From: Sphingopyxis sp. YR583
Lineage (GTDB): Bacteria > Pseudomonadota > Alphaproteobacteria > Sphingomonadales > Sphingomonadaceae
Direction of reading: 5' to 3'
NCBI RefSeq assembly: GCF_900108295.1
Contig: NZ_FNWK01000001.1
Span: 62,001-126,000, forward strand
Length of the DNA: 64,000 bases
Of the stretch, positions 1 through 64,000 are shown piece after piece. The position numbers and the translations under genes are program-made. Every line of letters begins with the position of its first letter. Position 1 is the first letter of the stretch. The notes beneath the pieces were generated by a model. It saw nothing but the letters and a program-made list of their open reading frames with translations. It did no database searches and had not been told where the DNA came from.

Positions 1-1601
<1,601 letters not shown>

Positions 1602-1605
<4 letters not shown>

Positions 1606-2501
1606 GCAGCGGCGAGCAACCGCCGCTGCTCGGCGGGTGACCTGAACAGGAAATCGTGCGGCAGACCGAGCCGGATGCTCGCCTGACAATGCGGTGCCGC
1701 GCGGTCGACATGGCGGTCGGCAAGCCGGCCGGCGATACGCAACGCCGTGCGGTCGAGCCGCGTCAGATCATAGCGCGGGCCAAGCTCGAGCTTGCGGCGG
1801 ATATGCCCCGGAAGCAGCGAGACCGAAGCACGCGCGATCGCGCGGTGGAGGAAGCGCGGGACGCCGGGCGCGGCGCGACCCGACTGGATAATATCGAGAA
1901 ATTCGAAGATGATCGGGTGCGGCTCGAAGTGCGGTTCGAGATCGTCCATCATCGCCATGAAGGCATCGACGGTGGACGGCGTATGCCGCGCACCGAACTC
2001 GCGGCCTATCGCGTCGCCATCGGCCATGAAGCGATCCTTGTCGGCATCGCTCAGCGGGCGGACGAAACGATCATAGGCCATCAGAAAGCCATAGGAGGCG
2101 GTTGCCGCAACCCAATCCAGCAGCACCGGATCCATCGCACGATATCGGGTGCCGCCGGGGGTTTCGCCCTTCACCTTGCCGTGCATCCGGTTGACCTGTC
2201 CGATGACCTCCTTTGCCGTACTGGCGGGGCCATAGCAGGCCAGCATCGCGACCAGCCCGGTGCGGCGCGAGCGCCCGATCGGGTCCGCCTTATACGTCGA
2301 ATGGTCCCACACCCCCGACCGGATTCGCGGCTCGGCAAATTCGAGCAGCACCGCAGCGATGCCGCCGATGCCGAGCGCGATCGGGTTCTTGTAGATACGC
2401 CACTGGACGCTGTCGGGCGCGAGCAGCGCGGGTTCCCCGCGGGGCGCGGCGAAATCGATCGCCGTCCCCAGATATTCATTCTGCATCGCCAGTCGCGCCA
2501 C
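1602..2501 (-). CDS. Oxygenase MpaB family protein (DUF2236)
   Basis: 299 residues, typical for the DUF2236 family, whose characterised members (MpaB, latex-clearing protein) are heme-dependent oxygenases. Family features seen are the N-terminal region with a run of small residues (ALGIGGIAAVLLEF), a segment after it resembling the conserved RT...A(M/Y)G stretch, and the motif DPVLLDWVAATASYGFLMAYD in the middle. The GTG start at 2501 is chosen because AGAGGAG lies 9 bases upstream; an in-frame ATG at 2486 is the alternative. It lies just downstream of, and on the same strand as, the TonB receptor (14-base gap), so the two may be co-transcribed. Substrate unknown. Confidence 0.8.
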
Positions 2502-2515
2502 GCGGCCTTGCTCCT

Positions 2516-4963
2516 CTAGAAATCATAACCCACGGTCAGGCCCCAGGTTCGCGGCTGGTTGGCGAAACGCACGACAACATTGGCGTTGCTCGCGACCGCC
2601 GACCAATAATATTTGTCGAACAGGTTCTTCGCCCACAGCGACACCGACCAGCCGCTCTCGTCCTTCAGACCAAGGCTCGCGTTGACCGTACCATAGGCAT
2701 CGACCTTATAGAGATCGATATCCTCAAAAATCGTGTTCGACTTGCTCTGATAGCGCGCGCTGACTGCGCCCGTCAGGTTGACGGTGTCGGTGACGGGCGT
2801 GTCATAGGCGATTGTCACGCTGCCCTGGAACTTCGGGCTGTAGATAAATTCGGCGCCATCGAAATTCTCGGGCTGCCCTGCGGCGTTGGTGCCGTCGTAA
2901 TCGTTGATCCGTGTCTTCAGATAGAGCGCATTAGCGGCGATCGTGAGGCCCGTCGCCGGGCGGATCGTCAGCTCGCCTTCGACGCCATAAGCCTCGCTGT
3001 CGGGAACATTGTCGAGGCGTGACAGTGCCGTGTAGATCGGATCGGCGAAATAGGTGCTGATCTGCTTGTCGCGATAGTCGTAATAAAAGGCCGAGAGATT
3101 GGCCTGCACCGCACGGTCGGCGAGCGTCGCCTTCACGCCGATTTCATAGGCGGTCAGCTTTTCCTGCTTCACCGGCGCGTTCTGGCGCGCGAGGTTCGCG
3201 GCATTGATCGGCGTCGTGCCCGATTTATAGCCGCGCGATACCGAGGCATAAAGCAGGGTATCGTCGTTGGGTGACCAGTCGAGCGCGACGCGCCAGGCGA
3301 GATTGTCTTCTTTCAGCAGCGACTGGACTTCGCCAAAGGTGCCCGTGACGGGGTCGAAGGTGTTGCACTGTCCCTGCGAAATCTGCGGCGCGAGAACGCC
3401 ATAGGTCTGGAAATAGAGCGCGCGGTTCACGACGTTGACGTTCGGCAGCATGTTGCCGTTGAAGTCGCGCGAGCAGCCATTGTAGCGCTGCTTGTCCTCG
3501 GTGTAGCGCAGGCCGACGGTCAGTTTGAGCTGGTCGGTCAACTCGGCGTCAGCATTGCCGAAAATGCTCCACGTCTTCGTGCGGATGCGCCCGAAATCTT
3601 CATAGGTACGGAACGCCTGCGAAAGCTGGAGCGCGGTGTAGCCACCCGAATTGAACGGGGTCGCAAGCAATGGAACGCCCGCCCCGCGGATCAGTCCGAC
3701 ATTGGCGTTCTGGCCGAGCAGCGTGCGGTTCGAATCGATGATCCGGTCGTTGGCGTAATAGGCGCCGACCAGCCAGTTTACCGCACCGCTTGCGCCTTCG
3801 ACATGCAATTCCTGCGCAAAGCTCTTGATCCGCCCGACCGTGTTCTGGAGCAGGATTTCGAACGGCGCGCCGCTCCAGTCGGAGAGCGCGTTGCGCTTGA
3901 AATCATTATAGCTGGTGAGCGAGACGAGCTTCATCGTTTCGCCCAGGTCCTGATCCCAGCGCAGCTTCAGCCCCCAAAAGCGATTGTCTTCGGCGAGGGG
4001 CCCGTCGAGACCGAGCCCCGTCCCGATATCGGCCGAGCGCGATGCTTCGGGCGCCCAGTCGGCCTGGCTCGCCTTGGTCGGAAAATTGTTCGCCAGATAA
4101 GTGGCAAGCCCCGGCGCGTTGAAAAAGCGCGAATTGCTCGTGCCCGTCGTGGGGTTGGTCGCGGGGGTGAAACCGATCCCCTGCCCCGCGACCGTGTCCG
4201 ACTTGTTGCGCCACCAGGTGACCGACAGATCGAAATGCGTGCCCGGCGCCGGATCGATCGCGAGCGAACCGCGGATACCGAGCTTCTCGACCTCACCGAG
4301 CCGTTCGTCCCGCGTGTTGCTGACCTGCCAGCCCTTGTCGCTATTCTCGCTGCGGAAGGCGATGCGCGCTGCGATGCCTTCGCCGAGCGGCCCGGAAATA
4401 TGGCCGCCGATGTTGTACGTCTGGTAATTGCCGAGATCGGCCTTGATGCTGCCTTCGAAGCTGTCGGTCGGCTTCGCGGTGATGAAGTTGATCAGGCCCG
4501 CGGTCGTGTTGCGGCCATAGAGCGTGCCCTGCGGCCCCTTGAGCACCTCGACGCGCTCCAGGTCCATCACCGGACCGGTGTTCATGATCGGATAGGCATA
4601 AGCGACTTCGTCGACATAAGTCCCGACGGTCGAGGTCGACGACAGGTTGATCGTGTTGAAGCCGATCCCGCGCAGCGTGTAGGTCGGCACGCCCTGATAG
4701 CTTTGCGAAACGGTGAAGCTCGGCGCGACCGTGGTCAGGTCGCGCATATCGGTGACGCGCAGATTTTCCAGCGTCGCGCCGTCGACCGCCTGGATCGCCA
4801 TGCCGACGTCGTTCATCGATTCGGCTCGGCGTTGCGCGGTGACGATGATGTCGCCTTCGCTTGCAACCGTATCGGCCGGCGCTTCCTCGGCAGCGAACGC
4901 CGGCGCCGCCAGCGCGATGCCCATCGCCGAACCCGCGGCCAGGAAAATACGCATTGCCTTCAT
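2516..4963 (-). CDS. TonB-dependent outer-membrane receptor
   Basis: 815 residues: a signal peptide ending in APAFA, a TonB-box-like segment (GDIIVTAQRR), a plug domain with VEVLKGPQGTLYGRNTTAGLINF, and a C-terminal beta-barrel closing in GLTVGYDF with terminal phenylalanine. Such receptors import substrates across the outer membrane with TonB-ExbBD energy. The plug resembles the Pseudomonas/sphingomonad catabolic receptors rather than classical siderophore types, but this does not fix the substrate. The ATG at 4963 follows GGGAGG by seven bases, better than the GTG one codon upstream. Neighbouring acyl-CoA and amidohydrolase genes suggest uptake of an organic carbon compound (inference). Confidence 0.93.
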   Translation of the reverse strand: MKAMRIFLAAGSAMGIALAAPAFAAEEAPADTVASEGDIIVTAQRRAESMNDVGMAIQAVDGATLENLRVTDMRDLTTVAPSFTVSQSYQGVPTYTLRGIGFNTINLSSTSTVGTYVDEVAYAYPIMNTGPVMDLERVEVLKGPQGTLYGRNTTAGLINFITAKPTDSFEGSIKADLGNYQTYNIGGHISGPLGEGIAARIAFRSENSDKGWQVSNTRDERLGEVEKLGIRGSLAIDPAPGTHFDLSVTWWRNKSDTVAGQGIGFTPATNPTTGTSNSRFFNAPGLATYLANNFPTKASQADWAPEASRSADIGTGLGLDGPLAEDNRFWGLKLRWDQDLGETMKLVSLTSYNDFKRNALSDWSGAPFEILLQNTVGRIKSFAQELHVEGASGAVNWLVGAYYANDRIIDSNRTLLGQNANVGLIRGAGVPLLATPFNSGGYTALQLSQAFRTYEDFGRIRTKTWSIFGNADAELTDQLKLTVGLRYTEDKQRYNGCSRDFNGNMLPNVNVVNRALYFQTYGVLAPQISQGQCNTFDPVTGTFGEVQSLLKEDNLAWRVALDWSPNDDTLLYASVSRGYKSGTTPINAANLARQNAPVKQEKLTAYEIGVKATLADRAVQANLSAFYYDYRDKQISTYFADPIYTALSRLDNVPDSEAYGVEGELTIRPATGLTIAANALYLKTRINDYDGTNAAGQPENFDGAEFIYSPKFQGSVTIAYDTPVTDTVNLTGAVSARYQSKSNTIFEDIDLYKVDAYGTVNASLGLKDESGWSVSLWAKNLFDKYYWSAVASNANVVVRFANQPRTWGLTVGYDF

Positions 4964-5102
4964 CACTCATCCTCCCTCAAACACCTTGTCGCCGGGCCCG
5001 TCTTTGTGCGAGCGTCGTGCGAAACCGGACCGTGACAGAACAAAGGATTGCGGCCGGTCGAACAAGCTGACACCTGTGTCAGGATAGCGGAGGGACAGAC
5101 GC

Positions 5103-5852
5103 GTGACCGATCAGAGGGCCGAATGCTGGGCAGAAATGCCCGCGCTGATCGCGGCTGTGCAAGCAGCCGGCGATGCGATCGGTCTCCCCTATGTCGCGGC
5201 GCAGGCCGACCTTGGCGATCCCGAACCGATGAGCGACGAGGAAGGTCGCCCCTATGCCGAGACCAGCTTTCACTGGGTCGACCCGAGCTACGCCTATTGG
5301 CGCGATCGCAAGCTGGCGCTGCAACTGGCCTTCCTGACCGCGGCGCGTCTCGTCGCAGAGCCCTTCTATTACAGCGACGGGCGCCTCGGCACCTGGCGCG
5401 CGACCCATTTGCTCGACGAAGTCGATTGCTCACAGGCGCGGAACACTCCCAATTTCGGCGAGGCAATCATCGCGCCGGTGCATCTGCCACGCGGGCTGGT
5501 CGGTGCGGTCTTCTGGTGTTCGCGCGAACCCATCGGGGTCGAGGCAATTTTCGCCGCGCAGGCGGGGCATCTGCACAATCTCGCGGTGAAACTGATCGCG
5601 ACGCACAACGAAGCACGCGGACGGCCGCGCAACGCCACCGTGCCGCAAACGCTCACGCGGCGCGAGGTGCAGTGCCTGCGCTGGGCGGCAGCGGGCAAGA
5701 CCGATGGCGAAATCGGGATCATCCTGTCGCTGTCGGTATCGACGGTGCGTTTCCACTTGCGCAACGCCGCCGGCAAGCTCGGCGCAACCGGCCGGGCGCA
5801 GTCGATCCAGATCGCAGCAGGGCTCGGTTTCGTCGGCGCGCGCGCGGCCTGA
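5103..5852 (+). CDS. LuxR-family transcriptional regulator
   Basis: 249 residues with a C-terminal LuxR-type helix-turn-helix at about 183-245 (TLTRREVQCLRWAAAGKTDG, then SVSTVRFHLRNAAGKLGA). The N-terminal ~170 residues have the size and placing of an autoinducer-binding domain (FHWVDPSYAYWRD), though the ligand is unknown and no luxI-type synthase is in the window. The start is GTG, with GGAGGG eight bases upstream. It is divergent from the TonB receptor (about 140 bases between starts) and 49 bases upstream of an acyl-CoA dehydrogenase, so it is a plausible local regulator of this catabolic block. Confidence 0.85.
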   Translation: MTDQRAECWAEMPALIAAVQAAGDAIGLPYVAAQADLGDPEPMSDEEGRPYAETSFHWVDPSYAYWRDRKLALQLAFLTAARLVAEPFYYSDGRLGTWRATHLLDEVDCSQARNTPNFGEAIIAPVHLPRGLVGAVFWCSREPIGVEAIFAAQAGHLHNLAVKLIATHNEARGRPRNATVPQTLTRREVQCLRWAAAGKTDGEIGIILSLSVSTVRFHLRNAAGKLGATGRAQSIQIAAGLGFVGARAA

Positions 5853-5901
5853 CGCAGGTGCCAGCTTGGCCGGTCATCGCACAAGGCCCTAAGCCCGTCG
5901 C

Positions 5902-7032
5902 ATGGATATGCCGAACGACCCGGCGCTGGCGGCATTTCGCGAAGAGGTTCGCGGCTTTCTCGCGGCGCACCTGCCCGATGACATCCGCCGCGCTGCGGCG
6001 CGCGCGACGAGCGTTTTCATCGATCCCGCGATTTCCCTGCCCTGGCAGCGCATCCTCCATGCGCATGGCTGGGCGGCGCCCGATTGGCCGGCCGAATTCG
6101 GCGGCCCGGGCTGGAGCGAAATCGAACGCTATATCTTCGCCGCCGAATGCGCACGGGCCGGCGCGCCCAATCTGGCGCCAATGGGCCTCAAGATGGTCGC
6201 GCCCGTGATCATGCATTATGGCAGCCCCGAACAGCGCGCGCACTATCTGCCGCGCATATTGTCGGGCGAGGATTATTGGTGCCAGGGCTTTTCCGAACCC
6301 GGCGCGGGATCTGACCTTGCCGCGCTGCAGTTGCGCGCGGTGCCCGACGGCGACGACTATATCCTGAACGGATCGAAGATCTGGACGACGCATGCCCATT
6401 TCGCGAACCGCATGTTCGCGCTGGTGCGGACATCGAACGAGGGCAAGCCGCAGGCGGGGATCAGCTTCGTGCTGCTCGACATGACTACTCCGGGGCTCAC
6501 CGTCGAACCGATCCGCACGCTCGCCGGCGACCATGAGTTCAACCAGGTCTTTTTCGACGATGTCCGCGTGCCGCAGGCAAACCGGCTGGGCGGCGAGAAT
6601 GAGGGCTGGTCGGTCGCAAAGCATCTGCTGACCTTCGAGCGCGGCGGCCGATATGCGCCTGGGCTGATTGGACGCCTCGAACGGCTGCGCGCCCGCGATG
6701 ACATCGATCCGGTGCTACGCGCGCAGCTCGACCGCGAGGCTGTGTCGCTGAAAGCCTTGCAGGCGCTCGAAATGAAGGCGATGCGCGGCGTCGGCGGCAG
6801 CGCGGCGCTCTATGCCTCGGCGCTCAAAATCCTGGGAACCGAGACCGCGCAGCGGATCGATACGCTCGCGTGCGAGGCCGCAGGCCATGCCGCATGGGCC
6901 GATGCCGACGGACAGGCACCCGCCGAGCTGGCGGTTGCGGTGCCCCGCTATCTCAACGATCGCGCCGCGACCATCTATGCCGGGTCGAACGAAATCCAGC
7001 GCGACCTGATCGCGCGGACGATGCTGGGTTAG
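5902..7032 (+). CDS. Acyl-CoA dehydrogenase, larger subunit-like
   Basis: 376 residues with the three-domain acyl-CoA dehydrogenase layout: helical N-terminus, central FAD-contacting strand region with WCQGFSEPGAGSDLA, and a C-terminal helical bundle ending with YAGSNEIQRDLIARTMLG, the conserved FAD/CoA closing motif. It should catalyse FAD-dependent alpha,beta-desaturation of an acyl-CoA in the cytoplasm and pass electrons to ETF. It is convergent with a shorter acyl-CoA dehydrogenase at 7029-8051 with which it shares four bases. Such long/short neighbour pairs often form alpha2beta2 enzymes in steroid or side-chain degradation; that is inference here. Confidence 0.93.
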   Translation: MDMPNDPALAAFREEVRGFLAAHLPDDIRRAAARATSVFIDPAISLPWQRILHAHGWAAPDWPAEFGGPGWSEIERYIFAAECARAGAPNLAPMGLKMVAPVIMHYGSPEQRAHYLPRILSGEDYWCQGFSEPGAGSDLAALQLRAVPDGDDYILNGSKIWTTHAHFANRMFALVRTSNEGKPQAGISFVLLDMTTPGLTVEPIRTLAGDHEFNQVFFDDVRVPQANRLGGENEGWSVAKHLLTFERGGRYAPGLIGRLERLRARDDIDPVLRAQLDREAVSLKALQALEMKAMRGVGGSAALYASALKILGTETAQRIDTLACEAAGHAAWADADGQAPAELAVAVPRYLNDRAATIYAGSNEIQRDLIARTMLG

Positions 7033-8051
7033 GACGCCGCTCCGGCAAAGCGCGCGAGTTGATCGGCGCGCGGACCGAATGCCGCGGCAATCGCGAGCGC
7101 GCGCTTGAAATGTCCGCCGAGGCTGAGTTCTTCGGTGAGCCCCATCGCGCCGTGAATCTGTACCGCGCTTTCGCCGACGATCCGCACCGCGTCGCCGACC
7201 TCGATGCAGGCGGCGCCGACCGCCTGCGCGCGATCGGCGCGTCCCTGATCGACCGCGACAATGGCCTCCTCGGTCAGCGCCGCAGCCTTCATTGCCGCGA
7301 GCTGCATGTCGGCGGCGCGATGGCGGAGCGACTGGAAGCGGCCGATCGCGGTACCGAACTGTTTGCGCTGCCCGAGATAATCGATGCTGTCGGCGATCAT
7401 GCGCTGCATCAGCCCGACCGCCTCGGCGCAGCGTCCGGCGAGGATCAGATCATTCGCATAGTCGGTCCATCGGCGCGCGGCGTCACCGCTCGCCAGCGGC
7501 GACGCGTCGCCGGGCTTGAGCGTGAAGGCAAGGTCGGCCGATACGCTGCCGTCGTGCATGATGCGATGCCGCTGTTCGACCTTGTCGCCATCGGCGGGAA
7601 TAAGCAGCACCGCCTCTTCATTCGCGACGAGGATAAGGTCGGCCTCGGCCGCCCCCGCAACCAGCGCGGCGCTACCCCGAACCAGCCCGCCTTCGACCAC
7701 TGGCATCGCCGCGGTCGATGCGGTGCAGACGATGGCGATACGGCGGCTGCCGGCCGCGAGGTCGGCCAGCGCCCGATGATCGGGGGCAACGCCCGCCAGA
7801 ACCACCGTTGCGGCGACATGCGAAAGCCAGTCGGCACCCGCAAGCGCTGGCCCCAGCTCGGCCATCACGACGGCAATGTCGATCGGCCCGCCGCCGAAAC
7901 CCCCGACGCTTTCGGGCAGTGCTATGCCCGCTAGTCCGAGCGAATCCGAAAGATCGCGCCATCCCGGGCGCGCCTTGTCGGCAAGGAAGCGCTGGACGCT
8001 GCCTCGCAGCATCTGTTGCTCGTCCGAAAGCGGCAGGTCGAGGTCGGCCAT
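7029..8051 (-). CDS. Acyl-CoA dehydrogenase, shorter subunit-like
   Basis: 340 residues, clearly shorter than the usual 380. The N-terminus (LSDEQQMLRGSVQRFLADKA) and the C-terminal helical region (YLGQRKQFGTAIGRFQSLRHR, then GAMGLTEELSLGGHFKRAL) are typical acyl-CoA dehydrogenase motifs, but the middle FAD-binding strand region is poorly conserved (SAALVAGAAEADLILVANEE). This pattern fits the non-catalytic or accessory partner of heteromeric dehydrogenases. ATG at 8051. Its promoter region is shared with the divergent DMT transporter and holds the AT-rich TATACTTAG element. Confidence 0.9.
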   Translation of the reverse strand: MADLDLPLSDEQQMLRGSVQRFLADKARPGWRDLSDSLGLAGIALPESVGGFGGGPIDIAVVMAELGPALAGADWLSHVAATVVLAGVAPDHRALADLAAGSRRIAIVCTASTAAMPVVEGGLVRGSAALVAGAAEADLILVANEEAVLLIPADGDKVEQRHRIMHDGSVSADLAFTLKPGDASPLASGDAARRWTDYANDLILAGRCAEAVGLMQRMIADSIDYLGQRKQFGTAIGRFQSLRHRAADMQLAAMKAAALTEEAIVAVDQGRADRAQAVGAACIEVGDAVRIVGESAVQIHGAMGLTEELSLGGHFKRALAIAAAFGPRADQLARFAGAAS

Positions 8052-8178
8052 CTCAGATCGCGGGCCCGGCGGAATGGTTGTGCGTCATTTTCTCTCCCGC
8101 CCCTGTCCTGCAACCTGCCGCGCCGCGGGTCTAGCTGATTGGCGTAACAGGTCGGACGTCGCGATCGCCGGCGCACCA

Positions 8179-8187
8179 TATACTTAG
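8179..8187. promoter_or_regulatory. AT-rich element TATACTTAG in the divergent dehydrogenase/transporter promoter
   Basis: TATACTTAG followed by TAATAAAAC stands out in GC-rich DNA, 128 bases upstream of the dehydrogenase start and 76 bases upstream of the transporter start. The same nine bases, inverted, recur at 10127-10135 between HMG-CoA lyase and the CoA-transferase. It could be an operator shared by acyl-CoA genes or part of a promoter. Confidence 0.3.
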
Positions 8188-8262
8188 TAATAAAACTATT
8201 GCATGGCGCGGCATGGGCAGCGCGGGACGAGTCGGACGAAACGGGCATGACGGGGGGATCGC

Positions 8263-9174
8263 ATGAACCCGATCTGGCTTCCCGCCTCGCTGTTCGGCGG
8301 TCTGTTCCAGGCGTGGCGCACCGCGCTGCAACAACGCCTGCGCGCCGAACTCAGCGTCAGCGGCGCGGGGCTGGTGCGCTATCTATACGGCTTGCCCTTC
8401 GCTTTCATTTTCGCCGCCATCTGGCTGACGCTTCAGGGCGATAAATTCCCGGCGTTCGGTACCACCTTCGCCGGCTTCGCGGTCGCCGGGGCGATCACCC
8501 AGATGGCGGGCACAATCCTGCTCATCATGGCGTTCGGTCATCGCGGCTTTGTCGTCGGCACCGCCTTTTCAAAGACCGAAGCGGTGCAGGCCGCGCTCGT
8601 CACCGCGCTGTTCCTCGGCGAGCGATTGCCGCTGCTCGCGTGGATCGGGATCGTCGGTGGCGTCGCGGGGGTGCTGGTGCTCGCGCTCGCCGGACGCGGC
8701 GTTTCGGGGCGTGAGGTCTGGCGCGCCCTCGGCCAGCCGGCCGCGCTTTGCGGTCTTGGCGCGGGATCGATGTTCGCGCTGGCGGCGATCGCGGTGAAGC
8801 TCGCGACCGCCGAACTCCATGGCGTCGACCTGATCGGGTCGGCGCTCGTCACACTCGTCGTCGTGATGGCGATCCAGACCGGACTGCACCTCGCGTGGGT
8901 TTTGCTGCGCGACCGCGACACCGCAAGCGCCGTTTGCCGCACATGGCGCAATTCGAGCCAGGTCGGATTGCTGTCGGCGCTGGGTTCAGCCTGCTGGTAC
9001 ATCGGTTTCGCTGCAGCACCGGCGGCGCTGGTGCGGATCGTCGGACAGGTCGAAGTCGTCTTCACGATCGGCTTCGCGCATTTCTACCTGCGTGAGCCGG
9101 TGCGCTGGCACGAGATCCTTGGCCTGCTGCTCGTCGTCGGCGGTGTGGTGATGGCGCTGCTCGCAACTTTCTAG
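8263..9174 (+). CDS. DMT/EamA-family membrane transporter
   Basis: 303 residues with about ten hydrophobic helices in two repeats of five, the EamA arrangement; the end of repeat one (GERLPLLAWIGIVGGVAGVLVLAL) and of repeat two (REPVRWHEILGLLLVVGGVVMALL) align as an internal duplication. Family members export metabolites or amino acids at the inner membrane. The substrate cannot be told from sequence. It overlaps the convergent HMG-CoA lyase gene by four bases (CTAG). Confidence 0.88.
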   Translation: MNPIWLPASLFGGLFQAWRTALQQRLRAELSVSGAGLVRYLYGLPFAFIFAAIWLTLQGDKFPAFGTTFAGFAVAGAITQMAGTILLIMAFGHRGFVVGTAFSKTEAVQAALVTALFLGERLPLLAWIGIVGGVAGVLVLALAGRGVSGREVWRALGQPAALCGLGAGSMFALAAIAVKLATAELHGVDLIGSALVTLVVVMAIQTGLHLAWVLLRDRDTASAVCRTWRNSSQVGLLSALGSACWYIGFAAAPAALVRIVGQVEVVFTIGFAHFYLREPVRWHEILGLLLVVGGVVMALLATF

Positions 9175-10073
9175 GGGAAAGCGGGCGCCTTGCTGACCAT
9201 CCCCGGCAACGGGCGCCCCATCACACCCGCCAGCCATCCGGCCGCCTCGACGACCCGCGGCAACGCGATGCCCGTCTCGATGCCGCTTCTTTCGAGCATG
9301 TAGATCACATCCTCGGTCGCGACATTCCCTGCCGCGCCCGGCGCAAAGGGACAGCCGCCAAGCCCGCCGAGCGACGCGTCGACCGTCGCCGCCCCCGCCT
9401 CTACCGCCGCCCAGACATTGGCGATGCCCGTACCGCGCGTGTTATGGAAGTGGACGCGCACCGGCAGGTCGCCGACCGCTTCGCGCACACGGCCCACCAT
9501 TTCCGACACCTGTGCCGGAACGCCGACGCCGATCGTGTCGGCAAGTGCGATTTCGCGCGGGGACGCGTCGGCGGCACGCTTCGCCATCTCGACGACACGG
9601 TCGATCGCGACCCTGCCCTCGAATGGACAGCCGAACGCCGTCGCGATGGTGATCTGCCCGCCGCGACCGGCCTCTTTTGCCAGCATCACGATCTCGATTG
9701 CAGCGGCGAGCGATTCGTCGGAGCTTTGCCCCTGATTGCGGATGCCGAAACTGTCGCTCGTCACGCACACCGCGCCCAGTTCGTCGATGCGGCCGGCGGC
9801 AAGTGCGCGCTCGGCGCCGCGCCGGTTGAGGACGAGGCCGATATAGGTGACATCCGCGCGCTCGGGCAGCATCGCGACCAATTGCTCGGCGTCGGCGAGT
9901 TGCGGCACCTTCTTCGGATTGACGAAGCTCGTCACTTCGATACGCCGGACGCCATAGTCGATCGCATGGCGCACGAGTTCCAGCTTGTCGGCGGTCGAAA
10001 CGATCGCGCTTTCATTTTGCAGCCCGTCGCGGGGGCCGACTTCCAACAGTTCCACACCAATATTTTTCAACAT
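9171..10073 (-). CDS. Hydroxymethylglutaryl-CoA lyase
   Basis: 300 residues, the normal length. The N-terminal EVGPRDGLQNE holds the metal-binding Asp and catalytic Arg; HFHNTRGTGIANV carries metal-ligand histidines; GGLGGCPFAPGAAGNVATED is the family signature with the active-site Cys. The enzyme cleaves HMG-CoA to acetyl-CoA and acetoacetate, the last step of leucine degradation. Here it is not in a liu operon but is divergent from a class III CoA-transferase, so a related HMG-CoA-like substrate is possible. Confidence 0.93.
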   Translation of the reverse strand: MLKNIGVELLEVGPRDGLQNESAIVSTADKLELVRHAIDYGVRRIEVTSFVNPKKVPQLADAEQLVAMLPERADVTYIGLVLNRRGAERALAAGRIDELGAVCVTSDSFGIRNQGQSSDESLAAAIEIVMLAKEAGRGGQITIATAFGCPFEGRVAIDRVVEMAKRAADASPREIALADTIGVGVPAQVSEMVGRVREAVGDLPVRVHFHNTRGTGIANVWAAVEAGAATVDASLGGLGGCPFAPGAAGNVATEDVIYMLERSGIETGIALPRVVEAAGWLAGVMGRPLPGMVSKAPAFP

Positions 10074-10126
10074 CTTGCGTCCTGGTTATCCCGAGTCATT
10101 TAGCAGGTTGAAAATTACATAGCATT

Positions 10127-10135
10127 CTAAGTATA
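10127..10135. promoter_or_regulatory. Second copy (inverted) of the TATACTTAG element
   Basis: CTAAGTATA on the plus strand is the reverse complement of the element at 8179-8187. It sits in the AT-rich region between the divergent HMG-CoA lyase (start 10073) and CoA-transferase (start 10192) genes, where an operator for either or both is expected. Confidence 0.3.
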
Positions 10136-10191
10136 CAAAGGCCATGGGCGAGGCAGGTCGTCTTACCAGAGTCGACCGCGAAAGGAATGAT

Positions 10192-11355
10192 ATGAGCAAG
10201 ACGAGCAGCGGGGGCGCGCTGGAAGGCATCAAGGTTGTCGAGATGGGTCAGCTGATCGCTGGCCCCTTCTGCGGCCAATTGCTCGGCGACATGGGCGCCG
10301 AGATCGTCAAGCTCGAACCGCCGGTGACGGGCGACCAGATGCGCAACTGGGGCCAGGGCGACAAACCGAGCTGGTGGCGCGTCATCGCGCGCAACAAATA
10401 TTCGGTCGCCGTCGATCTGCGCAGCGAAGAGGGTCAGGCGCTCGCACGCGAGCTGATCGCCAAAGCCGATATCCTGATCGAGAATTTCCGCCCCGGCACG
10501 CTCGAAAAATGGAACCTCGATCCCGCGGAACTGCGCAAGACGAACCCGGGGCTGATCGTCGTGCGTGTATCGGGTTACGGGCAAACCGGCCCCTATTCCG
10601 CCCGCGCCGGTTTCGGCGGCATCGGCGAGGCGATGGGCGGCTGGCGCGGAATCGTCGGCTATCCCGACCTGCCGCCGGCACGCATGGGGGTGTCGATCGG
10701 CGATACGCTCGCCGCCACTTACGGGTGTATGGGCGCGCTTGCCGCGCTCCACCATCGCAGCAAGACCGGCGAAGGCCAAGTCGTCGACTCGGCGCTTTAT
10801 GAAGCGGTGCTGCAGGTCATGGAATCGACGGTTTCCGACTATTCGGCGAGCGGGACGAAGCGCCGCCGCACCGGCTCCACCCTGCCCGCGATCGCGCCGT
10901 CGAACGTCTATCCCTGCAAGGACGGCGAATATCTGATCGGCGCCAACCAGGACGGCGTCTTCGCACGCCTCGCCGCCGCGATGGGGCGCCCCGAACTTGC
11001 CAGCGACGAACGCTATGCGACGCATCGCGCGCGGGGTGTGCGGCAGGAGGAACTCGATGCGCTGATCGGCGAATGGACGAAGACGCTGACGATCGCCGAG
11101 CTGGAAGCGAAGATGGTCGATGCCGGCGTTCCCGCGGGCCGCGTCTTTGATGCGGAGGATATGATGGCCGACCCGCATTTCGCCGCGCGCGATGCGCTCG
11201 TGACCGTTCCCGACGCGGAGCTGGGCGAAATCAGGATGCAGGGCGTCTTCCCGAAACTGTCGGCGACCCCGGGCAGCGTGCGCCGCCCCGCCCCGCTCGC
11301 GGTCGGGCAGGATACGGCGGATATCTTGAAACGCTGGCTTGGGCGGGAGGTTTGA
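10192..11355 (+). CDS. Class III CoA-transferase (CaiB/BaiF family)
   Basis: 387 residues from ATG 10192, which has AAAGGA six bases upstream; the in-frame ATG at 10144 lacks such a site. The opening LEGIKVVEMGQLIAGPFCGQ, the segment NKYSVAVDLRSEEGQALA, and the catalytic Asp region (MGVSIGDTLAATYGCMGALA) identify the formyl-CoA/carnitine-CoA transferase family. It moves CoA between carboxylic acids in the cytoplasm. Next to HMG-CoA lyase and upstream of a glutathione transferase by four bases; likely one operon with the latter. Confidence 0.93.
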   Translation: MSKTSSGGALEGIKVVEMGQLIAGPFCGQLLGDMGAEIVKLEPPVTGDQMRNWGQGDKPSWWRVIARNKYSVAVDLRSEEGQALARELIAKADILIENFRPGTLEKWNLDPAELRKTNPGLIVVRVSGYGQTGPYSARAGFGGIGEAMGGWRGIVGYPDLPPARMGVSIGDTLAATYGCMGALAALHHRSKTGEGQVVDSALYEAVLQVMESTVSDYSASGTKRRRTGSTLPAIAPSNVYPCKDGEYLIGANQDGVFARLAAAMGRPELASDERYATHRARGVRQEELDALIGEWTKTLTIAELEAKMVDAGVPAGRVFDAEDMMADPHFAARDALVTVPDAELGEIRMQGVFPKLSATPGSVRRPAPLAVGQDTADILKRWLGREV

Positions 11356-11359
11356 CGCG

Positions 11360-12064
11360 ATGATCACGCTGTACGGCGGGCCGACTCCCAATGCGCGCAA
11401 GATCGCGATCGCGCTTGTTGAAATGGGGCTCGACTGGCGACTCGAATATATCGACATCCTCGCCGGCGATCAGCTCACCCCCGAATTTCTCGCGCTCAAC
11501 CCGAACAACAAGACGCCCGTAATCGTCGACGACGATGGCCCCGGCGGCGCGCCGTTCACTCTTTGGGAAACGGGGGCGATCCTCCTCTATCTGGCCGAGA
11601 AGACTGGACGTTTCATGCCGGCCGATCCGACGAAGCGCGCGATCTGCTGGCAATGGCTGATGTTTCAGGTGTCCGGCGTCGGCCCGATGTTCGGGCAGGA
11701 AGCGCACTTCACCCATTATGCCAAGGACCGGCACGATTATGCGATCGCGCGCTACAGCCGCGAAGTCGACCGGCTGATGATGGTGCTCGACAAGCGCCTC
11801 GGCGAAGCCGAATGGCTCGCGGGCGACGATTATACGATCGCCGACATGGCGACGCTGCCCTATCTGCGCCGTCAGCTCATCGAAAAGGCCGGGCGCTTTC
11901 CGAACGTCGACCGCTGGGGCGCGGCGATGCTGGCGCGCCCCGCGGTCGCCGAGGGGATGCAGGCGGGCGTCGCGCGCGCCGAGACGATCGAAGGCGGGCT
12001 GACCGGCTTTACCGACGAGCATCGCGCGATCCTGTGGGGCGACCGCCAGCATGTGAAGCGTTGA
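11360..12064 (+). CDS. Glutathione S-transferase family protein
   Basis: 234 residues: a thioredoxin-like N-terminal domain (MITLYGGPTPNARKIAIALVE, cis-Pro region NKTPVIVDD, and the ETGAILLYLAEK motif in place of the usual ESxAI) followed by an all-helical domain from about residue 90. It has the layout of the YghU/Ure2-like class. ATG 11360 is four bases after the CoA-transferase stop, with GGGAGG nine bases upstream, so it is translationally near-coupled. The substrate is unknown; a role in the same catabolic route is inferred from position only. Confidence 0.9.
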   Translation: MITLYGGPTPNARKIAIALVEMGLDWRLEYIDILAGDQLTPEFLALNPNNKTPVIVDDDGPGGAPFTLWETGAILLYLAEKTGRFMPADPTKRAICWQWLMFQVSGVGPMFGQEAHFTHYAKDRHDYAIARYSREVDRLMMVLDKRLGEAEWLAGDDYTIADMATLPYLRRQLIEKAGRFPNVDRWGAAMLARPAVAEGMQAGVARAETIEGGLTGFTDEHRAILWGDRQHVKR

Positions 12065-12095
12065 GGTTGTCGGCGACGTCGGCGAACGCGGCCTG

Positions 12096-12572
12096 TCACT
12101 GTCCGAACAATTTGCCGATCGCATCGTCGAGATAGGGGCGGTCGACGAACAACCGCATCGGATCGCGGCGGTTGAGCCAGAAGCCCGCTCCATGCCGATC
12201 GGTCAATGCGCGCCGGGTCGTGTCCTGCAACAGGCGCAATCGCGCAACCGCAGTGCGCCGCGCCGTTCGCGGATCGGCCGGCACCTCGGACGCGAAATGC
12301 GCCCGGATCGTCTCGACCCGCGCCGCGACGACATCGCTATATCCCTGATGCGGTCCGCGGTGCAGCGCGTGGCCCGACAACAAGGCGGCAGGCTCGCAGG
12401 CGGGAAGCATCAGGCCGTTGCGACCGAAATGCTGAAGCGCAAAGCCTTCACCGACCAACTCCTCGAACATCGCGGCCATCTGGGCGCGCTGAAGCAACGC
12501 GATCGGAATCAGGTGATGACGCTGGAACCCGGTTTGCGGCGGCGGCGCTCTGTACCAGCCGCGTCCGGGCAT
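12096..12572 (-). CDS. AHH-domain putative nuclease
   Basis: 158 residues. RHHLIPIALL (His19-His20), RNGLMLP (Asn52) and HRGPHQGYSD (His71, His75, Tyr78) follow the order of the AHH branch of HNH/ENDOVII nucleases, which is common in polymorphic toxins. The domain fills residues 13-95; the C-terminal 60 residues are charged and helical-looking. There is no signal peptide or long toxin-delivery region, so it is a free-standing domain protein, presumably cytoplasmic unless exported by another route. Its ATG overlaps the upstream gene's stop by one base (TGATG), implying translational coupling. Function (toxin, effector or housekeeping nuclease) is unproven. Confidence 0.7.
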   Translation of the reverse strand: MPGRGWYRAPPPQTGFQRHHLIPIALLQRAQMAAMFEELVGEGFALQHFGRNGLMLPACEPAALLSGHALHRGPHQGYSDVVAARVETIRAHFASEVPADPRTARRTAVARLRLLQDTTRRALTDRHGAGFWLNRRDPMRLFVDRPYLDDAIGKLFGQ

Positions 12573-13420
12573 CAGCTACCGCGGCCGAGCTCGACGATAA
12601 CCGTCGATCGCTGACCCAATTTGCCCGGCGGCGGCAGCATCTCGACCCACTCGTCCGCCTCCAGACCGCGCATCGTCCGCGCATGCTCGACCGGCCCGTT
12701 GAGCATCATGTCGAGCGCGAGCCGCGAAAGCCGCCGCACCATATCGGCGACCGTCCAGCCATCGGGTATCCGTGCTTCCAGTTCCTGCCCGGAAAACAGC
12801 GCGAGCCCCCGCGTGCCGATGCTCGCGCCGCCATCGCCGATATCCTTGCGGCGGAATGCGACGAGATGGAGGATCGGCGGCATCCCGCTGACCAGCATTT
12901 CGGCGATCGACGCACGAAATTGCGGGGCGTCGGACCACAAACGCGCCGGCGACCAGAATATGTGGCTGGCGTCGCACAGGTCGATCAGCAGCACCATCAT
13001 CTTGAAAAATTCGCGCATCCGCGTCGGCTCGCCGGCCGACGATTTCGGTCCGCCTTTGCGTCCGGGTTCGCGCTCCGGGACAAAAACCCAGCACAGACCC
13101 CCATCGCGCCATTGGCGCGGCAGGCTCGCGGCGAGCAGGCTCGTCGACGGGTGGTCGGGATCGGCGAGGTCGAGCGCTGCTGCGTCGGCAGGCCCGGCGA
13201 GGACCGACACAGCTCCGAATGTCAGGCGAAAACGCGGCGCGGCGATCAATGCCTCGGCGTCGCCGCTCGTGCCTTCGACCCGTTCGGGCTTCAACCCCAT
13301 GCGGCGTAGTAGCGCTTCAATGCTCTCGCCCGCGCCGCGCTGCATCGCCGCTCCGACAATCAGGGCAAAGGGTTCCGGCGGAACCGGCAGAATCAGGCCA
13401 TCATTGTTCCCGGCATGCAT
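12572..13420 (-). CDS. Protein of unknown function, DUF4261-like, coupled to the AHH nuclease
   Basis: 282 residues from ATG 13420, preceded by AAGGGCGAG; a GTG at 13447 would add nine residues. The C-terminal half (SGQELEARIPDGWTVADMV, then a helix and a closing STVIVELG strand) resembles the end of DUF4261 proteins, but I am not certain of the family. No signal peptide or membrane segment is seen. It is translationally coupled (TGATG) with the AHH nuclease, which suggests a partner, such as a modulator or immunity factor, but this is inference from arrangement. Confidence 0.6.
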   Translation of the reverse strand: MHAGNNDGLILPVPPEPFALIVGAAMQRGAGESIEALLRRMGLKPERVEGTSGDAEALIAAPRFRLTFGAVSVLAGPADAAALDLADPDHPSTSLLAASLPRQWRDGGLCWVFVPEREPGRKGGPKSSAGEPTRMREFFKMMVLLIDLCDASHIFWSPARLWSDAPQFRASIAEMLVSGMPPILHLVAFRRKDIGDGGASIGTRGLALFSGQELEARIPDGWTVADMVRRLSRLALDMMLNGPVEHARTMRGLEADEWVEMLPPPGKLGQRSTVIVELGRGS

Positions 13421-13472
13421 GGTGCTGCTCGCCCTTCGTGGGTTCACGCCTGCATCGCAAGACTTGCAACAA

Positions 13473-13494
13473 TGTTCAAACGCTTATTCGAACA
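13473..13494. promoter_or_regulatory. Inverted repeat upstream of the DUF4261-like/AHH unit
   Basis: TGTTCAAA and TTCGAACA form arms that match at seven of eight positions around a six-base spacer. It lies in the gap between kup and the two-gene unit, 53 bases before the chosen start. An operator for the unit is the simplest reading. On the minus strand CTTC-N7-GTTC overlaps it, one base off the alphaproteobacterial LexA box, so SOS control is a weak possibility. Confidence 0.3.
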
Positions 13495-13522
13495 TGTCGG
13501 GAAGTTAATCCCGGCCGCTGCG

Positions 13523-15484
13523 TCAGATCGCGACCTGGCTTCCCAGTTCGACGACGCGATTGGTCGGCAGGCGGAAATATTCCATCGCGCTTTCCGAATT
13601 GCGCAGCATCCACGCGAACAGCTTTTCGCGCCAGATAGGCATCCCCGGCTTGCTCGCCGCGATCAGCGTCTGCCGCGACAGGAAAAAGCTGGTCTCGATC
13701 ATCTTGAACTCGCCGCCGCAGCTCGTGACGCGGGTCAGCGCTTCGGGCACGTCGATCGGCTGCATGAAACCGTAATTTAGCACCAACCGGTGGAACCCCT
13801 GCCCCAGATCTTCGAGCAGGCAGAATTTCTCCTCCTTCACGAAGGGCACGTCGGCGATCTTGATCGTCAGCAGGATGATCCGCGCGTGCAGCACCTTGTT
13901 GTGCTTGAGATTGTGGAGCAGCGCGTGCGGCACACCGTCGCTGCTCGACGTCATGAACACCGCGGTGCCGGGCACACGTGTCGCGCTGTTTGCGGCCGAT
14001 TTGACGAAGACCGGGATCGGCATCGCGCCCTCGGCCATTTCCTGCTGCATCAGCTTGCGCCCGCGCGACCAGGTCGTCAGCATCGTGAAGATGGTCAGGC
14101 CGATCGCCAGCGGCACCCAGCCGCCGTCGGGCACTTTGATCAAATTCGCGCCGAAATAGGCGATGTCGACGATGAAGAAGACCGCAAGGATCGGCAGCGC
14201 CTTCCACGCCGGCCACTTCCACAGCGTGAACAGCACGACGCTCATCAGACAGGTGTCGATGAACATCGCCCCGGTCACTGCAATGCCATAGGCCGCGGCA
14301 AGATTGCTCGACGATCCGAAGAAGAGGACGAGGATGATCACCATCACCATCAGGCCCCAATTGACCATCGGGATATAGATCTGTCCCGCCGCCGACGCGC
14401 TCGTATGTTCGACGCGCAGGCGCGGCATGAAGCCCAGCTGGATCGCCTGCTGGGTCAGCGAGAAGGCGCCCGAAATCACCGCCTGGCTTGCGATGATCGT
14501 CGCGAGGATCGCGAGGATGACGACGGGCACCTGCCAAGCCTCGGGCATCATCTGGAAAAAGGGATCGGCGATCAGGTCGGCGCGCGGCCCCATCTCTGCC
14601 TCGAGCACCATCGCCCCCTGCCCCATATAGTTCAGCATCAGCGCGGGCAGGACAAAGGTCAGCCAGCTCAGCCCGATCGGCCCGCGCCCGAAATGCCCCA
14701 TGTCGGCGTAAAGCGCCTCGGCCCCCGTCACCGCGAGTACGACTGCGCCGAGCGCGATGAAGGCGGTGAAACCGTCGACATAAAAGAAGCGCAGCGCGTT
14801 CACCGGGTTCAGCGTCTCGAGGATGATTCCCGGATGGTCGACGATGTGGATCATCCCCAGGATCGCAAGCATCGTGAAATAGGCGAGCATGATCGGCCCG
14901 AACAGCGCGCCGACCTTGGCCGTCCCGCGCGACTGAATCGCGAAAATACCGATCAGGATCGCCAGCGCGATCGGCACGATATAAGGCTCGAAGCCCTTGT
15001 TGACGTAACTCAGCCCCTCGGTCGCCGAAAGCACCGACATCGCCGGGGTGATCATGCTGTCGCCATAGAAAAGCGCGGTCGCGAACACGCCAAGCAAGAT
15101 GATCGGCCAGGTCCAGCGCTTTTCGCCCGACGAACGGCTGATCAGCGCGAGGAGCGCAAGGCTGCCCCCCTCGCCCTTGTTGTCGGCCTTCATGATCGTC
15201 AGAACATATTTGAAAGTGACGACGAGCATCATCGACCAGAAGACGAGGCTCAGCACGCCATAGATGTGCAGCCGGTCGGGCTCGATCGGGTGATGCCCGG
15301 CAAATGTCTCGCGGAACGCGTAAAGCGGACTCGTGCCAATGTCGCCGAACACGACGCCGATTGCACCGACGGCAAGCTTCAGCTTGCCATCGCCATGATG
15401 TCCGTGGCCGTAATGGGCCGTTTCGGCGGCAGCAGTGGCAGCGCGTGGAGCGCTATCCGCCGCCTGTTGCGACTCAGCAGTCAT
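13523..15484 (-). CDS. kup: Low-affinity potassium transporter Kup
   Basis: 653 residues. After a His-rich leader ([11 protein letters not shown]) comes [22 protein letters not shown], the conserved first helix of Kup/HAK transporters, then eleven further hydrophobic segments and a cytoplasmic C-terminal domain of about 190 residues. Kup takes up K+ by proton symport across the inner membrane. It is 39 bases downstream of ccmI on the same strand, and could be read from the ccm operon, though functional linkage is not obvious. Confidence 0.96.
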
Positions 15485-15523
15485 CGCGCGCCTTTAGACG
15501 AGCCTGAGCCTTTGGAATAGGTT

Positions 15524-16219
15524 TCAATTCGGGACGTCCCCGGCCGGTGCATCGGCCGGAGTTTCACCAGGAGTTTCGGCCGGCGCTTCGGAAGGAAGCT
15601 GCGGCCCAAGCGCCTGACGCAGTTGCGCAAGACGCATCTCGAGGTCGCGCCGCCAGGGCGCATCGGCCGGACTGCGCGCAAGAAGCTGGCTCCACACCGC
15701 TTCGGCGCCTTTCAGGTCGCCCCCCTGCGCCAGCGCAAGACCCGCAAAGAAGGGCGGCGCCGGATGCGACGGATCGCGCTTCGCTGCCTCGTCGAATGCA
15801 AGCGCCGCCGCGGGCGACATCATGCCGCCGCCATGCGCCGCGAGCGCGTTGCCCAGCCCGACCCAAAGGTCGACATTGTCGGGATATTTCTCGAGTCCCT
15901 TCTCGAGCGTCTTCGCCGCAAGTTCGGTCTTTCCGGTGCGCGCAAAACCGTCGGACATGCCGAGCCACTGCGCGGCCGGGCCAAAGCGTTCGGACATGCC
16001 CTGCCGCTGGTCGGTCAGCGCGTCGCCAAAGCTTTCGGGTTCCTCGGGCGCCGCGACCGGCTTGCCGGCAAGCGACGGATGGCCCTGCAACGCATAGCCC
16101 GCCAGCCCGAGCATCACCGCGGCCCCGGCCAGCGGCCGCGCTGCGGCAGGCAGCTTGCCGAGCCAGAAGATGCCGCCAATGGTCAAAAGCGCGACGAGCA
16201 CTACCCAGAGCCAGATCAT
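15524..16219 (-). CDS. ccmI: Cytochrome c biogenesis TPR protein CcmI (CycH-like)
   Basis: 231 residues. The ATG at 16219 (MIWLWVVLVALLTIG) overlaps the ccmH stop as ATGA; reading further upstream would run through ccmH in another frame. Two N-terminal hydrophobic helices are followed by TPR-like repeats (e.g. TGKTELAAKTLEKGLEKYPD) and a Pro/Glu-rich tail. CcmI presents apocytochrome c to the haem ligation complex in the periplasm. It is the last gene of the ccm operon; the protein is shorter than E. coli-type CcmH fusions and more like the second half of CycH. Confidence 0.88.
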   Translation of the reverse strand: MIWLWVVLVALLTIGGIFWLGKLPAAARPLAGAAVMLGLAGYALQGHPSLAGKPVAAPEEPESFGDALTDQRQGMSERFGPAAQWLGMSDGFARTGKTELAAKTLEKGLEKYPDNVDLWVGLGNALAAHGGGMMSPAAALAFDEAAKRDPSHPAPPFFAGLALAQGGDLKGAEAVWSQLLARSPADAPWRRDLEMRLAQLRQALGPQLPSEAPAETPGETPADAPAGDVPN

Positions 16220-16650
16220 GCCGCGCCCTCCTCTTCGTCGTTCGCATTGCGGCGAAAGCGACCGAAGGCCAGCCATCCGCCGAGCGCGAGGAAGAGCAAG
16301 GGCCCGAGCCAAAGCAGCGCCGTCGCGCCGTCGAACGGCGGATCGTAACTGACCCAATTGCCATAACGCGCGACGAGCCATGTCTTGATTTCCGCCGGGC
16401 TTTCGCCCGCCGCGATCTTGCTGCGCACTTCGTGGCGCATATCGCCCGCCAGCGGCGCATCGCTATCCGCAATCGACTGCCCCTGACAGACGAGGCAGCG
16501 CAATTCCTCCATCAGCGCCTTTGCACGCGCTTCGTCGGCAGGATCCTTGAGTTGCTGATACGCATAAGGCGCGGGGGGCAGCCGGTCCTGCGCCGCCAGC
16601 GGTAGCGCCAGCGCGCCCAGTAGGCAAAGAAGGACGAACCGCAGGCTCAC
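16216..16650 (-). CDS. ccmH: Cytochrome c maturation protein CcmH (CycL), thiol oxidoreductase
   Basis: 144 residues: signal peptide to about residue 21, the LRCLVCQGQS motif with redox Cys52 and Cys55, then a three-helix bundle and one C-terminal membrane helix (ATALLWLGPLLFLALGGWLAF). It reduces or resolves the CXXCH disulfide of apocytochrome c in the periplasm. Start overlaps the ccmG stop (ATGA), stop overlaps the ccmI start. Confidence 0.96.
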   Translation of the reverse strand: MSLRFVLLCLLGALALPLAAQDRLPPAPYAYQQLKDPADEARAKALMEELRCLVCQGQSIADSDAPLAGDMRHEVRSKIAAGESPAEIKTWLVARYGNWVSYDPPFDGATALLWLGPLLFLALGGWLAFGRFRRNANDEEEGAA

Positions 16651-17177
16651 TTCATCGCCTCAAGCTTCGCGACGATCTCGGGCACCTGCTCCGCAAGGAT
16701 CACGCCCTGAATCTGTTCGCGAATGATTCCCTTGCCATCGATCAGGAAGGTTTCGGGCACGCCCGAAGATCCCAATGCGATCTGGACGCTGCTCTGCATG
16801 TCCGACCCGATGCGGTCGAACGGATTGCCATATTCGCGCAGGAACATCGTGACATCCTCGGGGCGGTCGCGGATGGCGATCCCGTCGATCGGAACACCTG
16901 CGGCCTTCAGCGCTTCGAGCTGCGGCGCTTCGGCGCGGCACGGAATGCACCAGCTTGCGAACACATTGACCAGCCGCGGGCGTCCGTCGGCAAGCTGGCT
17001 GCTTTTCAGCCCCGCGACACCGGCAGTCGCCGGCGGCAGGTCGAACAGCGGCATCGGCTTGTCGATCCATTGCGACTGGATCAGCGTTTCGGCTGGCGTC
17101 ACCAGCCGATAGACGAAGGCGCCGAACAGCAACCCCATGATCGCCAGCGGTACAAACAGGACCCAGCGGTTCTTCAT
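16647..17177 (-). CDS. ccmG: Thiol:disulfide interchange protein CcmG/DsbE
   Basis: 176 residues from ATG 17177, which overlaps the ccmF stop (ATGA). One N-terminal membrane anchor (WVLFVPLAIMGLLFGAFVY) and a periplasmic thioredoxin fold with FASWCIPCRAEAPQ (Cys77, Cys80) and the cis-Pro segment GVPETFLIDG. It keeps the apocytochrome haem-binding cysteines reduced. A longer open frame upstream runs antisense-like through ccmF and is not used. Confidence 0.96.
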   Translation of the reverse strand: MKNRWVLFVPLAIMGLLFGAFVYRLVTPAETLIQSQWIDKPMPLFDLPPATAGVAGLKSSQLADGRPRLVNVFASWCIPCRAEAPQLEALKAAGVPIDGIAIRDRPEDVTMFLREYGNPFDRIGSDMQSSVQIALGSSGVPETFLIDGKGIIREQIQGVILAEQVPEIVAKLEAMK

Positions 17178-19144
17178 GGCGCGAAACGCTCCCCGGCTTT
17201 GCGGGCGCGACGCGCGCGCCAGATGTTCAGCAATTGCGCACGCCCCAGCAGCGACAGCGCGGCGCCGATCGCGATCAGCGCGCCGCCGAGCCATATCCAC
17301 CACACCAGCGGCTTCCACCACAGGCGGATCTGGTAACGGTCGGCGCTGCCGTCGTCGCTCGTCACCGGCTGGCCGAGCACCGCATAGAGCTGCCCGCCCG
17401 GCCGCGTCAGCAGCGCGGCCTCGTTGGTTTCGGTCGGCGCGGTTCCCATCAGCCCGGGGAAAGTGCGCGCTTCGGGCTTCATCGTGAAGCTTGCGCCCGA
17501 CGGGGTCGTCGCCACCAACGTCCCCTCGATCGCGGTATAATTGGGGCCTGCCACCGGCTTGACGCCAACGAACGTCACCTTGAAATCGCCAACCTTCACC
17601 ACCTCGCCGGGCGCCGCGGCGACCAGCCTTTCCTTGATGAAGGCGCTTTCGGCGCCCATGCCGGCAAGGCACACCGCGACGCCGAAATGCGCGACCACCA
17701 TGCCCCATGTCGGCAACGGCGTGCGGCGCAGGTTGCGACCCCACAGGGGCGCCAGGCTCGCAACGGCCACAATCCCCGCGACGGTCATGCCAAGCAGCGG
17801 CAAGATGCCGACCTTGCCGCCGAACAGGATGAGCGCGAAGAGAACCGCTGCGCCCGCGAGGATCGCGGCGGGGAGCCGCGACCATAATTTCGTGCCGTCG
17901 TCCTTGCGCCAGTTCAGCAGCGGCCCGGCCACCATCACGAGGCACAGGATCAGCGCCAGCGGCCCGGCGACCTTGTTATAATAAGGCGGACCGACCGAAA
18001 TCTTCTCGCCCATCGCTTCCGCGACGATCGGATAGAGCGTGCCGAGCAGGACGAGCGCGAGGATCGTCGTGAGCAACAGATTGTTGATCACCAGCGAACC
18101 CTCGCGGCTCAGCAGCGCGAATTTCTTGCCCTCGGCGACGCTTCCGGCGCGGAGCGCGAACAGGGTCAGCGCCCCGCCGATATAAATCGCCATCAGCGCG
18201 AGCAGGAACGTGCCGCGCTCGGGATCGACCGCGAAACTGTGAACGCTGGTGAGCAGCCCCGACCGGACGATGAACGTGCCAACCATCGACATCGAAAAAC
18301 CGACAACCGCCAGCATGACGGTCCACGCGCGCAGCGCGTTGCGGGTGGCGGTCACCGCCACCGAATGAAGCAAGGCCGCACCCGCGAGCCAAGGCACGAG
18401 CGAGACATTCTCGACCGGATCCCAGAACCACCAGCCGCCCCAGCCCAGCTCATAATAGGCCCAGTAACTGCCCGCGGTGATGCCGAGGGTCAGGAAGATC
18501 CAGCTTCCCAGCACCCACGGACGCATCGCGCGGGCAAAGGCGGGGCCGATCTCGCGTGTGATCAGCGCACCGACGGCAAAGCTGAACGCGACCGATAGCC
18601 CGACATAACCGACGTAAAGCGTCGGCGGATGGAAGGCGAGCCCGATGTCCTGCAGCAACGGGTTGAGCCCTTGCCCGTCGGGCGGTGCTACCGGCAAACG
18701 TTTGAACGGATTCGACGAAAACAGCAGGAAAGCAAAGAAGCCGAGGCTCAGCGCGGCCTGCGCGGCCAGCGTCGCGATCAGCGTGTCCTCGCGCAGCCGC
18801 TTTTCGAAAATCGCGATCAGCCCGCCCGACAGCGACAGGATCATCAGCCACAGCAGCATCGATCCTTCGTGGTTGCCCCACGTTCCCGCGACCTTAAAGA
18901 TCATCGGTTTCAGGCTGTTGCTGTTCCGCGCGACAAGCTCGACCGACATGTCGGAGCGCACGAACAATGCAATGAGCAGGCCGAACGCAACCGCCGTCAG
19001 CACGCCTTGCGCGACGCTGGCCGGGCGCACCAGCGCTGCCAGATCCTTCGATCCGCCGCGCAGGAAAAGCGTTCCCGCAACAAGCGACAGACAGGCGAGC
19101 GCCGCCGCGATCCACAACAGGGCCAGACCGAGTTCGGCGATCAT
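17174..19144 (-). CDS. ccmF: Haem lyase component CcmF
   Basis: 656 residues with about 15 membrane helices. The WWD domain is clear (GWGGWWFWDPVENVSLVPWL), as are flanking histidines and the PxRG-type loops. CcmF takes haem from holo-CcmE and attaches it to apocytochrome c with CcmH/CcmI. It overlaps ccmE by four bases and ccmG by four bases, so the operon is tightly coupled. Confidence 0.97.
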   Translation of the reverse strand: MIAELGLALLWIAAALACLSLVAGTLFLRGGSKDLAALVRPASVAQGVLTAVAFGLLIALFVRSDMSVELVARNSNSLKPMIFKVAGTWGNHEGSMLLWLMILSLSGGLIAIFEKRLREDTLIATLAAQAALSLGFFAFLLFSSNPFKRLPVAPPDGQGLNPLLQDIGLAFHPPTLYVGYVGLSVAFSFAVGALITREIGPAFARAMRPWVLGSWIFLTLGITAGSYWAYYELGWGGWWFWDPVENVSLVPWLAGAALLHSVAVTATRNALRAWTVMLAVVGFSMSMVGTFIVRSGLLTSVHSFAVDPERGTFLLALMAIYIGGALTLFALRAGSVAEGKKFALLSREGSLVINNLLLTTILALVLLGTLYPIVAEAMGEKISVGPPYYNKVAGPLALILCLVMVAGPLLNWRKDDGTKLWSRLPAAILAGAAVLFALILFGGKVGILPLLGMTVAGIVAVASLAPLWGRNLRRTPLPTWGMVVAHFGVAVCLAGMGAESAFIKERLVAAAPGEVVKVGDFKVTFVGVKPVAGPNYTAIEGTLVATTPSGASFTMKPEARTFPGLMGTAPTETNEAALLTRPGGQLYAVLGQPVTSDDGSADRYQIRLWWKPLVWWIWLGGALIAIGAALSLLGRAQLLNIWRARRARKAGERFAP

Positions 19145-19578
19145 GTCGCAGCCGGGGCCTTCATATTCTTCGGCATGTCACCCATCTGCGGCGGCATATA
19201 GCGTTCGTCATGCTTCGCGAGGATGCGGTCGGCGACGAATGTCCCGTCGGCGCGCATCCGGCCGTCGGCGACCATGCCGCTCTCTTCGCCGAACAGGTCG
19301 GGGACGATGCCCGTATATTCGACCGGCACCGACGCCTTGCCGTCGGTTGCGACGAAGCGGATCGTCAGCCCGTCGCTCTGGCGTTTGATGCTCCCCTTGG
19401 CGACCATCCCACCCAGCCGCATCGGCTCATCGACCGCGGCCTTGCCACCCTCGATCTCGACCGGCGTGCGGAAATAGGCCGCCTCGTCGCGCAGCGCACT
19501 CGCGGCGAGCACGCCGGCACCGCCGACGCCGCACAGCGCGACCAGCGCCAGAACCAGCCGTTGATGCTTGGCCTTCAC
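19141..19578 (-). CDS. ccmE: Periplasmic haem chaperone CcmE
   Basis: 145 residues from a GTG at 19578 that overlaps the ccmD stop (GTGA). One N-terminal membrane anchor, then an OB-fold periplasmic domain with the haem-binding AKHDERYMPP (His123, Tyr127). It receives haem from the CcmABCD complex and delivers it to CcmF. Confidence 0.96.
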   Translation of the reverse strand: MKAKHQRLVLALVALCGVGGAGVLAASALRDEAAYFRTPVEIEGGKAAVDEPMRLGGMVAKGSIKRQSDGLTIRFVATDGKASVPVEYTGIVPDLFGEESGMVADGRMRADGTFVADRILAKHDERYMPPQMGDMPKNMKAPAAT

Positions 19579-19730
19579 TTACGATCCTTTCGCAGCGCGT
19601 CGCTGCGCTTCTCGGCCTTTTTCATTGCGCGCCAGCTTGCCCACAGCACCGCGCCGGTGAGCAACACCGTCAGCCCATAGGCCGCGGCGACAAACGCCCA
19701 CTGACCGCCCCCGCTGATTACCCCCGTCAC
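19575..19730 (-). CDS. ccmD: Haem exporter subunit CcmD, GTG start
   Basis: 51 residues, read from GTG 19730 three bases after the ccmC stop. It has a short N-terminal part (VTGVISGGGQWAFVAAAYG), one membrane helix (LTVLLTGAVLWASW) and a basic cytoplasmic tail rich in K and R, the usual CcmD plan. CcmD holds CcmC and CcmE together and helps release holo-CcmE. Its stop overlaps the GTG of ccmE. Confidence 0.88.
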   Translation of the reverse strand: MTGVISGGGQWAFVAAAYGLTVLLTGAVLWASWRAMKKAEKRSDALRKDRK

Positions 19731-19733
19731 GCG

Positions 19734-20468
19734 TCAAATCCCCTCGTCGTCCGCCAGCCGCCTGAGCCGTGCCGCGACGCGGTTGTCGGCGATGATCCGC
19801 CGCATCCGCATCAGCACGATGGCACCGAATAGCAACGAAAAACCAAGCACGGTCAAGCCCAGCGGCCATAACAGCGCGCCGTCGATGCTCGATCCGCGCA
19901 GCGTGATGCTCGGCCCTTGATGCAGGCTATTCCACCACACGACGCTGCGGTTGATGATCGGAATGTTGATCGCGCCGACCAGCGCATAAATCGCCGCGCC
20001 GCGCGACAGCGATCCGCCTTGCCGCTGCCCGTCGTCGCCGCTCGTCAAAGCAATGAAGCCCGCATAAAGGAACAGCAGGACCAGCATCGAGGTCATCCGC
20101 CCGTCCCATTCCCACCAGGTTCCCCAGGTCGGGCGCCCCCAGATCGATCCGGTCGCAAGGCAAAGCGCGGTAAACAACATGCCGGGTACGGCGATGGCGC
20201 GCGCCGCTATGCCCGACAACGGGTGGCGCCACACGAGCTGGATCAGCCCCGCGATGGCAAGCGAGGTCCAGCCGCCCATGCCGAGCCAGGCCGACGGCAC
20301 GTGAACATACAGGATCCGCGCGGTTTCGCCTTGCTTATAGTCGCCGGGAACCATCGCCAATCCGGCCCACGAGCCCGCGAGCACGAGCAACAGCCCGATG
20401 CTCAGCAGCCACGGTGTCAGCGGCTTGGCAATCGCAAGAAAGCGCGTGGGGTTGGCGTAAGCATGCAT
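19734..20468 (-). CDS. ccmC: Haem handling protein CcmC
   Basis: 244 residues, six membrane helices, with the WWD motif (WGRPTWGTWWEWDGRMTS) and the conserved histidine region HVPSAWLGMGGW. CcmC loads haem onto CcmE. It is the first gene of the operon; the usual ABC exporter genes ccmA and ccmB are not upstream, where 174 bases separate it from an unrelated gene on the same strand. Confidence 0.97.
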   Translation of the reverse strand: MHAYANPTRFLAIAKPLTPWLLSIGLLLVLAGSWAGLAMVPGDYKQGETARILYVHVPSAWLGMGGWTSLAIAGLIQLVWRHPLSGIAARAIAVPGMLFTALCLATGSIWGRPTWGTWWEWDGRMTSMLVLLFLYAGFIALTSGDDGQRQGGSLSRGAAIYALVGAINIPIINRSVVWWNSLHQGPSITLRGSSIDGALLWPLGLTVLGFSLLFGAIVLMRMRRIIADNRVAARLRRLADDEGI

Positions 20469-20642
20469 CGGGTCGCGTCGTCCTTAAGCGAGCCAGAGAA
20501 AGGGGTCCAGCAATTTGCCCGGCGCGACCCGGCGGCTCCTCTTTTGCCGCTCCGGCGCACACCGTCAACCGTCGTCGATTAACGCCGTGCCTGCTTGCTG
20601 CCTTTGAGCCATGTCAAATTGGCGGGGCACCTCGCCCGAAAC

Positions 20643-20996
20643 TCACCCCTCCGGGCGCGTCCATATCCAGCTTCCGGTCACCGCCGCGGCAAGCACCGGA
20701 ACCATCACCCACGGCCAGGGCGAAAAGATCGCGGCCAGCACGATGCTGAAGGCAAAGGCGGCGGTTGCGGCGATCTTGCCCTTGCGACTGATCGCGCCCT
20801 TTTCGCGCCAGGCGACGATATGATGTCCGAAATGCGGGTGCGTCAGCAGCCAGTTTTCGAGCCGCGGCGACGAGCGCGCGAAACAGAAGGCCGCGAGAAT
20901 CACGAACGGCACCGTCGGCAGCAGCGGCAGAAAGGCGCCGATCGCGCCAAGCCCCAACGACGCCCAGCCTGCGACCAGATAGAAATGCCGTTTCAT
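20643..20996 (-). CDS. DUF454 (YbaN-like) inner-membrane protein
   Basis: 117 residues. LVAGWASLGLGAIGAFLPLLPTVPF and ILAAFCFARSSPRLENWLL are the conserved DUF454 segments, and two more hydrophobic helices follow. The ATG at 20996 is preferred over the TTG one codon upstream. Members are small inner-membrane proteins of unknown function. It lies 49 bases downstream of the amino-acid dehydrogenase on the same strand. Confidence 0.88.
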   Translation of the reverse strand: MKRHFYLVAGWASLGLGAIGAFLPLLPTVPFVILAAFCFARSSPRLENWLLTHPHFGHHIVAWREKGAISRKGKIAATAAFAFSIVLAAIFSPWPWVMVPVLAAAVTGSWIWTRPEG

Positions 20997-21045
20997 CAAG
21001 GGCTGGCTTAGCGGAAATCGAACCCCGCGCCAGCCCTCGAAGATA

Positions 21046-22095
21046 TCAGCCGCGCCCGATCAGCTTCTGCGCCATCCGGTCGGCAACGGCCGACGCCGGC
21101 GCGCCGCTCGCCTTGCTCTCAGCCCAGATTTCGGCAAGCCGACCCGGAATCTGATGAATCCGGCTCTCGACTTCCTCGCGGTTGCCCTGCCCCAGATATT
21201 CGAGCGCGACGTTGATGATCCCGCCCGCATTGATCACATAATCGGGGGCATAGACGATCCCGCGATCGTGCACCCGCTGTCCGTCGGCGGCAGTCGCGAG
21301 CTGGTTGTTCGCACCGCCTGCGATGATCGGTACGCGCAGCTTCTCGATGCTTTGCTCGGTCAGGATCGCACCGAGCGCATTCGGGCTCAGTACGTCGGCT
21401 TCGATCTCCATAATCGCCGCCGAATCGGCCAGCTCCGCACCCAGTTCTTCCGCCAGCGCCTTTGCGCGCGCCAGATTGACGTCGGCGAGGGTCAGGATCG
21501 CGCCATCGGCGGCCAGCCGCCTCGCGACCCCGCCGCCCACGCTGCCGACGCCCTGAATCGCAACACGCACCCCTTTTGCACTATCGGCGCCGAGTCCCTG
21601 CTTGATCGCGGCGAGGATACCCAGATAGACACCGAGCGCGGTCTGCGGGCCAGGATCGCCACCGACTTCGTCGCCCGCGACGGGTAAGCCGCTGACATGC
21701 TTGGTCTGATGGGAAATCGCGACGATGTCGGCGACCGACATGCCAACATCTTCGGCGGTTACATAGGCACCGCCGAGCGAATCGACCGCACGGCCGAAGG
21801 CGGCAAGCAGCTCGGGGGTCTTGACGCCATTTTCGTCGGCAAGGATCACGCCCTTGCCGCCGCCCATCGGCAGGCCCGCCATCGCATTCTTGTAGCTCAT
21901 GCCGCGCGACAGGCGCAGCGCATCGGTGATCGCCGCCGCGCGCTGCGGATAATGCCAGTAACGGACGCCGCCCGCGCCCGGGCCGAGGTGCGTCGAGTGG
22001 ACGGCGATGACCGCCGTCAGCCCGCTCTGCCGGTCACGGAACATGTGAACATGCTCATGATCGTCGAAATCGGCGAAATCCCAGACAGCGGACAT
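21046..22095 (-). CDS. Leu/Phe/Val (Glu-family) dehydrogenase
   Basis: 349 residues. The catalytic Lys lies in GLPMGGGKGVILAD, and the Rossmann motif is VAIQGVGSVGGGVARRL; GGANNQLA and GGIINVALEY follow in family order. It should deaminate branched-chain or aromatic amino acids oxidatively to 2-oxo acids with NAD+, as the first step of catabolism. Length suits leucine dehydrogenase. A strong inverted repeat lies just upstream of the start. Confidence 0.93.
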   Translation of the reverse strand: MSAVWDFADFDDHEHVHMFRDRQSGLTAVIAVHSTHLGPGAGGVRYWHYPQRAAAITDALRLSRGMSYKNAMAGLPMGGGKGVILADENGVKTPELLAAFGRAVDSLGGAYVTAEDVGMSVADIVAISHQTKHVSGLPVAGDEVGGDPGPQTALGVYLGILAAIKQGLGADSAKGVRVAIQGVGSVGGGVARRLAADGAILTLADVNLARAKALAEELGAELADSAAIMEIEADVLSPNALGAILTEQSIEKLRVPIIAGGANNQLATAADGQRVHDRGIVYAPDYVINAGGIINVALEYLGQGNREEVESRIHQIPGRLAEIWAESKASGAPASAVADRMAQKLIGRG

Positions 22096-22104
22096 ATTTC
22101 ATCC

Positions 22105-22125
22105 TCACGTTAAAAAATTACGTGA
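22105..22125. promoter_or_regulatory. Palindrome TCACGTTA/TTACGTGA at the leucine dehydrogenase leader
   Basis: Two eight-base arms differing at one position surround an A-rich centre (AAAAA). It ends ten bases from the start codon of the dehydrogenase and overlaps its Shine-Dalgarno region (GTGAGG). It could be a repressor operator or a short mRNA hairpin controlling translation. Confidence 0.4.
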
Positions 22126-22191
22126 ACAAGCAATAATGCAACAGGCGCACCGAGTCACCCCAAAAGCGTCTATGCGCAATGATAGAGAAAA

Positions 22192-22269
22192 TGGGGCGAC
22201 CAACGGGGCTCGAACCCGCGACCTCCGGTACCACAAACCGGCGCTCTAACCAACTGAGCTATGGTCGCC
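22192..22269 (-). tRNA. tRNA-His (anticodon GTG)
   Basis: The minus strand folds as a full tRNA: acceptor GCGACCA/TGGTCGC, the extra 5' G (G-1) opposite C73 that marks tRNA-His, D arm GCTCAGTTGGTTAGAGC, anticodon stem CCGGT/ACCGG around loop TTGTGGT, T arm with GGTTCGAGCC, and an encoded CCA. Confidence 0.97.
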
Positions 22270-22370
22270 ACACGTCGGGCGAAACCGCCTGCGACAGCGC
22301 GCGGCGATAGGCGCGCCCTCCCCCTTCGTCAAGCATTGTTCGCTCACGCGGACACCACTAAAAGCACGCC

Positions 22371-23051
22371 ATGGCTGGCAACGAACATGTCGACATGGCG
22401 ACCTCGGGCGCCGACCGCACCGCCGAGCGGCTCGCCGCCGTCCCCGGCATCCGCCGCGCACCGACGCCAAAGCTGCAACAGTTCATGCTGTCCGGCTTTC
22501 TCGACGCCGAAACCTGCGCCGCACTGATCGCGCAGATCGACCGCGACGTGCGCCCTTCAACGATCGCCGATCCCAATGGCGACGACGCATTTCGCACCAG
22601 CACCACCTGCGACCTCGATCATCGCGACCCGATCGTGGTCGCAGTCAACGACCGACTCCACGACCTCACCGGCATCCCGCGCGAATATGGCGAACCGATG
22701 CAGGGACAGCGCTATGACGTCGGACAGGAATTCAAGGCGCACACCGATTATTTCGATCCGCACGGCGCCGACTGGGAAACCTATTGCGCGATACCGGGTC
22801 AACGTAGCTGGACGCTGATGATCTACCTTAACGAACCCGATGCGGGCGGCGCGACGCGTTTTCTAGCGACAGGGAAGATGCACCAGCCCGAGAAGGGCAA
22901 GCTGCTCGCGTGGAACAATGTGCGGCCCGACGGAACCGCCAACCCCGAAACGCTCCACCACGGGATGAAGGTGCGCAAGGGACGCAAATATATTATCACC
23001 AAATGGTTTCGCGAGCGCCCCTGGCCGTGGGCCGAGGGGGAACTGGCCTAA
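22371..23051 (+). CDS. 2OG-Fe(II) oxygenase, prolyl 4-hydroxylase-like
   Basis: 226 residues. The Fe ligands are His124 and Asp126 (HTDYFDPH) with His196 (LHHGMKV), and Lys206 (GRKYIITKW) should bind 2-oxoglutarate: the P4Hc pattern. EPDAGGATRF is the usual strand before the second ligand. Such bacterial proteins hydroxylate prolyl or other residues, or small molecules, in the cytoplasm; the target is unknown. The gene stands alone, convergent with the SIMPL gene. Confidence 0.9.
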   Translation: MAGNEHVDMATSGADRTAERLAAVPGIRRAPTPKLQQFMLSGFLDAETCAALIAQIDRDVRPSTIADPNGDDAFRTSTTCDLDHRDPIVVAVNDRLHDLTGIPREYGEPMQGQRYDVGQEFKAHTDYFDPHGADWETYCAIPGQRSWTLMIYLNEPDAGGATRFLATGKMHQPEKGKLLAWNNVRPDGTANPETLHHGMKVRKGRKYIITKWFRERPWPWAEGELA

Positions 23052-23070
23052 GCCAGCTCCCGCCCCGCCT

Positions 23071-23817
23071 TCACTTGACCAGGCGGTACTGGAAGTTCAG
23101 CGTCAGCGTGTTGGAGACGCGGCCGGGTTCGACCGGGGTCGCCTTCGCCGAACCGGCGTCCATCGCCATGCGCACCATTGGCATCGGCGGCTGCGGTCCA
23201 AAGCTGCCGCCTTCGCTGATCGATACCAGTTCGACGCCGCGGAACCCGGCGAGCCGCGCATAGTCCTGCGCTTTCGCTTCGGCCGCCTTGATCGCGGTGC
23301 CGCGCGCGCCGACGAGCTGCGCGTCAGGATCCTTCATACCAAAGAAGGGACCGTCGATGTTAGTACCGCCCGCCGCGACGAGGGCATCGAGCAGCGGGCC
23401 GATGTCTTCGATCTTCGGTGTCGTGGCGCGCACCGTGTTGCTCACCTGATAACCCAGGAAGCGCGGCGGCTGGCCGTCACCGCGGTTGTTATAATCATAT
23501 TGCGGCGACAGGCTGATGCCGCTCGTCTGAATGTCTTCGGCCTTGATCCCGCGTGCTTTCGCGGCGGCAATCAGCTTGTCCATCGCGGCGGCATTCTGGC
23601 GCATCGCTTCGACCGCGGTCGGTGCGGTGGTCGTCACGCCGGCACCGACCGTTGCCTGATCGGGGCGCGAACGCACTTCCTCGCTGACCGCGAAGGCCAG
23701 GATCGGGCCCTGGATCGTTGCTGCTGTCACCGTCGAACCTCCCTGCTGCGCGAGCGCGGGCGTTGCCGCCATCAGCGCCAGTCCGGTTGCCATAACGGCG
23801 AACATTTGCTTCGTCAT
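23071..23817 (-). CDS. SIMPL domain (DUF541) exported protein
   Basis: 248 residues with a signal peptide ending in APALA and a SIMPL domain from about residue 35 (VRSRPDQATVGAGV, then DKLIAAAKARGIKAEDIQTSGISLSPQYD and KAQDYARLAG). E. coli YggE is the best-known relative, linked to oxidative stress; the mammalian name refers to signalling. Periplasmic location is predicted. ATG 23817. Confidence 0.92.
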   Translation of the reverse strand: MTKQMFAVMATGLALMAATPALAQQGGSTVTAATIQGPILAFAVSEEVRSRPDQATVGAGVTTTAPTAVEAMRQNAAAMDKLIAAAKARGIKAEDIQTSGISLSPQYDYNNRGDGQPPRFLGYQVSNTVRATTPKIEDIGPLLDALVAAGGTNIDGPFFGMKDPDAQLVGARGTAIKAAEAKAQDYARLAGFRGVELVSISEGGSFGPQPPMPMVRMAMDAGSAKATPVEPGRVSNTLTLNFQYRLVK

Positions 23818-23951
23818 TTCATTCTCCTGTGAACCGGGCTTCCGGTCATCTGTGATGTCCGCCCCGTAACGCAGACGGAGCAGACCCGTTCCGGCCTTTG
23901 TGCTGAGTGCGCTTGCATGATGCTGAACGTATCGGTAGCGCGCCGTTCATC

Positions 23952-25727
<1,776 letters not shown>

Positions 25728-26210
25728 TCACCCCGTTCCGTAGAATCGCGCCAGCCGGTCGAGCGCCAGCCCCAGCACCAGCTTGCCCGATCGCGCGGGC
25801 CACCCCAGTGCCTTCTCCGCGCCGCCGATCCCCTCACCCGCGCAGATTACGCGCCAGCAAATGTCGGCCAGCCCAGGGCCCGCGGCATCGAGCGCCGCAT
25901 GAAAGCGCTTGTGCGCGTCGATCCGCGCCAGCGACGCATCCGACGCCCGCGCGCCGCCCCGGCTTTTTCCCGGCGGCGCGGCGCCCCACCGCATCGTCAC
26001 CCGAGCCGCCAGCCCCGCGCGCTCATAATCGCCGCGCAACCGCTCACCCGCAGCAAGTTGCGTCCCCGTCAACATTCCACGCGATGCCAGCCAGGCGATC
26101 GGGCTTTCGCAGACATTCACCGTCACATGCCGCATTACCTGTGGCCCTGCCTTACCGGGATCGATCCGGTCGTCGGGGTGGAGGCGCGTTTCGAGGCGGC
26201 GTGTAGTCAT
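25728..26210 (-). CDS. DUF6456 protein, candidate GTA activator half (GafA/GafY-like)
   Basis: 160 residues. SPIAWLASRG, AAGERLRGDYERAGLAARVTM, a variable basic linker, then HAALDAAGPGLADICWRVIC and GWPARSGKLVLGLALDRLARFYG give the DUF6456 pattern end to end. No membrane segment. As I recall, DUF6456 is the domain of the Rhodobacter GTA activator GafA and its split Caulobacter counterpart GafY; that link is from memory. Here no second half (GafZ-like) lies beside it. It is divergent from an XRE regulator, 88 bases apart, with a long element shared with the endolysin promoter. Function is inferred. Confidence 0.75.
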   Translation of the reverse strand: MTTRRLETRLHPDDRIDPGKAGPQVMRHVTVNVCESPIAWLASRGMLTGTQLAAGERLRGDYERAGLAARVTMRWGAAPPGKSRGGARASDASLARIDAHKRFHAALDAAGPGLADICWRVICAGEGIGGAEKALGWPARSGKLVLGLALDRLARFYGTG

Positions 26211-26244
26211 GCGATTCTCCTGTGCTGCACGCCGGGCTTGACAC

Positions 26245-26264
26245 TGGAATATTTTGTAGGAAAG
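26245..26264 (-). promoter_or_regulatory. Element A: CTTTCCTACAA(AA)TATTCCA between the DUF6456 and XRE genes
   Basis: Read on the minus strand the site is CTTTCCTACAAAATATTCCA, ending 34 bases before the DUF6456 start. The endolysin promoter carries the same 18 bases without AA (35629-35646). A TTGACA hexamer (26238-26243, plus strand) adjoins it and points toward the XRE gene, so a protein bound here could affect both directions. Confidence 0.5.
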
Positions 26265-26298
26265 AAGAAACCGATTTGGTTATTCAAGGATCGGTCCC

Positions 26299-26859
26299 AT
26301 GATCAACAGTATCCGTTCCGTCCGTCGCGCCAAGGGCCTGACGCTCGAGGAGGTCGGCCAGCGCTGCGTTCCGCCGACCACCGCGCAAACGATCGGACGG
26401 CTCGAAACGGGGACCCGTACCCTGTCGCTTGGTTGGATGAACCGCATCGCCGCCGCGCTGGGCGTCGATGCCGCCGAACTCGTCCAGCTACCGCAGGATA
26501 CGCAGCTCACGATCACCGCGCTCCTCGGCGCCGAGGGGGCGCTGGCGCCCACCCGCGTCGAACAGGCGCTCACCGCACGCCCGGGCGAGGATATGGTCGC
26601 GGTCCGCGTCACCTCATCGATCGGCGACTATCGGGCGGGAGACGAAATCTGGTGCCGCCGGATCGAAGGCGATTGGGGCAGCGTGCTCAACCGCGATCTT
26701 CTCGTCCCGCGTCCCGCCGGCCGCTTCTTTTTTGCCCGCCTGCTCAACGTCGACGGAGAGAAACTCCATCTTCTCCCGCTCGGTACCGGCCAGCGCCAGC
26801 AGGTCGTTTCCAATCCGCCGTGGGCCGCTGTCGCCACTCGCCTGCTCCGCACGCTCTGA
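26299..26859 (+). CDS. XRE-family transcriptional regulator with a LexA/S24-like C-terminal fold
   Basis: 186 residues. Residues 3-60 are an XRE helix-turn-helix (IRSVRRAKGLTLEEVGQRC, then TIGRLETGTRTLS and RIAAALGVDAAEL). The C-terminal part from ~95 (VRVTSSIGDYRAGDEIWCRR, then DLLVPRP and a closing beta stretch) resembles the S24/LexA beta-rich domain but has no clear SM-x-P catalytic serine context, so self-cleavage is doubtful. It sits in the position of a repressor, divergent from DUF6456. Its stop directly touches the GTG of a glycosyltransferase. A RogA-like GTA repressor role is inference. Confidence 0.85.
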   Translation: MINSIRSVRRAKGLTLEEVGQRCVPPTTAQTIGRLETGTRTLSLGWMNRIAAALGVDAAELVQLPQDTQLTITALLGAEGALAPTRVEQALTARPGEDMVAVRVTSSIGDYRAGDEIWCRRIEGDWGSVLNRDLLVPRPAGRFFFARLLNVDGEKLHLLPLGTGQRQQVVSNPPWAAVATRLLRTL

Positions 26860-28035
26860 GTGCCCGTCGTTCCGCCACTGCGCGTCCTGTCGATCGCGAC
26901 GCTGTTTCCCGACGCCGCCCGGCCGAATTTCGGGCTGTTCGTCGAGAAGAGCCTGCGCGCGCTTGCGGCACAGCCGGGCATCCAATTGATCGTCGTCGCC
27001 CCTGTCGGCCTGCCGCCCTTCCCGCTCTCCCTACACAAACGCTATCGCGCGCTGCGCAGCCTTCCGCGCAGCGAGCAATGGAACGGACTCACCGTGCTGC
27101 GTCCGCGCTTTACACTGATCCCGCGTTTCGGCGCGCGCTTCAATCCGGCGCAGGTCGCGCGCGCGGTCCTTTCCTCCACGCGAGAGCAGCCATTCGATGT
27201 CGTCGATGCGCAATTTTTCTACCCCGATGGCCCCGCCGCAATGCGCGTCGCCAGCACGCTCGGCCTGCCCTTTTCGGCCAAGGCCCGCGGCGCCGATATC
27301 AGCCACTTCGGCCACCATCCGGCAACCCGGCCGCAGGTGATCGAAACGGGCGAGAAAGCCGCGGGCCTGCTCGCCGTCTCCGACGCCATGCGCAGCGACA
27401 TGGCGGAAATCGGCATCGATCCGGCCAAGATCGCGGTCCACTATACCGGCATCGATACCGCACGCTTCCACCCCGGAGAACGCGCGGCCGCGCGCGCCGC
27501 ACTCGGCAAGGACGACACGCCCGCTATCCTGACCGTCGGCGCGCTCATCCCGCGCAAGGGACAGAAGTTGGTGATCGAGGCGCTGCCCGCCCTGCCCGGC
27601 GTCGACTATTGGCTCGCAGGTGCCGGCGACGAAGAAGACCGATACCGCGCACTCGCAGGCACACTCGGCGTTGAGGCGCGCATCCATTTCATGGGCCCAG
27701 TCGCCAACGCCGACCTGCCACAGCTTTATCGCGCCGCCGATGCGGTGGTCATGCCGTCGGCGAGCGAAGGCCTCGCCAATGCCTGGGTAGAGGCGCTTGC
27801 CTGCGGCACGCCGATCGTGATCAGCGATGCGGGTGGCGCCGCCGAACTGGTGACCTCGCCCGCCGCCGGCCGCATCGTCGGCCGCACCCCGGCGGCAATC
27901 GCCGACGCGGTCCGGACCATCCTCGCAAACCCGCCCGAACCGTCCAGTGTGGCGGCAAGCCTCGACGGCCGCTTCGACTGGGATCGCAACGGACGCGAAC
28001 TCGCCGCGCATCTGCGCGGCTGCGCCCGACGCTAG
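26860..28035 (+). CDS. Glycosyltransferase family 4 (GT-B fold)
   Basis: 391 residues starting at a GTG that directly follows the TGA of the XRE gene (no spacer), which implies translational coupling. LRVLSIATLFPDAARPNFGLFVEK is a typical opening; the C-terminal domain has LTVGALIPRKGQ and the EX7E region PSASEGLANAWVEALACGTPIV, where both Glu bind the NDP-sugar. It should transfer a sugar in envelope polysaccharide or lipid glycan assembly at the cytoplasmic side. Acceptor unknown. Confidence 0.92.
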   Translation: MPVVPPLRVLSIATLFPDAARPNFGLFVEKSLRALAAQPGIQLIVVAPVGLPPFPLSLHKRYRALRSLPRSEQWNGLTVLRPRFTLIPRFGARFNPAQVARAVLSSTREQPFDVVDAQFFYPDGPAAMRVASTLGLPFSAKARGADISHFGHHPATRPQVIETGEKAAGLLAVSDAMRSDMAEIGIDPAKIAVHYTGIDTARFHPGERAAARAALGKDDTPAILTVGALIPRKGQKLVIEALPALPGVDYWLAGAGDEEDRYRALAGTLGVEARIHFMGPVANADLPQLYRAADAVVMPSASEGLANAWVEALACGTPIVISDAGGAAELVTSPAAGRIVGRTPAAIADAVRTILANPPEPSSVAASLDGRFDWDRNGRELAAHLRGCARR

Positions 28036-28043
28036 ATACGGGA

Positions 28044-28075
28044 ACGCCGGCCCGCTCTTCCGAGCGGACCGGCGT
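28044..28075. terminator. Hairpin between the convergent glycosyltransferase and secF
   Basis: ACGCCGG and CCGGCGT plus inner CCGCTC and GAGCGG form a 13-pair stem with one C/A mismatch and a four-base loop. Only a weak T-rich run (CAATTTCAC) follows. It lies in the 63-base gap between convergent genes and could serve both. Confidence 0.7.
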
Positions 28076-28098
28076 CAATTTCACCGAACAAGATCGCC

Positions 28099-29079
28099 TC
28101 AGACGACCGCGCCGTCGTCCTTGCGTTCGACGCGTTCGCCGCCCTCGATCCCCGCCGACGTGCGCGGAATGAAGCTGTCAGGCCCGACCTTCAGCCACAC
28201 CAGCACCGGCGTCGACATCAGCACCGACGAATAGCCGCCGATAAACACGCCGAACAGCATCGCTGCGGTAAAGCCGAAAATCACATCGGGGCCAAAGAGC
28301 AACAACATGCCGAGCGCCAGCACCATCGCGACGGTCGTCATTACGGTACGCGACAGCGTCTCGTTGATGCTCAGGTTGAGGAGCGGAACGATCTCCATCT
28401 TCCTGTATTTTTTCAGATTCTCGCGAATTCGGTCATAGACCACGATGGTGTCGTTCAGCGAATAGCCGACGATCGTCAGCAGCGCCGCGACGCTGTTCAG
28501 GTCGAACTGCATCTGCGTCACCGCGAACAGGCCGAAGGTCAGCGAAACCTCGTGGAAAAGGCGCCCGAGCGCACCGACGCCGAACTGCCATTCGAAGCGT
28601 ATCCAGATGTAGATGGAAATGCCGAGAATCGCGAGCCCAAGGCTGATCGCACCGGTGCGGATCAATTCGCCAGACACCTTGCCCGACACGGTTTCGACCG
28701 ATCCGGTCTTCGCGGTCGGAAAGGCCTTCTGGATCCCCGCGACCAGTTGCTGCCCCGCGCGTTCGGCTGCGGCCTTGTCGCCTTCGGGCAACGCAGTACG
28801 GATCGATACCGCCTTGTCGGACCCGAACTGCTGGATCGTCGCTTCGCCAAGGCCGATATCGCCGACCTTTTCACGGATTTCGTCGATCGGTGGCATCGCC
28901 TGGGTAAATTCGACGCGAACCGACTGGCCGCCGACGAAATCGACGCCCAGGTTGAGCCCCTTCACCGCGACCAGAGCGATCGACACCGCCACGAGGAAAA
29001 AGCTCATGAACGAGGCGAGTTTCCGCCAGCGCAGGAAATCGATGTTGGTGTCGTCAGGAACGAGTTTTAGCAAGCGCAT
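28099..29079 (-). CDS. secF: Protein translocase subunit SecF
   Basis: 326 residues with six membrane helices and a periplasmic loop after the first. NLGVDFVGGQSVRVEF opens the SecD/SecF fold; GYSLNDTIVVYDRIRENLK carries the conserved proton-path segment. SecDF uses the proton gradient to pull preproteins out of SecYEG. It lies 12 bases after secD. Confidence 0.97.
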   Translation of the reverse strand: MRLLKLVPDDTNIDFLRWRKLASFMSFFLVAVSIALVAVKGLNLGVDFVGGQSVRVEFTQAMPPIDEIREKVGDIGLGEATIQQFGSDKAVSIRTALPEGDKAAAERAGQQLVAGIQKAFPTAKTGSVETVSGKVSGELIRTGAISLGLAILGISIYIWIRFEWQFGVGALGRLFHEVSLTFGLFAVTQMQFDLNSVAALLTIVGYSLNDTIVVYDRIRENLKKYRKMEIVPLLNLSINETLSRTVMTTVAMVLALGMLLLFGPDVIFGFTAAMLFGVFIGGYSSVLMSTPVLVWLKVGPDSFIPRTSAGIEGGERVERKDDGAVV

Positions 29080-29091
29080 CGTTTCGCTCCC

Positions 29092-30705
29092 TTAAATGTT
29101 GATCGACGTCGGACGCGTGGTCCGCAGCCAATGGGCGACGAACATGCGCGTGACGGTAACGGCGGTGAAAACGCTGGTGACGATGCCGATGGTCAAAACC
29201 ACGGCGAAGCCCTTGATCGGGCCCGATCCGAACCAGAACATCAACGCGGCGGCGATGACGTTCGTGACGTTGGCGTCGAAAATCGCGCGGCTGGCTTCGG
29301 AATATCCGAGTTCGATCGCCTGAAAGACCTTTCGCCCGCGTTTCAACTCCTCACGTATGCGTTCGTTGATCAGCACGTTCGCATCGACCGCGGCACCGAT
29401 CGTCAGCACGAAGCCCGCGATGCCCGGAAGCGTCAGCGTCGCATTGAACGCCGCCATGACCGCGATGATCAGGAAGACGTTAAAGACCAGCGCGACGCAA
29501 GCATAGACGCCGAAGCGGCCATAAACGACAAGCATCAGCACCAGCACCGACACCGTGGCGATGATCCCGGCGATCGCGCCCTTGCGGATCGAGTCGGCAC
29601 CAAGCTCCGGGGTCACCGTGCGTTCTTCGACGACGGTCATCTTCACCGGCAGGGCGCCCGAACGCAGCGAGATTGCCAGCGCATTGGCGCTCGCGACGCT
29701 GAAGCTGCCAGAAATCTGGGCGCTGCCGCCCAAAATCGGTTCGTTGATCGACGGCGCCGACAGCACCTTGCCGTCGAGGACCATCGCGAAACGTTTGCCG
29801 ACGCTCTGCGCCGTCACCTTTGCAAAGGTGCTCGAGCCGCCCGAATCGAAGCGGATCGAAACGACCGGCTGGTTGTTCTGCGGGTCATAGCTTTGCTTTG
29901 CGTCGATCAACTGCTCGCCGCTAATCATCACCTGTCGGCGCAGCACTTCGAACGCGGCACCGCTGCCCTCGCCCTCGGCATAGGGTACGATTTCGCTGCC
30001 AACCGGGACACGACCCGCAGCAGCTTCGGCCGGATCGGCGTTGGCGTCCACCATGCGGAATTCAAGCCGCGCGGTCTTGCCGATCAGTTCCTTGAGTGCC
30101 GCGGGATCCTGTAGGCCGGGAACCTGCACGACGACGCGGTCGGTGCCTTCGCGGATGATCGTCGGTTCGCGCGTACCGAGCGCGTTGACGCGCTTGTCGA
30201 TGATATCGCGCGCGGTATCCATCGCGTTCGCGACAGCCTGTGCCTGCCCGGCTCCGGTCGGGGTCATCTCGATCCGCGTCGAATTTACGACCGTGACCGT
30301 CCAGTCGCGCTGGCCCGTCAGCTGTGCGCCCCGCGTCTCGTTGAACAGGCGTTCGCGCGCTTCGTCGAGTTTCGCGAGGTCACGCACAAGGAAGCTGATC
30401 TTCCCGCCCGACGTCGACAGTTCGCCGATCGCGATATCGTCGTCAGGCCCGCTTTCGCCCCGCATAGCGGCACGCACAGTCTTTTCCATGTTCGCGAGCT
30501 GCGTCTTGCGCAGGTCGTCGACGTCGGCCTCGAGCAGCAAGTGGCTGCCGCCGGCCAGATCGAGGCCCAGATTGACCTTCGCCTGCAGGAACGACGGCAG
30601 GCTGTTCACCGTCTTTTCAGGCAAGAAGCTGGGGATGGAAAAGATGATACCGAGCAGCAGGATGATGCTGATGCCGATGGTCTTCCAGCGCGGGAAATCG
30701 AGCAT
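29092..30705 (-). CDS. secD: Protein translocase subunit SecD
   Basis: 537 residues. VNLGLDLAGGSHLLLEAD is the conserved first periplasmic motif; the P1 head domain spans about 100-330; then five membrane helices including TIGAAVDANVLINERIREELK. It acts with SecF and YajC. 55 bases separate it from yajC and hold a short GC hairpin. Confidence 0.97.
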   Translation of the reverse strand: MLDFPRWKTIGISIILLLGIIFSIPSFLPEKTVNSLPSFLQAKVNLGLDLAGGSHLLLEADVDDLRKTQLANMEKTVRAAMRGESGPDDDIAIGELSTSGGKISFLVRDLAKLDEARERLFNETRGAQLTGQRDWTVTVVNSTRIEMTPTGAGQAQAVANAMDTARDIIDKRVNALGTREPTIIREGTDRVVVQVPGLQDPAALKELIGKTARLEFRMVDANADPAEAAAGRVPVGSEIVPYAEGEGSGAAFEVLRRQVMISGEQLIDAKQSYDPQNNQPVVSIRFDSGGSSTFAKVTAQSVGKRFAMVLDGKVLSAPSINEPILGGSAQISGSFSVASANALAISLRSGALPVKMTVVEERTVTPELGADSIRKGAIAGIIATVSVLVLMLVVYGRFGVYACVALVFNVFLIIAVMAAFNATLTLPGIAGFVLTIGAAVDANVLINERIREELKRGRKVFQAIELGYSEASRAIFDANVTNVIAAALMFWFGSGPIKGFAVVLTIGIVTSVFTAVTVTRMFVAHWLRTTRPTSINI

Positions 30706-30732
30706 GGTCTAATGATCCGATAGCAAGAGCGG

Positions 30733-30751
30733 GGCCGCGAAGAACGCGGCC
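30733..30751. other. Intercistronic hairpin between yajC and secD
   Basis: GGCCGCG-AAGAA-CGCGGCC is a perfect seven-pair stem with no T-run on the minus-strand side. It may set mRNA stability or expression ratio rather than terminate transcription. Confidence 0.4.
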
Positions 30752-30760
30752 ACCGCCGCG

Positions 30761-31090
30761 TCAGTCGTTGGCGGGCTTGCCACCGGGCTGCAGGACGTCG
30801 GCCAGAGTCGATTTCACGACCTTGATCTTCACGCCCTGTGCGATTTCGACATCGACGAAATCATCGTCGACGCGCGTGATCTTGCCGACGATACCACCGC
30901 CCGTCACCACCTGGTCGCGCGGCTTCACCGCCGCAACCTTGGCGCGATGTTCCTTCGCGCGAACCTGCTGCGGGCGGATCAGGAAGAACCAGAAAACCGC
31001 GAAGATCAGCAGATAGGGCACCAGCATCAGGAAACCGGCAGCCCCGCCGCCCGATCCGGCCGCCTGGGTCAGAAGCAATTGCGTCGACAT
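30761..31090 (-). CDS. yajC: Preprotein translocase subunit YajC
   Basis: 109 residues: one membrane helix (FLMLVPYLLIFAVFWFFLIRPQQ) and a cytoplasmic domain with RAKVAAVKPRDQVVTGGGIVGKI, as in YajC. First gene of yajC-secD-secF. The 258 bases upstream to tRNA-Pro hold no gene that I can support, and should include the promoter. Confidence 0.95.
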   Translation of the reverse strand: MSTQLLLTQAAGSGGGAAGFLMLVPYLLIFAVFWFFLIRPQQVRAKEHRAKVAAVKPRDQVVTGGGIVGKITRVDDDFVDVEIAQGVKIKVVKSTLADVLQPGGKPAND

Positions 31091-31348
31091 GAGTGAAAAA
31101 CTTTCCGTTGGTAGGCAGCGCCCATTCCCCTCCGGAACCGGCGCGCAAATATGGCGCGGCGCCTATCACGCAGGGGCCTTGCGCGCAACCGGTCGTGCGC
31201 GCGCCTTCCCCCTTGGCAAGCAGGCTCGAAATGGGAATGATGCCCGGCATATCAACCCCGCGATGCCGATCATGACAATAACCGGCCATCGCCGCTTGCA
31301 TCGCCCGCCAACCCGCGCTAGGGGCCTCGCCTGCCCAATCGGGCCGGT

Positions 31349-31425
31349 CGGGACGTAGCGCAGCCTGGTAGCGCATCACACTGGGGGTGTGGGGGTCGGA
31401 GGTTCGAATCCTCTCGTCCCGACCA
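31349..31425 (+). tRNA. tRNA-Pro (anticodon GGG)
   Basis: 77 bases. Acceptor CGGGACG/CGTCCCG with A73 and encoded CCA; D arm GCGCAGCCTGGTAGCGC; anticodon loop CTGGGGG in a TCACA/TGTGG stem; T arm GGAGGTTCGAATCCTCT. Two tandem copies of TCTGACAGGAT follow 14 bases after its 3' end. Confidence 0.97.
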
Positions 31426-31438
31426 ATTTAACTGATAA

Positions 31439-31460
31439 TCTGACAGGATTCTGACAGGAT
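31439..31460 (+). repeat. Tandem repeat TCTGACAGGAT x2, downstream of tRNA-Pro
   Basis: Two perfect adjoining 11-base copies. tRNA 3' ends are common integration points, so this may be a trace of an attachment region, but no integrase is near. Confidence 0.6.
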
Positions 31461-31540
31461 AGCGCGCTATGGGTGGGCCGGCGCACCGCTGGCGACGCCC
31501 GTCATCTACGCGCGGATCGCGCCTACGGAAAGCGAAGGAT

Positions 31541-32284
31541 ATGCAGGCAGGCCTTCTGATCGTTGCCGCCGCATTCCTGACCTCCATCCTTTCGGGCATT
31601 TTCGGCATGGCCGGCGGCCTTGTTTTCATGGGCGCGCTCGCATGGATCCTGCCGGTGACAACCGCGCTTGCACTCCACGGTGTGATCCAGTTCGCGTCGA
31701 ATCTGTGGCGTGTCATACTCCATCGCGCGCATGTCGCATGGCCCGTCCTTTTATGGTTCGGGCTCGGCGCCGCCGCTTCGATCGGCTTTTTCTCGCTGGT
31801 CATCTTCACCCCGACGAAATTCTACGTCTTCCTCGGGCTTGGGCTGATGCCGATCCTCGTCTGGCTTCCCGAACGCTGGCTGGCGCTCGACGCGACCAAT
31901 CGCTGGCACGCGCTCGGTGGCGGCTTCGTTTCGACGGGGCTCGCTCTCGTCTCGGGCGTGTCGGGGCCGGTGACCGACCTGCTCTTCATCCATACGAAGT
32001 TGAACCGATATCAGGTCGTCGCCACAAAGGCCGTCATGCAGGCGATCGGCCACGCATCGAAAATCCTCGTCTATGGCGCCCTTCTGCTCAGCGCCTCGGC
32101 CCAAGAGATTGTCCCACTGTCCGTCACCGCCATCGCGGTTTTCGCATCGATGGCGGGAATCATGGTCGGCGGCGCCATCCTCGACCGCATCAGCGACGCA
32201 CATTTCCGCTCCAGTCGCCGCTGGATCGTCACGATCATCGGCGCGACCTTTCTGTTCCAGGCGATCCAGATCGCGCTTGCTTGA
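31541..32284 (+). CDS. TauE/SafE (TSUP) family membrane transporter
   Basis: 247 residues from ATG 31541 (MQAGLLIVAAAFLTSILSG), with GAAGG upstream; an upstream in-frame start would read across unrelated sequence next to tRNA-Pro. About seven to eight hydrophobic helices and the TSUP repeat feature (GIFGMAGGLVFMGALAW; SGVSGPVTDLLFIHT). The family moves organosulfonates, sulfite or related anions; substrate unknown. It is 27 bases ahead of a hydroxyproline dehydratase gene, so a co-transcribed role is possible. Confidence 0.87.
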   Translation: MQAGLLIVAAAFLTSILSGIFGMAGGLVFMGALAWILPVTTALALHGVIQFASNLWRVILHRAHVAWPVLLWFGLGAAASIGFFSLVIFTPTKFYVFLGLGLMPILVWLPERWLALDATNRWHALGGGFVSTGLALVSGVSGPVTDLLFIHTKLNRYQVVATKAVMQAIGHASKILVYGALLLSASAQEIVPLSVTAIAVFASMAGIMVGGAILDRISDAHFRSSRRWIVTIIGATFLFQAIQIALA

Positions 32285-32311
32285 TCCCCGGCTCGCGCCC
32301 GAGATACGGGT

Positions 32312-33367
32312 ATGACAGCGAATCGCGAAACAGCCACCATCCGCATCGTCGACATGCACACCGCGGGCGAACCTGTCCGCATCGTCGAAGCCGGCTACCC
32401 GCCACTCATCGGCAACACGATCCTAGAAAAACGGCGCGACGCACAGACGCGCTTCGACCATCTGCGTACCATGCTGATGCTGGAACCGCGCGGCCATGAC
32501 GGCATGTACGGCGTGATCCCGACCGAGCCCAGCGCGGCGGACGCCGATCTGGCCGTGCTGTTCACGCACCAGGAGGGCTACAGCACCATGTGCGGCCACG
32601 CGACGATCGCGATCGGCCGCTGGGCGGTCGACACCGGGCGCGTGAGGCTCGTCGACGGCAAGGCCGGCTTCGAACTTGAGGCACCCTGCGGCGTCATCGG
32701 CGTCGAAGTAGAGGCCGGTGAAGACGGCATCGCCCGCGTCGCGTTTCAGAGCGTCGAATCCTTCGCCAACGCGTTCGACCGGACCATCGACGCCCCCGGG
32801 CTCGGCTCGGTCCGTGTCGATATCGCTTTCGGCGGCGCCTTCTATGCTATCCTGCCTGCAAGCCGCATTGGCCTGTCGCTGATGGAAACCCCACTAACGG
32901 AACTCGTGCACGCGGCGACCGCAATTACCGAAACGATCCGCGCCGGCGCGCCGATTATCCATCCGATCGAAGCCGATCTCGGCTTCCTTTATGGCACGAT
33001 CCTGACCGACGATGTGGCGCTCGGCGCGCACGGTGGCCAGCCCAGCTATAATCTTTGTATTTTCGCCGACGGGCAGATCGACCGCTCGCCCACAGGCAGC
33101 GGGGTGACGGCGCGCATCGCGCTCGCAGCCGCAAAGGGCGAGATGACGATCGGCGACAGCTGCGAAATCCGCGGCGTGTCGGGCGAGGGCTTCACCGGAA
33201 CGCTCGCCGCAATGACCGGAACCGGCCTCGCAGCCATGTCGCGCGTTCGGGTCAGCGGTCAGGCCTGGTATTCGGGACGGAGCGAAATGATCGCGGAGCC
33301 CGGCGACCGCTTCGGTGCAGGCTTCGCGCTCCCGCGCCGGCTTGCCGACCTGACCGTACCGGACTGA
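32312..33367 (+). CDS. Trans-3-hydroxy-L-proline dehydratase (proline racemase family)
   Basis: 351 residues of the proline racemase superfamily. The first active-site position is Cys94 (STMCGHA). The second, Cys in racemases and 4-hydroxyproline epimerases, is Thr261 (RSPTGSGVTARIA). The Cys/Thr pair marks the trans-3-hydroxy-L-proline dehydratases (human L3HYPDH type), which form pyrroline-2-carboxylate. The call rests on that residue pair and the PTGSGV context. It is flanked by two TauE/SafE transporters on the same strand, but no pyrroline-2-carboxylate reductase is in the window. Confidence 0.88.
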   Translation: MTANRETATIRIVDMHTAGEPVRIVEAGYPPLIGNTILEKRRDAQTRFDHLRTMLMLEPRGHDGMYGVIPTEPSAADADLAVLFTHQEGYSTMCGHATIAIGRWAVDTGRVRLVDGKAGFELEAPCGVIGVEVEAGEDGIARVAFQSVESFANAFDRTIDAPGLGSVRVDIAFGGAFYAILPASRIGLSLMETPLTELVHAATAITETIRAGAPIIHPIEADLGFLYGTILTDDVALGAHGGQPSYNLCIFADGQIDRSPTGSGVTARIALAAAKGEMTIGDSCEIRGVSGEGFTGTLAAMTGTGLAAMSRVRVSGQAWYSGRSEMIAEPGDRFGAGFALPRRLADLTVPD

Positions 33368-33445
33368 GGTTCCGCACCGGCCGCATTACTATTTGGCGCC
33401 GCGCGATGCTGGTCAGGATCGGCGATCGCATCTAGGAGCGCCCGC

Positions 33446-34219
33446 ATGGAATTCGCGCCCGAAATCTTTGCCTTCCTGATCGCCGTTGCCTTTCTCGCCG
33501 GAACGGTCGACGCGATGGCGGGCGGCGGCGGCCTCCTCAGCATTCCCGCGCTGATGGCGGCAGGCGTCCCGCCGGTATCCGCGCTTGCGACCAACAAGCT
33601 GCAAAGCTCGATCGGCACCGCATCGGCCTTTCTGACCTTCTGGCGCGAAGGGCATGTTGATATTCGCCGGTTCGCCGTGCCCGCGGCAAGCGCCTTCGCT
33701 GGCTCGGTACTCGGCGCAACCGCGGTGCAATATGTCCGCTCCGACTTCCTTGCCGCGCTCGTCCCGCTGCTCCTGATCGCGATGGGGCTCTATTTCCTGC
33801 TCGCACCATCGATGAGCAGCGTCGATCGCCACGCACGTGTCGGCCCCCTCGGGATCACCCTGATCGTCGCGGCGCTCGGCTTCTACGACGGTTTTTTCGG
33901 TCCCGGCACTGGCTCTTTCCTGACGCTGACGCTTGTCGCGCTCGGCGGGCTCGGGCTCGTTCGCGCCATCGGCAACACGAAGTTCCTCAATCTCGCGACC
34001 AACATCGCCGGCCTGCTCGCAATGATCGTCGGCGGCCATGTCCTATGGCTGCTTGGCCTGTCGATGGCCGCCGCCAATGTCGCGGGCAATCAGCTCGGCG
34101 CGCGGCTCGCGATCCGCTTTGGCGGACGCGGGGTTCGGCCCTTGCTTGTCGTCATGTCCTTTGCTCTGACCGCCAAGCTGCTCGCCGACCCCGCCAATCC
34201 GCTCTGGACGCTCCTTTAG
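33446..34219 (+). CDS. Second TauE/SafE (TSUP) family transporter
   Basis: 257 residues, eight hydrophobic segments, with the TSUP signatures GTVDAMAGGGGLLSIPALMAAG and FYDGFFGPGTGSFLTL. ATG 33446 follows AGGAG by eight bases. Closer to the YfcA subgroup than the 31541 gene is. Convergent with an EF-hand gene, sharing TTAG. Confidence 0.92.
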   Translation: MEFAPEIFAFLIAVAFLAGTVDAMAGGGGLLSIPALMAAGVPPVSALATNKLQSSIGTASAFLTFWREGHVDIRRFAVPAASAFAGSVLGATAVQYVRSDFLAALVPLLLIAMGLYFLLAPSMSSVDRHARVGPLGITLIVAALGFYDGFFGPGTGSFLTLTLVALGGLGLVRAIGNTKFLNLATNIAGLLAMIVGGHVLWLLGLSMAAANVAGNQLGARLAIRFGGRGVRPLLVVMSFALTAKLLADPANPLWTLL

Positions 34220-34542
34220 GGCTGCTCGTTCTCCTCGGGCGGGGGCGGCATCGCCCGCGCCTTTTGCCGCGCTTCCATTTCGGCCTTGTCGATCACGCCA
34301 TCACCGTTGGCGTCGAGATACTTGAAAAAGGCGTCGACCTGTTCGGGGGAAGCGAGCGTCGGATCTCCCTGACGCTGCGCGCGCATCTCGGCCATCTTGG
34401 TGATTTCGGCCTTGTCCAGCTTGCCGTCGCCATTCGCGTCGATCATCGCAAACATGCGCCCACCATCGTGCGGCGGCTGCGCTGCACAAATGGCCGGAAC
34501 CGCCAGCCCGAAGCCTGCGGCGAGCATCGTCAATTTCTTCAT
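34216..34542 (-). CDS. Small exported EF-hand protein
   Basis: 108 residues from ATG 34542, with GAAGGA upstream and a signal peptide ending ICAAQ. Two EF-hands: DANGDGKLDKAE and DANGDGVIDKAE, each with canonical D-x-N/D-x-D-G and terminal Glu ligands. It should bind Ca2+ in the periplasm. Pro-rich C-terminus. Function unknown. Confidence 0.9.
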   Translation of the reverse strand: MKKLTMLAAGFGLAVPAICAAQPPHDGGRMFAMIDANGDGKLDKAEITKMAEMRAQRQGDPTLASPEQVDAFFKYLDANGDGVIDKAEMEARQKARAMPPPPEENEQP

Positions 34543-34639
34543 TCCATGTCCTTCGGTCATATCGGCAACAGCGCCGGGACGCCCCGGAGCGGACATGCCA
34601 GCCCGTATGTCGCAAAACTATGCCAGCACCTTCGGCTCG

Positions 34640-35617
34640 TCACGGTTTCAGCACGACCTTGCCCACAACCTCGCGCCGCTCGATCATCGCAAAGCCTTCG
34701 CGCCAGTCGGCAAGGTCTAGCGCGGCATGGACGTGCGGCCGGATTCTCCCCGCCGCCGCCAGCGCGTCGATCGCTGCGACATTCTCCGCGCCGCGCTCGG
34801 GAAAGCGCCGACCATATTCGCCGGCCCGCACGCCGACCACCGAAAAGCCCTTGATCAGCGGCATATTCACCGACACCTCCGGGATGCGCCCCGAAGTGAA
34901 GCCGACGACAAGCAGGCGACCGCCGAACGCGATGCAGCGCGTCGATTCATCGAAGATGTCGCCGCCAACCGGGTCGAAGATCACGTCGGCCCCCTTGCCG
35001 CCGGTCAGCGCCTTCACCTCGTCGCGAAACCCCGGCTCGGCCGAAATAACGGCGTCGGGTGCGTAATGCCGCGCAATCGCATCGCGCTTTTCCGCGCTGC
35101 TCGCGACCGCGATCACGCGCGCGCCCAAAGCTTTCGCCAGGTCCACGGTCGCCAGCCCAACCCCGCCCGCAGCGCCGTGCACCAGCACCCACTCGCCGGG
35201 CTCGACCTGCGCGCAGCGAATAAGCGCGACATAGGCGGTCAGATAGGCGACCGGATAAGCCGCCGCCTCGTCCCAGCCCAATGCGCCGGGTTTCGCACGC
35301 AGCACCTCCTCCGGCACCACGACATATTCGGCCATCGCGCCGAAACGATTGCCGCCGACGACCGCGTCGCCCGCCGCCCAATCGGAAACCCCCTTGCCCA
35401 CTGCGTCCACTTCACCCGAAAATTCGAGCCCGGAGACGAAGGGCAGGTCGGGCTTCAACTGATAGCCGCCGCCTGTCATCAACAGGTCGGGAAAGTTGAT
35501 CGCTGCCGCGCGCACCCGCACGCGGACTTCCCCGGCTCCAGGCTCCGGTATCGGCAAATCTGCAAGCGCAACGCCGGCATGATCGGGAAGCAATTCTCGA
35601 ACCTCGATTGCCCGCAT
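34640..35617 (-). CDS. NADPH:quinone oxidoreductase family (MDR) protein
   Basis: 325 residues from ATG 35617 (MRAIEVREL). GroES-like N-terminus with INFPDLLMTGGGYQ, then a Rossmann domain with WVLVHGAAGGVGLATVDLAKALGA; AGVALADLPIPEPG and KVVLKP complete the zinc-free medium-chain reductase pattern. It should reduce quinones or enoyl substrates with NADPH. A longer in-frame N-terminus would cross the divergent endolysin promoter and is rejected. Confidence 0.92.
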   Translation of the reverse strand: MRAIEVRELLPDHAGVALADLPIPEPGAGEVRVRVRAAAINFPDLLMTGGGYQLKPDLPFVSGLEFSGEVDAVGKGVSDWAAGDAVVGGNRFGAMAEYVVVPEEVLRAKPGALGWDEAAAYPVAYLTAYVALIRCAQVEPGEWVLVHGAAGGVGLATVDLAKALGARVIAVASSAEKRDAIARHYAPDAVISAEPGFRDEVKALTGGKGADVIFDPVGGDIFDESTRCIAFGGRLLVVGFTSGRIPEVSVNMPLIKGFSVVGVRAGEYGRRFPERGAENVAAIDALAAAGRIRPHVHAALDLADWREGFAMIERREVVGKVVLKP

Positions 35618-35628
35618 CGGCAAAATCC

Positions 35629-35646
35629 CTTTCCTACAATATTCCA
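35629..35646 (+). promoter_or_regulatory. Element B: CTTTCCTACAATATTCCA upstream of the endolysin gene
   Basis: It ends 43 bases before the endolysin ATG and includes TACAAT, a good -10-like hexamer. The same 18 bases, with AA inserted after CTACAA, lie upstream of the DUF6456 gene (26245-26264) in the same direction relative to that gene. It overlaps the leader of the divergent oxidoreductase. Confidence 0.5.
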
Positions 35647-35689
35647 ATATGGTTCGTTTTACTCGTTCAATCAACCATAGGAGCGAATC

Positions 35690-36259
35690 ATGCCACGACC
35701 GGATCCATCGACATGCGCCGCCGACGCCTTGATCGATGCCGTCATCGACCGCGAAGGTCGATATGTAAACCACCCAGCCGATCGCGGCGGCCCCACCTGC
35801 TGGGGCATAACCGAAGCGGTCGCGCGGGCGCAGGGCTATGCGGGCCCGATGCGCGACCTGCCGCGCGGCGAGGCCGCGGGCATCTATCGCCGCCTCTACT
35901 GGCTGCGTCCCGGCTTCGACAGGGTGGCACTCCGCGCTGCGAAAATCGCCGCCGAACTTTTCGACACCGGCGTCAACATGGGCACCGGCACAGCCGCCGG
36001 CTTCCTTCAGCGCGCGCTCAACGCACTCAATCGCGCCGCGCGCGACTATCCCGATATCGCGGTCGACCGCGAAATCGGGCCGCGCACGCTATCGGCGCTT
36101 GACGGTTTTCTGAAAGCACGCGGCAAGGGCGGCGAGATCGTCCTGCTCCGCGCGATGGAGGCGCTGCAGGGCGAACGCTACATCGCGCTCGCCGAACGCC
36201 GCCCGAGCCAGGAGGCCTTTCTCTACGGCTGGCTGGCCAACCGCGTCGGCGAGAACTGA
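35690..36259 (+). CDS. GH108-family endolysin (peptidoglycan hydrolase)
   Basis: 189 residues. VIDREGRYVNHPADRGGPTC is the GH108 active-site region with catalytic Glu22, followed by CWGIT; FDTGVNMGTGTAAGFLQRALNAL is the C-terminal peptidoglycan-binding part (PG_binding_3). No signal peptide, so release would need a holin, and a holin gene follows 64 bases on. Rhodobacter GTA lysis uses such an endolysin/holin pair away from the structural cluster. RBS ATAGGAG upstream. Confidence 0.92.
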   Translation: MPRPDPSTCAADALIDAVIDREGRYVNHPADRGGPTCWGITEAVARAQGYAGPMRDLPRGEAAGIYRRLYWLRPGFDRVALRAAKIAAELFDTGVNMGTGTAAGFLQRALNALNRAARDYPDIAVDREIGPRTLSALDGFLKARGKGGEIVLLRAMEALQGERYIALAERRPSQEAFLYGWLANRVGEN

Positions 36260-36323
36260 CGTCGACAGACATGTGAATCACGAATGAAGTTCCGCAGTTT
36301 TCCAAGCAAAAAGGAGAAGCGAC

Positions 36324-36737
36324 ATGAGCATTATCGAAGGCCTGATCGGCCCTATCGCCAAGCTGATCGACAAGATCATCCCCGACCCCGAGGCGCGCGA
36401 CCGCGCCAAGCTCGAACTCCTGAAAATGGAGGGCAGTCAGGAAATGGAAGCGATACGCACACAGATGACCGCGATCGTCGCCGAGGCGAACAGCACCGAC
36501 CCCTGGACCAGCCGTGCACGGCCCAGCTTCCTCTATGTCATGTATGCCCTGTTGCTCTGGGCGATCCCGATGGGCCTGATCGCCGCGGCACGGCCCGAAA
36601 TGGCGAAGGGTATCGCCGACGGCATGAACGCCTATCTCGCGGGCATTCCGGAGTCGCTCTACGCGCTCTTCGGGACGGGGTATCTGGGGTACACGGCGGC
36701 GCGTGCGTGGGGCAAAGCGAAGGGAGTCGAAGGCTAA
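36324..36737 (+). CDS. GTA-type 3TM holin
   Basis: 137 residues, preceded by AAAAAGGAG. An amphipathic N-terminal helix (GPIAKLIDKIIPDPEARDRA), then DPWTSRARPSFLYVMYALLL, a second helix (IPMGLIAAA) and a last one (LYALFGTGYLGYTAARA), the pattern of the 3TM holins named for gene-transfer release. It should open the inner membrane for the adjoining endolysin. The stop is shared with the convergent SRPBCC gene (CTAA). Confidence 0.9.
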   Translation: MSIIEGLIGPIAKLIDKIIPDPEARDRAKLELLKMEGSQEMEAIRTQMTAIVAEANSTDPWTSRARPSFLYVMYALLLWAIPMGLIAAARPEMAKGIADGMNAYLAGIPESLYALFGTGYLGYTAARAWGKAKGVEG

Positions 36738-37210
36738 GCCTCGACCACCCCCGCCAGATTGGCGAGCGAGCTATTCAACCCCTCGACATGATCCTTCGCC
36801 GAGATACCCGGCGGCACGTGATGCGCGTCGATCGTGACCAGCGTGCCGCCGCTCTGCCGCGACAGATACCAGTGCATTTCCATCGTCCCCGAAAAACGCG
36901 GGTCGTCGGACTCGAATTCGACCTGCCATACCACCAGCCGCCCGTCGTCGAGTATCGGGATATAGACTTCCACGACATCGCTGTCGTCGTCGCTCTTGGT
37001 CTCGACATCGGCGTCGTCGAAGGTAAGCCGCATCAAAAAGCCGCCGCCGGCGCGCAGGTCGACATGCTCGAACGTCCCCGTCGCCCCTTCGGGCGGCAAC
37101 CATCGCGCAAGCTTCGCTGCGCTCGTGAACGCCGCGAAGACATCGACCAACGGCGCCGCGATCAGCCTTTCGGCATGATCGGTGCGCCGCGTCTTCTTTG
37201 TCGGTTTCAA
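36734..37210 (-). CDS. SRPBCC (AHSA1-like) protein
   Basis: 158 residues with a hydrophobic-ligand/START-like fold: [54 protein letters not shown] and the helix [16 protein letters not shown]. Members bind small hydrophobic molecules or act as Hsp90 cochaperone-like proteins; the ligand is unknown. It overlaps the alaS stop by four bases and so may be an extra gene of alaS. Confidence 0.87.
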
Positions 37211-39852
37211 GCGAGCGCCGCTTTGACGGCCGCCACGGCATCGTTCGCCGCGCCGCCGTCAGGGCCGCCGCCTTGCGCCATGTCGGGCCGCCCGCCGCCG
37301 CCCTGCCCGCCGAGCGCCGCGACCGCAGCCTTGACCAGGTCGACCGCGCTGACGCTACCAGTCTTGTCGTCGGTTACGCCGACCGCGACCGAGGCGCGTC
37401 CGTCATTGACCGCGACCAGCATGGCGACGCCGCTGCCGACCTGTTTCTTGAGGCCATCGACCGTACCGCGCAATTCCTTGGGATCGAGCCCGTCGACGAC
37501 CTGCGCTATGAAGGCCACATCGCCGATCTGCTCGATTGCGGGCCCCGCAGCAGCGCCGCCGCCACCGCCCATCGCCAGTGCCTTCTTCGCGTCGGCCAGC
37601 TCGCGCTCGGCCTTCTTGAGTTGCTCGGCAAGCGCTGCAACGCGCGCCGGCACGTCGTCGGGCGCGGTCTTGAGCGCGGCGGCGGCGGCTTTCAACGCTT
37701 CGTCGCGACCATTGAGCCAGATGCGCGCCGCCTCGCCGGTCAGCGCCTCGATGCGTCGGACGCCGGAGGAAACGGCACTTTCGCTAACGATCTTGAATAG
37801 GGCGATGTCACCCAGCGCGCGAACATGCGTCCCGCCGCAAAGCTCGACCGAATAATGATGATCGTCGGCCGCCCCCATCGAGAGCACGCGCACTTCGTCG
37901 CCGTATTTCTCGCCGAACAGCGCGAGCGCGCCCGCCGCGACGGCATCGTCGGGCGTCATCAGCCGCGTCGATACCGCATCGTTGCCGCGAATCTGTGCGT
38001 TCACATCAGCCTCGATCTGCGCGATCTCATCGGCGCTCAGCGCCTTGGGGTGCGAGAAGTCGAAGCGGAAGCGATCCTCGGCAACAAGGCTCCCCTTCTG
38101 CGTCACATGTCCGCCCAGACGATTGCGCAGCGCCGCGTGCAGCAGGTGCGTCGCGCTGTGATTTGCGCGGATCCGGTCCCGCCGCGCGGCATCGACGGTG
38201 AGTTGCACCGTGTCGCCAACCTTCAGCGTCCCCGCCTCGAGCTTTGCCTGATGCGTATGCAGGCGGCCGAGCGGCTTGCCCGTGTCACTGACCGACGCCT
38301 TGGCGCCCTCCAGCGTCGCGATCGTGCCGGCGTCGCCCATCTGGCCGCCGCTCTCGCCATAAAAGGGCGTCTGGTTGGTGAGCACGGTGACTTCGTCGCC
38401 CGCCCTGGCTTCGTCGACCGGCTTGCCGTCCTTGACGAGGCCAATGATGGTCGCCTCGCCAGCCGTCGAAGTATAGCCGGTGAATTCGGTGCTGCCGTTG
38501 GTTTCGGCCAGGTCGAACCAGATTTCGTCCGACGCCTTTTCGCCGCTGCCCTTCCACGCCGCGCGTGCCGCCGCCTTTTGCTGCGCCATCGCCCCATCGA
38601 AACCCGCACGATCGACCGCAATATCCGCGGCGCGCAGGGCGTCTTCGGTCAGGTCATAGGGGAAGCCGTATGTGTCATAGAGTTTGAACGCGACCTCGCC
38701 CGGCAGCGTATCGCCCTTGCCCATGCCGACGGTCGCTTCGTCGAGCAAACGCAGGCCATTCTGCAACGTCTGGCGGAACTTGGTTTCCTCACGCTCCAGC
38801 GTCTCTGCGATCAGCGGCTGCGCACGGATAAGTTCGGGATAGGCGGCCCCCATTTCGGCGGTCAGCGACGGCAGCAGCCGGTGCATCAAAGGATCCTTGG
38901 CGCCGAGCAGGTGCGCATGGCGCATGGCGCGGCGCATGATCCGGCGCAGCACATAGCCGCGCCCTTCGTTCGACGGCAGCACGCCATCGGCGACAAGAAA
39001 GCTCGATGCACGAAGGTGATCGGCGATAACGCGGTGGCTCGCCTGCGTTGCCCCCTCTGCGGGCACGCCCGTCAGGTCCACCGACGCCGCGATCAACGCC
39101 TTGAACGTGTCGGTATCATAATTGTCGTGGACACCCTGCAACACCGCCGCGACGCGCTCCAGCCCCATGCCGGTGTCGATACTCGGGCGCGGCAGGTCGA
39201 CGCGCTCGCCGCCCGGCATCTGCTCATATTGCATGAACACCAGATTCCAGATCTCGACGAACCGGTCGCCATCCTCTTGCGGAGAGCCCGGCGGACCGCC
39301 CCAGATATGATCGCCATGGTCATAAAAGATTTCGCTGCACGGCCCGCACGGCCCCGTGTCGCCCATCGACCAGAAATTGTCGCTCGTCGGAATGCGGATG
39401 ATGCGCTCTTCGGGCAGGCCCGCGATCTTCTTCCACAGGTCGAACGCTTCGTCGTCGGTATGATAGACGGTCGCGGTCAGCTTCTCGGGCTTAAGGCCCC
39501 AAGTCTTGGTGATCAGCGTCCAGGCATGCTCGATCGCCTGTTCCTTGAAATAGTCGCCGAAGGAAAAATTCCCCAGCATTTCAAAGAAGGTATGATGCCG
39601 TGCGGTATAGCCGACATTGTCGAGGTCGTTATGCTTGCCGCCTGCGCGGACGCACTTTTGCGACGAGGCCGCGCGGCTATAAGGACGCTTCTCCAGCCCG
39701 GTGAAGATATTCTTGAATGGAACCATGCCCGCGTTGACGAACATCAGCGTCGGGTCATTATACGGCACCAGCGGCGCCGACGGCTCGATATGATGCTGTG
39801 CCTCCCCGAAATAGTCGAGGAAAGAGCGGCGAATGTCGTTGGTCGATGTCAT
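37207..39852 (-). CDS. alaS: Alanyl-tRNA synthetase
   Basis: 881 residues, full length. Motif 1 region starts at [10 protein letters not shown]; the class II core holds [22 protein letters not shown]; the editing domain has [12 protein letters not shown] and CGGTHV with zinc-binding His and Cys; the C-Ala domain is at the end ([13 protein letters not shown]). It charges tRNA-Ala. The gene is close to recA's side of the window, as often in proteobacteria, though not adjacent. Confidence 0.98.
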
Positions 39853-39912
39853 GCCCGCGATCTAGTGCGGCGCGGCGCGTTTCTCAAGCAAGATACGCGC
39901 CGCGCCCTTCGC

Positions 39913-40653
39913 CTAGCGCTGACAGAGTCGGTTGAGTTCTTCGTCGCTATAGCCAGCGTCGTCGATCAGCGATTGCGAGATGTAACGCACATCATATTGC
40001 GAGATCTGATATTCGCCCTCGCGCACGCGATAAAGCAAGATACCGCCGCAGGTTCCAGCGATCCCGGGATGCGAGCTCAACACCGCGAAATAGGCATAGG
40101 CGCCCGGATAGGCGGCGTCGGGCGGATTGTTCAACCAGCCGTCGAGCCGCACCGAAAATTCGCCGGTCCCCGTTTGGTGCATCTTTGCCTCGTCGCTGAA
40201 CCGCTTCATCTCGGCTGCGGTCGCCTCAAGCTGCGGATCCATCAACTTCGCCAGCAATGCGCTATTGCCCGCGTCGAGATTGTCGACGAAGCGCTGCGCG
40301 AAACGCGTCGCCGAGGTTGTGTCAGCGGCGCTCGCTTTCCAATCAGCCGGAACGGGCTTGTACGGATCGGTCGCCGGATCGTAACAGGTGAAGGCCTGCC
40401 GGAAGTCCGTGATGACCGTGACGCCGCGCTCGACGTCGATCCGGTTGTCGAAAAAATAGCGGCCAAAGCGGACCTTCTTGGCTCCGCAGCGTTGCCCGGC
40501 AAGCACCTTGATGCGGTCGACGACCGGATCATATTGGTCTGCATCGATCTTCGCCACGGTCGCTGCATACCCCTTTCCGGGCACCGCATCGACCTTGATT
40601 GCAGGCAAGGGTTGCGCGGACGCCATAAGCGCCGCGAGAATAATGGCCGTCAT
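39913..40653 (-). CDS. Exported protein of unknown function
   Basis: 246 residues with a short signal-like N-terminus (MTAIILAALMASAQP). No recognised domain. Two Cys pairs (QRCGAKK with FTCYD; GTCGG with RLCQR) suggest disulfides in the periplasm. Region RFAQRFVDNLDAGNSALLAKL resembles the helix of the neighbour at 40778 (RFAEYTLALEKRDFAAAYAML) in position and composition, so the two may share a fold. Close to alaS (60-base gap) on the same strand. Confidence 0.7.
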   Translation of the reverse strand: MTAIILAALMASAQPLPAIKVDAVPGKGYAATVAKIDADQYDPVVDRIKVLAGQRCGAKKVRFGRYFFDNRIDVERGVTVITDFRQAFTCYDPATDPYKPVPADWKASAADTTSATRFAQRFVDNLDAGNSALLAKLMDPQLEATAAEMKRFSDEAKMHQTGTGEFSVRLDGWLNNPPDAAYPGAYAYFAVLSSHPGIAGTCGGILLYRVREGEYQISQYDVRYISQSLIDDAGYSDEELNRLCQR

Positions 40654-40777
40654 GTAAAAACCCCCAACGATTCCTTCGAACCGCGACCCTATGCCGCAAA
40701 GGTCGAAGATTCCCTTCGCGACACGTGGCCATCCTGTTGGGGAGAGCGCACCGATGCAAGCTTAATTCTTCGCAGTC

Positions 40778-41371
40778 TCAGAAGTTTGTCGCGATCCCCT
40801 TGCCCAGGTAACAGGGCAGTTGCCGCAGCACATCGGCCTTGGGCACGCCGTCTTCGATCAGGTCGGCCGGGACTTCGGACGTGTCGGTGCGCACAACCGT
40901 CCAGCCGTCCACCGGCGTGGCGCGATGGACGACGACATAGCCGCAATCCATTGTTCCGTCCTTGCGATCGCCGCGAAAATCGAACGCCGCATAGAGCCCG
41001 GCGGGCTGTCCCGCGGGATCAAGATACCAGCTCAGGCGCAGCGGCCGTATCTGTCCGTCGGCCCACAGCGTCGCCCGCTTGCGCAGATTCATTTCCCATT
41101 CGAGCCGCGGGTTCGACGCCTGGAACGATAGCCGCAGCATCGCATAAGCGGCGGCAAAATCGCGTTTCTCCAGCGCGAGCGTATATTCGGCGAACCGGTC
41201 GATCGCCCCTTCTTCGTCGGACGGCGACGGCTTGAACGCGCGGTCTTCGGGCGCGACGATCTCGCGTTCGAACTCCGGCGCGAGCGTCGGCGGCGCCGCG
41301 ATTGCGGCAGGCATAACGGCGATCAGTGCCGCGCCAAAAAGAAAAGCACGGCCTCGAAAATCAATAGCCAT
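40778..41371 (-). CDS. Exported protein, DUF4019-like
   Basis: 197 residues from ATG 41371 (MAIDFRGRAFLFGAALIAV), with a signal peptide ending AIAAPP; an ATG four codons upstream is possible. The core (RFAEYTLALEKRDFAAAYAM, LRKRATLWADGQIRPLRL, WTVVRTDTSEVPADLI) looks like a DUF4019/SnoaL-like alpha+beta fold. Function unknown. The N-terminus overlaps the end of the GST gene by 11 bases. Confidence 0.72.
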   Translation of the reverse strand: MAIDFRGRAFLFGAALIAVMPAAIAAPPTLAPEFEREIVAPEDRAFKPSPSDEEGAIDRFAEYTLALEKRDFAAAYAMLRLSFQASNPRLEWEMNLRKRATLWADGQIRPLRLSWYLDPAGQPAGLYAAFDFRGDRKDGTMDCGYVVVHRATPVDGWTVVRTDTSEVPADLIEDGVPKADVLRQLPCYLGKGIATNF

Positions 41372-41993
41372 AATAGGCGCCACCCTTTTCGCGTGCGCGG
41401 CGCCATGCCGGACGATCGTGGCAGGCGTTCACAAAGGCCGCGAGCTTGGGGTAGCGCGGCGCCATCCCCTGCATGATAGCGATTTCCGCGGGGAAGCTCA
41501 GCATGATGTCGGCGGCGGAAAGGCTGTCGCCGACGAAATGGCCGCTCTCGCCGACACGGCTTTCCATATAGGCGAAGTGCGAATCGAGTTGCTGCGAAAT
41601 CCGCGGCTCGATCGGCGCAGCGGCTTCGCCAAGGCGTGCGGTATAGATGCGCAACAGGATCGGCGTCATCGCCGACCCCTCGGCGAAATGCAGCCACTCA
41701 AGGTGACTGATATGATCGTCGGTCCCACGTTCGGGAACCAGATGTCCGCCACCATGCCGCTCGCACAGATATTCGGTAATCGCGCCCGATTCGGTCACGA
41801 CGCGGCCGTCATCCTCGATCACCGGCGACTTGCCGAGCGGATGAACTGCGAGCAATTCAGGCGGCGCAAGGTTGGTCACCGGGTCGCGATCATAATATTT
41901 GACCTCATAGGGCGCGCTGATTTCCTCGAGCAGCCACAGGATGCGCTGCGAGCGACTGTTGTTCAGATGGTGGACGATCAGGCTCATGGACAT
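41361..41993 (-). CDS. Glutathione S-transferase family protein (second copy in window)
   Basis: 210 residues. IVHHLNNSRSQRILWLLEEI is the N-terminal thioredoxin-fold segment with the catalytic Ser region, LGKSPVIEDD holds cis-Pro, TESGAITEYLCERH binds the gamma-glutamyl part; the all-helical half has the N-capping box SLSAADIMLSFPAE. Distinct subclass from the 11360 gene. Gap of 14 bases from the agmatinase-like gene on the same strand. Confidence 0.92.
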   Translation of the reverse strand: MSMSLIVHHLNNSRSQRILWLLEEISAPYEVKYYDRDPVTNLAPPELLAVHPLGKSPVIEDDGRVVTESGAITEYLCERHGGGHLVPERGTDDHISHLEWLHFAEGSAMTPILLRIYTARLGEAAAPIEPRISQQLDSHFAYMESRVGESGHFVGDSLSAADIMLSFPAEIAIMQGMAPRYPKLAAFVNACHDRPAWRRAREKGGAYYGY

Positions 41994-42007
41994 GCTCCTC
42001 TGGACAT

Positions 42008-42823
42008 TCAGGTACGGTACGGCCCGTTGCGGTCGATCAGTGCCGCAAGTTCGCGCACCAGCTTGGCACCCAAAATTGCGGTGACATCGCCGATATCGCG
42101 GCCGGGGTGAAGTTCGACGATATCGGCGCCGACGATAGGCGAGGTTTGTTTGTGCAGCACGGCCAGTACCTCGCGCACCGTGAGCCCGCCAGGTTCCGGG
42201 TGCGCGACGCCCGGCGCCACCGACGGGTCAAGACCGTCGAGATCGATCGAAATATAGAGCGGCCCTTCGAGGACCGGCACCATATCCGGGGTAAAACCCG
42301 CCATCGGGATGATCTCGACGCCAAAGCGCGCCGCCTGCTCGCGGCAATGGGCGTTGAGCGTACGGATACCGACCTGCACCAGCCTTTTGACATATCCCGC
42401 CTCGCAAATGCGGGCGAAAGGCGATGCGTGGCTGCGTGGATTTCCGGCGAAATCATCGTAGAGATCGGGGTGCGCGTCGAAATGGAGGATCGTCACCGGC
42501 CCATGGCAAGCCGCCGCGGCCTCGACGAGCGGAAAGGTCACGGCATGGTCGCCGCCGAGGGCGAGCGGAACTTCACCATCTTCGCGCACATAGGCGATGT
42601 GGCGCCGGATCGCGGCGTCGTCCTGCGCGGTGTCTTCGGTCAGCGACAGGTCGCCGTCGTCGGTGAGCGCGATGTCGGTGCCGATCTCGGGACCGAGTTC
42701 GCTCGCCATATTGCCGCGGTCGCTCCACAGCGCCGCGCGGATCGCGGCGGGGCCGGCGGCGGCGCCGCGTTCGAAGCTGCTGTTGATGTCGGTGGGCAAG
42801 CCGAAGAGGCGGATCGCGGGCAT
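42008..42823 (-). CDS. Agmatinase/arginase (ureohydrolase) family protein
   Basis: 271 residues from ATG 42823 (MPAIRLFGLPTDINSSFERG). Mn ligands are all present: GGDHAVTFP, HFDAHPDLYD and SIDLDGLDP with the following APG and PEPGG. The family removes urea or formamide from guanidino substrates such as agmatine; which substrate cannot be told. Extending upstream would add an implausible Pro-rich leader. Confidence 0.92.
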   Translation of the reverse strand: MPAIRLFGLPTDINSSFERGAAAGPAAIRAALWSDRGNMASELGPEIGTDIALTDDGDLSLTEDTAQDDAAIRRHIAYVREDGEVPLALGGDHAVTFPLVEAAAACHGPVTILHFDAHPDLYDDFAGNPRSHASPFARICEAGYVKRLVQVGIRTLNAHCREQAARFGVEIIPMAGFTPDMVPVLEGPLYISIDLDGLDPSVAPGVAHPEPGGLTVREVLAVLHKQTSPIVGADIVELHPGRDIGDVTAILGAKLVRELAALIDRNGPYRT

Positions 42824-42948
42824 GCGCCGCTTGTAGCCGCTGGCAAGGGCGGCGCAAGGATCAACGGCGGGCGGGCCGACCTGCAGGGGAGAGGGAATGC
42901 AGGCACCCCAATGGGGCAAGGAGGGGGCTGGAGGCCCGCCGCCGTTAG

Positions 42949-42978
42949 CCGGCCGGTCCGCCGAAGCGAACCGGCCGG
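42949..42978. terminator. GC-rich hairpin downstream of recA
   Basis: CCGGCCGGT and ACCGGCCGG pair perfectly around a 12-base loop, eight bases after the recA stop. No U-run follows on the minus strand, so it is either an intrinsic terminator of weak type or an mRNA 3' stabiliser. Confidence 0.5.
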
Positions 42979-42985
42979 AGGACTA

Positions 42986-44065
42986 TCAATTGTCGTCGTC
43001 GCCCTCGTCGTCGGGGCCGGCCATCATTTCCTCGGCCACCGCGTCGGTGCGGCTGCGAATCGCGGCTTCGAGCCGTTCGCGCAGTTCGGGATTTTCGGTC
43101 AGGAAATTCTTCGCATTTTCGCGGCCCTGACCGATACGGATCGAGTCATAGCTGAACCAGGCGCCCGATTTTTCGACGAGCCCGGCCTTGACGCCGATAT
43201 CGAGGATTTCGCCGATCTTGGAAATGCCCTGCCCGTACATGATGTCGAATTCGACCTGTTTGAACGGCGGCGCGACCTTGTTCTTGACGACTTTGACGCG
43301 CGTGGTGTTGCCGACGATCTCGTCGCCATTCTTGATCTGGCCGGTGCGGCGGATGTCGAGGCGGACCGAAGCGTAGAATTTGAGTGCGTTACCGCCGGTC
43401 GTGGTTTCAGGGTTGCCGTACATCACGCCGATTTTCATGCGAAGCTGGTTGATGAAGATCACCATGCAGCGCGAACGGCTGATCGAACCGGTGAGCTTGC
43501 GCAGCGACTGCGACATCAGACGCGCCTGCAGGCCGACGTGGCTGTCGCCCATCTCGCCCTCGATTTCGGCGCGCGGAACGAGCGCGGCGACCGAGTCGAC
43601 GACGAGCACGTCGATCGCGTTCGATCGTACAAGGGTATCGACGATTTCGAGCGCCTGCTCGCCCGTGTCGGGCTGCGACACGATGAGTTCGTCGATGTTG
43701 ACGCCGAGCTTGCGGGCATAGACGGGGTCGAGCGCATGTTCGGCGTCGACGAAGGCGACGGTGCCGCCCGTTTTCTGCGCTTCGGCGAGCGTGTGCAGCG
43801 CGAGCGTCGTCTTGCCCGAGCTTTCGGGACCATAGATTTCGATGACGCGGCCGCGCGGCAAACCGCCGACGCCGAGCGCGATGTCGAGGCCGAGCGAGCC
43901 GGTCGAGATCGCCTCGACCTGCATGGCTTCCTTCGAGCCCAATTTCATTACCGAGCCCTTGCCGAACGCGCGATCGATCTGCGCGAGCGCGGCGTCGAGC
44001 GCCTTCTGCCTGTCCGTGTTGTTCACTGATTTCCCCGATTCGACGAGTGACAATTGTCCGGCCAT
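42986..44065 (-). CDS. recA: Recombinase RecA
   Basis: 359 residues. Walker [12 protein letters not shown], the Walker B strand [18 protein letters not shown] with following [14 protein letters not shown] (L1 region), [20 protein letters not shown] (L2) and an acidic tail ([10 protein letters not shown]). It forms filaments on ssDNA for recombination and triggers LexA cleavage. A direct-repeat LexA box lies upstream. Confidence 0.99.
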
Positions 44066-44141
44066 GACCGTCCCTTTCCAGCTCTAGAGCGACAGCAGAA
44101 GCATCGCAACGCCGGAACTATGTACCACATTTGTTCTCAGT

Positions 44142-44156
44142 GAACAAGCGGGGAAC
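44142..44156 (-). promoter_or_regulatory. LexA (SOS) box upstream of recA
   Basis: On the minus strand GTTCCCCGCTTGTTC is an exact GTTC-N7-GTTC, the alphaproteobacterial LexA box, 77 bases before the recA start. A second, overlapping palindrome TTGTTC-TCAGT-GAACAA (44131-44147) sits beside it, so the operator may be compound. Confidence 0.85.
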
Positions 44157-44186
44157 AAAATTAAATGGAACGGGAAGAAAATGCCC

Positions 44187-44540
44187 CTATTCCGCCGAAA
44201 AATCCTTCAGCGCCGCTTCGATGTCACTGATCCGGAACGGCTTGGTGATCAGCTTGCGATGCGCATGCGCGGGCGGAATGACGTCGCCTCCGCCCGAGGT
44301 GAAAGCGAAGGGAATGCCGCGTTCGGCAAGCGCGTCGGCGACCGGCCAGCCCTTTTCGTCCCCAAGGTTGATATCGACCAGCGCGCCGCCGAGAGGTTCG
44401 CCGGAAATGAAGGCGAGCGCTTCCTCGTTCGTGGTCGCCTGCGCGGGTTCGGGCAGGTCGAGCGCGTCGAACATATCGGCGAGCATCATGCCGATCAGCA
44501 CATCATCCTCGACGAGCAGGATGCGTTGATCACTCGCCAT
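44187..44540 (-). CDS. Single-domain response regulator
   Basis: 117 residues from ATG 44540. Receiver domain only: acidic pocket Glu11-Asp12-Asp13 (LLVEDDVLIG), phosphoacceptor Asp56 (ALVDINLG), Thr81 (FAFTSGG), Lys100 (LITKPF). It overlaps the end of cckA by 11 bases, so the two are coupled. It may feed or drain phosphate from CckA's route; no output domain is present. Confidence 0.9.
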   Translation of the reverse strand: MASDQRILLVEDDVLIGMMLADMFDALDLPEPAQATTNEEALAFISGEPLGGALVDINLGDEKGWPVADALAERGIPFAFTSGGGDVIPPAHAHRKLITKPFRISDIEAALKDFSAE

Positions 44541-46980
44541 TGGACACCCGATGCGCGGCATCGTCGAGCGCGGCCGAAGTCGCCTCGGCGAGCTGCGCGA
44601 CAGAGAAGGGCTTTGGCAGGAAAGCGACATTGTCGATGTCGATCGACTGGCGCAGCTGCTCCTCGGCATAGCCCGACATGAACAGGACGGGCAGACCGGG
44701 TCGCTTGGCGCGCATGGCGCGCACCATCGCCGGACCGTCCATCGTCGGCATGACAACATCGCTGATGATCAAATCGATCTTCTCCATTTGCGCGAAACGT
44801 TCGAGCCCTTCTTCACCCTGCGCGGCGGTGACGACGTTATAACCCGCACGGGTCAGCGCGCGTTCCGCAACCGCGCGCACCATATCCTCATCCTCGACGA
44901 GCAGGATCGTTCCGGTGCCCCATTGGCTCTTCTTGGGCTTGACCGGCGGCGGCACGACGACGGGCGCCTCGCCTTCGGCGCGATGGACGGGCAGATAGAT
45001 CGAAAAGCTCGTCCCCTCCCCCAGCTTGCTGTCGGCAAAGATGAACCCCGCCGACTGCTTGATGATCCCGTAAACCGTCGACAGCCCGAGCCCGGTACCC
45101 TTGCCGACATCCTTCGTCGTGAAGAAGGGTTCGAAAATCTTGGGCAGCACATCGGGCGGAATACCGGTTCCGGTATCGCTGACCTTGAGCGCGCAATAAT
45201 CGGCCGGCGGCATGAATTCATTGCCCATTTGCCGCACGTCGGCGGCGGACACGGGGAAGGTTTCCATGGTCAGCGTCCCGCCGCCGGGCATCGCATCGCG
45301 CGCGTTTACCGCGAGATTGATGATCACCTGCTCGAGCTGGCCGGGGTCGGCGCGCACCGCGCCCAAACCGCGGCCATGATGCACCGACAATTGCACCGTT
45401 TCGCCGATCAGCCGCTTCAGGAGGTGCGACACCTCCGAAATCACGTCGGGCAGCTGGAGGATCTGCGGGCGCAGCGTCTGTTGCCGCGAAAAGGCAAGCA
45501 ATTGCCGCGTCAGGCTGGCGGCACGGTTGGCGTTGCTACGAATCTGCTGGATATCGTCATAGTCGCTGTCGCCCGGCGTATGGCGCATCAGCATCAGGTC
45601 GCACGCGCCGAGAACGGCGGTCAGGATATTGTTGAAGTCGTGCGCGACGCCGCCCGCGAGCTGACCGACCGCCTGCATTTTCGAGGCCTGCGCGACCTGG
45701 CGTTTGAGCCGCGACTCCTCGCTCGAATCCTTGAGGCTGAGCAGCACCGCCGCCTCGCCGAGTCCGCGCACACCGACGACGCGCATCGACACCGGCTCGC
45801 CGCTCTGCCCCGCGAGGCGGATCGAAAGATCGCCCCCGACCTGTTGTCCGCTGCTGTGGCGGCGGATCATGTCGGACAGCGCGCCCTTGTCCTCTCCGAC
45901 GACGATGTCGCCGGGGTAGCGCGGCATCTTGCCCTCGGGCAGGCTCGCAGCGCGGACAAAGGCGCGGTTCATATAGAGAAAGCGCCCGTCGCGATCGACC
46001 ATGGCGAGCCCGAAAGGCAGCAGCGAGAGCAAAGTTTCGACGTAGGTTTGCGCGGTGCCGCGATCGGTCGGCCCCATTTCCTCGTCGAGCATCGCGAGCA
46101 GCATCGGCGTGTTGCTGTCGGCGGACGCGAGCGGGATCTGGATCAATCGCACGGGGGTCGCGCGATCACCTTCGCGCGCAAAATATAGCGCCCCGGCATC
46201 GTCGAGCCGGATCATCGGCGCGACGTCGCGGCCAGCATAGTGGCGCGCATCATCCTCGCCCAGCGCGCGAAGCAGGAAGGCCTGATTGGCGACGCGCAAG
46301 CGTCCCTCGGCGCTGACGAGCGCGGCCATTACCCCTGCATGACCGAGCGTGCGGCCGGCGGGACCGTCGAGATGACGGATGATTTCGGCAACGAGGTCGA
46401 GCCGTTCGAGCGCCGAAAAGCGCCAGACCAGATAATCGTCCGACTGCCCCGCCCGCGTCACCTGCGCACGCAATTGCAGCGGCCCCACGGCGAGGTCGTC
46501 GGCATAACCCTCGCCATCGCGCCACGCGATACGACCGGCATTCTTGAGCGTTTCGGCCCCGCGTCCTTCCAGCGGCAGGCCGGGCGGCGTCACGAAGCCA
46601 TTGAACCATGTTCCGAAAAGATCGTTGGCGCAGACCATCCGCCCGCCGCGATCGGTGACCGCGATCGCGACATCGTCGTGATTCACCGCCTGCCGCAGCA
46701 TCGTCCAGTCGGGTGCGACCGCTTCGCCGGTCACCGCCGCCGGAAACAACCGGCGCGCGAGCAGCACCCCGCCCGCCGATACAGCGAGCCCCGCCAGGAA
46801 GCCCGCCGCCAGGATCATATTGCCCGTCGCCCAGAACAGCAACGCGGCGGACAGCAAGGCGAGCCCGCCGAGTGCCGCCTTGTCGACCTGCGACAGGCCC
46901 GCCGGCGCCGCCAAGGGTCCGGCGGAACCCGCCCCCCTGATGACATCACCATCAGCGGAGGGCAGGCTTTGCACGGTCAA
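44530..46980 (-). CDS. cckA: Cell-cycle hybrid histidine kinase CckA
   Basis: 816 residues. Two N-terminal membrane helices (about 37-75), two PAS-like regions, then HisKA with phosphorylated His in AGGVAHDFNNILTA, HATPase_c (NLAVNARDAMPGGG; DTGTGIPPDVL; GTGLGLSTVYG) and a C-terminal receiver (ILLVEDEDMVR; IDLIISDVVMPTMDG). Order and motifs match CckA, which phosphorylates ChpT and so controls CtrA and CpdR in alphaproteobacteria, as part of polar and cell-cycle control and often of GTA production. Confidence 0.95.
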   Translation of the reverse strand: MTVQSLPSADGDVIRGAGSAGPLAAPAGLSQVDKAALGGLALLSAALLFWATGNMILAAGFLAGLAVSAGGVLLARRLFPAAVTGEAVAPDWTMLRQAVNHDDVAIAVTDRGGRMVCANDLFGTWFNGFVTPPGLPLEGRGAETLKNAGRIAWRDGEGYADDLAVGPLQLRAQVTRAGQSDDYLVWRFSALERLDLVAEIIRHLDGPAGRTLGHAGVMAALVSAEGRLRVANQAFLLRALGEDDARHYAGRDVAPMIRLDDAGALYFAREGDRATPVRLIQIPLASADSNTPMLLAMLDEEMGPTDRGTAQTYVETLLSLLPFGLAMVDRDGRFLYMNRAFVRAASLPEGKMPRYPGDIVVGEDKGALSDMIRRHSSGQQVGGDLSIRLAGQSGEPVSMRVVGVRGLGEAAVLLSLKDSSEESRLKRQVAQASKMQAVGQLAGGVAHDFNNILTAVLGACDLMLMRHTPGDSDYDDIQQIRSNANRAASLTRQLLAFSRQQTLRPQILQLPDVISEVSHLLKRLIGETVQLSVHHGRGLGAVRADPGQLEQVIINLAVNARDAMPGGGTLTMETFPVSAADVRQMGNEFMPPADYCALKVSDTGTGIPPDVLPKIFEPFFTTKDVGKGTGLGLSTVYGIIKQSAGFIFADSKLGEGTSFSIYLPVHRAEGEAPVVVPPPVKPKKSQWGTGTILLVEDEDMVRAVAERALTRAGYNVVTAAQGEEGLERFAQMEKIDLIISDVVMPTMDGPAMVRAMRAKRPGLPVLFMSGYAEEQLRQSIDIDNVAFLPKPFSVAQLAEATSAALDDAAHRVSNGE

Positions 46981-47003
46981 CGGCTATCTTTCCTGATTGT
47001 GCA

Positions 47004-49058
47004 TCACCAGATGCGGACGCGGTCCTTCGGTGCCAGATAGAGCTTCTGACCCTGCTTGATCTGATAGGCTTTATACCAAGGGTCAAGATTGCGCGAGACC
47101 CAAGTCCGCTGGATCGACGGCGAATGCGGATCGGTCGTGATACGCTGCGACAGATTCTGCTCGCGGTAGTTGCGCCGCCACACCTGCGCCCAGCCGAGGA
47201 AGAAGCGCTGGTCGCCGGTCAGGCCATCGATCACCGGCGCTTCCTTGCCGCCGAGCGACGCCTTGTACGCGTCATAGGCGATCGTCAGGCCGGCAAGGTC
47301 GCCGATATTCTCGCCCAGCGTAAACTTGCCGTCGAGATGCTCGCCGGGCAGGATTTCATAGGCGTTATATTGCGCGATCAAAGCCTGGCCCGCCGCCTCG
47401 AACGCCTTCACATCCTCCGGCGTCCACCAGTCGGCAAGCTTTCCGGTCTCGTCATATTTCGCGCCCTGGTCGTCGAAATGGTGGCTGACCTCATGCCCGA
47501 TCACCGCGCCGATGCCGCCATAGTTGACCGCGGCGTCGGCATGCGGATCGAAGAAGGGCGGCTGGAGGATCGCGGCGGGGAAGACGATCTCGTTCATGCC
47601 GAAATTGGCATAGGCGTTGATCGTCATCGGGGTCATGAACCATTCCCAGCGACGGATCGGGCCGCCGAGATGACCGATATTGTCGTCATGTGCGAACTGG
47701 TTCGAACGAAGCGCATTGCCGAACAGGTCGTCGGCGCGGATTTCCAGCGTGCCATAATCCTTCCACTGATCGGGATAGCCGATCTTCGTGGTGAAATTGG
47801 CGAGTTTCTTCCGTGCCTTGACCTTCGTCGCCGGCTGCATCCATGTCAGGCCGTCGATACGGCGGCCCATCGCGCCGAGGACGTTCTTGACCAGTTCGTC
47901 CATCGCCGCCTTGGTTTCGGGCGGGAAATATTTCGCGACATAATCCTTGCCGACCGCGTCGCCGAGATTGCCCGTGGTGAAGTCCACGCCGCGTTTCCAC
48001 CGCTCTTCCATCTGCGGGGTACCCGACAGGGCGGTGCTGTAGAAAGAGAAGGCTTCCTTTGCGACCGCATCGGGCAGAACGCCCGAGAAGCTGTCGAGGC
48101 TGCGCACGATCAGCATGTCGCGGATCACCGCGATCGGCGCGTCGGCAAGCAGCTTCGCTTCGCCCGTGAAGGCGCTCGGCTGCGATACGATCAGCGTGTC
48201 TTCCTTGACCCCGATGCCGCGGATGAAGGTCGACCAGTCGAAGCCCGGCGCGGCCTTGGCAAGCTCCGCGACCGTCATCTTGTTATAGGCTTTGACCGCG
48301 TCGCTGCTGTCGTTCTTGTCCCAGTGGACGGTCGCGACCTGCTTTTCGAAATCATAGATCGCCTTGGCGCGCGCCGGGGCATTGGCTTCGCCCGCCAGCG
48401 TCAGGACATTTTCGAGATGCTTGAGATAGGCCGCCTGCAGCGACGTGTTGCGCTCATTTTCCTTCAGGTAGAAATCGCGGTCGGGCATGCCGATGCCGCC
48501 CTGGAAGATGATATAGGTATAGACGTCGGGATTCTTGTCGTCCTGCCCGACATAGCCGCCGAAGAAATGCTGGACGCCGCTGCGATCGGCTTCGGCGAGC
48601 AGCGCCGCGAGGCCCGACTTTTCGACGGCGCGGATCTTGTTCAGCCACGGCTGGATTGGCGCGAGCCCCTTGGCCTCGACCGTCGCCGAATCGAGATAGG
48701 AGGCATAGGCGCGGCCGATCATGCTGTTCGGGTCACCCTTCGCGACATCGAGGATCTCACGCGTGCGCGTCTGCGACAGGTCGCCCAGCGCGGTGAACAT
48801 GCCATAGTTCGACTTGTCGTCCGGAATCTTCGTGTTCTTCGCCCAGGCGCCGTTGGCATAGGTGTAGAAATCGTCGCCCGGCTGGACGCTCTTGTCCATG
48901 CCCGTCAGGTCGAAACCGAAATCGCCGATTTCGGGTTTGGCGGCGGCGGTAGCGGTAGCGGGCACCGACTTTTCCTGTGCGACGGCTGGAACGGCGGCGA
49001 GCATCAGCGCGCCAAGCGCGGCGGTCGCCATCAGGCGCGAAGAAATATGCAGAGTCAT
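47004..49058 (-). CDS. M13-family metallopeptidase
   Basis: 684 residues: signal peptide ending in VPAVAQ, then a neprilysin-like fold. Zinc-binding HEVSHHFDDQG (HExxH) and the downstream ENIGDLAGLTIAYDAY (ExxxD) are intact, as is the N-terminal DDFYTYANGAW motif. It is a periplasmic peptidase for short peptides. It stands alone between cckA and DUF2062. Confidence 0.96.
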   Translation of the reverse strand: MTLHISSRLMATAALGALMLAAVPAVAQEKSVPATATAAAKPEIGDFGFDLTGMDKSVQPGDDFYTYANGAWAKNTKIPDDKSNYGMFTALGDLSQTRTREILDVAKGDPNSMIGRAYASYLDSATVEAKGLAPIQPWLNKIRAVEKSGLAALLAEADRSGVQHFFGGYVGQDDKNPDVYTYIIFQGGIGMPDRDFYLKENERNTSLQAAYLKHLENVLTLAGEANAPARAKAIYDFEKQVATVHWDKNDSSDAVKAYNKMTVAELAKAAPGFDWSTFIRGIGVKEDTLIVSQPSAFTGEAKLLADAPIAVIRDMLIVRSLDSFSGVLPDAVAKEAFSFYSTALSGTPQMEERWKRGVDFTTGNLGDAVGKDYVAKYFPPETKAAMDELVKNVLGAMGRRIDGLTWMQPATKVKARKKLANFTTKIGYPDQWKDYGTLEIRADDLFGNALRSNQFAHDDNIGHLGGPIRRWEWFMTPMTINAYANFGMNEIVFPAAILQPPFFDPHADAAVNYGGIGAVIGHEVSHHFDDQGAKYDETGKLADWWTPEDVKAFEAAGQALIAQYNAYEILPGEHLDGKFTLGENIGDLAGLTIAYDAYKASLGGKEAPVIDGLTGDQRFFLGWAQVWRRNYREQNLSQRITTDPHSPSIQRTWVSRNLDPWYKAYQIKQGQKLYLAPKDRVRIW

Positions 49059-49154
49059 GATATTCCCCAGTATTCAATATGAAGCGGAAATCCGCACCGC
49101 GCAGATGCGGCGCAGATTAGCGATGGGACAGCTATACGCTTGCGGCTTGAGCGT

Positions 49155-49778
49155 TCAACCGGCGGCTGTGTCGCTGGTCGATGACTCATGTCGTTGGTCG
49201 CGCGCGCGGCGAATCTTGCGGCGCCAGCGGAGGCGAATCCAATTGTCCCAGATGACCGACGCGAGGATATAGCCGACCACCGCCGACGCGACGGAGATCA
49301 CGAACAGGCCGGCCAGTCCGCCCAGCAGCGCGGTGCCCGCATTGGCGGTGAACCAATGCCACCATTCGACCAGCGAGGCGCCTTCGTCATAGAGGATATA
49401 GAGGTTCGACACGTTGGTGTGCATGCCGAACAGCGCACTGCCCAGCCACACTGACGCGGCAAGGATCAACGGGGTCGTCACCGGATTGGACAGGAAGGTC
49501 ATCGCCGCGCCGATCGGGATGTTGGCGCGGAACGGCAGCGCGAGCAGCGCGACGCCCAATATCTGCACCCCCGGAATCAGGAAGAAAATGCCGACGAACA
49601 GCCCGAGCGCGGTGCCGCGCCGCACCGACGTGCGCGTGAAGCGCCACAAATGGCTGTGCGCGACCCTATGGGCGAACGGCCTGATGAAGCGGCTTTCGAG
49701 AAGTTCCTCGCGGCTCGGGGAGTTGCGGCGGATCCAGTTCATCACCGCCGCCTTGTCCTTCGGCTTGCCCCTGCTCAT
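49155..49778 (-). CDS. DUF2062 membrane protein
   Basis: 207 residues. RLHLWR-like N-terminus ([20 protein letters not shown]), then [22 protein letters not shown] and [17 protein letters not shown], the core of DUF2062, with a last helix near 150-185. Basic start, Ser-rich tail. Inner-membrane protein of unknown function. Start overlaps the smpB stop (ATGA). Confidence 0.9.
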
Positions 49779-50260
49779 CCGCGGTCCTTCATCAACCGCT
49801 GCTTGTCACGTTTCCAGTCGCGTTCCTTGATCGACTCCCGCTTGTCGTGCGCCTTCTTGCCCTTGGCGATCGCGAGTTCGACCTTGGCGCGGCCGCGGCT
49901 GTTGAAATAGATGGAGAGCGGGACAAGCGTCATTCCCTGCCGCGCGACCGCGGCGTGCATCTTGTTGATCTCGCGGCCACTGAGCAGCAGCTTGCGCGGG
50001 CGCTTGGGTTCATGATTGTGCCGGTTGCCGTGGCTGAATTCGGGGATATTGCTGTTCACCAGCCACACCTCGTGCCCCTTTACCTCGGCATAACTCTCCG
50101 CAATCGTGCCTTCGCCAAAGCGCAGCGACTTGACCTCGGTCCCCTGCAACGCAATCCCCGCCTCGAACACCTCATCGATGGCAAAGTCGAACCGCGCGCG
50201 CCGGTTTTCGGCGACGACTTTCTTCTTGTCGAATTCGGCGGCGGACTGCGGACGGGCCAT
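49775..50260 (-). CDS. smpB: SsrA-binding protein SmpB
   Basis: 161 residues. [31 protein letters not shown] and [23 protein letters not shown] are the SmpB beta-barrel core; the C-terminal tail is basic ([18 protein letters not shown]), the part that reaches the ribosomal A site and decoding centre. It guides tmRNA to stalled ribosomes. Eight bases follow dapA. Confidence 0.97.
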
Positions 50261-50268
50261 TACGAAAC

Positions 50269-51144
50269 CTAGATTACTCCAGCCGCGGACAGCGCGGCAT
50301 CGACGGCGGCGCGCGACGCGTCGTTCGCCTCAATGATAGGTAAGCGCACTTCGGGCGAAAACCAGTCATGCACGCGCGACAGCGCATATTTTACAGGTCC
50401 TGGCGAGGTGTCGGAGAACATCGCATTGTGCAGATCGAACAAACGCTCGTGCAACGTCCGCGCACGTGTCCACTCGTTCGCGGCGCAGGCGGCGGCGAAA
50501 TCGGCGCAGAGCCGCGGCGCGACATTGGCGGTGACCGAGATGCAACCGGCACCGCCCATGACGGCATGCGCCAGCCAGAGGTCGTCGTTACCCGAAAGCT
50601 GGCAAAAGTCGGCGCCAGCACCGGCGCGGTGCGCAGTCACCCGCGCAAGGTCGCCGCTCGCATCCTTGATCGCGACGATACTCGGGATTTCGGCGAGCTT
50701 GCAAAGCGTCTCGGCGCTGATGTCGGCGACGGTGCGGCCGGGGACGTTATAGACGACGATCGGCAGGTCGCTGGCGTCGGCGAGTGCCTTGAAATGCGCG
50801 ATCATCCCGTCCTGGCTCGGGCGGTTGTAATAGGGCGCGACGATCAGCGCCGCGGCCGCGCCCGACGCCTGTGCATGACGCATGTGGCGGATCGCTGTCG
50901 CGGTGTCGTTCGACCCGCAACCCGCAATCACCGGCACGCGCCCGGCCGCTGCCTCAAGGCAGGTATCGATCACCTGATAATGTTCGTCGAAGCCGAGCGT
51001 CGGGCTTTCGCCGGTCGTTCCGCACGGGACCAGCGCACTGGTGCCTTCTTTGATCTGCCAATCGACAAGACGCGCGAAGGTCGGCGCGTCGAACGCCCCA
51101 TCGCGAAATGGCGTCACCAAAGCGGGAATCGAACCCGAAAACAT
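50269..51144 (-). CDS. dapA: 4-hydroxy-tetrahydrodipicolinate synthase
   Basis: 291 residues. [14 protein letters not shown] is the substrate loop, VVYNVPGRT carries the catalytic Tyr, and [10 protein letters not shown] the Schiff-base Lys. It condenses pyruvate with aspartate semialdehyde in lysine and diaminopimelate synthesis. Next to smpB in the same direction, as in many alphaproteobacteria. Confidence 0.96.
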
Positions 51145-51244
51145 GCTCCGCTCCTTTACAATACCCCGCTCTGACCGATAGAATCCGGCCAGCGCGCCGC
51201 TATTGGACGTCTATTCAGCGCCCCGCAAGGAGTTTGGCATTACT

Positions 51245-53275
51245 ATGGCCGGTATGATTTCGCTGACCCGTATCTCCCGCCTCGCGCTCGCCGCGGCCCT
51301 TCTCCTTCCCACGGCTGCCCACGCCAGCGAACTGACCCCCGAGCAAATGGCCTGGTATCGCGCCCAGATGGGACTGGCGGCGACATCGGGCCCGCCACCT
51401 TCGACCAGCCCGGTCGGCGATGCGGTGATGGAATGGCGGCGGCTGTCGGCGAACACCGGGGCCTCTTTCGACCAGCTTTCGCGCTTCCTGATGGCGAACA
51501 AGGGCTGGCCCGACAACGACAAGATGCGCACGCGCGCGGAAAAATCGATCTCGCTCGACAGCTACGATCCGCAGCGTACCCTCGCCTATTTCCAGGCCTA
51601 TCCGCCGCAGACCGCAAGCGGGCACCTTCGCTATGCGCTCGCGCTCAACGCGTCGGGGCGCCGCGAGGACGCCGCCGCAGCGGTTCGCCGCGCGTGGACG
51701 AGCGGCCCGCTCGACGATTATGAGACCAGCCGCGCGCTCGGCATGTTCCCCGGTGCGATCACGCCCGCCGACCATGATGCGCGCATGGACCGGTTGCTCT
51801 GGCTCGGCGCCACCTCGGCTGCAAGCCGCCAGCTCGCCTACACGTCGCCCGACAAGCGGAGCGTTTTTGCCGCTAGGCTCGCGATGCGCAACGCATCGGT
51901 CGACGCCGCTTTTCAGGCCTCGGCGGTCGAAAGCGCGAACCCGTCGCTGACGCGCACCGACGCAGGCTATATCACCGACAAGGCAACCTGGCTGCGCAAG
52001 GCAGGCCGCGTCGGCGAAGCCCGCTCGCTGCTCGCAGCGCCGCGCTCGCTCGCAAAGGCGCCAACCGACCCCGAGGAATGGCTCGAAACGCTGCTCACCA
52101 ACGCGCGGCAGGCGAGCGATGGCGGCGACAAGTCGACCGCCTACAATATCGCACGTCAGCTCGACGACGCCTTCCCGGCCGGGACGGTGATCCGCGAAAC
52201 GCCGCTGGGCGTGCGCGACGATTACACGTCGCTCGCCTGGCTCGCCGGACAACTGGCATATCGCGATCTCCGTCGCCCCGCCGAAGCGGTGCGGCTGTAT
52301 CGCGCCTATGGCGAGGCCGCCCGCTCGGCGCAGACGCGCACCAAGGGCTTTTACTGGGCCGGCCGCGCCGCGCTCGCCGCCGGAAATTCCAGCACCGCGA
52401 ACGCGCATTTCGCCGACGCGGCGCAGCATTATGACCAGTTTTACGGCCAGTTGGCGCTGGAGCGGCTCAATCGCCCGCAGCCCAAGCCGACGCCCGACCC
52501 CACCATCCAGGTCAGCAACGACGAACGGCGCGCGTTCGAGGACGACCGGCTGGTGCGCGCCGCAAGGGCGCTCGGCGAAATCGGCGCATGGCGCGAGCAG
52601 TCGCTGTTCCTGCGCGCGCTCGCGCAAAAAGCGACGTCGCCCGCTGACCATGTTCTTGCCGGCAAGCTCGCGTCGCAGATCGGGCGCCCCGACCTCGGCG
52701 TGATGATCGGCCGCAGCGCGCAGGCGAACAGCCTCGACGCGGTCGAAGTGTCGGGTTTCCCGACCGTCCGCGTCCCCGCAGGGCATGAAAGCAACTGGAC
52801 CTTCATCCATGCGATCACCCGGCAGGAAAGCCAGTTCGATCGCGCCGCGGTCAGCCACGCCGGCGCGCGCGGCATGATGCAGCTGATGCCCGGCACCGCG
52901 CGCGAAGTCGCGGGCAAGCTTGGCATGAGTTATGATGCGGGGTCGCTGACCACCGACACCAATTATAACATGATGCTGGGATCGACCTATTTCCAGCAGA
53001 TGCTGCGCTATTTCGGCGGCAGCTATCCGCTGGCGGTCGCGGCGTACAACGCCGGCCCGGGCAATGTGAACAAATGGCTGCGTGCCAATGGCGATCCGCG
53101 CGGCGGCGGGATCGAAATGATCGACTGGATCGAGGCGATCCCGATCTTCGAGACGCGCAATTACGTCCAGCGCGTGCTAGAAAATGCCGTCGTCTACGAC
53201 ACGCTTCGCGATGGCAGCGGATCGCGGTCACAGGCGCCGCTGAGCTTCTACCTCGGCAAGCGCACGCCCGGCTGA
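51245..53275 (+). CDS. Soluble lytic murein transglycosylase (Slt70-like)
   Basis: 676 residues from ATG 51245, with AGGAG 12 bases upstream; a second ATG three codons on is possible. Signal peptide (LALAAALLLPTAAHAS), a long alpha-superhelix region, and C-terminal SLT domain with catalytic Glu in ITRQESQFDRAAVSHAGARG, MQLMPGTA and NAGPGNVNKWL. It cleaves glycan strands in the periplasm, forming 1,6-anhydroMurNAc ends. AmpD, which handles such products, lies at 60187-60888. Confidence 0.94.
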   Translation: MAGMISLTRISRLALAAALLLPTAAHASELTPEQMAWYRAQMGLAATSGPPPSTSPVGDAVMEWRRLSANTGASFDQLSRFLMANKGWPDNDKMRTRAEKSISLDSYDPQRTLAYFQAYPPQTASGHLRYALALNASGRREDAAAAVRRAWTSGPLDDYETSRALGMFPGAITPADHDARMDRLLWLGATSAASRQLAYTSPDKRSVFAARLAMRNASVDAAFQASAVESANPSLTRTDAGYITDKATWLRKAGRVGEARSLLAAPRSLAKAPTDPEEWLETLLTNARQASDGGDKSTAYNIARQLDDAFPAGTVIRETPLGVRDDYTSLAWLAGQLAYRDLRRPAEAVRLYRAYGEAARSAQTRTKGFYWAGRAALAAGNSSTANAHFADAAQHYDQFYGQLALERLNRPQPKPTPDPTIQVSNDERRAFEDDRLVRAARALGEIGAWREQSLFLRALAQKATSPADHVLAGKLASQIGRPDLGVMIGRSAQANSLDAVEVSGFPTVRVPAGHESNWTFIHAITRQESQFDRAAVSHAGARGMMQLMPGTAREVAGKLGMSYDAGSLTTDTNYNMMLGSTYFQQMLRYFGGSYPLAVAAYNAGPGNVNKWLRANGDPRGGGIEMIDWIEAIPIFETRNYVQRVLENAVVYDTLRDGSGSRSQAPLSFYLGKRTPG

Positions 53276-53283
53276 CGCTTCTC

Positions 53284-53772
53284 GTGGCGGGGGAAAAGAC
53301 GAACATCATCAGCCCGGTGGGCTATGCCGCGCTGCGCGCCGAATATGACGCGTTGCTGGGCGACGAGCGCCCCAAGCTGGTCGAGGTGATCAGCTGGGCG
53401 GCGGGCAATGGCGACCGCAGCGAGAATGGCGATTATATCTATGGCCGCAAGCGGCTGCGCGAGATCGACCGGCGGCTGGGCTTTCTCGCCCGCCGAATGA
53501 AGGCGGCCCGCGTCGTCGATCCCGCCGAGCAGCCCGACAAGAGCCGCATCTGGTTCGGCGCCACCGTCGAGCTTGCCGACGACGACGATGCCCGCCGCAT
53601 CGTCACGCTCGTCGGCGACGACGAGGCCGAGGCGGGCGAAGGCCGGATCGGCTGGAACAGCCCCCTCGCCCGCGCGCTGCGCGGCGCCGCGATCGGTGAT
53701 TTGCGCACAGTGCAGCTCCCTGCCGGACCCAAGGAATGGGAAATCATGGCGGTCAGATATCCGGCCAATTGA
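53284..53772 (+). CDS. Transcription elongation factor, GreA/GreB family
   Basis: 162 residues. No ATG precedes the Gre fold, so the GTG at 53284 (VAGEKTNIISPVGYAAL) is taken, eight bases after the transglycosylase stop. N-terminal coiled coil has the family sequence GNGDRSENGDYIYGRKRLREIDRRL, with the acidic tip; the C-terminal FKBP-like part has GATVELAD and GRIGWNSPLARAL. It re-starts backtracked RNA polymerase. It most resembles GreB. Confidence 0.88.
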   Translation: MAGEKTNIISPVGYAALRAEYDALLGDERPKLVEVISWAAGNGDRSENGDYIYGRKRLREIDRRLGFLARRMKAARVVDPAEQPDKSRIWFGATVELADDDDARRIVTLVGDDEAEAGEGRIGWNSPLARALRGAAIGDLRTVQLPAGPKEWEIMAVRYPAN

Positions 53773-53853
53773 TCCTGTTCGCTAACGACCGGTTGCAGCC
53801 GCTCGCTCTTTCATTGAGAATGCTCCATGAAACATGTGAAAGGCGCCGCTGAC

Positions 53854-54333
53854 ATGAAACGCATCTTAATAATGTGCGGTATCATTGTGTCGTTGGCGGG
53901 GTGCAACAGGGAACCTCACGCCGCGCCATCGACACCACGTTATGTTGTTCTCAGCATCACGGAGTTTACGGGAGGGAAGATCCCAGGCGCGGTGCGTTGC
54001 AAAGATGGCAAAGGAAATTACCTTCCTGATCCTGCTGGTCTATGCCTCCCTTCAGCACCCATTTTGGCGGATGCGGTTTGGCATTGCGGCGCAGATATAG
54101 TGACGATTGACCGCTCTTGGACGCACGTAGATTATGTGTATTTCCCGATCTATGCTCGGTCAGAGGCTCCGTCGAGCTTGGAAGTGGTTCGTTGCGTCCA
54201 GCAAGGAGTGGGATTTTCGTTCTCAGCAGCGATCGCTCCGATCGGGAAAGACGGCTGGCCGCCGAGTGCACTCGACGGGGACGAAGCCCCGTTTGCCAGC
54301 CTCTATTCGCCCAAGAAGTCACAGTCCTTGTAA
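53854..54333 (+). CDS. Predicted lipoprotein of unknown function, lower GC
   Basis: 159 residues from ATG 53854 (MKRILIMCGIIVSLAGC); nine codons upstream is another ATG. The lipobox LAGC predicts an N-terminal lipidated Cys. Several further Cys (RCKDG, LCLPS, WHCGAD, VRCVQ). No domain is recognised. The DNA is noticeably more AT-rich than its neighbours, which points to acquisition or low selection. Confidence 0.65.
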   Translation: MKRILIMCGIIVSLAGCNREPHAAPSTPRYVVLSITEFTGGKIPGAVRCKDGKGNYLPDPAGLCLPSAPILADAVWHCGADIVTIDRSWTHVDYVYFPIYARSEAPSSLEVVRCVQQGVGFSFSAAIAPIGKDGWPPSALDGDEAPFASLYSPKKSQSL

Positions 54334-54490
54334 GCTATAACCTCCGGCCTTTGAGAAACTCGGTCGATATGACCGCTTACCACCCCTAAGCCGCCAAGGC
54401 TCGGTGCAACGTTGTGCGCACAATCACCGACGTCCGCTGGACGCCGCGCTAGTAAATGATAATCTGGCTGCGACGGGTGGGAGTATCATA

Positions 54491-55150
54491 ATGCGAAGCA
54501 TGGGATTGATTGCCGCATTTATGCTTGGCGGCGTTGCACATGCGGCGCCTGCGCGCGAGCCGATGCAGCCGATATCCGACGCGATATTGAACGACTGGCT
54601 CGAGATGGGCGAGGAGATCGAAACGCGGGTCGATGGCGACCTCAACGGCGATGGCGACCCCGACACGGCCTATGTCGTCGCGAGCCCCGACGCACGAACA
54701 CTCCACGTCCAGTTGAGCTACCGCGCCGAATTCGACTTGGGGCACCAGCCGGCCGGCAGCTTCAAGCTCGAGCCCGATCGGCTGGGCCCTGCCGGGCTCT
54801 CGATCAGCAAGGGCGTGCTGACGATCCGCGACCTGACCGGCGGTACGACCGCATTGTCGGCAATCTACCGTTATCGTGCCGCAACGACGAAAGATGGTCC
54901 GCGAATGCGCCTGATCGGGCTCGATGCCACGGTCTACAGCCGCACCTATGCCCATGACGGGAATGAGATGAGCTGGAATGTCGCGACCGGCGATACGATC
55001 ACGACCTTGCTGAAGATCACCGGGACCGGCGAAGATCGCGCCTACGACAAGCTCTACACGCGCAAGTTCACGCGTCCGGTTCGGACGATCTATATGGAGG
55101 ACACACCGGGCGCCGAGGAAGAGCTCGTCTCCGTCACCAAAGCGAAATAA
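54491..55150 (+). CDS. Exported protein with a calcium-type DLNGDGDPD loop
   Basis: 219 residues from ATG 54491 (MRSMGLIAAFMLGGVAHAA), signal peptide ending in AHAAP. Residues DGDLNGDGDPDTAYV form an FG-GAP/EF-hand-like metal loop. The rest (SYRAEFDLGHQPAG, LSAIYRYRA, IGLDATVYSR) is beta-rich. No named family recognised. GC is back to the local norm. Confidence 0.68.
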   Translation: MRSMGLIAAFMLGGVAHAAPAREPMQPISDAILNDWLEMGEEIETRVDGDLNGDGDPDTAYVVASPDARTLHVQLSYRAEFDLGHQPAGSFKLEPDRLGPAGLSISKGVLTIRDLTGGTTALSAIYRYRAATTKDGPRMRLIGLDATVYSRTYAHDGNEMSWNVATGDTITTLLKITGTGEDRAYDKLYTRKFTRPVRTIYMEDTPGAEEELVSVTKAK

Positions 55151-55156
55151 TGCCTG

Positions 55157-55312
55157 TCAGGGCTGCAACAGCGCCGGAATGATCCAGATCGCGGACAGGA
55201 CGATAATCACCGCGATCAGCGAAAAAGCCAGCACATAGCGGACATTATGCCCCTTTACGCCGCTGCTCGCCTCGGTCTCGGTTACCTCGACATGATCATC
55301 GACGACTTTCAT
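55157..55312 (-). CDS. Small single-helix membrane protein (51 residues)
   Basis: ATG 55312 is preceded by AAGGAG at eight bases, a strong ribosome-binding site. An acidic, hydrophilic N-terminus (MKVVDDHVEVTETEASSG) is followed by one membrane helix (YVLAFSLIAVIIVLSAIWII) and a stop five residues after. It lies between rnpB and the convergent exported protein, with six bases to the latter's stop. Function unknown. Confidence 0.72.
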   Translation of the reverse strand: MKVVDDHVEVTETEASSGVKGHNVRYVLAFSLIAVIIVLSAIWIIPALLQP

Positions 55313-55388
55313 GGCTCGTCTCCTTTTCTGGTCCGCCTAATACGCGGCCCGTCGCGGCGCGGTTCCCGCGCGGCCTTTGGGGAGAGAG

Positions 55389-55780
55389 TGCCAGAGGGTC
55401 TGTAAGCCGGGTTCTGTCCACCCCTTTTGACGGGGGATAGGCGATCATTCCTCTAGGCGGACGGTTACCCGAACGCTCAAGCAGTCAACCCGGACGGCTG
55501 GGCCGGAATCAGCCCTGGATAAATCCGTACCGTCCCTATTCGACCTTGCTCCCGGTGGGGTTTGCCGTGCCGCGTCCGTTACCGTCCGCGCGGTGCGCTC
55601 TTACCGCACCCTTTCACCTTTCGCCGGGCCGAAGCCTTTGGCGGTCTGCTCTCTGTGGCACTTTCCCTGAACCTGGCCAAAGCCCGATCCGCCGGACGTT
55701 ATCCGGCACCGTGATTTCCGTGGAGCCCGGACTTTCCTCCCCCTTCTTGCGAAAGCGGCGATCGCCCGACCCTCTGGCGC
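55389..55780 (-). ncRNA. rnpB: RNase P RNA, bacterial class A
   Basis: On the minus strand the 5' part has GAGGAAAGTCCGGGCTCC (CR I) and the 3' part ACAGAACCCGGCTTACAGACC (CR V), both near-invariant. The P1 helix pairs GCCAGAGGGTC (55769-55778 side) with GACCCTCTGGC (55390-55400 side). Length near 390 bases fits. It matures tRNA 5' ends. Confidence 0.96.
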
Positions 55781-55899
55781 ATCCTTTATAGCAAGATTGC
55801 CCGCCATTGGCGAGCGCGACGAAAGGCCTCGCGCTTTGTCCGCTAGCGGTCGTATGGAACGACCACCAATCCGGCCATCAGACCGTTCAGGAGTGAAGA

Positions 55900-57018
55900 A
55901 TGACGCCTCCCCGTCTCCCCAAGATCAATCGCAGAGCCTTTCTTGCCGCCGGTGCCGCCGTCGCGGCGGCGCACGGCTTTGGCGCCCATGCGGCCAAACG
56001 GCCAAGGCTGATGACGGACGGCCTCAGCTTCCTCCCCGAAGATCTCGCCGAACTCCGCGCTGCGGGACTCGGCGGAATGATATGCGACATTTCGGAAATC
56101 GAGGAGGTGCGCGACAAGGATAATGTGCCGCGCTATCTTCGGACCTTCGAAAAATGCAGCGCCGCGCTCGACGCGGCCGTGAAGCGGCTCGCGAACCGAC
56201 CGGAAGCCTTCGTCGCGCTCAAGGGGTCGGACATCGGCTCGCGCCCCGGTTGCGCGACCTTCCTCCAGTTCCAGTCGTGCGAACCCGTCGACACCGATCT
56301 GACGCGCATCGCCGATTTTCATCGCCGGGGCCTGCGCGTCCTGCAGTTCACGCACCACAACAACAATCTTTTCGCCGGCGGCGCGCTCGAACGCGAGTGG
56401 AGCGGCCTCACCCCGCTCGGCATCGAAGGGCTGGCGGAAATGAACCGTGTCGGCATCGTCCCCGACGTCTCGCACGGGTCCGAACCGACGATGCTGGACG
56501 CCGCAAGGCTCAGCACGACGCCGATCCTGCTGTCGCACGGCGCTTGCAAGGCGATCGTCGATCATCCCCGCTGCGCATCCGACACCGTGATCAAAGCGAT
56601 TGCGGACAAGGGCGGCATGATGGGGATTTTCATGATGAGCTTCTGGCTGACGCGCGACGCCGTTCCGACCGTCGATCATCTGATCGCGCAGATCCGGCAC
56701 GTCGTGAATGTCGCGGGCATCGATGCTGTCGGAATTTCCAACGACTTCCCGATGACGGGCCAGACCAATCTCGTCGCGCTGAACAACAACAATGCGGAGG
56801 GCGTGAAGGAATATCTGCCCTGGTGGCAAGCAATGCGCGAACAGAAGATCGCCGGTTTCGTCTGGACGCCCGAACATGTTGTGATCCCCGAGCTCAACAA
56901 TATCAACCGCATGGCCACCATCGCCGCGGCGCTCGACAAGGCGGGCTTTCGTTCGCGCGATATCGACAAGGTGATGGGCGGGAACTGGCAGCGCGTGCTG
57001 ACGGACGTGCTGGGCTGA
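55900..57018 (+). CDS. Peptidase M19 (membrane dipeptidase)-like protein with altered metal site
   Basis: 372 residues with a twin-arginine leader (NRRAFLAAGAAVAAAHGFGA). LTPLGIEGLAEMNRVGIVPDVSH (His192) and LLSHGACKAIVDHPR (His213) are the second-half zinc ligands of M19 renal-type dipeptidases, and FTHHNNN is also typical. The first-strand HxD pair is missing (the sequence reads LMTDGLSF) and the bridging Glu is Lys108 (ALKGSD). It may be inactive, or use another metal arrangement. It is convergent with a TonB receptor. Confidence 0.85.
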   Translation: MTPPRLPKINRRAFLAAGAAVAAAHGFGAHAAKRPRLMTDGLSFLPEDLAELRAAGLGGMICDISEIEEVRDKDNVPRYLRTFEKCSAALDAAVKRLANRPEAFVALKGSDIGSRPGCATFLQFQSCEPVDTDLTRIADFHRRGLRVLQFTHHNNNLFAGGALEREWSGLTPLGIEGLAEMNRVGIVPDVSHGSEPTMLDAARLSTTPILLSHGACKAIVDHPRCASDTVIKAIADKGGMMGIFMMSFWLTRDAVPTVDHLIAQIRHVVNVAGIDAVGISNDFPMTGQTNLVALNNNNAEGVKEYLPWWQAMREQKIAGFVWTPEHVVIPELNNINRMATIAAALDKAGFRSRDIDKVMGGNWQRVLTDVLG

Positions 57019-57029
57019 GGCCAAAGAAA

Positions 57030-57058
57030 AAGGGGCGGCCCGCAAGGAGCCGCCCCTT
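57030..57058. terminator. Bidirectional terminator between the M19-like gene and the TonB receptor
   Basis: AAGGGGCGGC and GCCGCCCCTT are a perfect ten-pair stem with a nine-base loop. An A-run precedes and a T-rich tail (TCTCTGTTCTG) follows, so it can end transcription from both sides in the 80-base gap. Confidence 0.9.
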
Positions 57059-57098
57059 CTCTGTTCTGCTGGTCCCGGCGAACCGGGACGAACGCCGC

Positions 57099-59963
57099 TT
57101 AGAAGCGGAAGTCCACACCGGCATAGAACAGACGGCCATAAAGGTCGTAGGTCGTTGCCGAAGTCTGCGCACCCGGGAAGGTCACAGGGTTCGTGTCACC
57201 GAACCGCGGCGGCTTCTTGTCGAACACATTGTCGACGCCCAGGTAGAACTCATACTTCTTCTTGTCGTCGAGGCTGAAGCGCAGCTGCGCATCGTGATAC
57301 CAATAGGCACCCGTGCTGATCGGCGCGGCGGCGGTCAGGTCGTCGACGACCGACGACAGATAGTTCACGCGCCAGTTGAGCGAGACATTGTCCCAGCCAA
57401 CCGTTGCCGAAACATTGACCTTGTCGCGGAAACCGGTGCCGAGACGGCCACAGCTGTAGCAATCAAGCTGGCCGACTTCCTTCTGCGTCGGGCCGCCCGG
57501 GAACGACGTCTGCTGCTGCTTGAGCAGGTGCGTCCAGAAGGCCGCCAGGTCAAAACGACCGCTTTCGCCGAAGGTCGTGCTGTACTTGACCTGCGTATCG
57601 ATACCCGAAACGAGGAACGAACCGGTGTTCAGGTTGAACGCGTCAACCTGGGTGACACGGCCGGTCGCGTCGCGGGTGATGTTGTCGCAGAACAGCGCGT
57701 CGCCGCTACCGGTCATGCACTCGTCGAGCGACGTCTGCTGACCGATGATGCCGATCGCGTTCTTCAGCTTGATACGGTAGTAATCGACCGTCAGGCTGAG
57801 ACCGCGAACGAAGCGCGGCTGGATCACCGCACCGAGCGTCAGGGTCTTTGCCGTTTCTTCACGCAGGTTGGGGTTGCCGCCCAGGAAGCCGTTGATCGTC
57901 TGGATCTGCGCCGTCGAATAGACGAAGCCGCCAGCATTGGCTGCCGCTGCGATAGCCGGAATGGCCAAGCATGCCGCCGACAGGCTGCCACCGGGAACCG
58001 AGATCGGCGCACCGTCGCCATTGCCTTCGCGCTGGTCGCACGGGTCGACAATCGCGGGGAAGGTTTCGCTCTGAGCCGAGAAGAGTTCCGAGATGTTCGG
58101 CGCGCGGGTGGCTTCCGAATAGATACCGCGGAAACGGATATCCGGGATCGGGGCCCATTCGCCGCCAGCCTTCCAGCTCCACACACCGCCGACCGTCGAA
58201 TAGTCGGAATAGCGAACGGCGCCTTCGAGGCCGAGATAATGGAAGAAGGGACGCTCCGAAAGGATCGGCGCGACGACTTCGAGGAAGCCTTCCTTCACAT
58301 TATACTTGCCGCGGGTGTCGGTCAGCAGGTTGCCGAGCGTCTGGCCGAGGTTGGTCGCATCGTCGAAATCTTCGCTGCTGCGTTCGCGGCGATATTCAAA
58401 GCCGGTTGCAAAGCTCAGGGCACCGCCCGGAAGCTCGAACACTTCGCCCGAAACCGACGCCGAGAAGACGTCCTGCTTCACCTTGGCGCGATATTCCGAC
58501 AGCTGACCGCCACGGGTCACATAATCGGCAGCAGCGGCCGAAACCGTGTTGAAGCCGAAGATGTTGATCGGCACGCAAGCCGCGTCATTGTTGTTCGGAT
58601 TGGCATCGACGTTGATGCTGCAAACCGGGCCGTTCGGACCGGCGACAGCGTTCAGCGCGTTGACATATTGCGGGCCAAAGATCGTTCCCGAACGGGTGTA
58701 ATCCTTGGTTTCGCCATGGCCGTAATAAAGTTCATAGTCGAACTTTTCGGCAAAGCTGCCACGCAGGCCGGCAACGGCGCGCCAGGTTTCGCGGTCGTTC
58801 TTGTTGCTGCGATCGAAGATATCGTTCGAACGGCGACGGAACGGCAGCGAGGTGACGCCTTCTGCAATCATCGCATCGCGAATTGCCGTCGGGATAAACG
58901 GGTTCGTGATGGGAATGCCCGCATAGGGCGTGCCGTCGGCGTTGACGAGGTCGGTATCGGCAACCGCCTGCGGCTCGAGGCTCGAACGCGACTTGCTCTT
59001 GGCATAGCTGCCTTCGAAGAACAGCGTCGCGTTGTCCGACAGTTCGTAGCTGGCGAGGCCGGTGACGAGATAACGCTCGACCGGAACGCCAAGGTAGCGA
59101 TCCTGGTTACGGTCGTAACCGTCGATGTTTGCGCCTTCATACGGCTTCAGGACATTGCCCGGGCCATAGGTGAAGGTTGCGCCGCCGGGGGCGAACGAAC
59201 CGTCGGGGCTGAACAGACCCTGCTGAGCGAAGGAGCTGCGGTTCGGAACGTCGTTCGCCGAGAAGCCGCGGTTGCGCGAACGCAAGCCGTTGTCGCGGTC
59301 ATAGCTGCCGTTGACGACAATGTGGCCGCGGCCGTCGGCAAACGCCGTACCCGCGGTCAGGCTGGCGAGATAACGACCCGCGTCGCCTTCGTCGCTGATC
59401 GTGCCCTGTCCGTGGAAACGAATGCCTTCGAACTTGTCGTCGAGGATGAAGTTGACGACGCCCGCGATGGCTTCCGAACCGTAAACCGCCGACGCGCCGC
59501 CGGTCACGACCTGGACGTCCTTGATCAGGTCGGTCGGGATGGTGTTGAGGTCGACGACCGACGTGCCGGGCAGGCCGGCGACGAAACGACGGCCGTTGAC
59601 GAGAACGAGCGTGCGGGCCGAACCCAGGTTACGCAGGTTGACGGTGGCGATACCGTTGCCGGTGGTCGAGAAGTTCGACGAGGTGCGGCTGATGTTCTGG
59701 CCGACCGACGGCAGTTCGTTCAGCACGTCCTGGATGTTGGCGGCGCCGGTCTGCTGGATCTGTTCCTGGCCGATGACCGAAACGGGAACCGACGAGCTGA
59801 GGTCGGGGCGCGCGATGCGCGAGCCGGTGACGACGATCGTGTCCGCGCCAGCGTCATCAGCGACGTCGGCGTCCTGTGCATAGGCGGGGATCGAAATCAT
59901 CGCAGCGCCAAGCACGAAAGGTGCGGCGGTCAATTTCAAAAGGGGGAGATTGGCTTTTTTCAC
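57099..59963 (-). CDS. TonB-dependent receptor (large, Oar/catabolic type)
   Basis: 954 residues with signal peptide ending in PAYAQ, TonB-box-like TIVVTGSRIARPD, plug with NIQDVLNELPSVGQ, ARTLVLVNGRRFVAGLPG and DVQVVTGGASAVYGSEAIAGVVNF, and barrel ending in YGRLFYAGVDFRF. This is the abundant sphingomonad TonB receptor class, often paired with peptidase or hydrolase genes. Sequence cannot reveal its ligand; the M19-like neighbour suggests a peptide (inference). Upstream 220 bases are gene-free. Confidence 0.95.
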   Translation of the reverse strand: MKKANLPLLKLTAAPFVLGAAMISIPAYAQDADVADDAGADTIVVTGSRIARPDLSSSVPVSVIGQEQIQQTGAANIQDVLNELPSVGQNISRTSSNFSTTGNGIATVNLRNLGSARTLVLVNGRRFVAGLPGTSVVDLNTIPTDLIKDVQVVTGGASAVYGSEAIAGVVNFILDDKFEGIRFHGQGTISDEGDAGRYLASLTAGTAFADGRGHIVVNGSYDRDNGLRSRNRGFSANDVPNRSSFAQQGLFSPDGSFAPGGATFTYGPGNVLKPYEGANIDGYDRNQDRYLGVPVERYLVTGLASYELSDNATLFFEGSYAKSKSRSSLEPQAVADTDLVNADGTPYAGIPITNPFIPTAIRDAMIAEGVTSLPFRRRSNDIFDRSNKNDRETWRAVAGLRGSFAEKFDYELYYGHGETKDYTRSGTIFGPQYVNALNAVAGPNGPVCSINVDANPNNNDAACVPINIFGFNTVSAAAADYVTRGGQLSEYRAKVKQDVFSASVSGEVFELPGGALSFATGFEYRRERSSEDFDDATNLGQTLGNLLTDTRGKYNVKEGFLEVVAPILSERPFFHYLGLEGAVRYSDYSTVGGVWSWKAGGEWAPIPDIRFRGIYSEATRAPNISELFSAQSETFPAIVDPCDQREGNGDGAPISVPGGSLSAACLAIPAIAAAANAGGFVYSTAQIQTINGFLGGNPNLREETAKTLTLGAVIQPRFVRGLSLTVDYYRIKLKNAIGIIGQQTSLDECMTGSGDALFCDNITRDATGRVTQVDAFNLNTGSFLVSGIDTQVKYSTTFGESGRFDLAAFWTHLLKQQQTSFPGGPTQKEVGQLDCYSCGRLGTGFRDKVNVSATVGWDNVSLNWRVNYLSSVVDDLTAAAPISTGAYWYHDAQLRFSLDDKKKYEFYLGVDNVFDKKPPRFGDTNPVTFPGAQTSATTYDLYGRLFYAGVDFRF

Positions 59964-60186
59964 AGTGCAGTTTTCCTCGCTGCTTCATGGCAGAATCGGA
60001 CAAGGACGGCACTTGAGGAGGATCTCACCTCAGCGTCGCCCTCCCGGTGGCGGGCGATGGGCTTTTGACATGAGTCCGTAAAGAGATTTTGACCCGGCCG
60101 AGGATTTTCGGTCTGTTTTGTGACTTATTTGCAACAGCCCTGTGACGGTCTCCAATGGAAATATCCGGAGCTTGTCGGGCTTATCC

Positions 60187-60888
60187 TTAAGGCTTGCCTG
60201 ACGCTCCTTCGGGCTGGGGCAGCAACAGTGCGAGAAGGATCGCGCGGCATTCGCCATCGATCGTGCCATCGATCAGTTCAGGACGAAAACGGCGCTGGAA
60301 AGCGACCGTCGCCGCAAATCCATCGGTCACGTCATAACCGAAGCGTTCGAGCGCGAGCAGGAACCCCGCGTCGGTCCATAGGGGATCGGTGAGCTTCTTG
60401 GTCGGGCGCGGCAGTGCGAGGCGGCGGCGCGCGAGTTCTTCCCACGGAAACAATTCGCCCGGATCCTGCTTGCGCGTCGGCGCGATATCCGAATGGCCGA
60501 CCACATTGCCACGCGTGATAGCGTGACGGTCCTTGATCAGATGCACCAGACGCACCACCGACGCGACCTGCGCATCGGGAAAGGGCACATAGCCCCATTC
60601 ATGCCCGGGATTGACGATCTCGATCCCGACGCTCGCCGAATTGATGTCGCTGACCCCGCGCCAGTGCGATTTGCCCGCGTGCCAGGCGCGCTTGTCCTCG
60701 GGAACCATATGCGTGATCTGGCCATCTTCGGCGACGACATAGTGCGCCGACACTTTCGCTTCGGGATTGGCAAGCCAATCAAGGGCTTCAGCGCCGCTCT
60801 TCATACCGGTATAGTGGAGTACGATCATCGATACAGCCAGCGCGCGCTCGTCGAAATTTGGGGACCAGCGTTCGATAAAATCGCTCAT
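60187..60888 (-). CDS. N-acetylmuramoyl-L-alanine amidase, AmpD type
   Basis: 233 residues, no signal peptide, so cytoplasmic. IVLHYTGMKSGAEALDWL, NSASVGIEIVNPG and VVGHSDIAPTRKQDPGELFPW give the amidase_2 zinc and catalytic sites; the C-terminal part (GFAATVAFQRRFRPELIDG) is a peptidoglycan-binding domain. It removes the peptide from anhydroMurNAc muropeptides in cell-wall recycling, in line with the Slt70 gene in the window. Confidence 0.93.
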   Translation of the reverse strand: MSDFIERWSPNFDERALAVSMIVLHYTGMKSGAEALDWLANPEAKVSAHYVVAEDGQITHMVPEDKRAWHAGKSHWRGVSDINSASVGIEIVNPGHEWGYVPFPDAQVASVVRLVHLIKDRHAITRGNVVGHSDIAPTRKQDPGELFPWEELARRRLALPRPTKKLTDPLWTDAGFLLALERFGYDVTDGFAATVAFQRRFRPELIDGTIDGECRAILLALLLPQPEGASGKP

Positions 60889-60954
60889 GCGCTCCGGGGA
60901 CCCGTCCTGTGCTTGCCTGTTCGTCGATTGCGCCAGCGACGCGCAAAAAGCAAG

Positions 60955-61827
60955 TCAGGCGGCCAGCGAGGGAGAGACCGGAGGGCGACGTACCTGCTGG
61001 TCGGCGGGTTCGTACAGGCCGCGCAGACGGGGGCTTGCGACGAACTGGTCGGTCTGCCCAAGGACCGTTTCGCCCGCACCAAGGACGAGGAAGCTCTGCG
61101 GCGCCGCCATCGCGCGGAGCCGCGCAAAGGCTTTCTGGCGCATCGGTGCCGAAAAATAGAGAAGCAGGTTGCGGCAGAATATCAGATCGGCGGGACAGCC
61201 AAGCGGCGGCCGATCGGTGAGCATATTCTGCACCGAAAAATCGACGCGGCGACGCAGGTCGGCCTTGGCGAGCCAGCCGCCTTCGGTTTGATCGAACCAG
61301 CGCACCATACGCTGCACCGGCAGGCCGCGCTGGATCTCGAACTGGCTGTAAAGCCCGACGCGCGCGCGGGAGATCGCGTGATAGCTGACATCGGTGCCGA
61401 CGATATCGATCTGCCAGCCCGCCCATTTCGCACTCTGCTCGGCGATCAGCATCGCCATCGAATAGGCTTCCTGCCCTGTCGATACGCCGCAATGCCAGAT
61501 CGTCAGCCGCCGGCGCAGCTTGTTGATCTCGCGAATCTGCTCAAGCGCTGTCGCCGCTATTTCGTCGAACACGCTATATTCGCGATAAAAATAGGTCTCG
61601 TTGTTCAGCATCGCATCGACCGTGTCGTCGAGTAGCTGCCGGCTGTTCGACGTCACGAGCGCGGCAACCAGCGCATCGAGATCGGCGATCCCGTGGCGAT
61701 GCATGACGGGCTTTAGCGACATTTCGATCCGCCAGATACGGTTCGGCGACAGCGTCTGCCCGGTCCGCGATTCCAGTACCCCCATCAGGACGCGGTATGC
61801 CGACTCGCTGGCCGTCCCGCCCATCAT
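60955..61827 (-). CDS. cheR: Chemotaxis methyltransferase CheR
   Basis: 290 residues. N-terminal helical domain, then SAM-binding IWHCGVSTGQEAYSMAML, FDEIAATALEQ, IVGTDVSYHAISRAR and DLIFCRNLLLYF, and the end PQSFLVLGAGET. It methylates receptor glutamates with SAM. It overlaps cheB by four bases (ATGA). The C-terminus is extended by about 30 residues beyond the usual end. Confidence 0.95.
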   Translation of the reverse strand: MMGGTASESAYRVLMGVLESRTGQTLSPNRIWRIEMSLKPVMHRHGIADLDALVAALVTSNSRQLLDDTVDAMLNNETYFYREYSVFDEIAATALEQIREINKLRRRLTIWHCGVSTGQEAYSMAMLIAEQSAKWAGWQIDIVGTDVSYHAISRARVGLYSQFEIQRGLPVQRMVRWFDQTEGGWLAKADLRRRVDFSVQNMLTDRPPLGCPADLIFCRNLLLYFSAPMRQKAFARLRAMAAPQSFLVLGAGETVLGQTDQFVASPRLRGLYEPADQQVRRPPVSPSLAA

Positions 61828-62924
61828 GGCTTGCGCCGTCCGGGAAGGAAGCTGCCGAGCATCAGCGCGATTGCGTCGGGGTTGAGCGTCGCCGCCGCGA
61901 TGCCCGCCTTCGCGACCGCCCCCGGCATTCCCCAGATCACGCAGCTTTCGGGGGCTTGCGCGAAAATCGTCCCGCCGGCGTCCTTGAGCCGCGCCGCACC
62001 GATCACCCCGTCACGGCCCATGCCGCTCAAGATCACGGCAACGCCGCCTCTGCCATAGACGTCGGCGACCGAATCGAACATCGGGTCGGCCGACGGACAG
62101 CAGCCATTATCCATGACGCGGCGATCGAGCGCGATTTCGGCCCGGCGGCCGCTGGTAACGACGATTAGGTGCGCGTCGCCCGGAGCAAGATAGATACAGC
62201 CGCGTTCGACGGTCATCCCTGCCGCTGCAACCCGCACGCGGCGCGTCGTCATCGTCGCGATCTGCTTCGCGTAAAATTCCATGAAAGCGTCGGGCAGATG
62301 CTGGGTCAGCAGGATCGGCGCCGTGATCCGCGGATCGAGGTTCGCCAGGAAATTGGCGAAGGCGGGGATGCCGCCCGTCGATGCGGCCACCGCGATACAT
62401 TCGATCGGCTGATCGGTGTCGATCGCGAGCGTGGCGGGCGAAGGCGTCGGCCGCTCGGCAATCGGGACCGGCGCCGGGAAGTCGCGCCGATGGCCCAGCG
62501 TCATGATCCGCTCGGTCAGGACTTCGGCGAAACGCCCCGAAAAACTGCCGCGGCCGGGTTTGGCGAGCGTATCGCTGGCACCGAGCGCGAGCGCGTCGAT
62601 CGCGGCTGGCCCGCCCTCGACGCAATTCGAAGAAAGAATGAGCACGCGCGCCTTTTCGGCGCGCTCCAATATATGGGGCAGCGCATCGATCCCGTTCATC
62701 CCCGGCATTTCGATATCGAGCACGACAACATCGACCGGCTCGCGCGCCAGATAATCGAGCGCATCATGCGCCGAGGCGACCGATGCGCAAATCTCGAGCC
62801 CCGGCCGCTGATCGACAATGCGTTCGAGGATACTGCGGACGACAAGACTGTCGTCGACGAGCATCACCCGCACGGTGCGGGCTTTCGGCTCCGGGTCGGG
62901 TATAAGGGGTTGCGGTCGAGCCAC
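61824..62924 (-). CDS. cheB: Chemotaxis methylesterase CheB
   Basis: 366 residues. Receiver with Asp70 (VVVLDIEMPGMNGIDAL), a linker, then the esterase domain with Ser in AVAASTGGIPAF, His in ILLTQHLPDAFMEF and Asp in ILSGMGRDGVIG. It removes receptor methyl groups and is activated by CheA. 21 bases follow cheY. Confidence 0.96.
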   Translation of the reverse strand: MARPQPLIPDPEPKARTVRVMLVDDSLVVRSILERIVDQRPGLEICASVASAHDALDYLAREPVDVVVLDIEMPGMNGIDALPHILERAEKARVLILSSNCVEGGPAAIDALALGASDTLAKPGRGSFSGRFAEVLTERIMTLGHRRDFPAPVPIAERPTPSPATLAIDTDQPIECIAVAASTGGIPAFANFLANLDPRITAPILLTQHLPDAFMEFYAKQIATMTTRRVRVAAAGMTVERGCIYLAPGDAHLIVVTSGRRAEIALDRRVMDNGCCPSADPMFDSVADVYGRGGVAVILSGMGRDGVIGAARLKDAGGTIFAQAPESCVIWGMPGAVAKAGIAAATLNPDAIALMLGSFLPGRRKP

Positions 62925-62945
62925 CGAAAAACCTCAATAAAAACC

Positions 62946-63320
62946 TCAGGCGATGCCGACGAGCTGCAGCTTTCCTTCAAGCGTTTCGCGGTCGAACGGC
63001 TTCATGACATATTCGTCCGCGCCGGCCTCGATCGCTGCGCGGATATGGTCGATGCTGTTTTCGGTCGTGCAGAAAACGACGCGCGGGCGCTCTTCATGCC
63101 CATAATCGAGGTCGTTGAACGCCCCCAGAAACTCCATTCCGCTCATCACCGGCATATTCCAGTCGAGCAGGATGACGTCGGGACGATTGGCGCGGCAAAA
63201 GGTCAGCGCCTCCTGCCCATCGGCCGCCTCGTCGACAGCAAAGGCCATACTTTCAAGAATATGGCGCGCGACCTTACGAATGACTTTGCTGTCATCGACC
63301 ACCAGACAAGATTTCGACAT
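62946..63320 (-). CDS. cheY: CheY-like response regulator
   Basis: 124 residues, receiver only. Asp9/Asp10 pocket (LVVDDSKVIRKV), phosphoacceptor Asp53 (VILLDWNMPVMSG), Thr85-86 (FCTTEN), Lys107 (YVMKPF). Placed between cheW and cheB, it should be the response output of the pathway. Confidence 0.94.
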   Translation of the reverse strand: MSKSCLVVDDSKVIRKVARHILESMAFAVDEAADGQEALTFCRANRPDVILLDWNMPVMSGMEFLGAFNDLDYGHEERPRVVFCTTENSIDHIRAAIEAGADEYVMKPFDRETLEGKLQLVGIA

Positions 63321-63396
63321 TCGATTAACTCCGACCCCCGGGATTTGGGCATGTTTACGGTGAAGGCGTGTGCAGCCCGTTAATAAACGGCCGAAA

Positions 63397-63834
63397 TCAT
63401 GCCGCCTTTAAGGCCGGGAGCGTGATAAAATGCGATGGGTCGACGACAAGCAGCGAAGCACCTTCATGCTCGATCATCGCATCGGCAACGCGCGCCCAGC
63501 CGGGTAGCAGTTTTCCGGCAATGCGCGTCTCGGGCGCCTCGATGAAACACACGTCCTCGATCTCGTCCGCGAGCAGGGCATAGCCATGCTCCGCAACATC
63601 GACGACGATCACTCGCTGACCCGGGACGACGGGTACCGCAGGCAGCCCGACAACGACATGCGGATCGATCAGCGTGAAAACACGGCTGCGCAGGGCAAAG
63701 AGTCCCGCGACATGTGGCGGCGCGGCGGGCACTTCGACCGGCGCGCCAACCGTCACGACCGAATTGATTGCGCGGCTGCGCAGCGCGACGCGCGTGTCGG
63801 CAATGCGTGCGATCAGATAGAGTTTTTCCATCAT
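63397..63834 (-). CDS. cheW: Chemotaxis coupling protein CheW
   Basis: 145 residues: two SH3-like barrels, with VAGLFALRSRVFTLIDPHVVVG and VIVVDVAEHGYALLADEIEDV. It links receptors with CheA. ATG overlaps the upstream stop (ATGA). Confidence 0.94.
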   Translation of the reverse strand: MMEKLYLIARIADTRVALRSRAINSVVTVGAPVEVPAAPPHVAGLFALRSRVFTLIDPHVVVGLPAVPVVPGQRVIVVDVAEHGYALLADEIEDVCFIEAPETRIAGKLLPGWARVADAMIEHEGASLLVVDPSHFITLPALKAA

Positions 63835-64000
63835 GCGCCCACTCCCCCGACGCGGCGTTGCAGCGCGTCGAGCAGCGCCTGACGATCATAGCGATAGACG
63901 GTTTCGTCGTCGGGCCCGGTTGCCGCGACCGACGTGCGCAGGCGGATCATGGGCACCGAGCTGTTCGCGTCGTTGGCGGCCGCGCCGTCCTCGGTAAGGT
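63831..64000 (-). CDS. 3' end of a gene upstream of cheW, probably cheA
   Basis: The last 55 codons are visible (ending RYDRQALLDALQRRVGGVGA). Overlap with cheW (ATGA) and the order upstream of cheW-Y-B-R suggest cheA, but the visible residues are too few and not diagnostic of the CheA C-terminal domain. Confidence 0.6.
   Translation of the reverse strand, partial: LTEDGAAANDANSSVPMIRLRTSVAATGPDDETVYRYDRQALLDALQRRVGGVGA

Follow-up and report, generated by a model that had tools for sequence, protein, structure and literature searches.

A candidate GTA promoter signal shared by activator and lysis genes in Sphingopyxis and related genera

Known GTA control systems and the Sphingopyxis locus

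Control of gene-transfer agents (GTAs) is established for Rhodobacter and Caulobacter, whose lysis systems differ. In Caulobacter crescentus, the LexA-like repressor RogA acts on the activator operon gafYZ, and GafY and GafZ drive the cluster together with dispersed accessory loci, among them a homeodomain-related gene and one homologous to a tail fibre (PMC9632790, PMC11150451). XRE proteins, notably CdxB, are also described as repressors of gafYZ in PMC13236601 and PMC10688885, where repression of lypABC by CdxB couples lysis to this control. For Rhodobacter capsulatus, PMC9638019 describes a DUF6456-type protein, GafA, that acts on its own promoter, its C-terminal part binding both there and in the core of the RcGTA promoter; the lysis genes rcc00555/6, located apart from the main cluster, have a link to GafA, and CtrA acts on them together with GafA. 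In the literature searched, as far as its text was available, no GTA promoter signal was found described for Sphingomonadales. A compact, taxon-specific signal points to likely regulon members, terminase-like genes among them, and makes testable how lysis is coupled to particle production in this order.

The window analysed here is a stretch of 64,000 nucleotides of the Sphingopyxis sp. YR583 genome. The relevant features, with the structural cluster found elsewhere in the same genome, are as follows.

25728..26210, minus strand: DUF6456 protein, 160 aa, GafA/GafZ-family GTA regulator (Pfam PF20057, 9e-41)
26238..26243, plus strand: TTGACA, a candidate -35 hexamer for XRE
26245..26264, minus strand: element CTTTCCTACAAAATATTCCA, 34 nt 5' of the DUF6456 start
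26253-26258, minus strand: putative -10-like TACAAA within CTTTCCTACAAAATATTCCA
26269..26281, no strand assigned: candidate operator, the palindrome AACCGATTTGGTT in the intergenic region from which XRE and DUF6456 diverge
26299..26859, plus strand: XRE (HTH_31/HTH_3) protein, 186 aa, with a C-terminal beta domain; candidate repressor
35629..35646, plus strand: element CTTTCCTACAATATTCCA, 43 nt 5' of the endolysin
35635-35640, plus strand: putative -10-like TACAAT within CTTTCCTACAATATTCCA
35642..35654, plus strand: degenerate palindrome TTCC-AATAT-GGTT, immediately following the core and aligned with the AACC-N5-GGTT found in other genera
35648..35679, plus strand: inverted repeat TATGGTT...AACCATA, read from the sequence, in what is presumed to be the 5' leader of the endolysin
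35690..36259, plus strand: endolysin, Glyco_hydro_108 and PG_binding_3 (Pfam)
36324..36737, plus strand: holin, GTA_holin_3TM (3.2e-32)
G000:C1, from about 2,362,597 onward: RcGTA-type structural cluster

The DUF6456 protein, whose PF20057 match passes the family cut-off, belongs to the known GafA/GafZ family of GTA activators; a gafA homologue is annotated as DUF6456 in PMC9765227. The gene is single-copy in YR583 and present in 220 of 249 family genomes. The structural cluster carries TerS, TerL, portal, HK97 capsid, tail tube and an Rcc01698-like gene in one run; Pfam GTA_TIM was not found in it, a PF23845 TIM barrel is present, and the NCBIfam megatron match lies below its cut-off.

The arrangement proposed below resembles the Caulobacter system, with a repressor acting on the activator and activators acting on cluster and accessory loci, and resembles CdxB in that an XRE protein would repress activator genes and couple lysis to them. 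It would resemble Rhodobacter in a DUF6456-type protein acting on its own promoter and in separate, activator-linked lysis genes. In Sphingopyxis a GH108 endolysin adjoins a GTA_holin_3TM gene, the pairing expected of GTA lysis genes, whereas no canonical holin-endolysin is reported for Caulobacter (PMC13236601). RogA is enriched at two promoters only, and its proposed repeats are GGAA-N4-TTCC; none was seen by eye in the XRE/DUF6456 intergenic sequence, where the conserved palindrome is instead AACC-N5-GGTT. CdxB, as described in PMC13236601 and PMC10688885, has 132 aa and 115 ChIP peaks and controls a CARD-NLR-like lysis system, unlike the XRE protein here. GafA, whose N-terminal part is DnaA-like, extends as far as residue 382 (PMC9638019), compared with the 160 aa of the Sphingopyxis protein.

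The shared element and its conserved core

The original prediction was that one regulator controls the activator-like gene and lysis through an 18-base element common to both upstream regions, CTTTCCTACA(AA)ATATTCCA. The positions of the two copies, their spacing of 34 and 43 nt and their identical orientation to each gene are borne out by the window sequence. A scan of the whole genome (4,312,099 bases) with CTTTCCTACAAN{0,3}TATTCCA returned exactly these two matches and none for the backwards control, so the element is not scattered at random, and no third copy was found by this pattern. The 9-mer TTTCCTACA by itself is not enriched (16 matches versus 17 for its backwards control), while CTTTCCTACAWT with at most one mismatch gives 19 matches versus 7.

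Within the genus, TTTCCTACAAN{0,4}TATTCC matches exactly in 32 of 80 genomes (control 0) and is missing from the other 48, with a gap of 0 or 2 in 42 of 43 matches. Eleven genomes, YR583 included, carry one match of each kind on the same contig, on opposite strands and separated by 6.6-17 kb. Of the 43 matches, 30 were read as loci, and translation placed DUF6456 behind 10 and an endolysin behind 17 (27/30); beyond these, the protein at L004 matches DUF6456 more weakly (score 154), and neither gene follows at L011 and L024. The right half of the element varies within the genus, as evidenced by the protein-fetched loci L078, L089, L153 and L154.

The part kept in other genera is [T/G]TCCTACA. 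Here, loci were fetched by protein rather than by motif, the DUF6456, endolysin and TerL sets each comprising the 30 best-scoring loci with no random draw (YR583 is in the endolysin set), and all promoter expectations (core, palindrome, -35 and structural cluster) come from mononucleotide shuffles. Of the 30 DUF6456 promoters, 25 contain the core (shuffled expectation 0.18), as do 21 of 30 endolysin promoters (0.06), leaving five and nine loci without it; a general absence from orthologous promoters, which would have told against the original prediction, was not observed. The exact palindrome AACC-N5-GGTT accompanies 19 of 30 DUF6456 loci (expected 0.08) and 13 of 30 endolysin loci, the shuffled expectations for core and exact palindrome spanning 0.05-0.18 over both gene sets. 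With one mismatch allowed, these counts rise to 23 (expected 2.81) and 18 (expected 1.47). In all 17 endolysin loci with both signals, the palindrome starts 10-11 nt past the core start. The Sphingopyxis version at the endolysin is degenerate, and since two of its eight arm bases differ, TTCC-AATAT-GGTT was left out of the palindrome counts. On these comparisons, the 18-mer is not the functional unit, and resolves into a -10-like core, [T/G]TCCTACA, and a single arm of the palindrome AACC-N5-GGTT in worn form.

Two conventional promoter assignments were tried and rejected. A sigma-70 -35 upstream of the core, scored as TTGACA matched at at least 4 places, was found in 7 of the 80 composite loci listed from GTDB, versus 17.8 percent in shuffles, and with the core itself taken as a -35, no -10 was seen by eye at a constant downstream place. 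Rfam assigned no family at gathering score to 13 core-bearing loci.

Reach of the composite signal

A GTDB scan with the composite pattern, core plus palindrome, gave 80 readable loci among the 120 matches listed, 77 of them under Sphingomonadales-type names; these counts are a sample, and the loci are not independent because several come from one genome. In viral contigs, an exact search for the composite element returned 0 stretches. From the 80 loci, 58 ORFs were chosen by hand and 22 left out (10 loci had no ORF, and in 12 the ORF was doubtful), giving, among the matches listed, 21 endolysins, 3 holins and 19 terminase-small-subunit-like proteins. These Pfam and PHROGs counts are safer than single-linkage clusters of the 80 loci listed, which include shadow-frame ORFs and contain 22 endolysins, 24 terminase-like proteins, 4 holins and 6 proteins of about 142 aa (four of the last were compared with PHROGs, with no match). 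The endolysin matches arise partly by construction, since endolysin promoters had supplied the scan pattern, but the terminase-like and holin matches do not. One of the 58 proteins also matches DUF6456 weakly (9e-4).

In the YR583 genome, the core lies 5' of all four terminase-like paralogues from a TerS search and of one more, the palindrome being absent from two of these five promoters (L062, L064). Another five copies of the core (3 CTTTCCTACATT and 2 CTGTCCTACATT) lie away from GTA genes, each 5' of a repeat, and thus the core by itself is not GTA-specific.

The structural cluster is preceded by a different combination. A TTGACATCGTCACGCT-like promoter is found at 28 of 30 TerL loci, and in 26 of these 28 recognisable promoters AACC-N5-GG lies 20-21 nt before TTGACA (shuffled mean 0.008); exact AACC-N5-GGTT occurs in 8 of 28 only, and the core is absent, though the palindrome is present.

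Proposed control and its alternatives

Joint control of activator and lysis is well supported by comparison: throughout the family the same two signals stand before each of these genes, and one of the signals precedes the structural cluster as well; particle production and cell lysis are probably controlled together. The 18-mer as the site of one regulator is not supported, and neither is any named regulator. The reading we favour, with moderate confidence, is that the shared element is a core-promoter part of a Sphingomonadales GTA regulon, with the XRE protein as the most likely repressor. Here, [T/G]TCCTACA would form the -10 region in a set of promoters with no -35. The palindrome, (AT)AACC-N5-GGTT(AT), overlaps the presumed start point in the endolysin, holin, terminase-like and XRE promoters. 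At DUF6456 it adjoins the core, and at the structural cluster it lies a short way 5' of the -35, a position that would also fit activation. The XRE protein most likely binds the palindrome and would repress its own gene, the lysis genes and DUF6456 as the GafA-type activator, such that particle production and lysis would be released together. For the fuller proposal, in which a single palindromic operator and the divergent XRE repressor govern an order-wide regulon of activator, particle cluster, spare terminase-like genes and lysis, with [T/G]TCCTACA promoters lacking a -35, we judge the chances to be even.

XRE and DUF6456 are arranged divergently at 29 of 30 loci, and the remaining locus lies near a contig end. 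The palindrome centre is 37 nt from the TTGACA start in YR583, and a TTG-type hexamer lies 37-40 nt from it in 16 of 20 rows. Pfam finds the HTH domain, and no S24 domain in 21 XRE orthologues. The best Foldseek matches of the XRE model are a lambda-186 hybrid repressor (E 8.6e-6) and a LexA-DNA complex (E 1.2e-3); however, TM-scores over the whole chain are low for CI and LexA (0.31-0.38), and the HTH-cupin enzyme HppE ranks just behind (E 1.8e-3), so the modelled C-terminal domain may not be CI/LexA-like. The VIA-align rows reach residues 1-80 only, the HTH rather than the C-terminal domain. Searching the PDB by sequence found nothing for XRE or DUF6456. The XRE protein is one candidate repressor, and its removal should switch on particle production.

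Alternatively, the core could be what the DUF6456 (GafZ-like) protein recognises, in which case this protein would activate its own gene and lysis in the manner of Rhodobacter GafA, with the palindrome left to a second factor. The GafA binding and lysis linkage described in PMC9638019 speak for this, as do the C-terminal helices of the DUF6456 model, which resemble the sigma region 4 chains that recur in Foldseek (for instance 3vfz, TMt 0.90, though E 3.3, with no match at E 0.001 or better). However, the structural cluster, the expected main target, is without the core, which also precedes repeats unrelated to GTA genes, and we consider this explanation unlikely.

Far less probable is control of both promoters by CtrA through AACC-like half sites, as proposed for the Rhodobacter lysis genes. 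TAACC resembles part of a CtrA half site, and CtrA has its role beside GafA at rcc00555/6; against this, among the matches listed, none of 80 composite elements has a TTAA-N7-TTAA box, which sets Rhodobacter GafA-CtrA control apart, between -60 and +40, and TAACC is preceded by T in 5 of 80.

Least probable is a short repeat or chance similarity of neighbouring loci, kept by shared ancestry and without regulatory meaning, for which the unenriched 9-mer and the 48 genus genomes lacking the exact element can be cited, but which fits poorly with cross-genus conservation at fixed spacing in promoters fetched by protein, the taxon and gene specificity of the composite among the GTDB matches listed, and the excess of CTTTCCTACAWT over its control.

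As a separate observation on the endolysin leader, the inverted repeat TATGGTT...AACCATA adjoins the ribosome-binding site, and a similar one is present at L058.

A shared element before the DUF6456 and endolysin genes

An 18-base match, complete bar two extra A residues, had been described before two genes 9 kb apart, those for the DUF6456 protein (of the GafA/GafZ family of gene-transfer agent, or GTA, activators) and the endolysin, and both copies lie where the original prediction placed them (26245-26264, minus strand, and 35629-35646, plus strand), in like orientation to their genes.

Genes beside the DUF6456 copy of the element
25728-26210, minus strand, DUF6456 gene
26299-26859, divergent from the DUF6456 gene, XRE gene

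Allowing 0-3 extra bases, the element matches twice in the 4,312,099-base genome (backwards control, 0), and exact matches occur in 32 of 80 Sphingopyxis genomes (control, none), Sphingopyxis being the genus indicated by the nearest DUF6456 proteins that carry a name. The gap between the element halves is 0 or 2 in 42 of the 43 genus matches, with eleven genomes carrying one copy of each gap type on the same contig. When 30 genus matches were read as loci and translated, ten belonged to DUF6456, 17 to the endolysin, one to a weaker DUF6456 match and two to neither.

Two signals can be distinguished in these promoters, a -10-like core ([T/G]TCCTACA) and a palindrome (AACC-N5-GGTT) that is a candidate operator. 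The DUF6456 family was positive in 220 of 249 genomes, and among the 30 best-scoring loci the core is present in 25 (0.18 expected from shuffling) and the exact palindrome in 19 (0.08 expected), starting 18-23 nt before the core in 18 of these 19. For the endolysin, 30 loci were fetched by the protein, with core in 21 (0.06 expected) and exact palindrome in 13 (0.05 expected); in all 17 loci with both, the palindrome starts 10 or 11 nt past the core start. Tolerating one mismatch raises the palindrome count to 23/30 DUF6456 and 18/30 endolysin loci, for shuffled expectations of 2.81 and 1.47. The eight lowest-ranked of the 30 endolysin loci lack the core, and may encode prophage enzymes. In the window, the endolysin promoter has TTCC-AATAT-GGTT at the palindrome's place, and the 18-mer is explained because its right half, TATTCC, contains the left arm of this worn palindrome. 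On this sequence comparison, the shared signal is a real, conserved regulatory signal, and the original proposal, that GTA activation and lysis are controlled jointly, is well supported.

An endolysin relative was found in just 32 of 109 family genomes, and genera without one may lyse by other genes.

The structural cluster and the order-wide composite element

The same contig carries the GTA structural cluster (head-tail genes) at another place, from about 2,362,597 onward, and the core is absent from the cluster's promoter in this genome. Among 30 loci retrieved with the terminase large subunit (TerL), 28 have a TTGACATCGTCACGCT-like promoter, and in 26 of the 28 AACC-N5-GG stands 20-21 nt before TTGACA (0.008 in shuffles), the full AACC-N5-GGTT being present in eight. 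Judged by its position near -50, this site could serve activation equally as well as repression. By-eye comparison of coordinates shows at least 11 genomes with DUF6456 and TerL no more than 8 kb apart.

Scanning GTDB contigs for core plus palindrome as CTNTCCTACANNTAACCNNNNNGGTTA gave at least 120 matches, with 80 readable loci, of which 77 carry a Sphingomonadales-type name and three a broader label only; two genera with less obvious names, Pontixanthobacter and Erythrobacter, are both Sphingomonadales when looked up. As far as the scan shows, the signal is taxon-specific among the GTDB matches listed, and nothing was found for CTNTCCTACANNTAACCNNNNNGGTTA in viral contigs. The aligned elements have an A/T-rich block immediately upstream and an extended palindrome, ATAACC-N5-GGTTAT; no -35 is seen in the alignment.

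Among 58 downstream proteins picked from the 80 loci, 21 have endolysin domains, three are GTA holins, and PG_binding_1 and CHAP occur once each, while PHROGs assigned 19 of the 58 to terminase small subunit family 4044 and single members to tail-fibre, baseplate and virion families. When all ORFs of the 80 loci were clustered by single linkage, similar groups emerged, plus six loci with a protein of about 142 aa, for which PHROGs had no match in the four scanned.

Other features behind the composite element
L223, L225, L256, L266, L274, L291, protein family of about 142 aa
L214 (probably), PG_binding/CHAP protein
L224, L226, L230, L247, L255, L277, recurring stretch that looks non-coding, in Sphingomonadales MAGs

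A candidate repressor and known GTA control

TACA followed after a few bases by the palindrome would suit a -10 element whose start point is covered by an operator, as for a repressor; we infer such steps from element position to function. The factor reading the signal is predicted, with XRE, whose gene diverges from that of DUF6456 at 29 of 30 loci, as candidate. The palindrome between DUF6456 and XRE would also lie near the XRE start, relative to a candidate XRE -35, as would fit self-repression; a distance of 37-40 nt separates its centre from a TTG-type hexamer in 16/20 rows. The XRE model (pLDDT 90) combines an HTH with a beta-rich C-terminal domain, and Foldseek ranks a lambda-186 hybrid repressor and a LexA-DNA complex highest for it. 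Whole-chain TM-scores are low, at 0.31-0.38, and HTH-cupin HppE chains rank close behind, so that the C-terminal domain may be of another kind than in CI and LexA.

The logic is of the same kind as in Rhodobacter and Caulobacter. In Rhodobacter, GafA binds the promoter of its own gene through its C-terminal part, with lysis genes tied to GafA and CtrA (PMC9638019). Work on Caulobacter describes repression of gafYZ by RogA at GGAA-N4-TTCC repeats and GafY enrichment upstream of nine of the ten induced loci (PMC9632790; PMC11150451), as well as repression of gafYZ by XRE proteins, of which CdxB represses lysis genes as well (PMC10688885; PMC13236601). The Sphingomonadales signal differs in its palindrome, promoter core and candidate repressor, and no such signal for this order was found in the portions of the literature searched (including PMC9662315 and PMC9836097).

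Further genes behind the core

Exact copies of the core CTTTCCTACAWT number 10 in this genome, rising to 19 with at most one mismatch (control, 7). By itself the 9-mer TTTCCTACA shows no enrichment there (16 vs 17 for the control); by reading, 12 of its 16 matches lie upstream of genes or a repeat, oriented as a promoter would be, the genes including DUF6456, the endolysin and five terminase-small-subunit-like genes. All five match PHROGs family 4044 (1.1e-06 to 2.3e-18), and an own-genome search with the GTA-cluster small subunit (TerS) recovered four of the five and no further paralogue.

Own-genome features behind the core or its promoter class
L054, L058, L059, L062, L064, terminase-small-subunit-like genes, each with the core promoter, at dispersed sites outside the GTA cluster
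L104, L108, L109, L112, L118, repeat copies behind CT[T/G]TCCTACATT (a sixth, L114, doubtful)
L149:2787-5201 (G000:C2, core at 84326), 804-aa tail-protein-like gene, polysaccharide gene region

A DndB-like (DNA sulfur modification) gene (L040:355-1824) is divergent from one core-bearing terminase-like gene. The repeat behind CT[T/G]TCCTACATT is about 130 nt long and contains a strong hairpin (GCGACAAAGGAGACAG...TTTTGTCGC); its copies may form a family of small RNAs that share the promoter class of the core. A search of three copies (L060, L066, L069) against Rfam gave no match. The 804-aa protein, about 130 nt behind a core copy, matches tail family phrog_5939 (3.9e-15) and is a candidate GTA accessory fibre.
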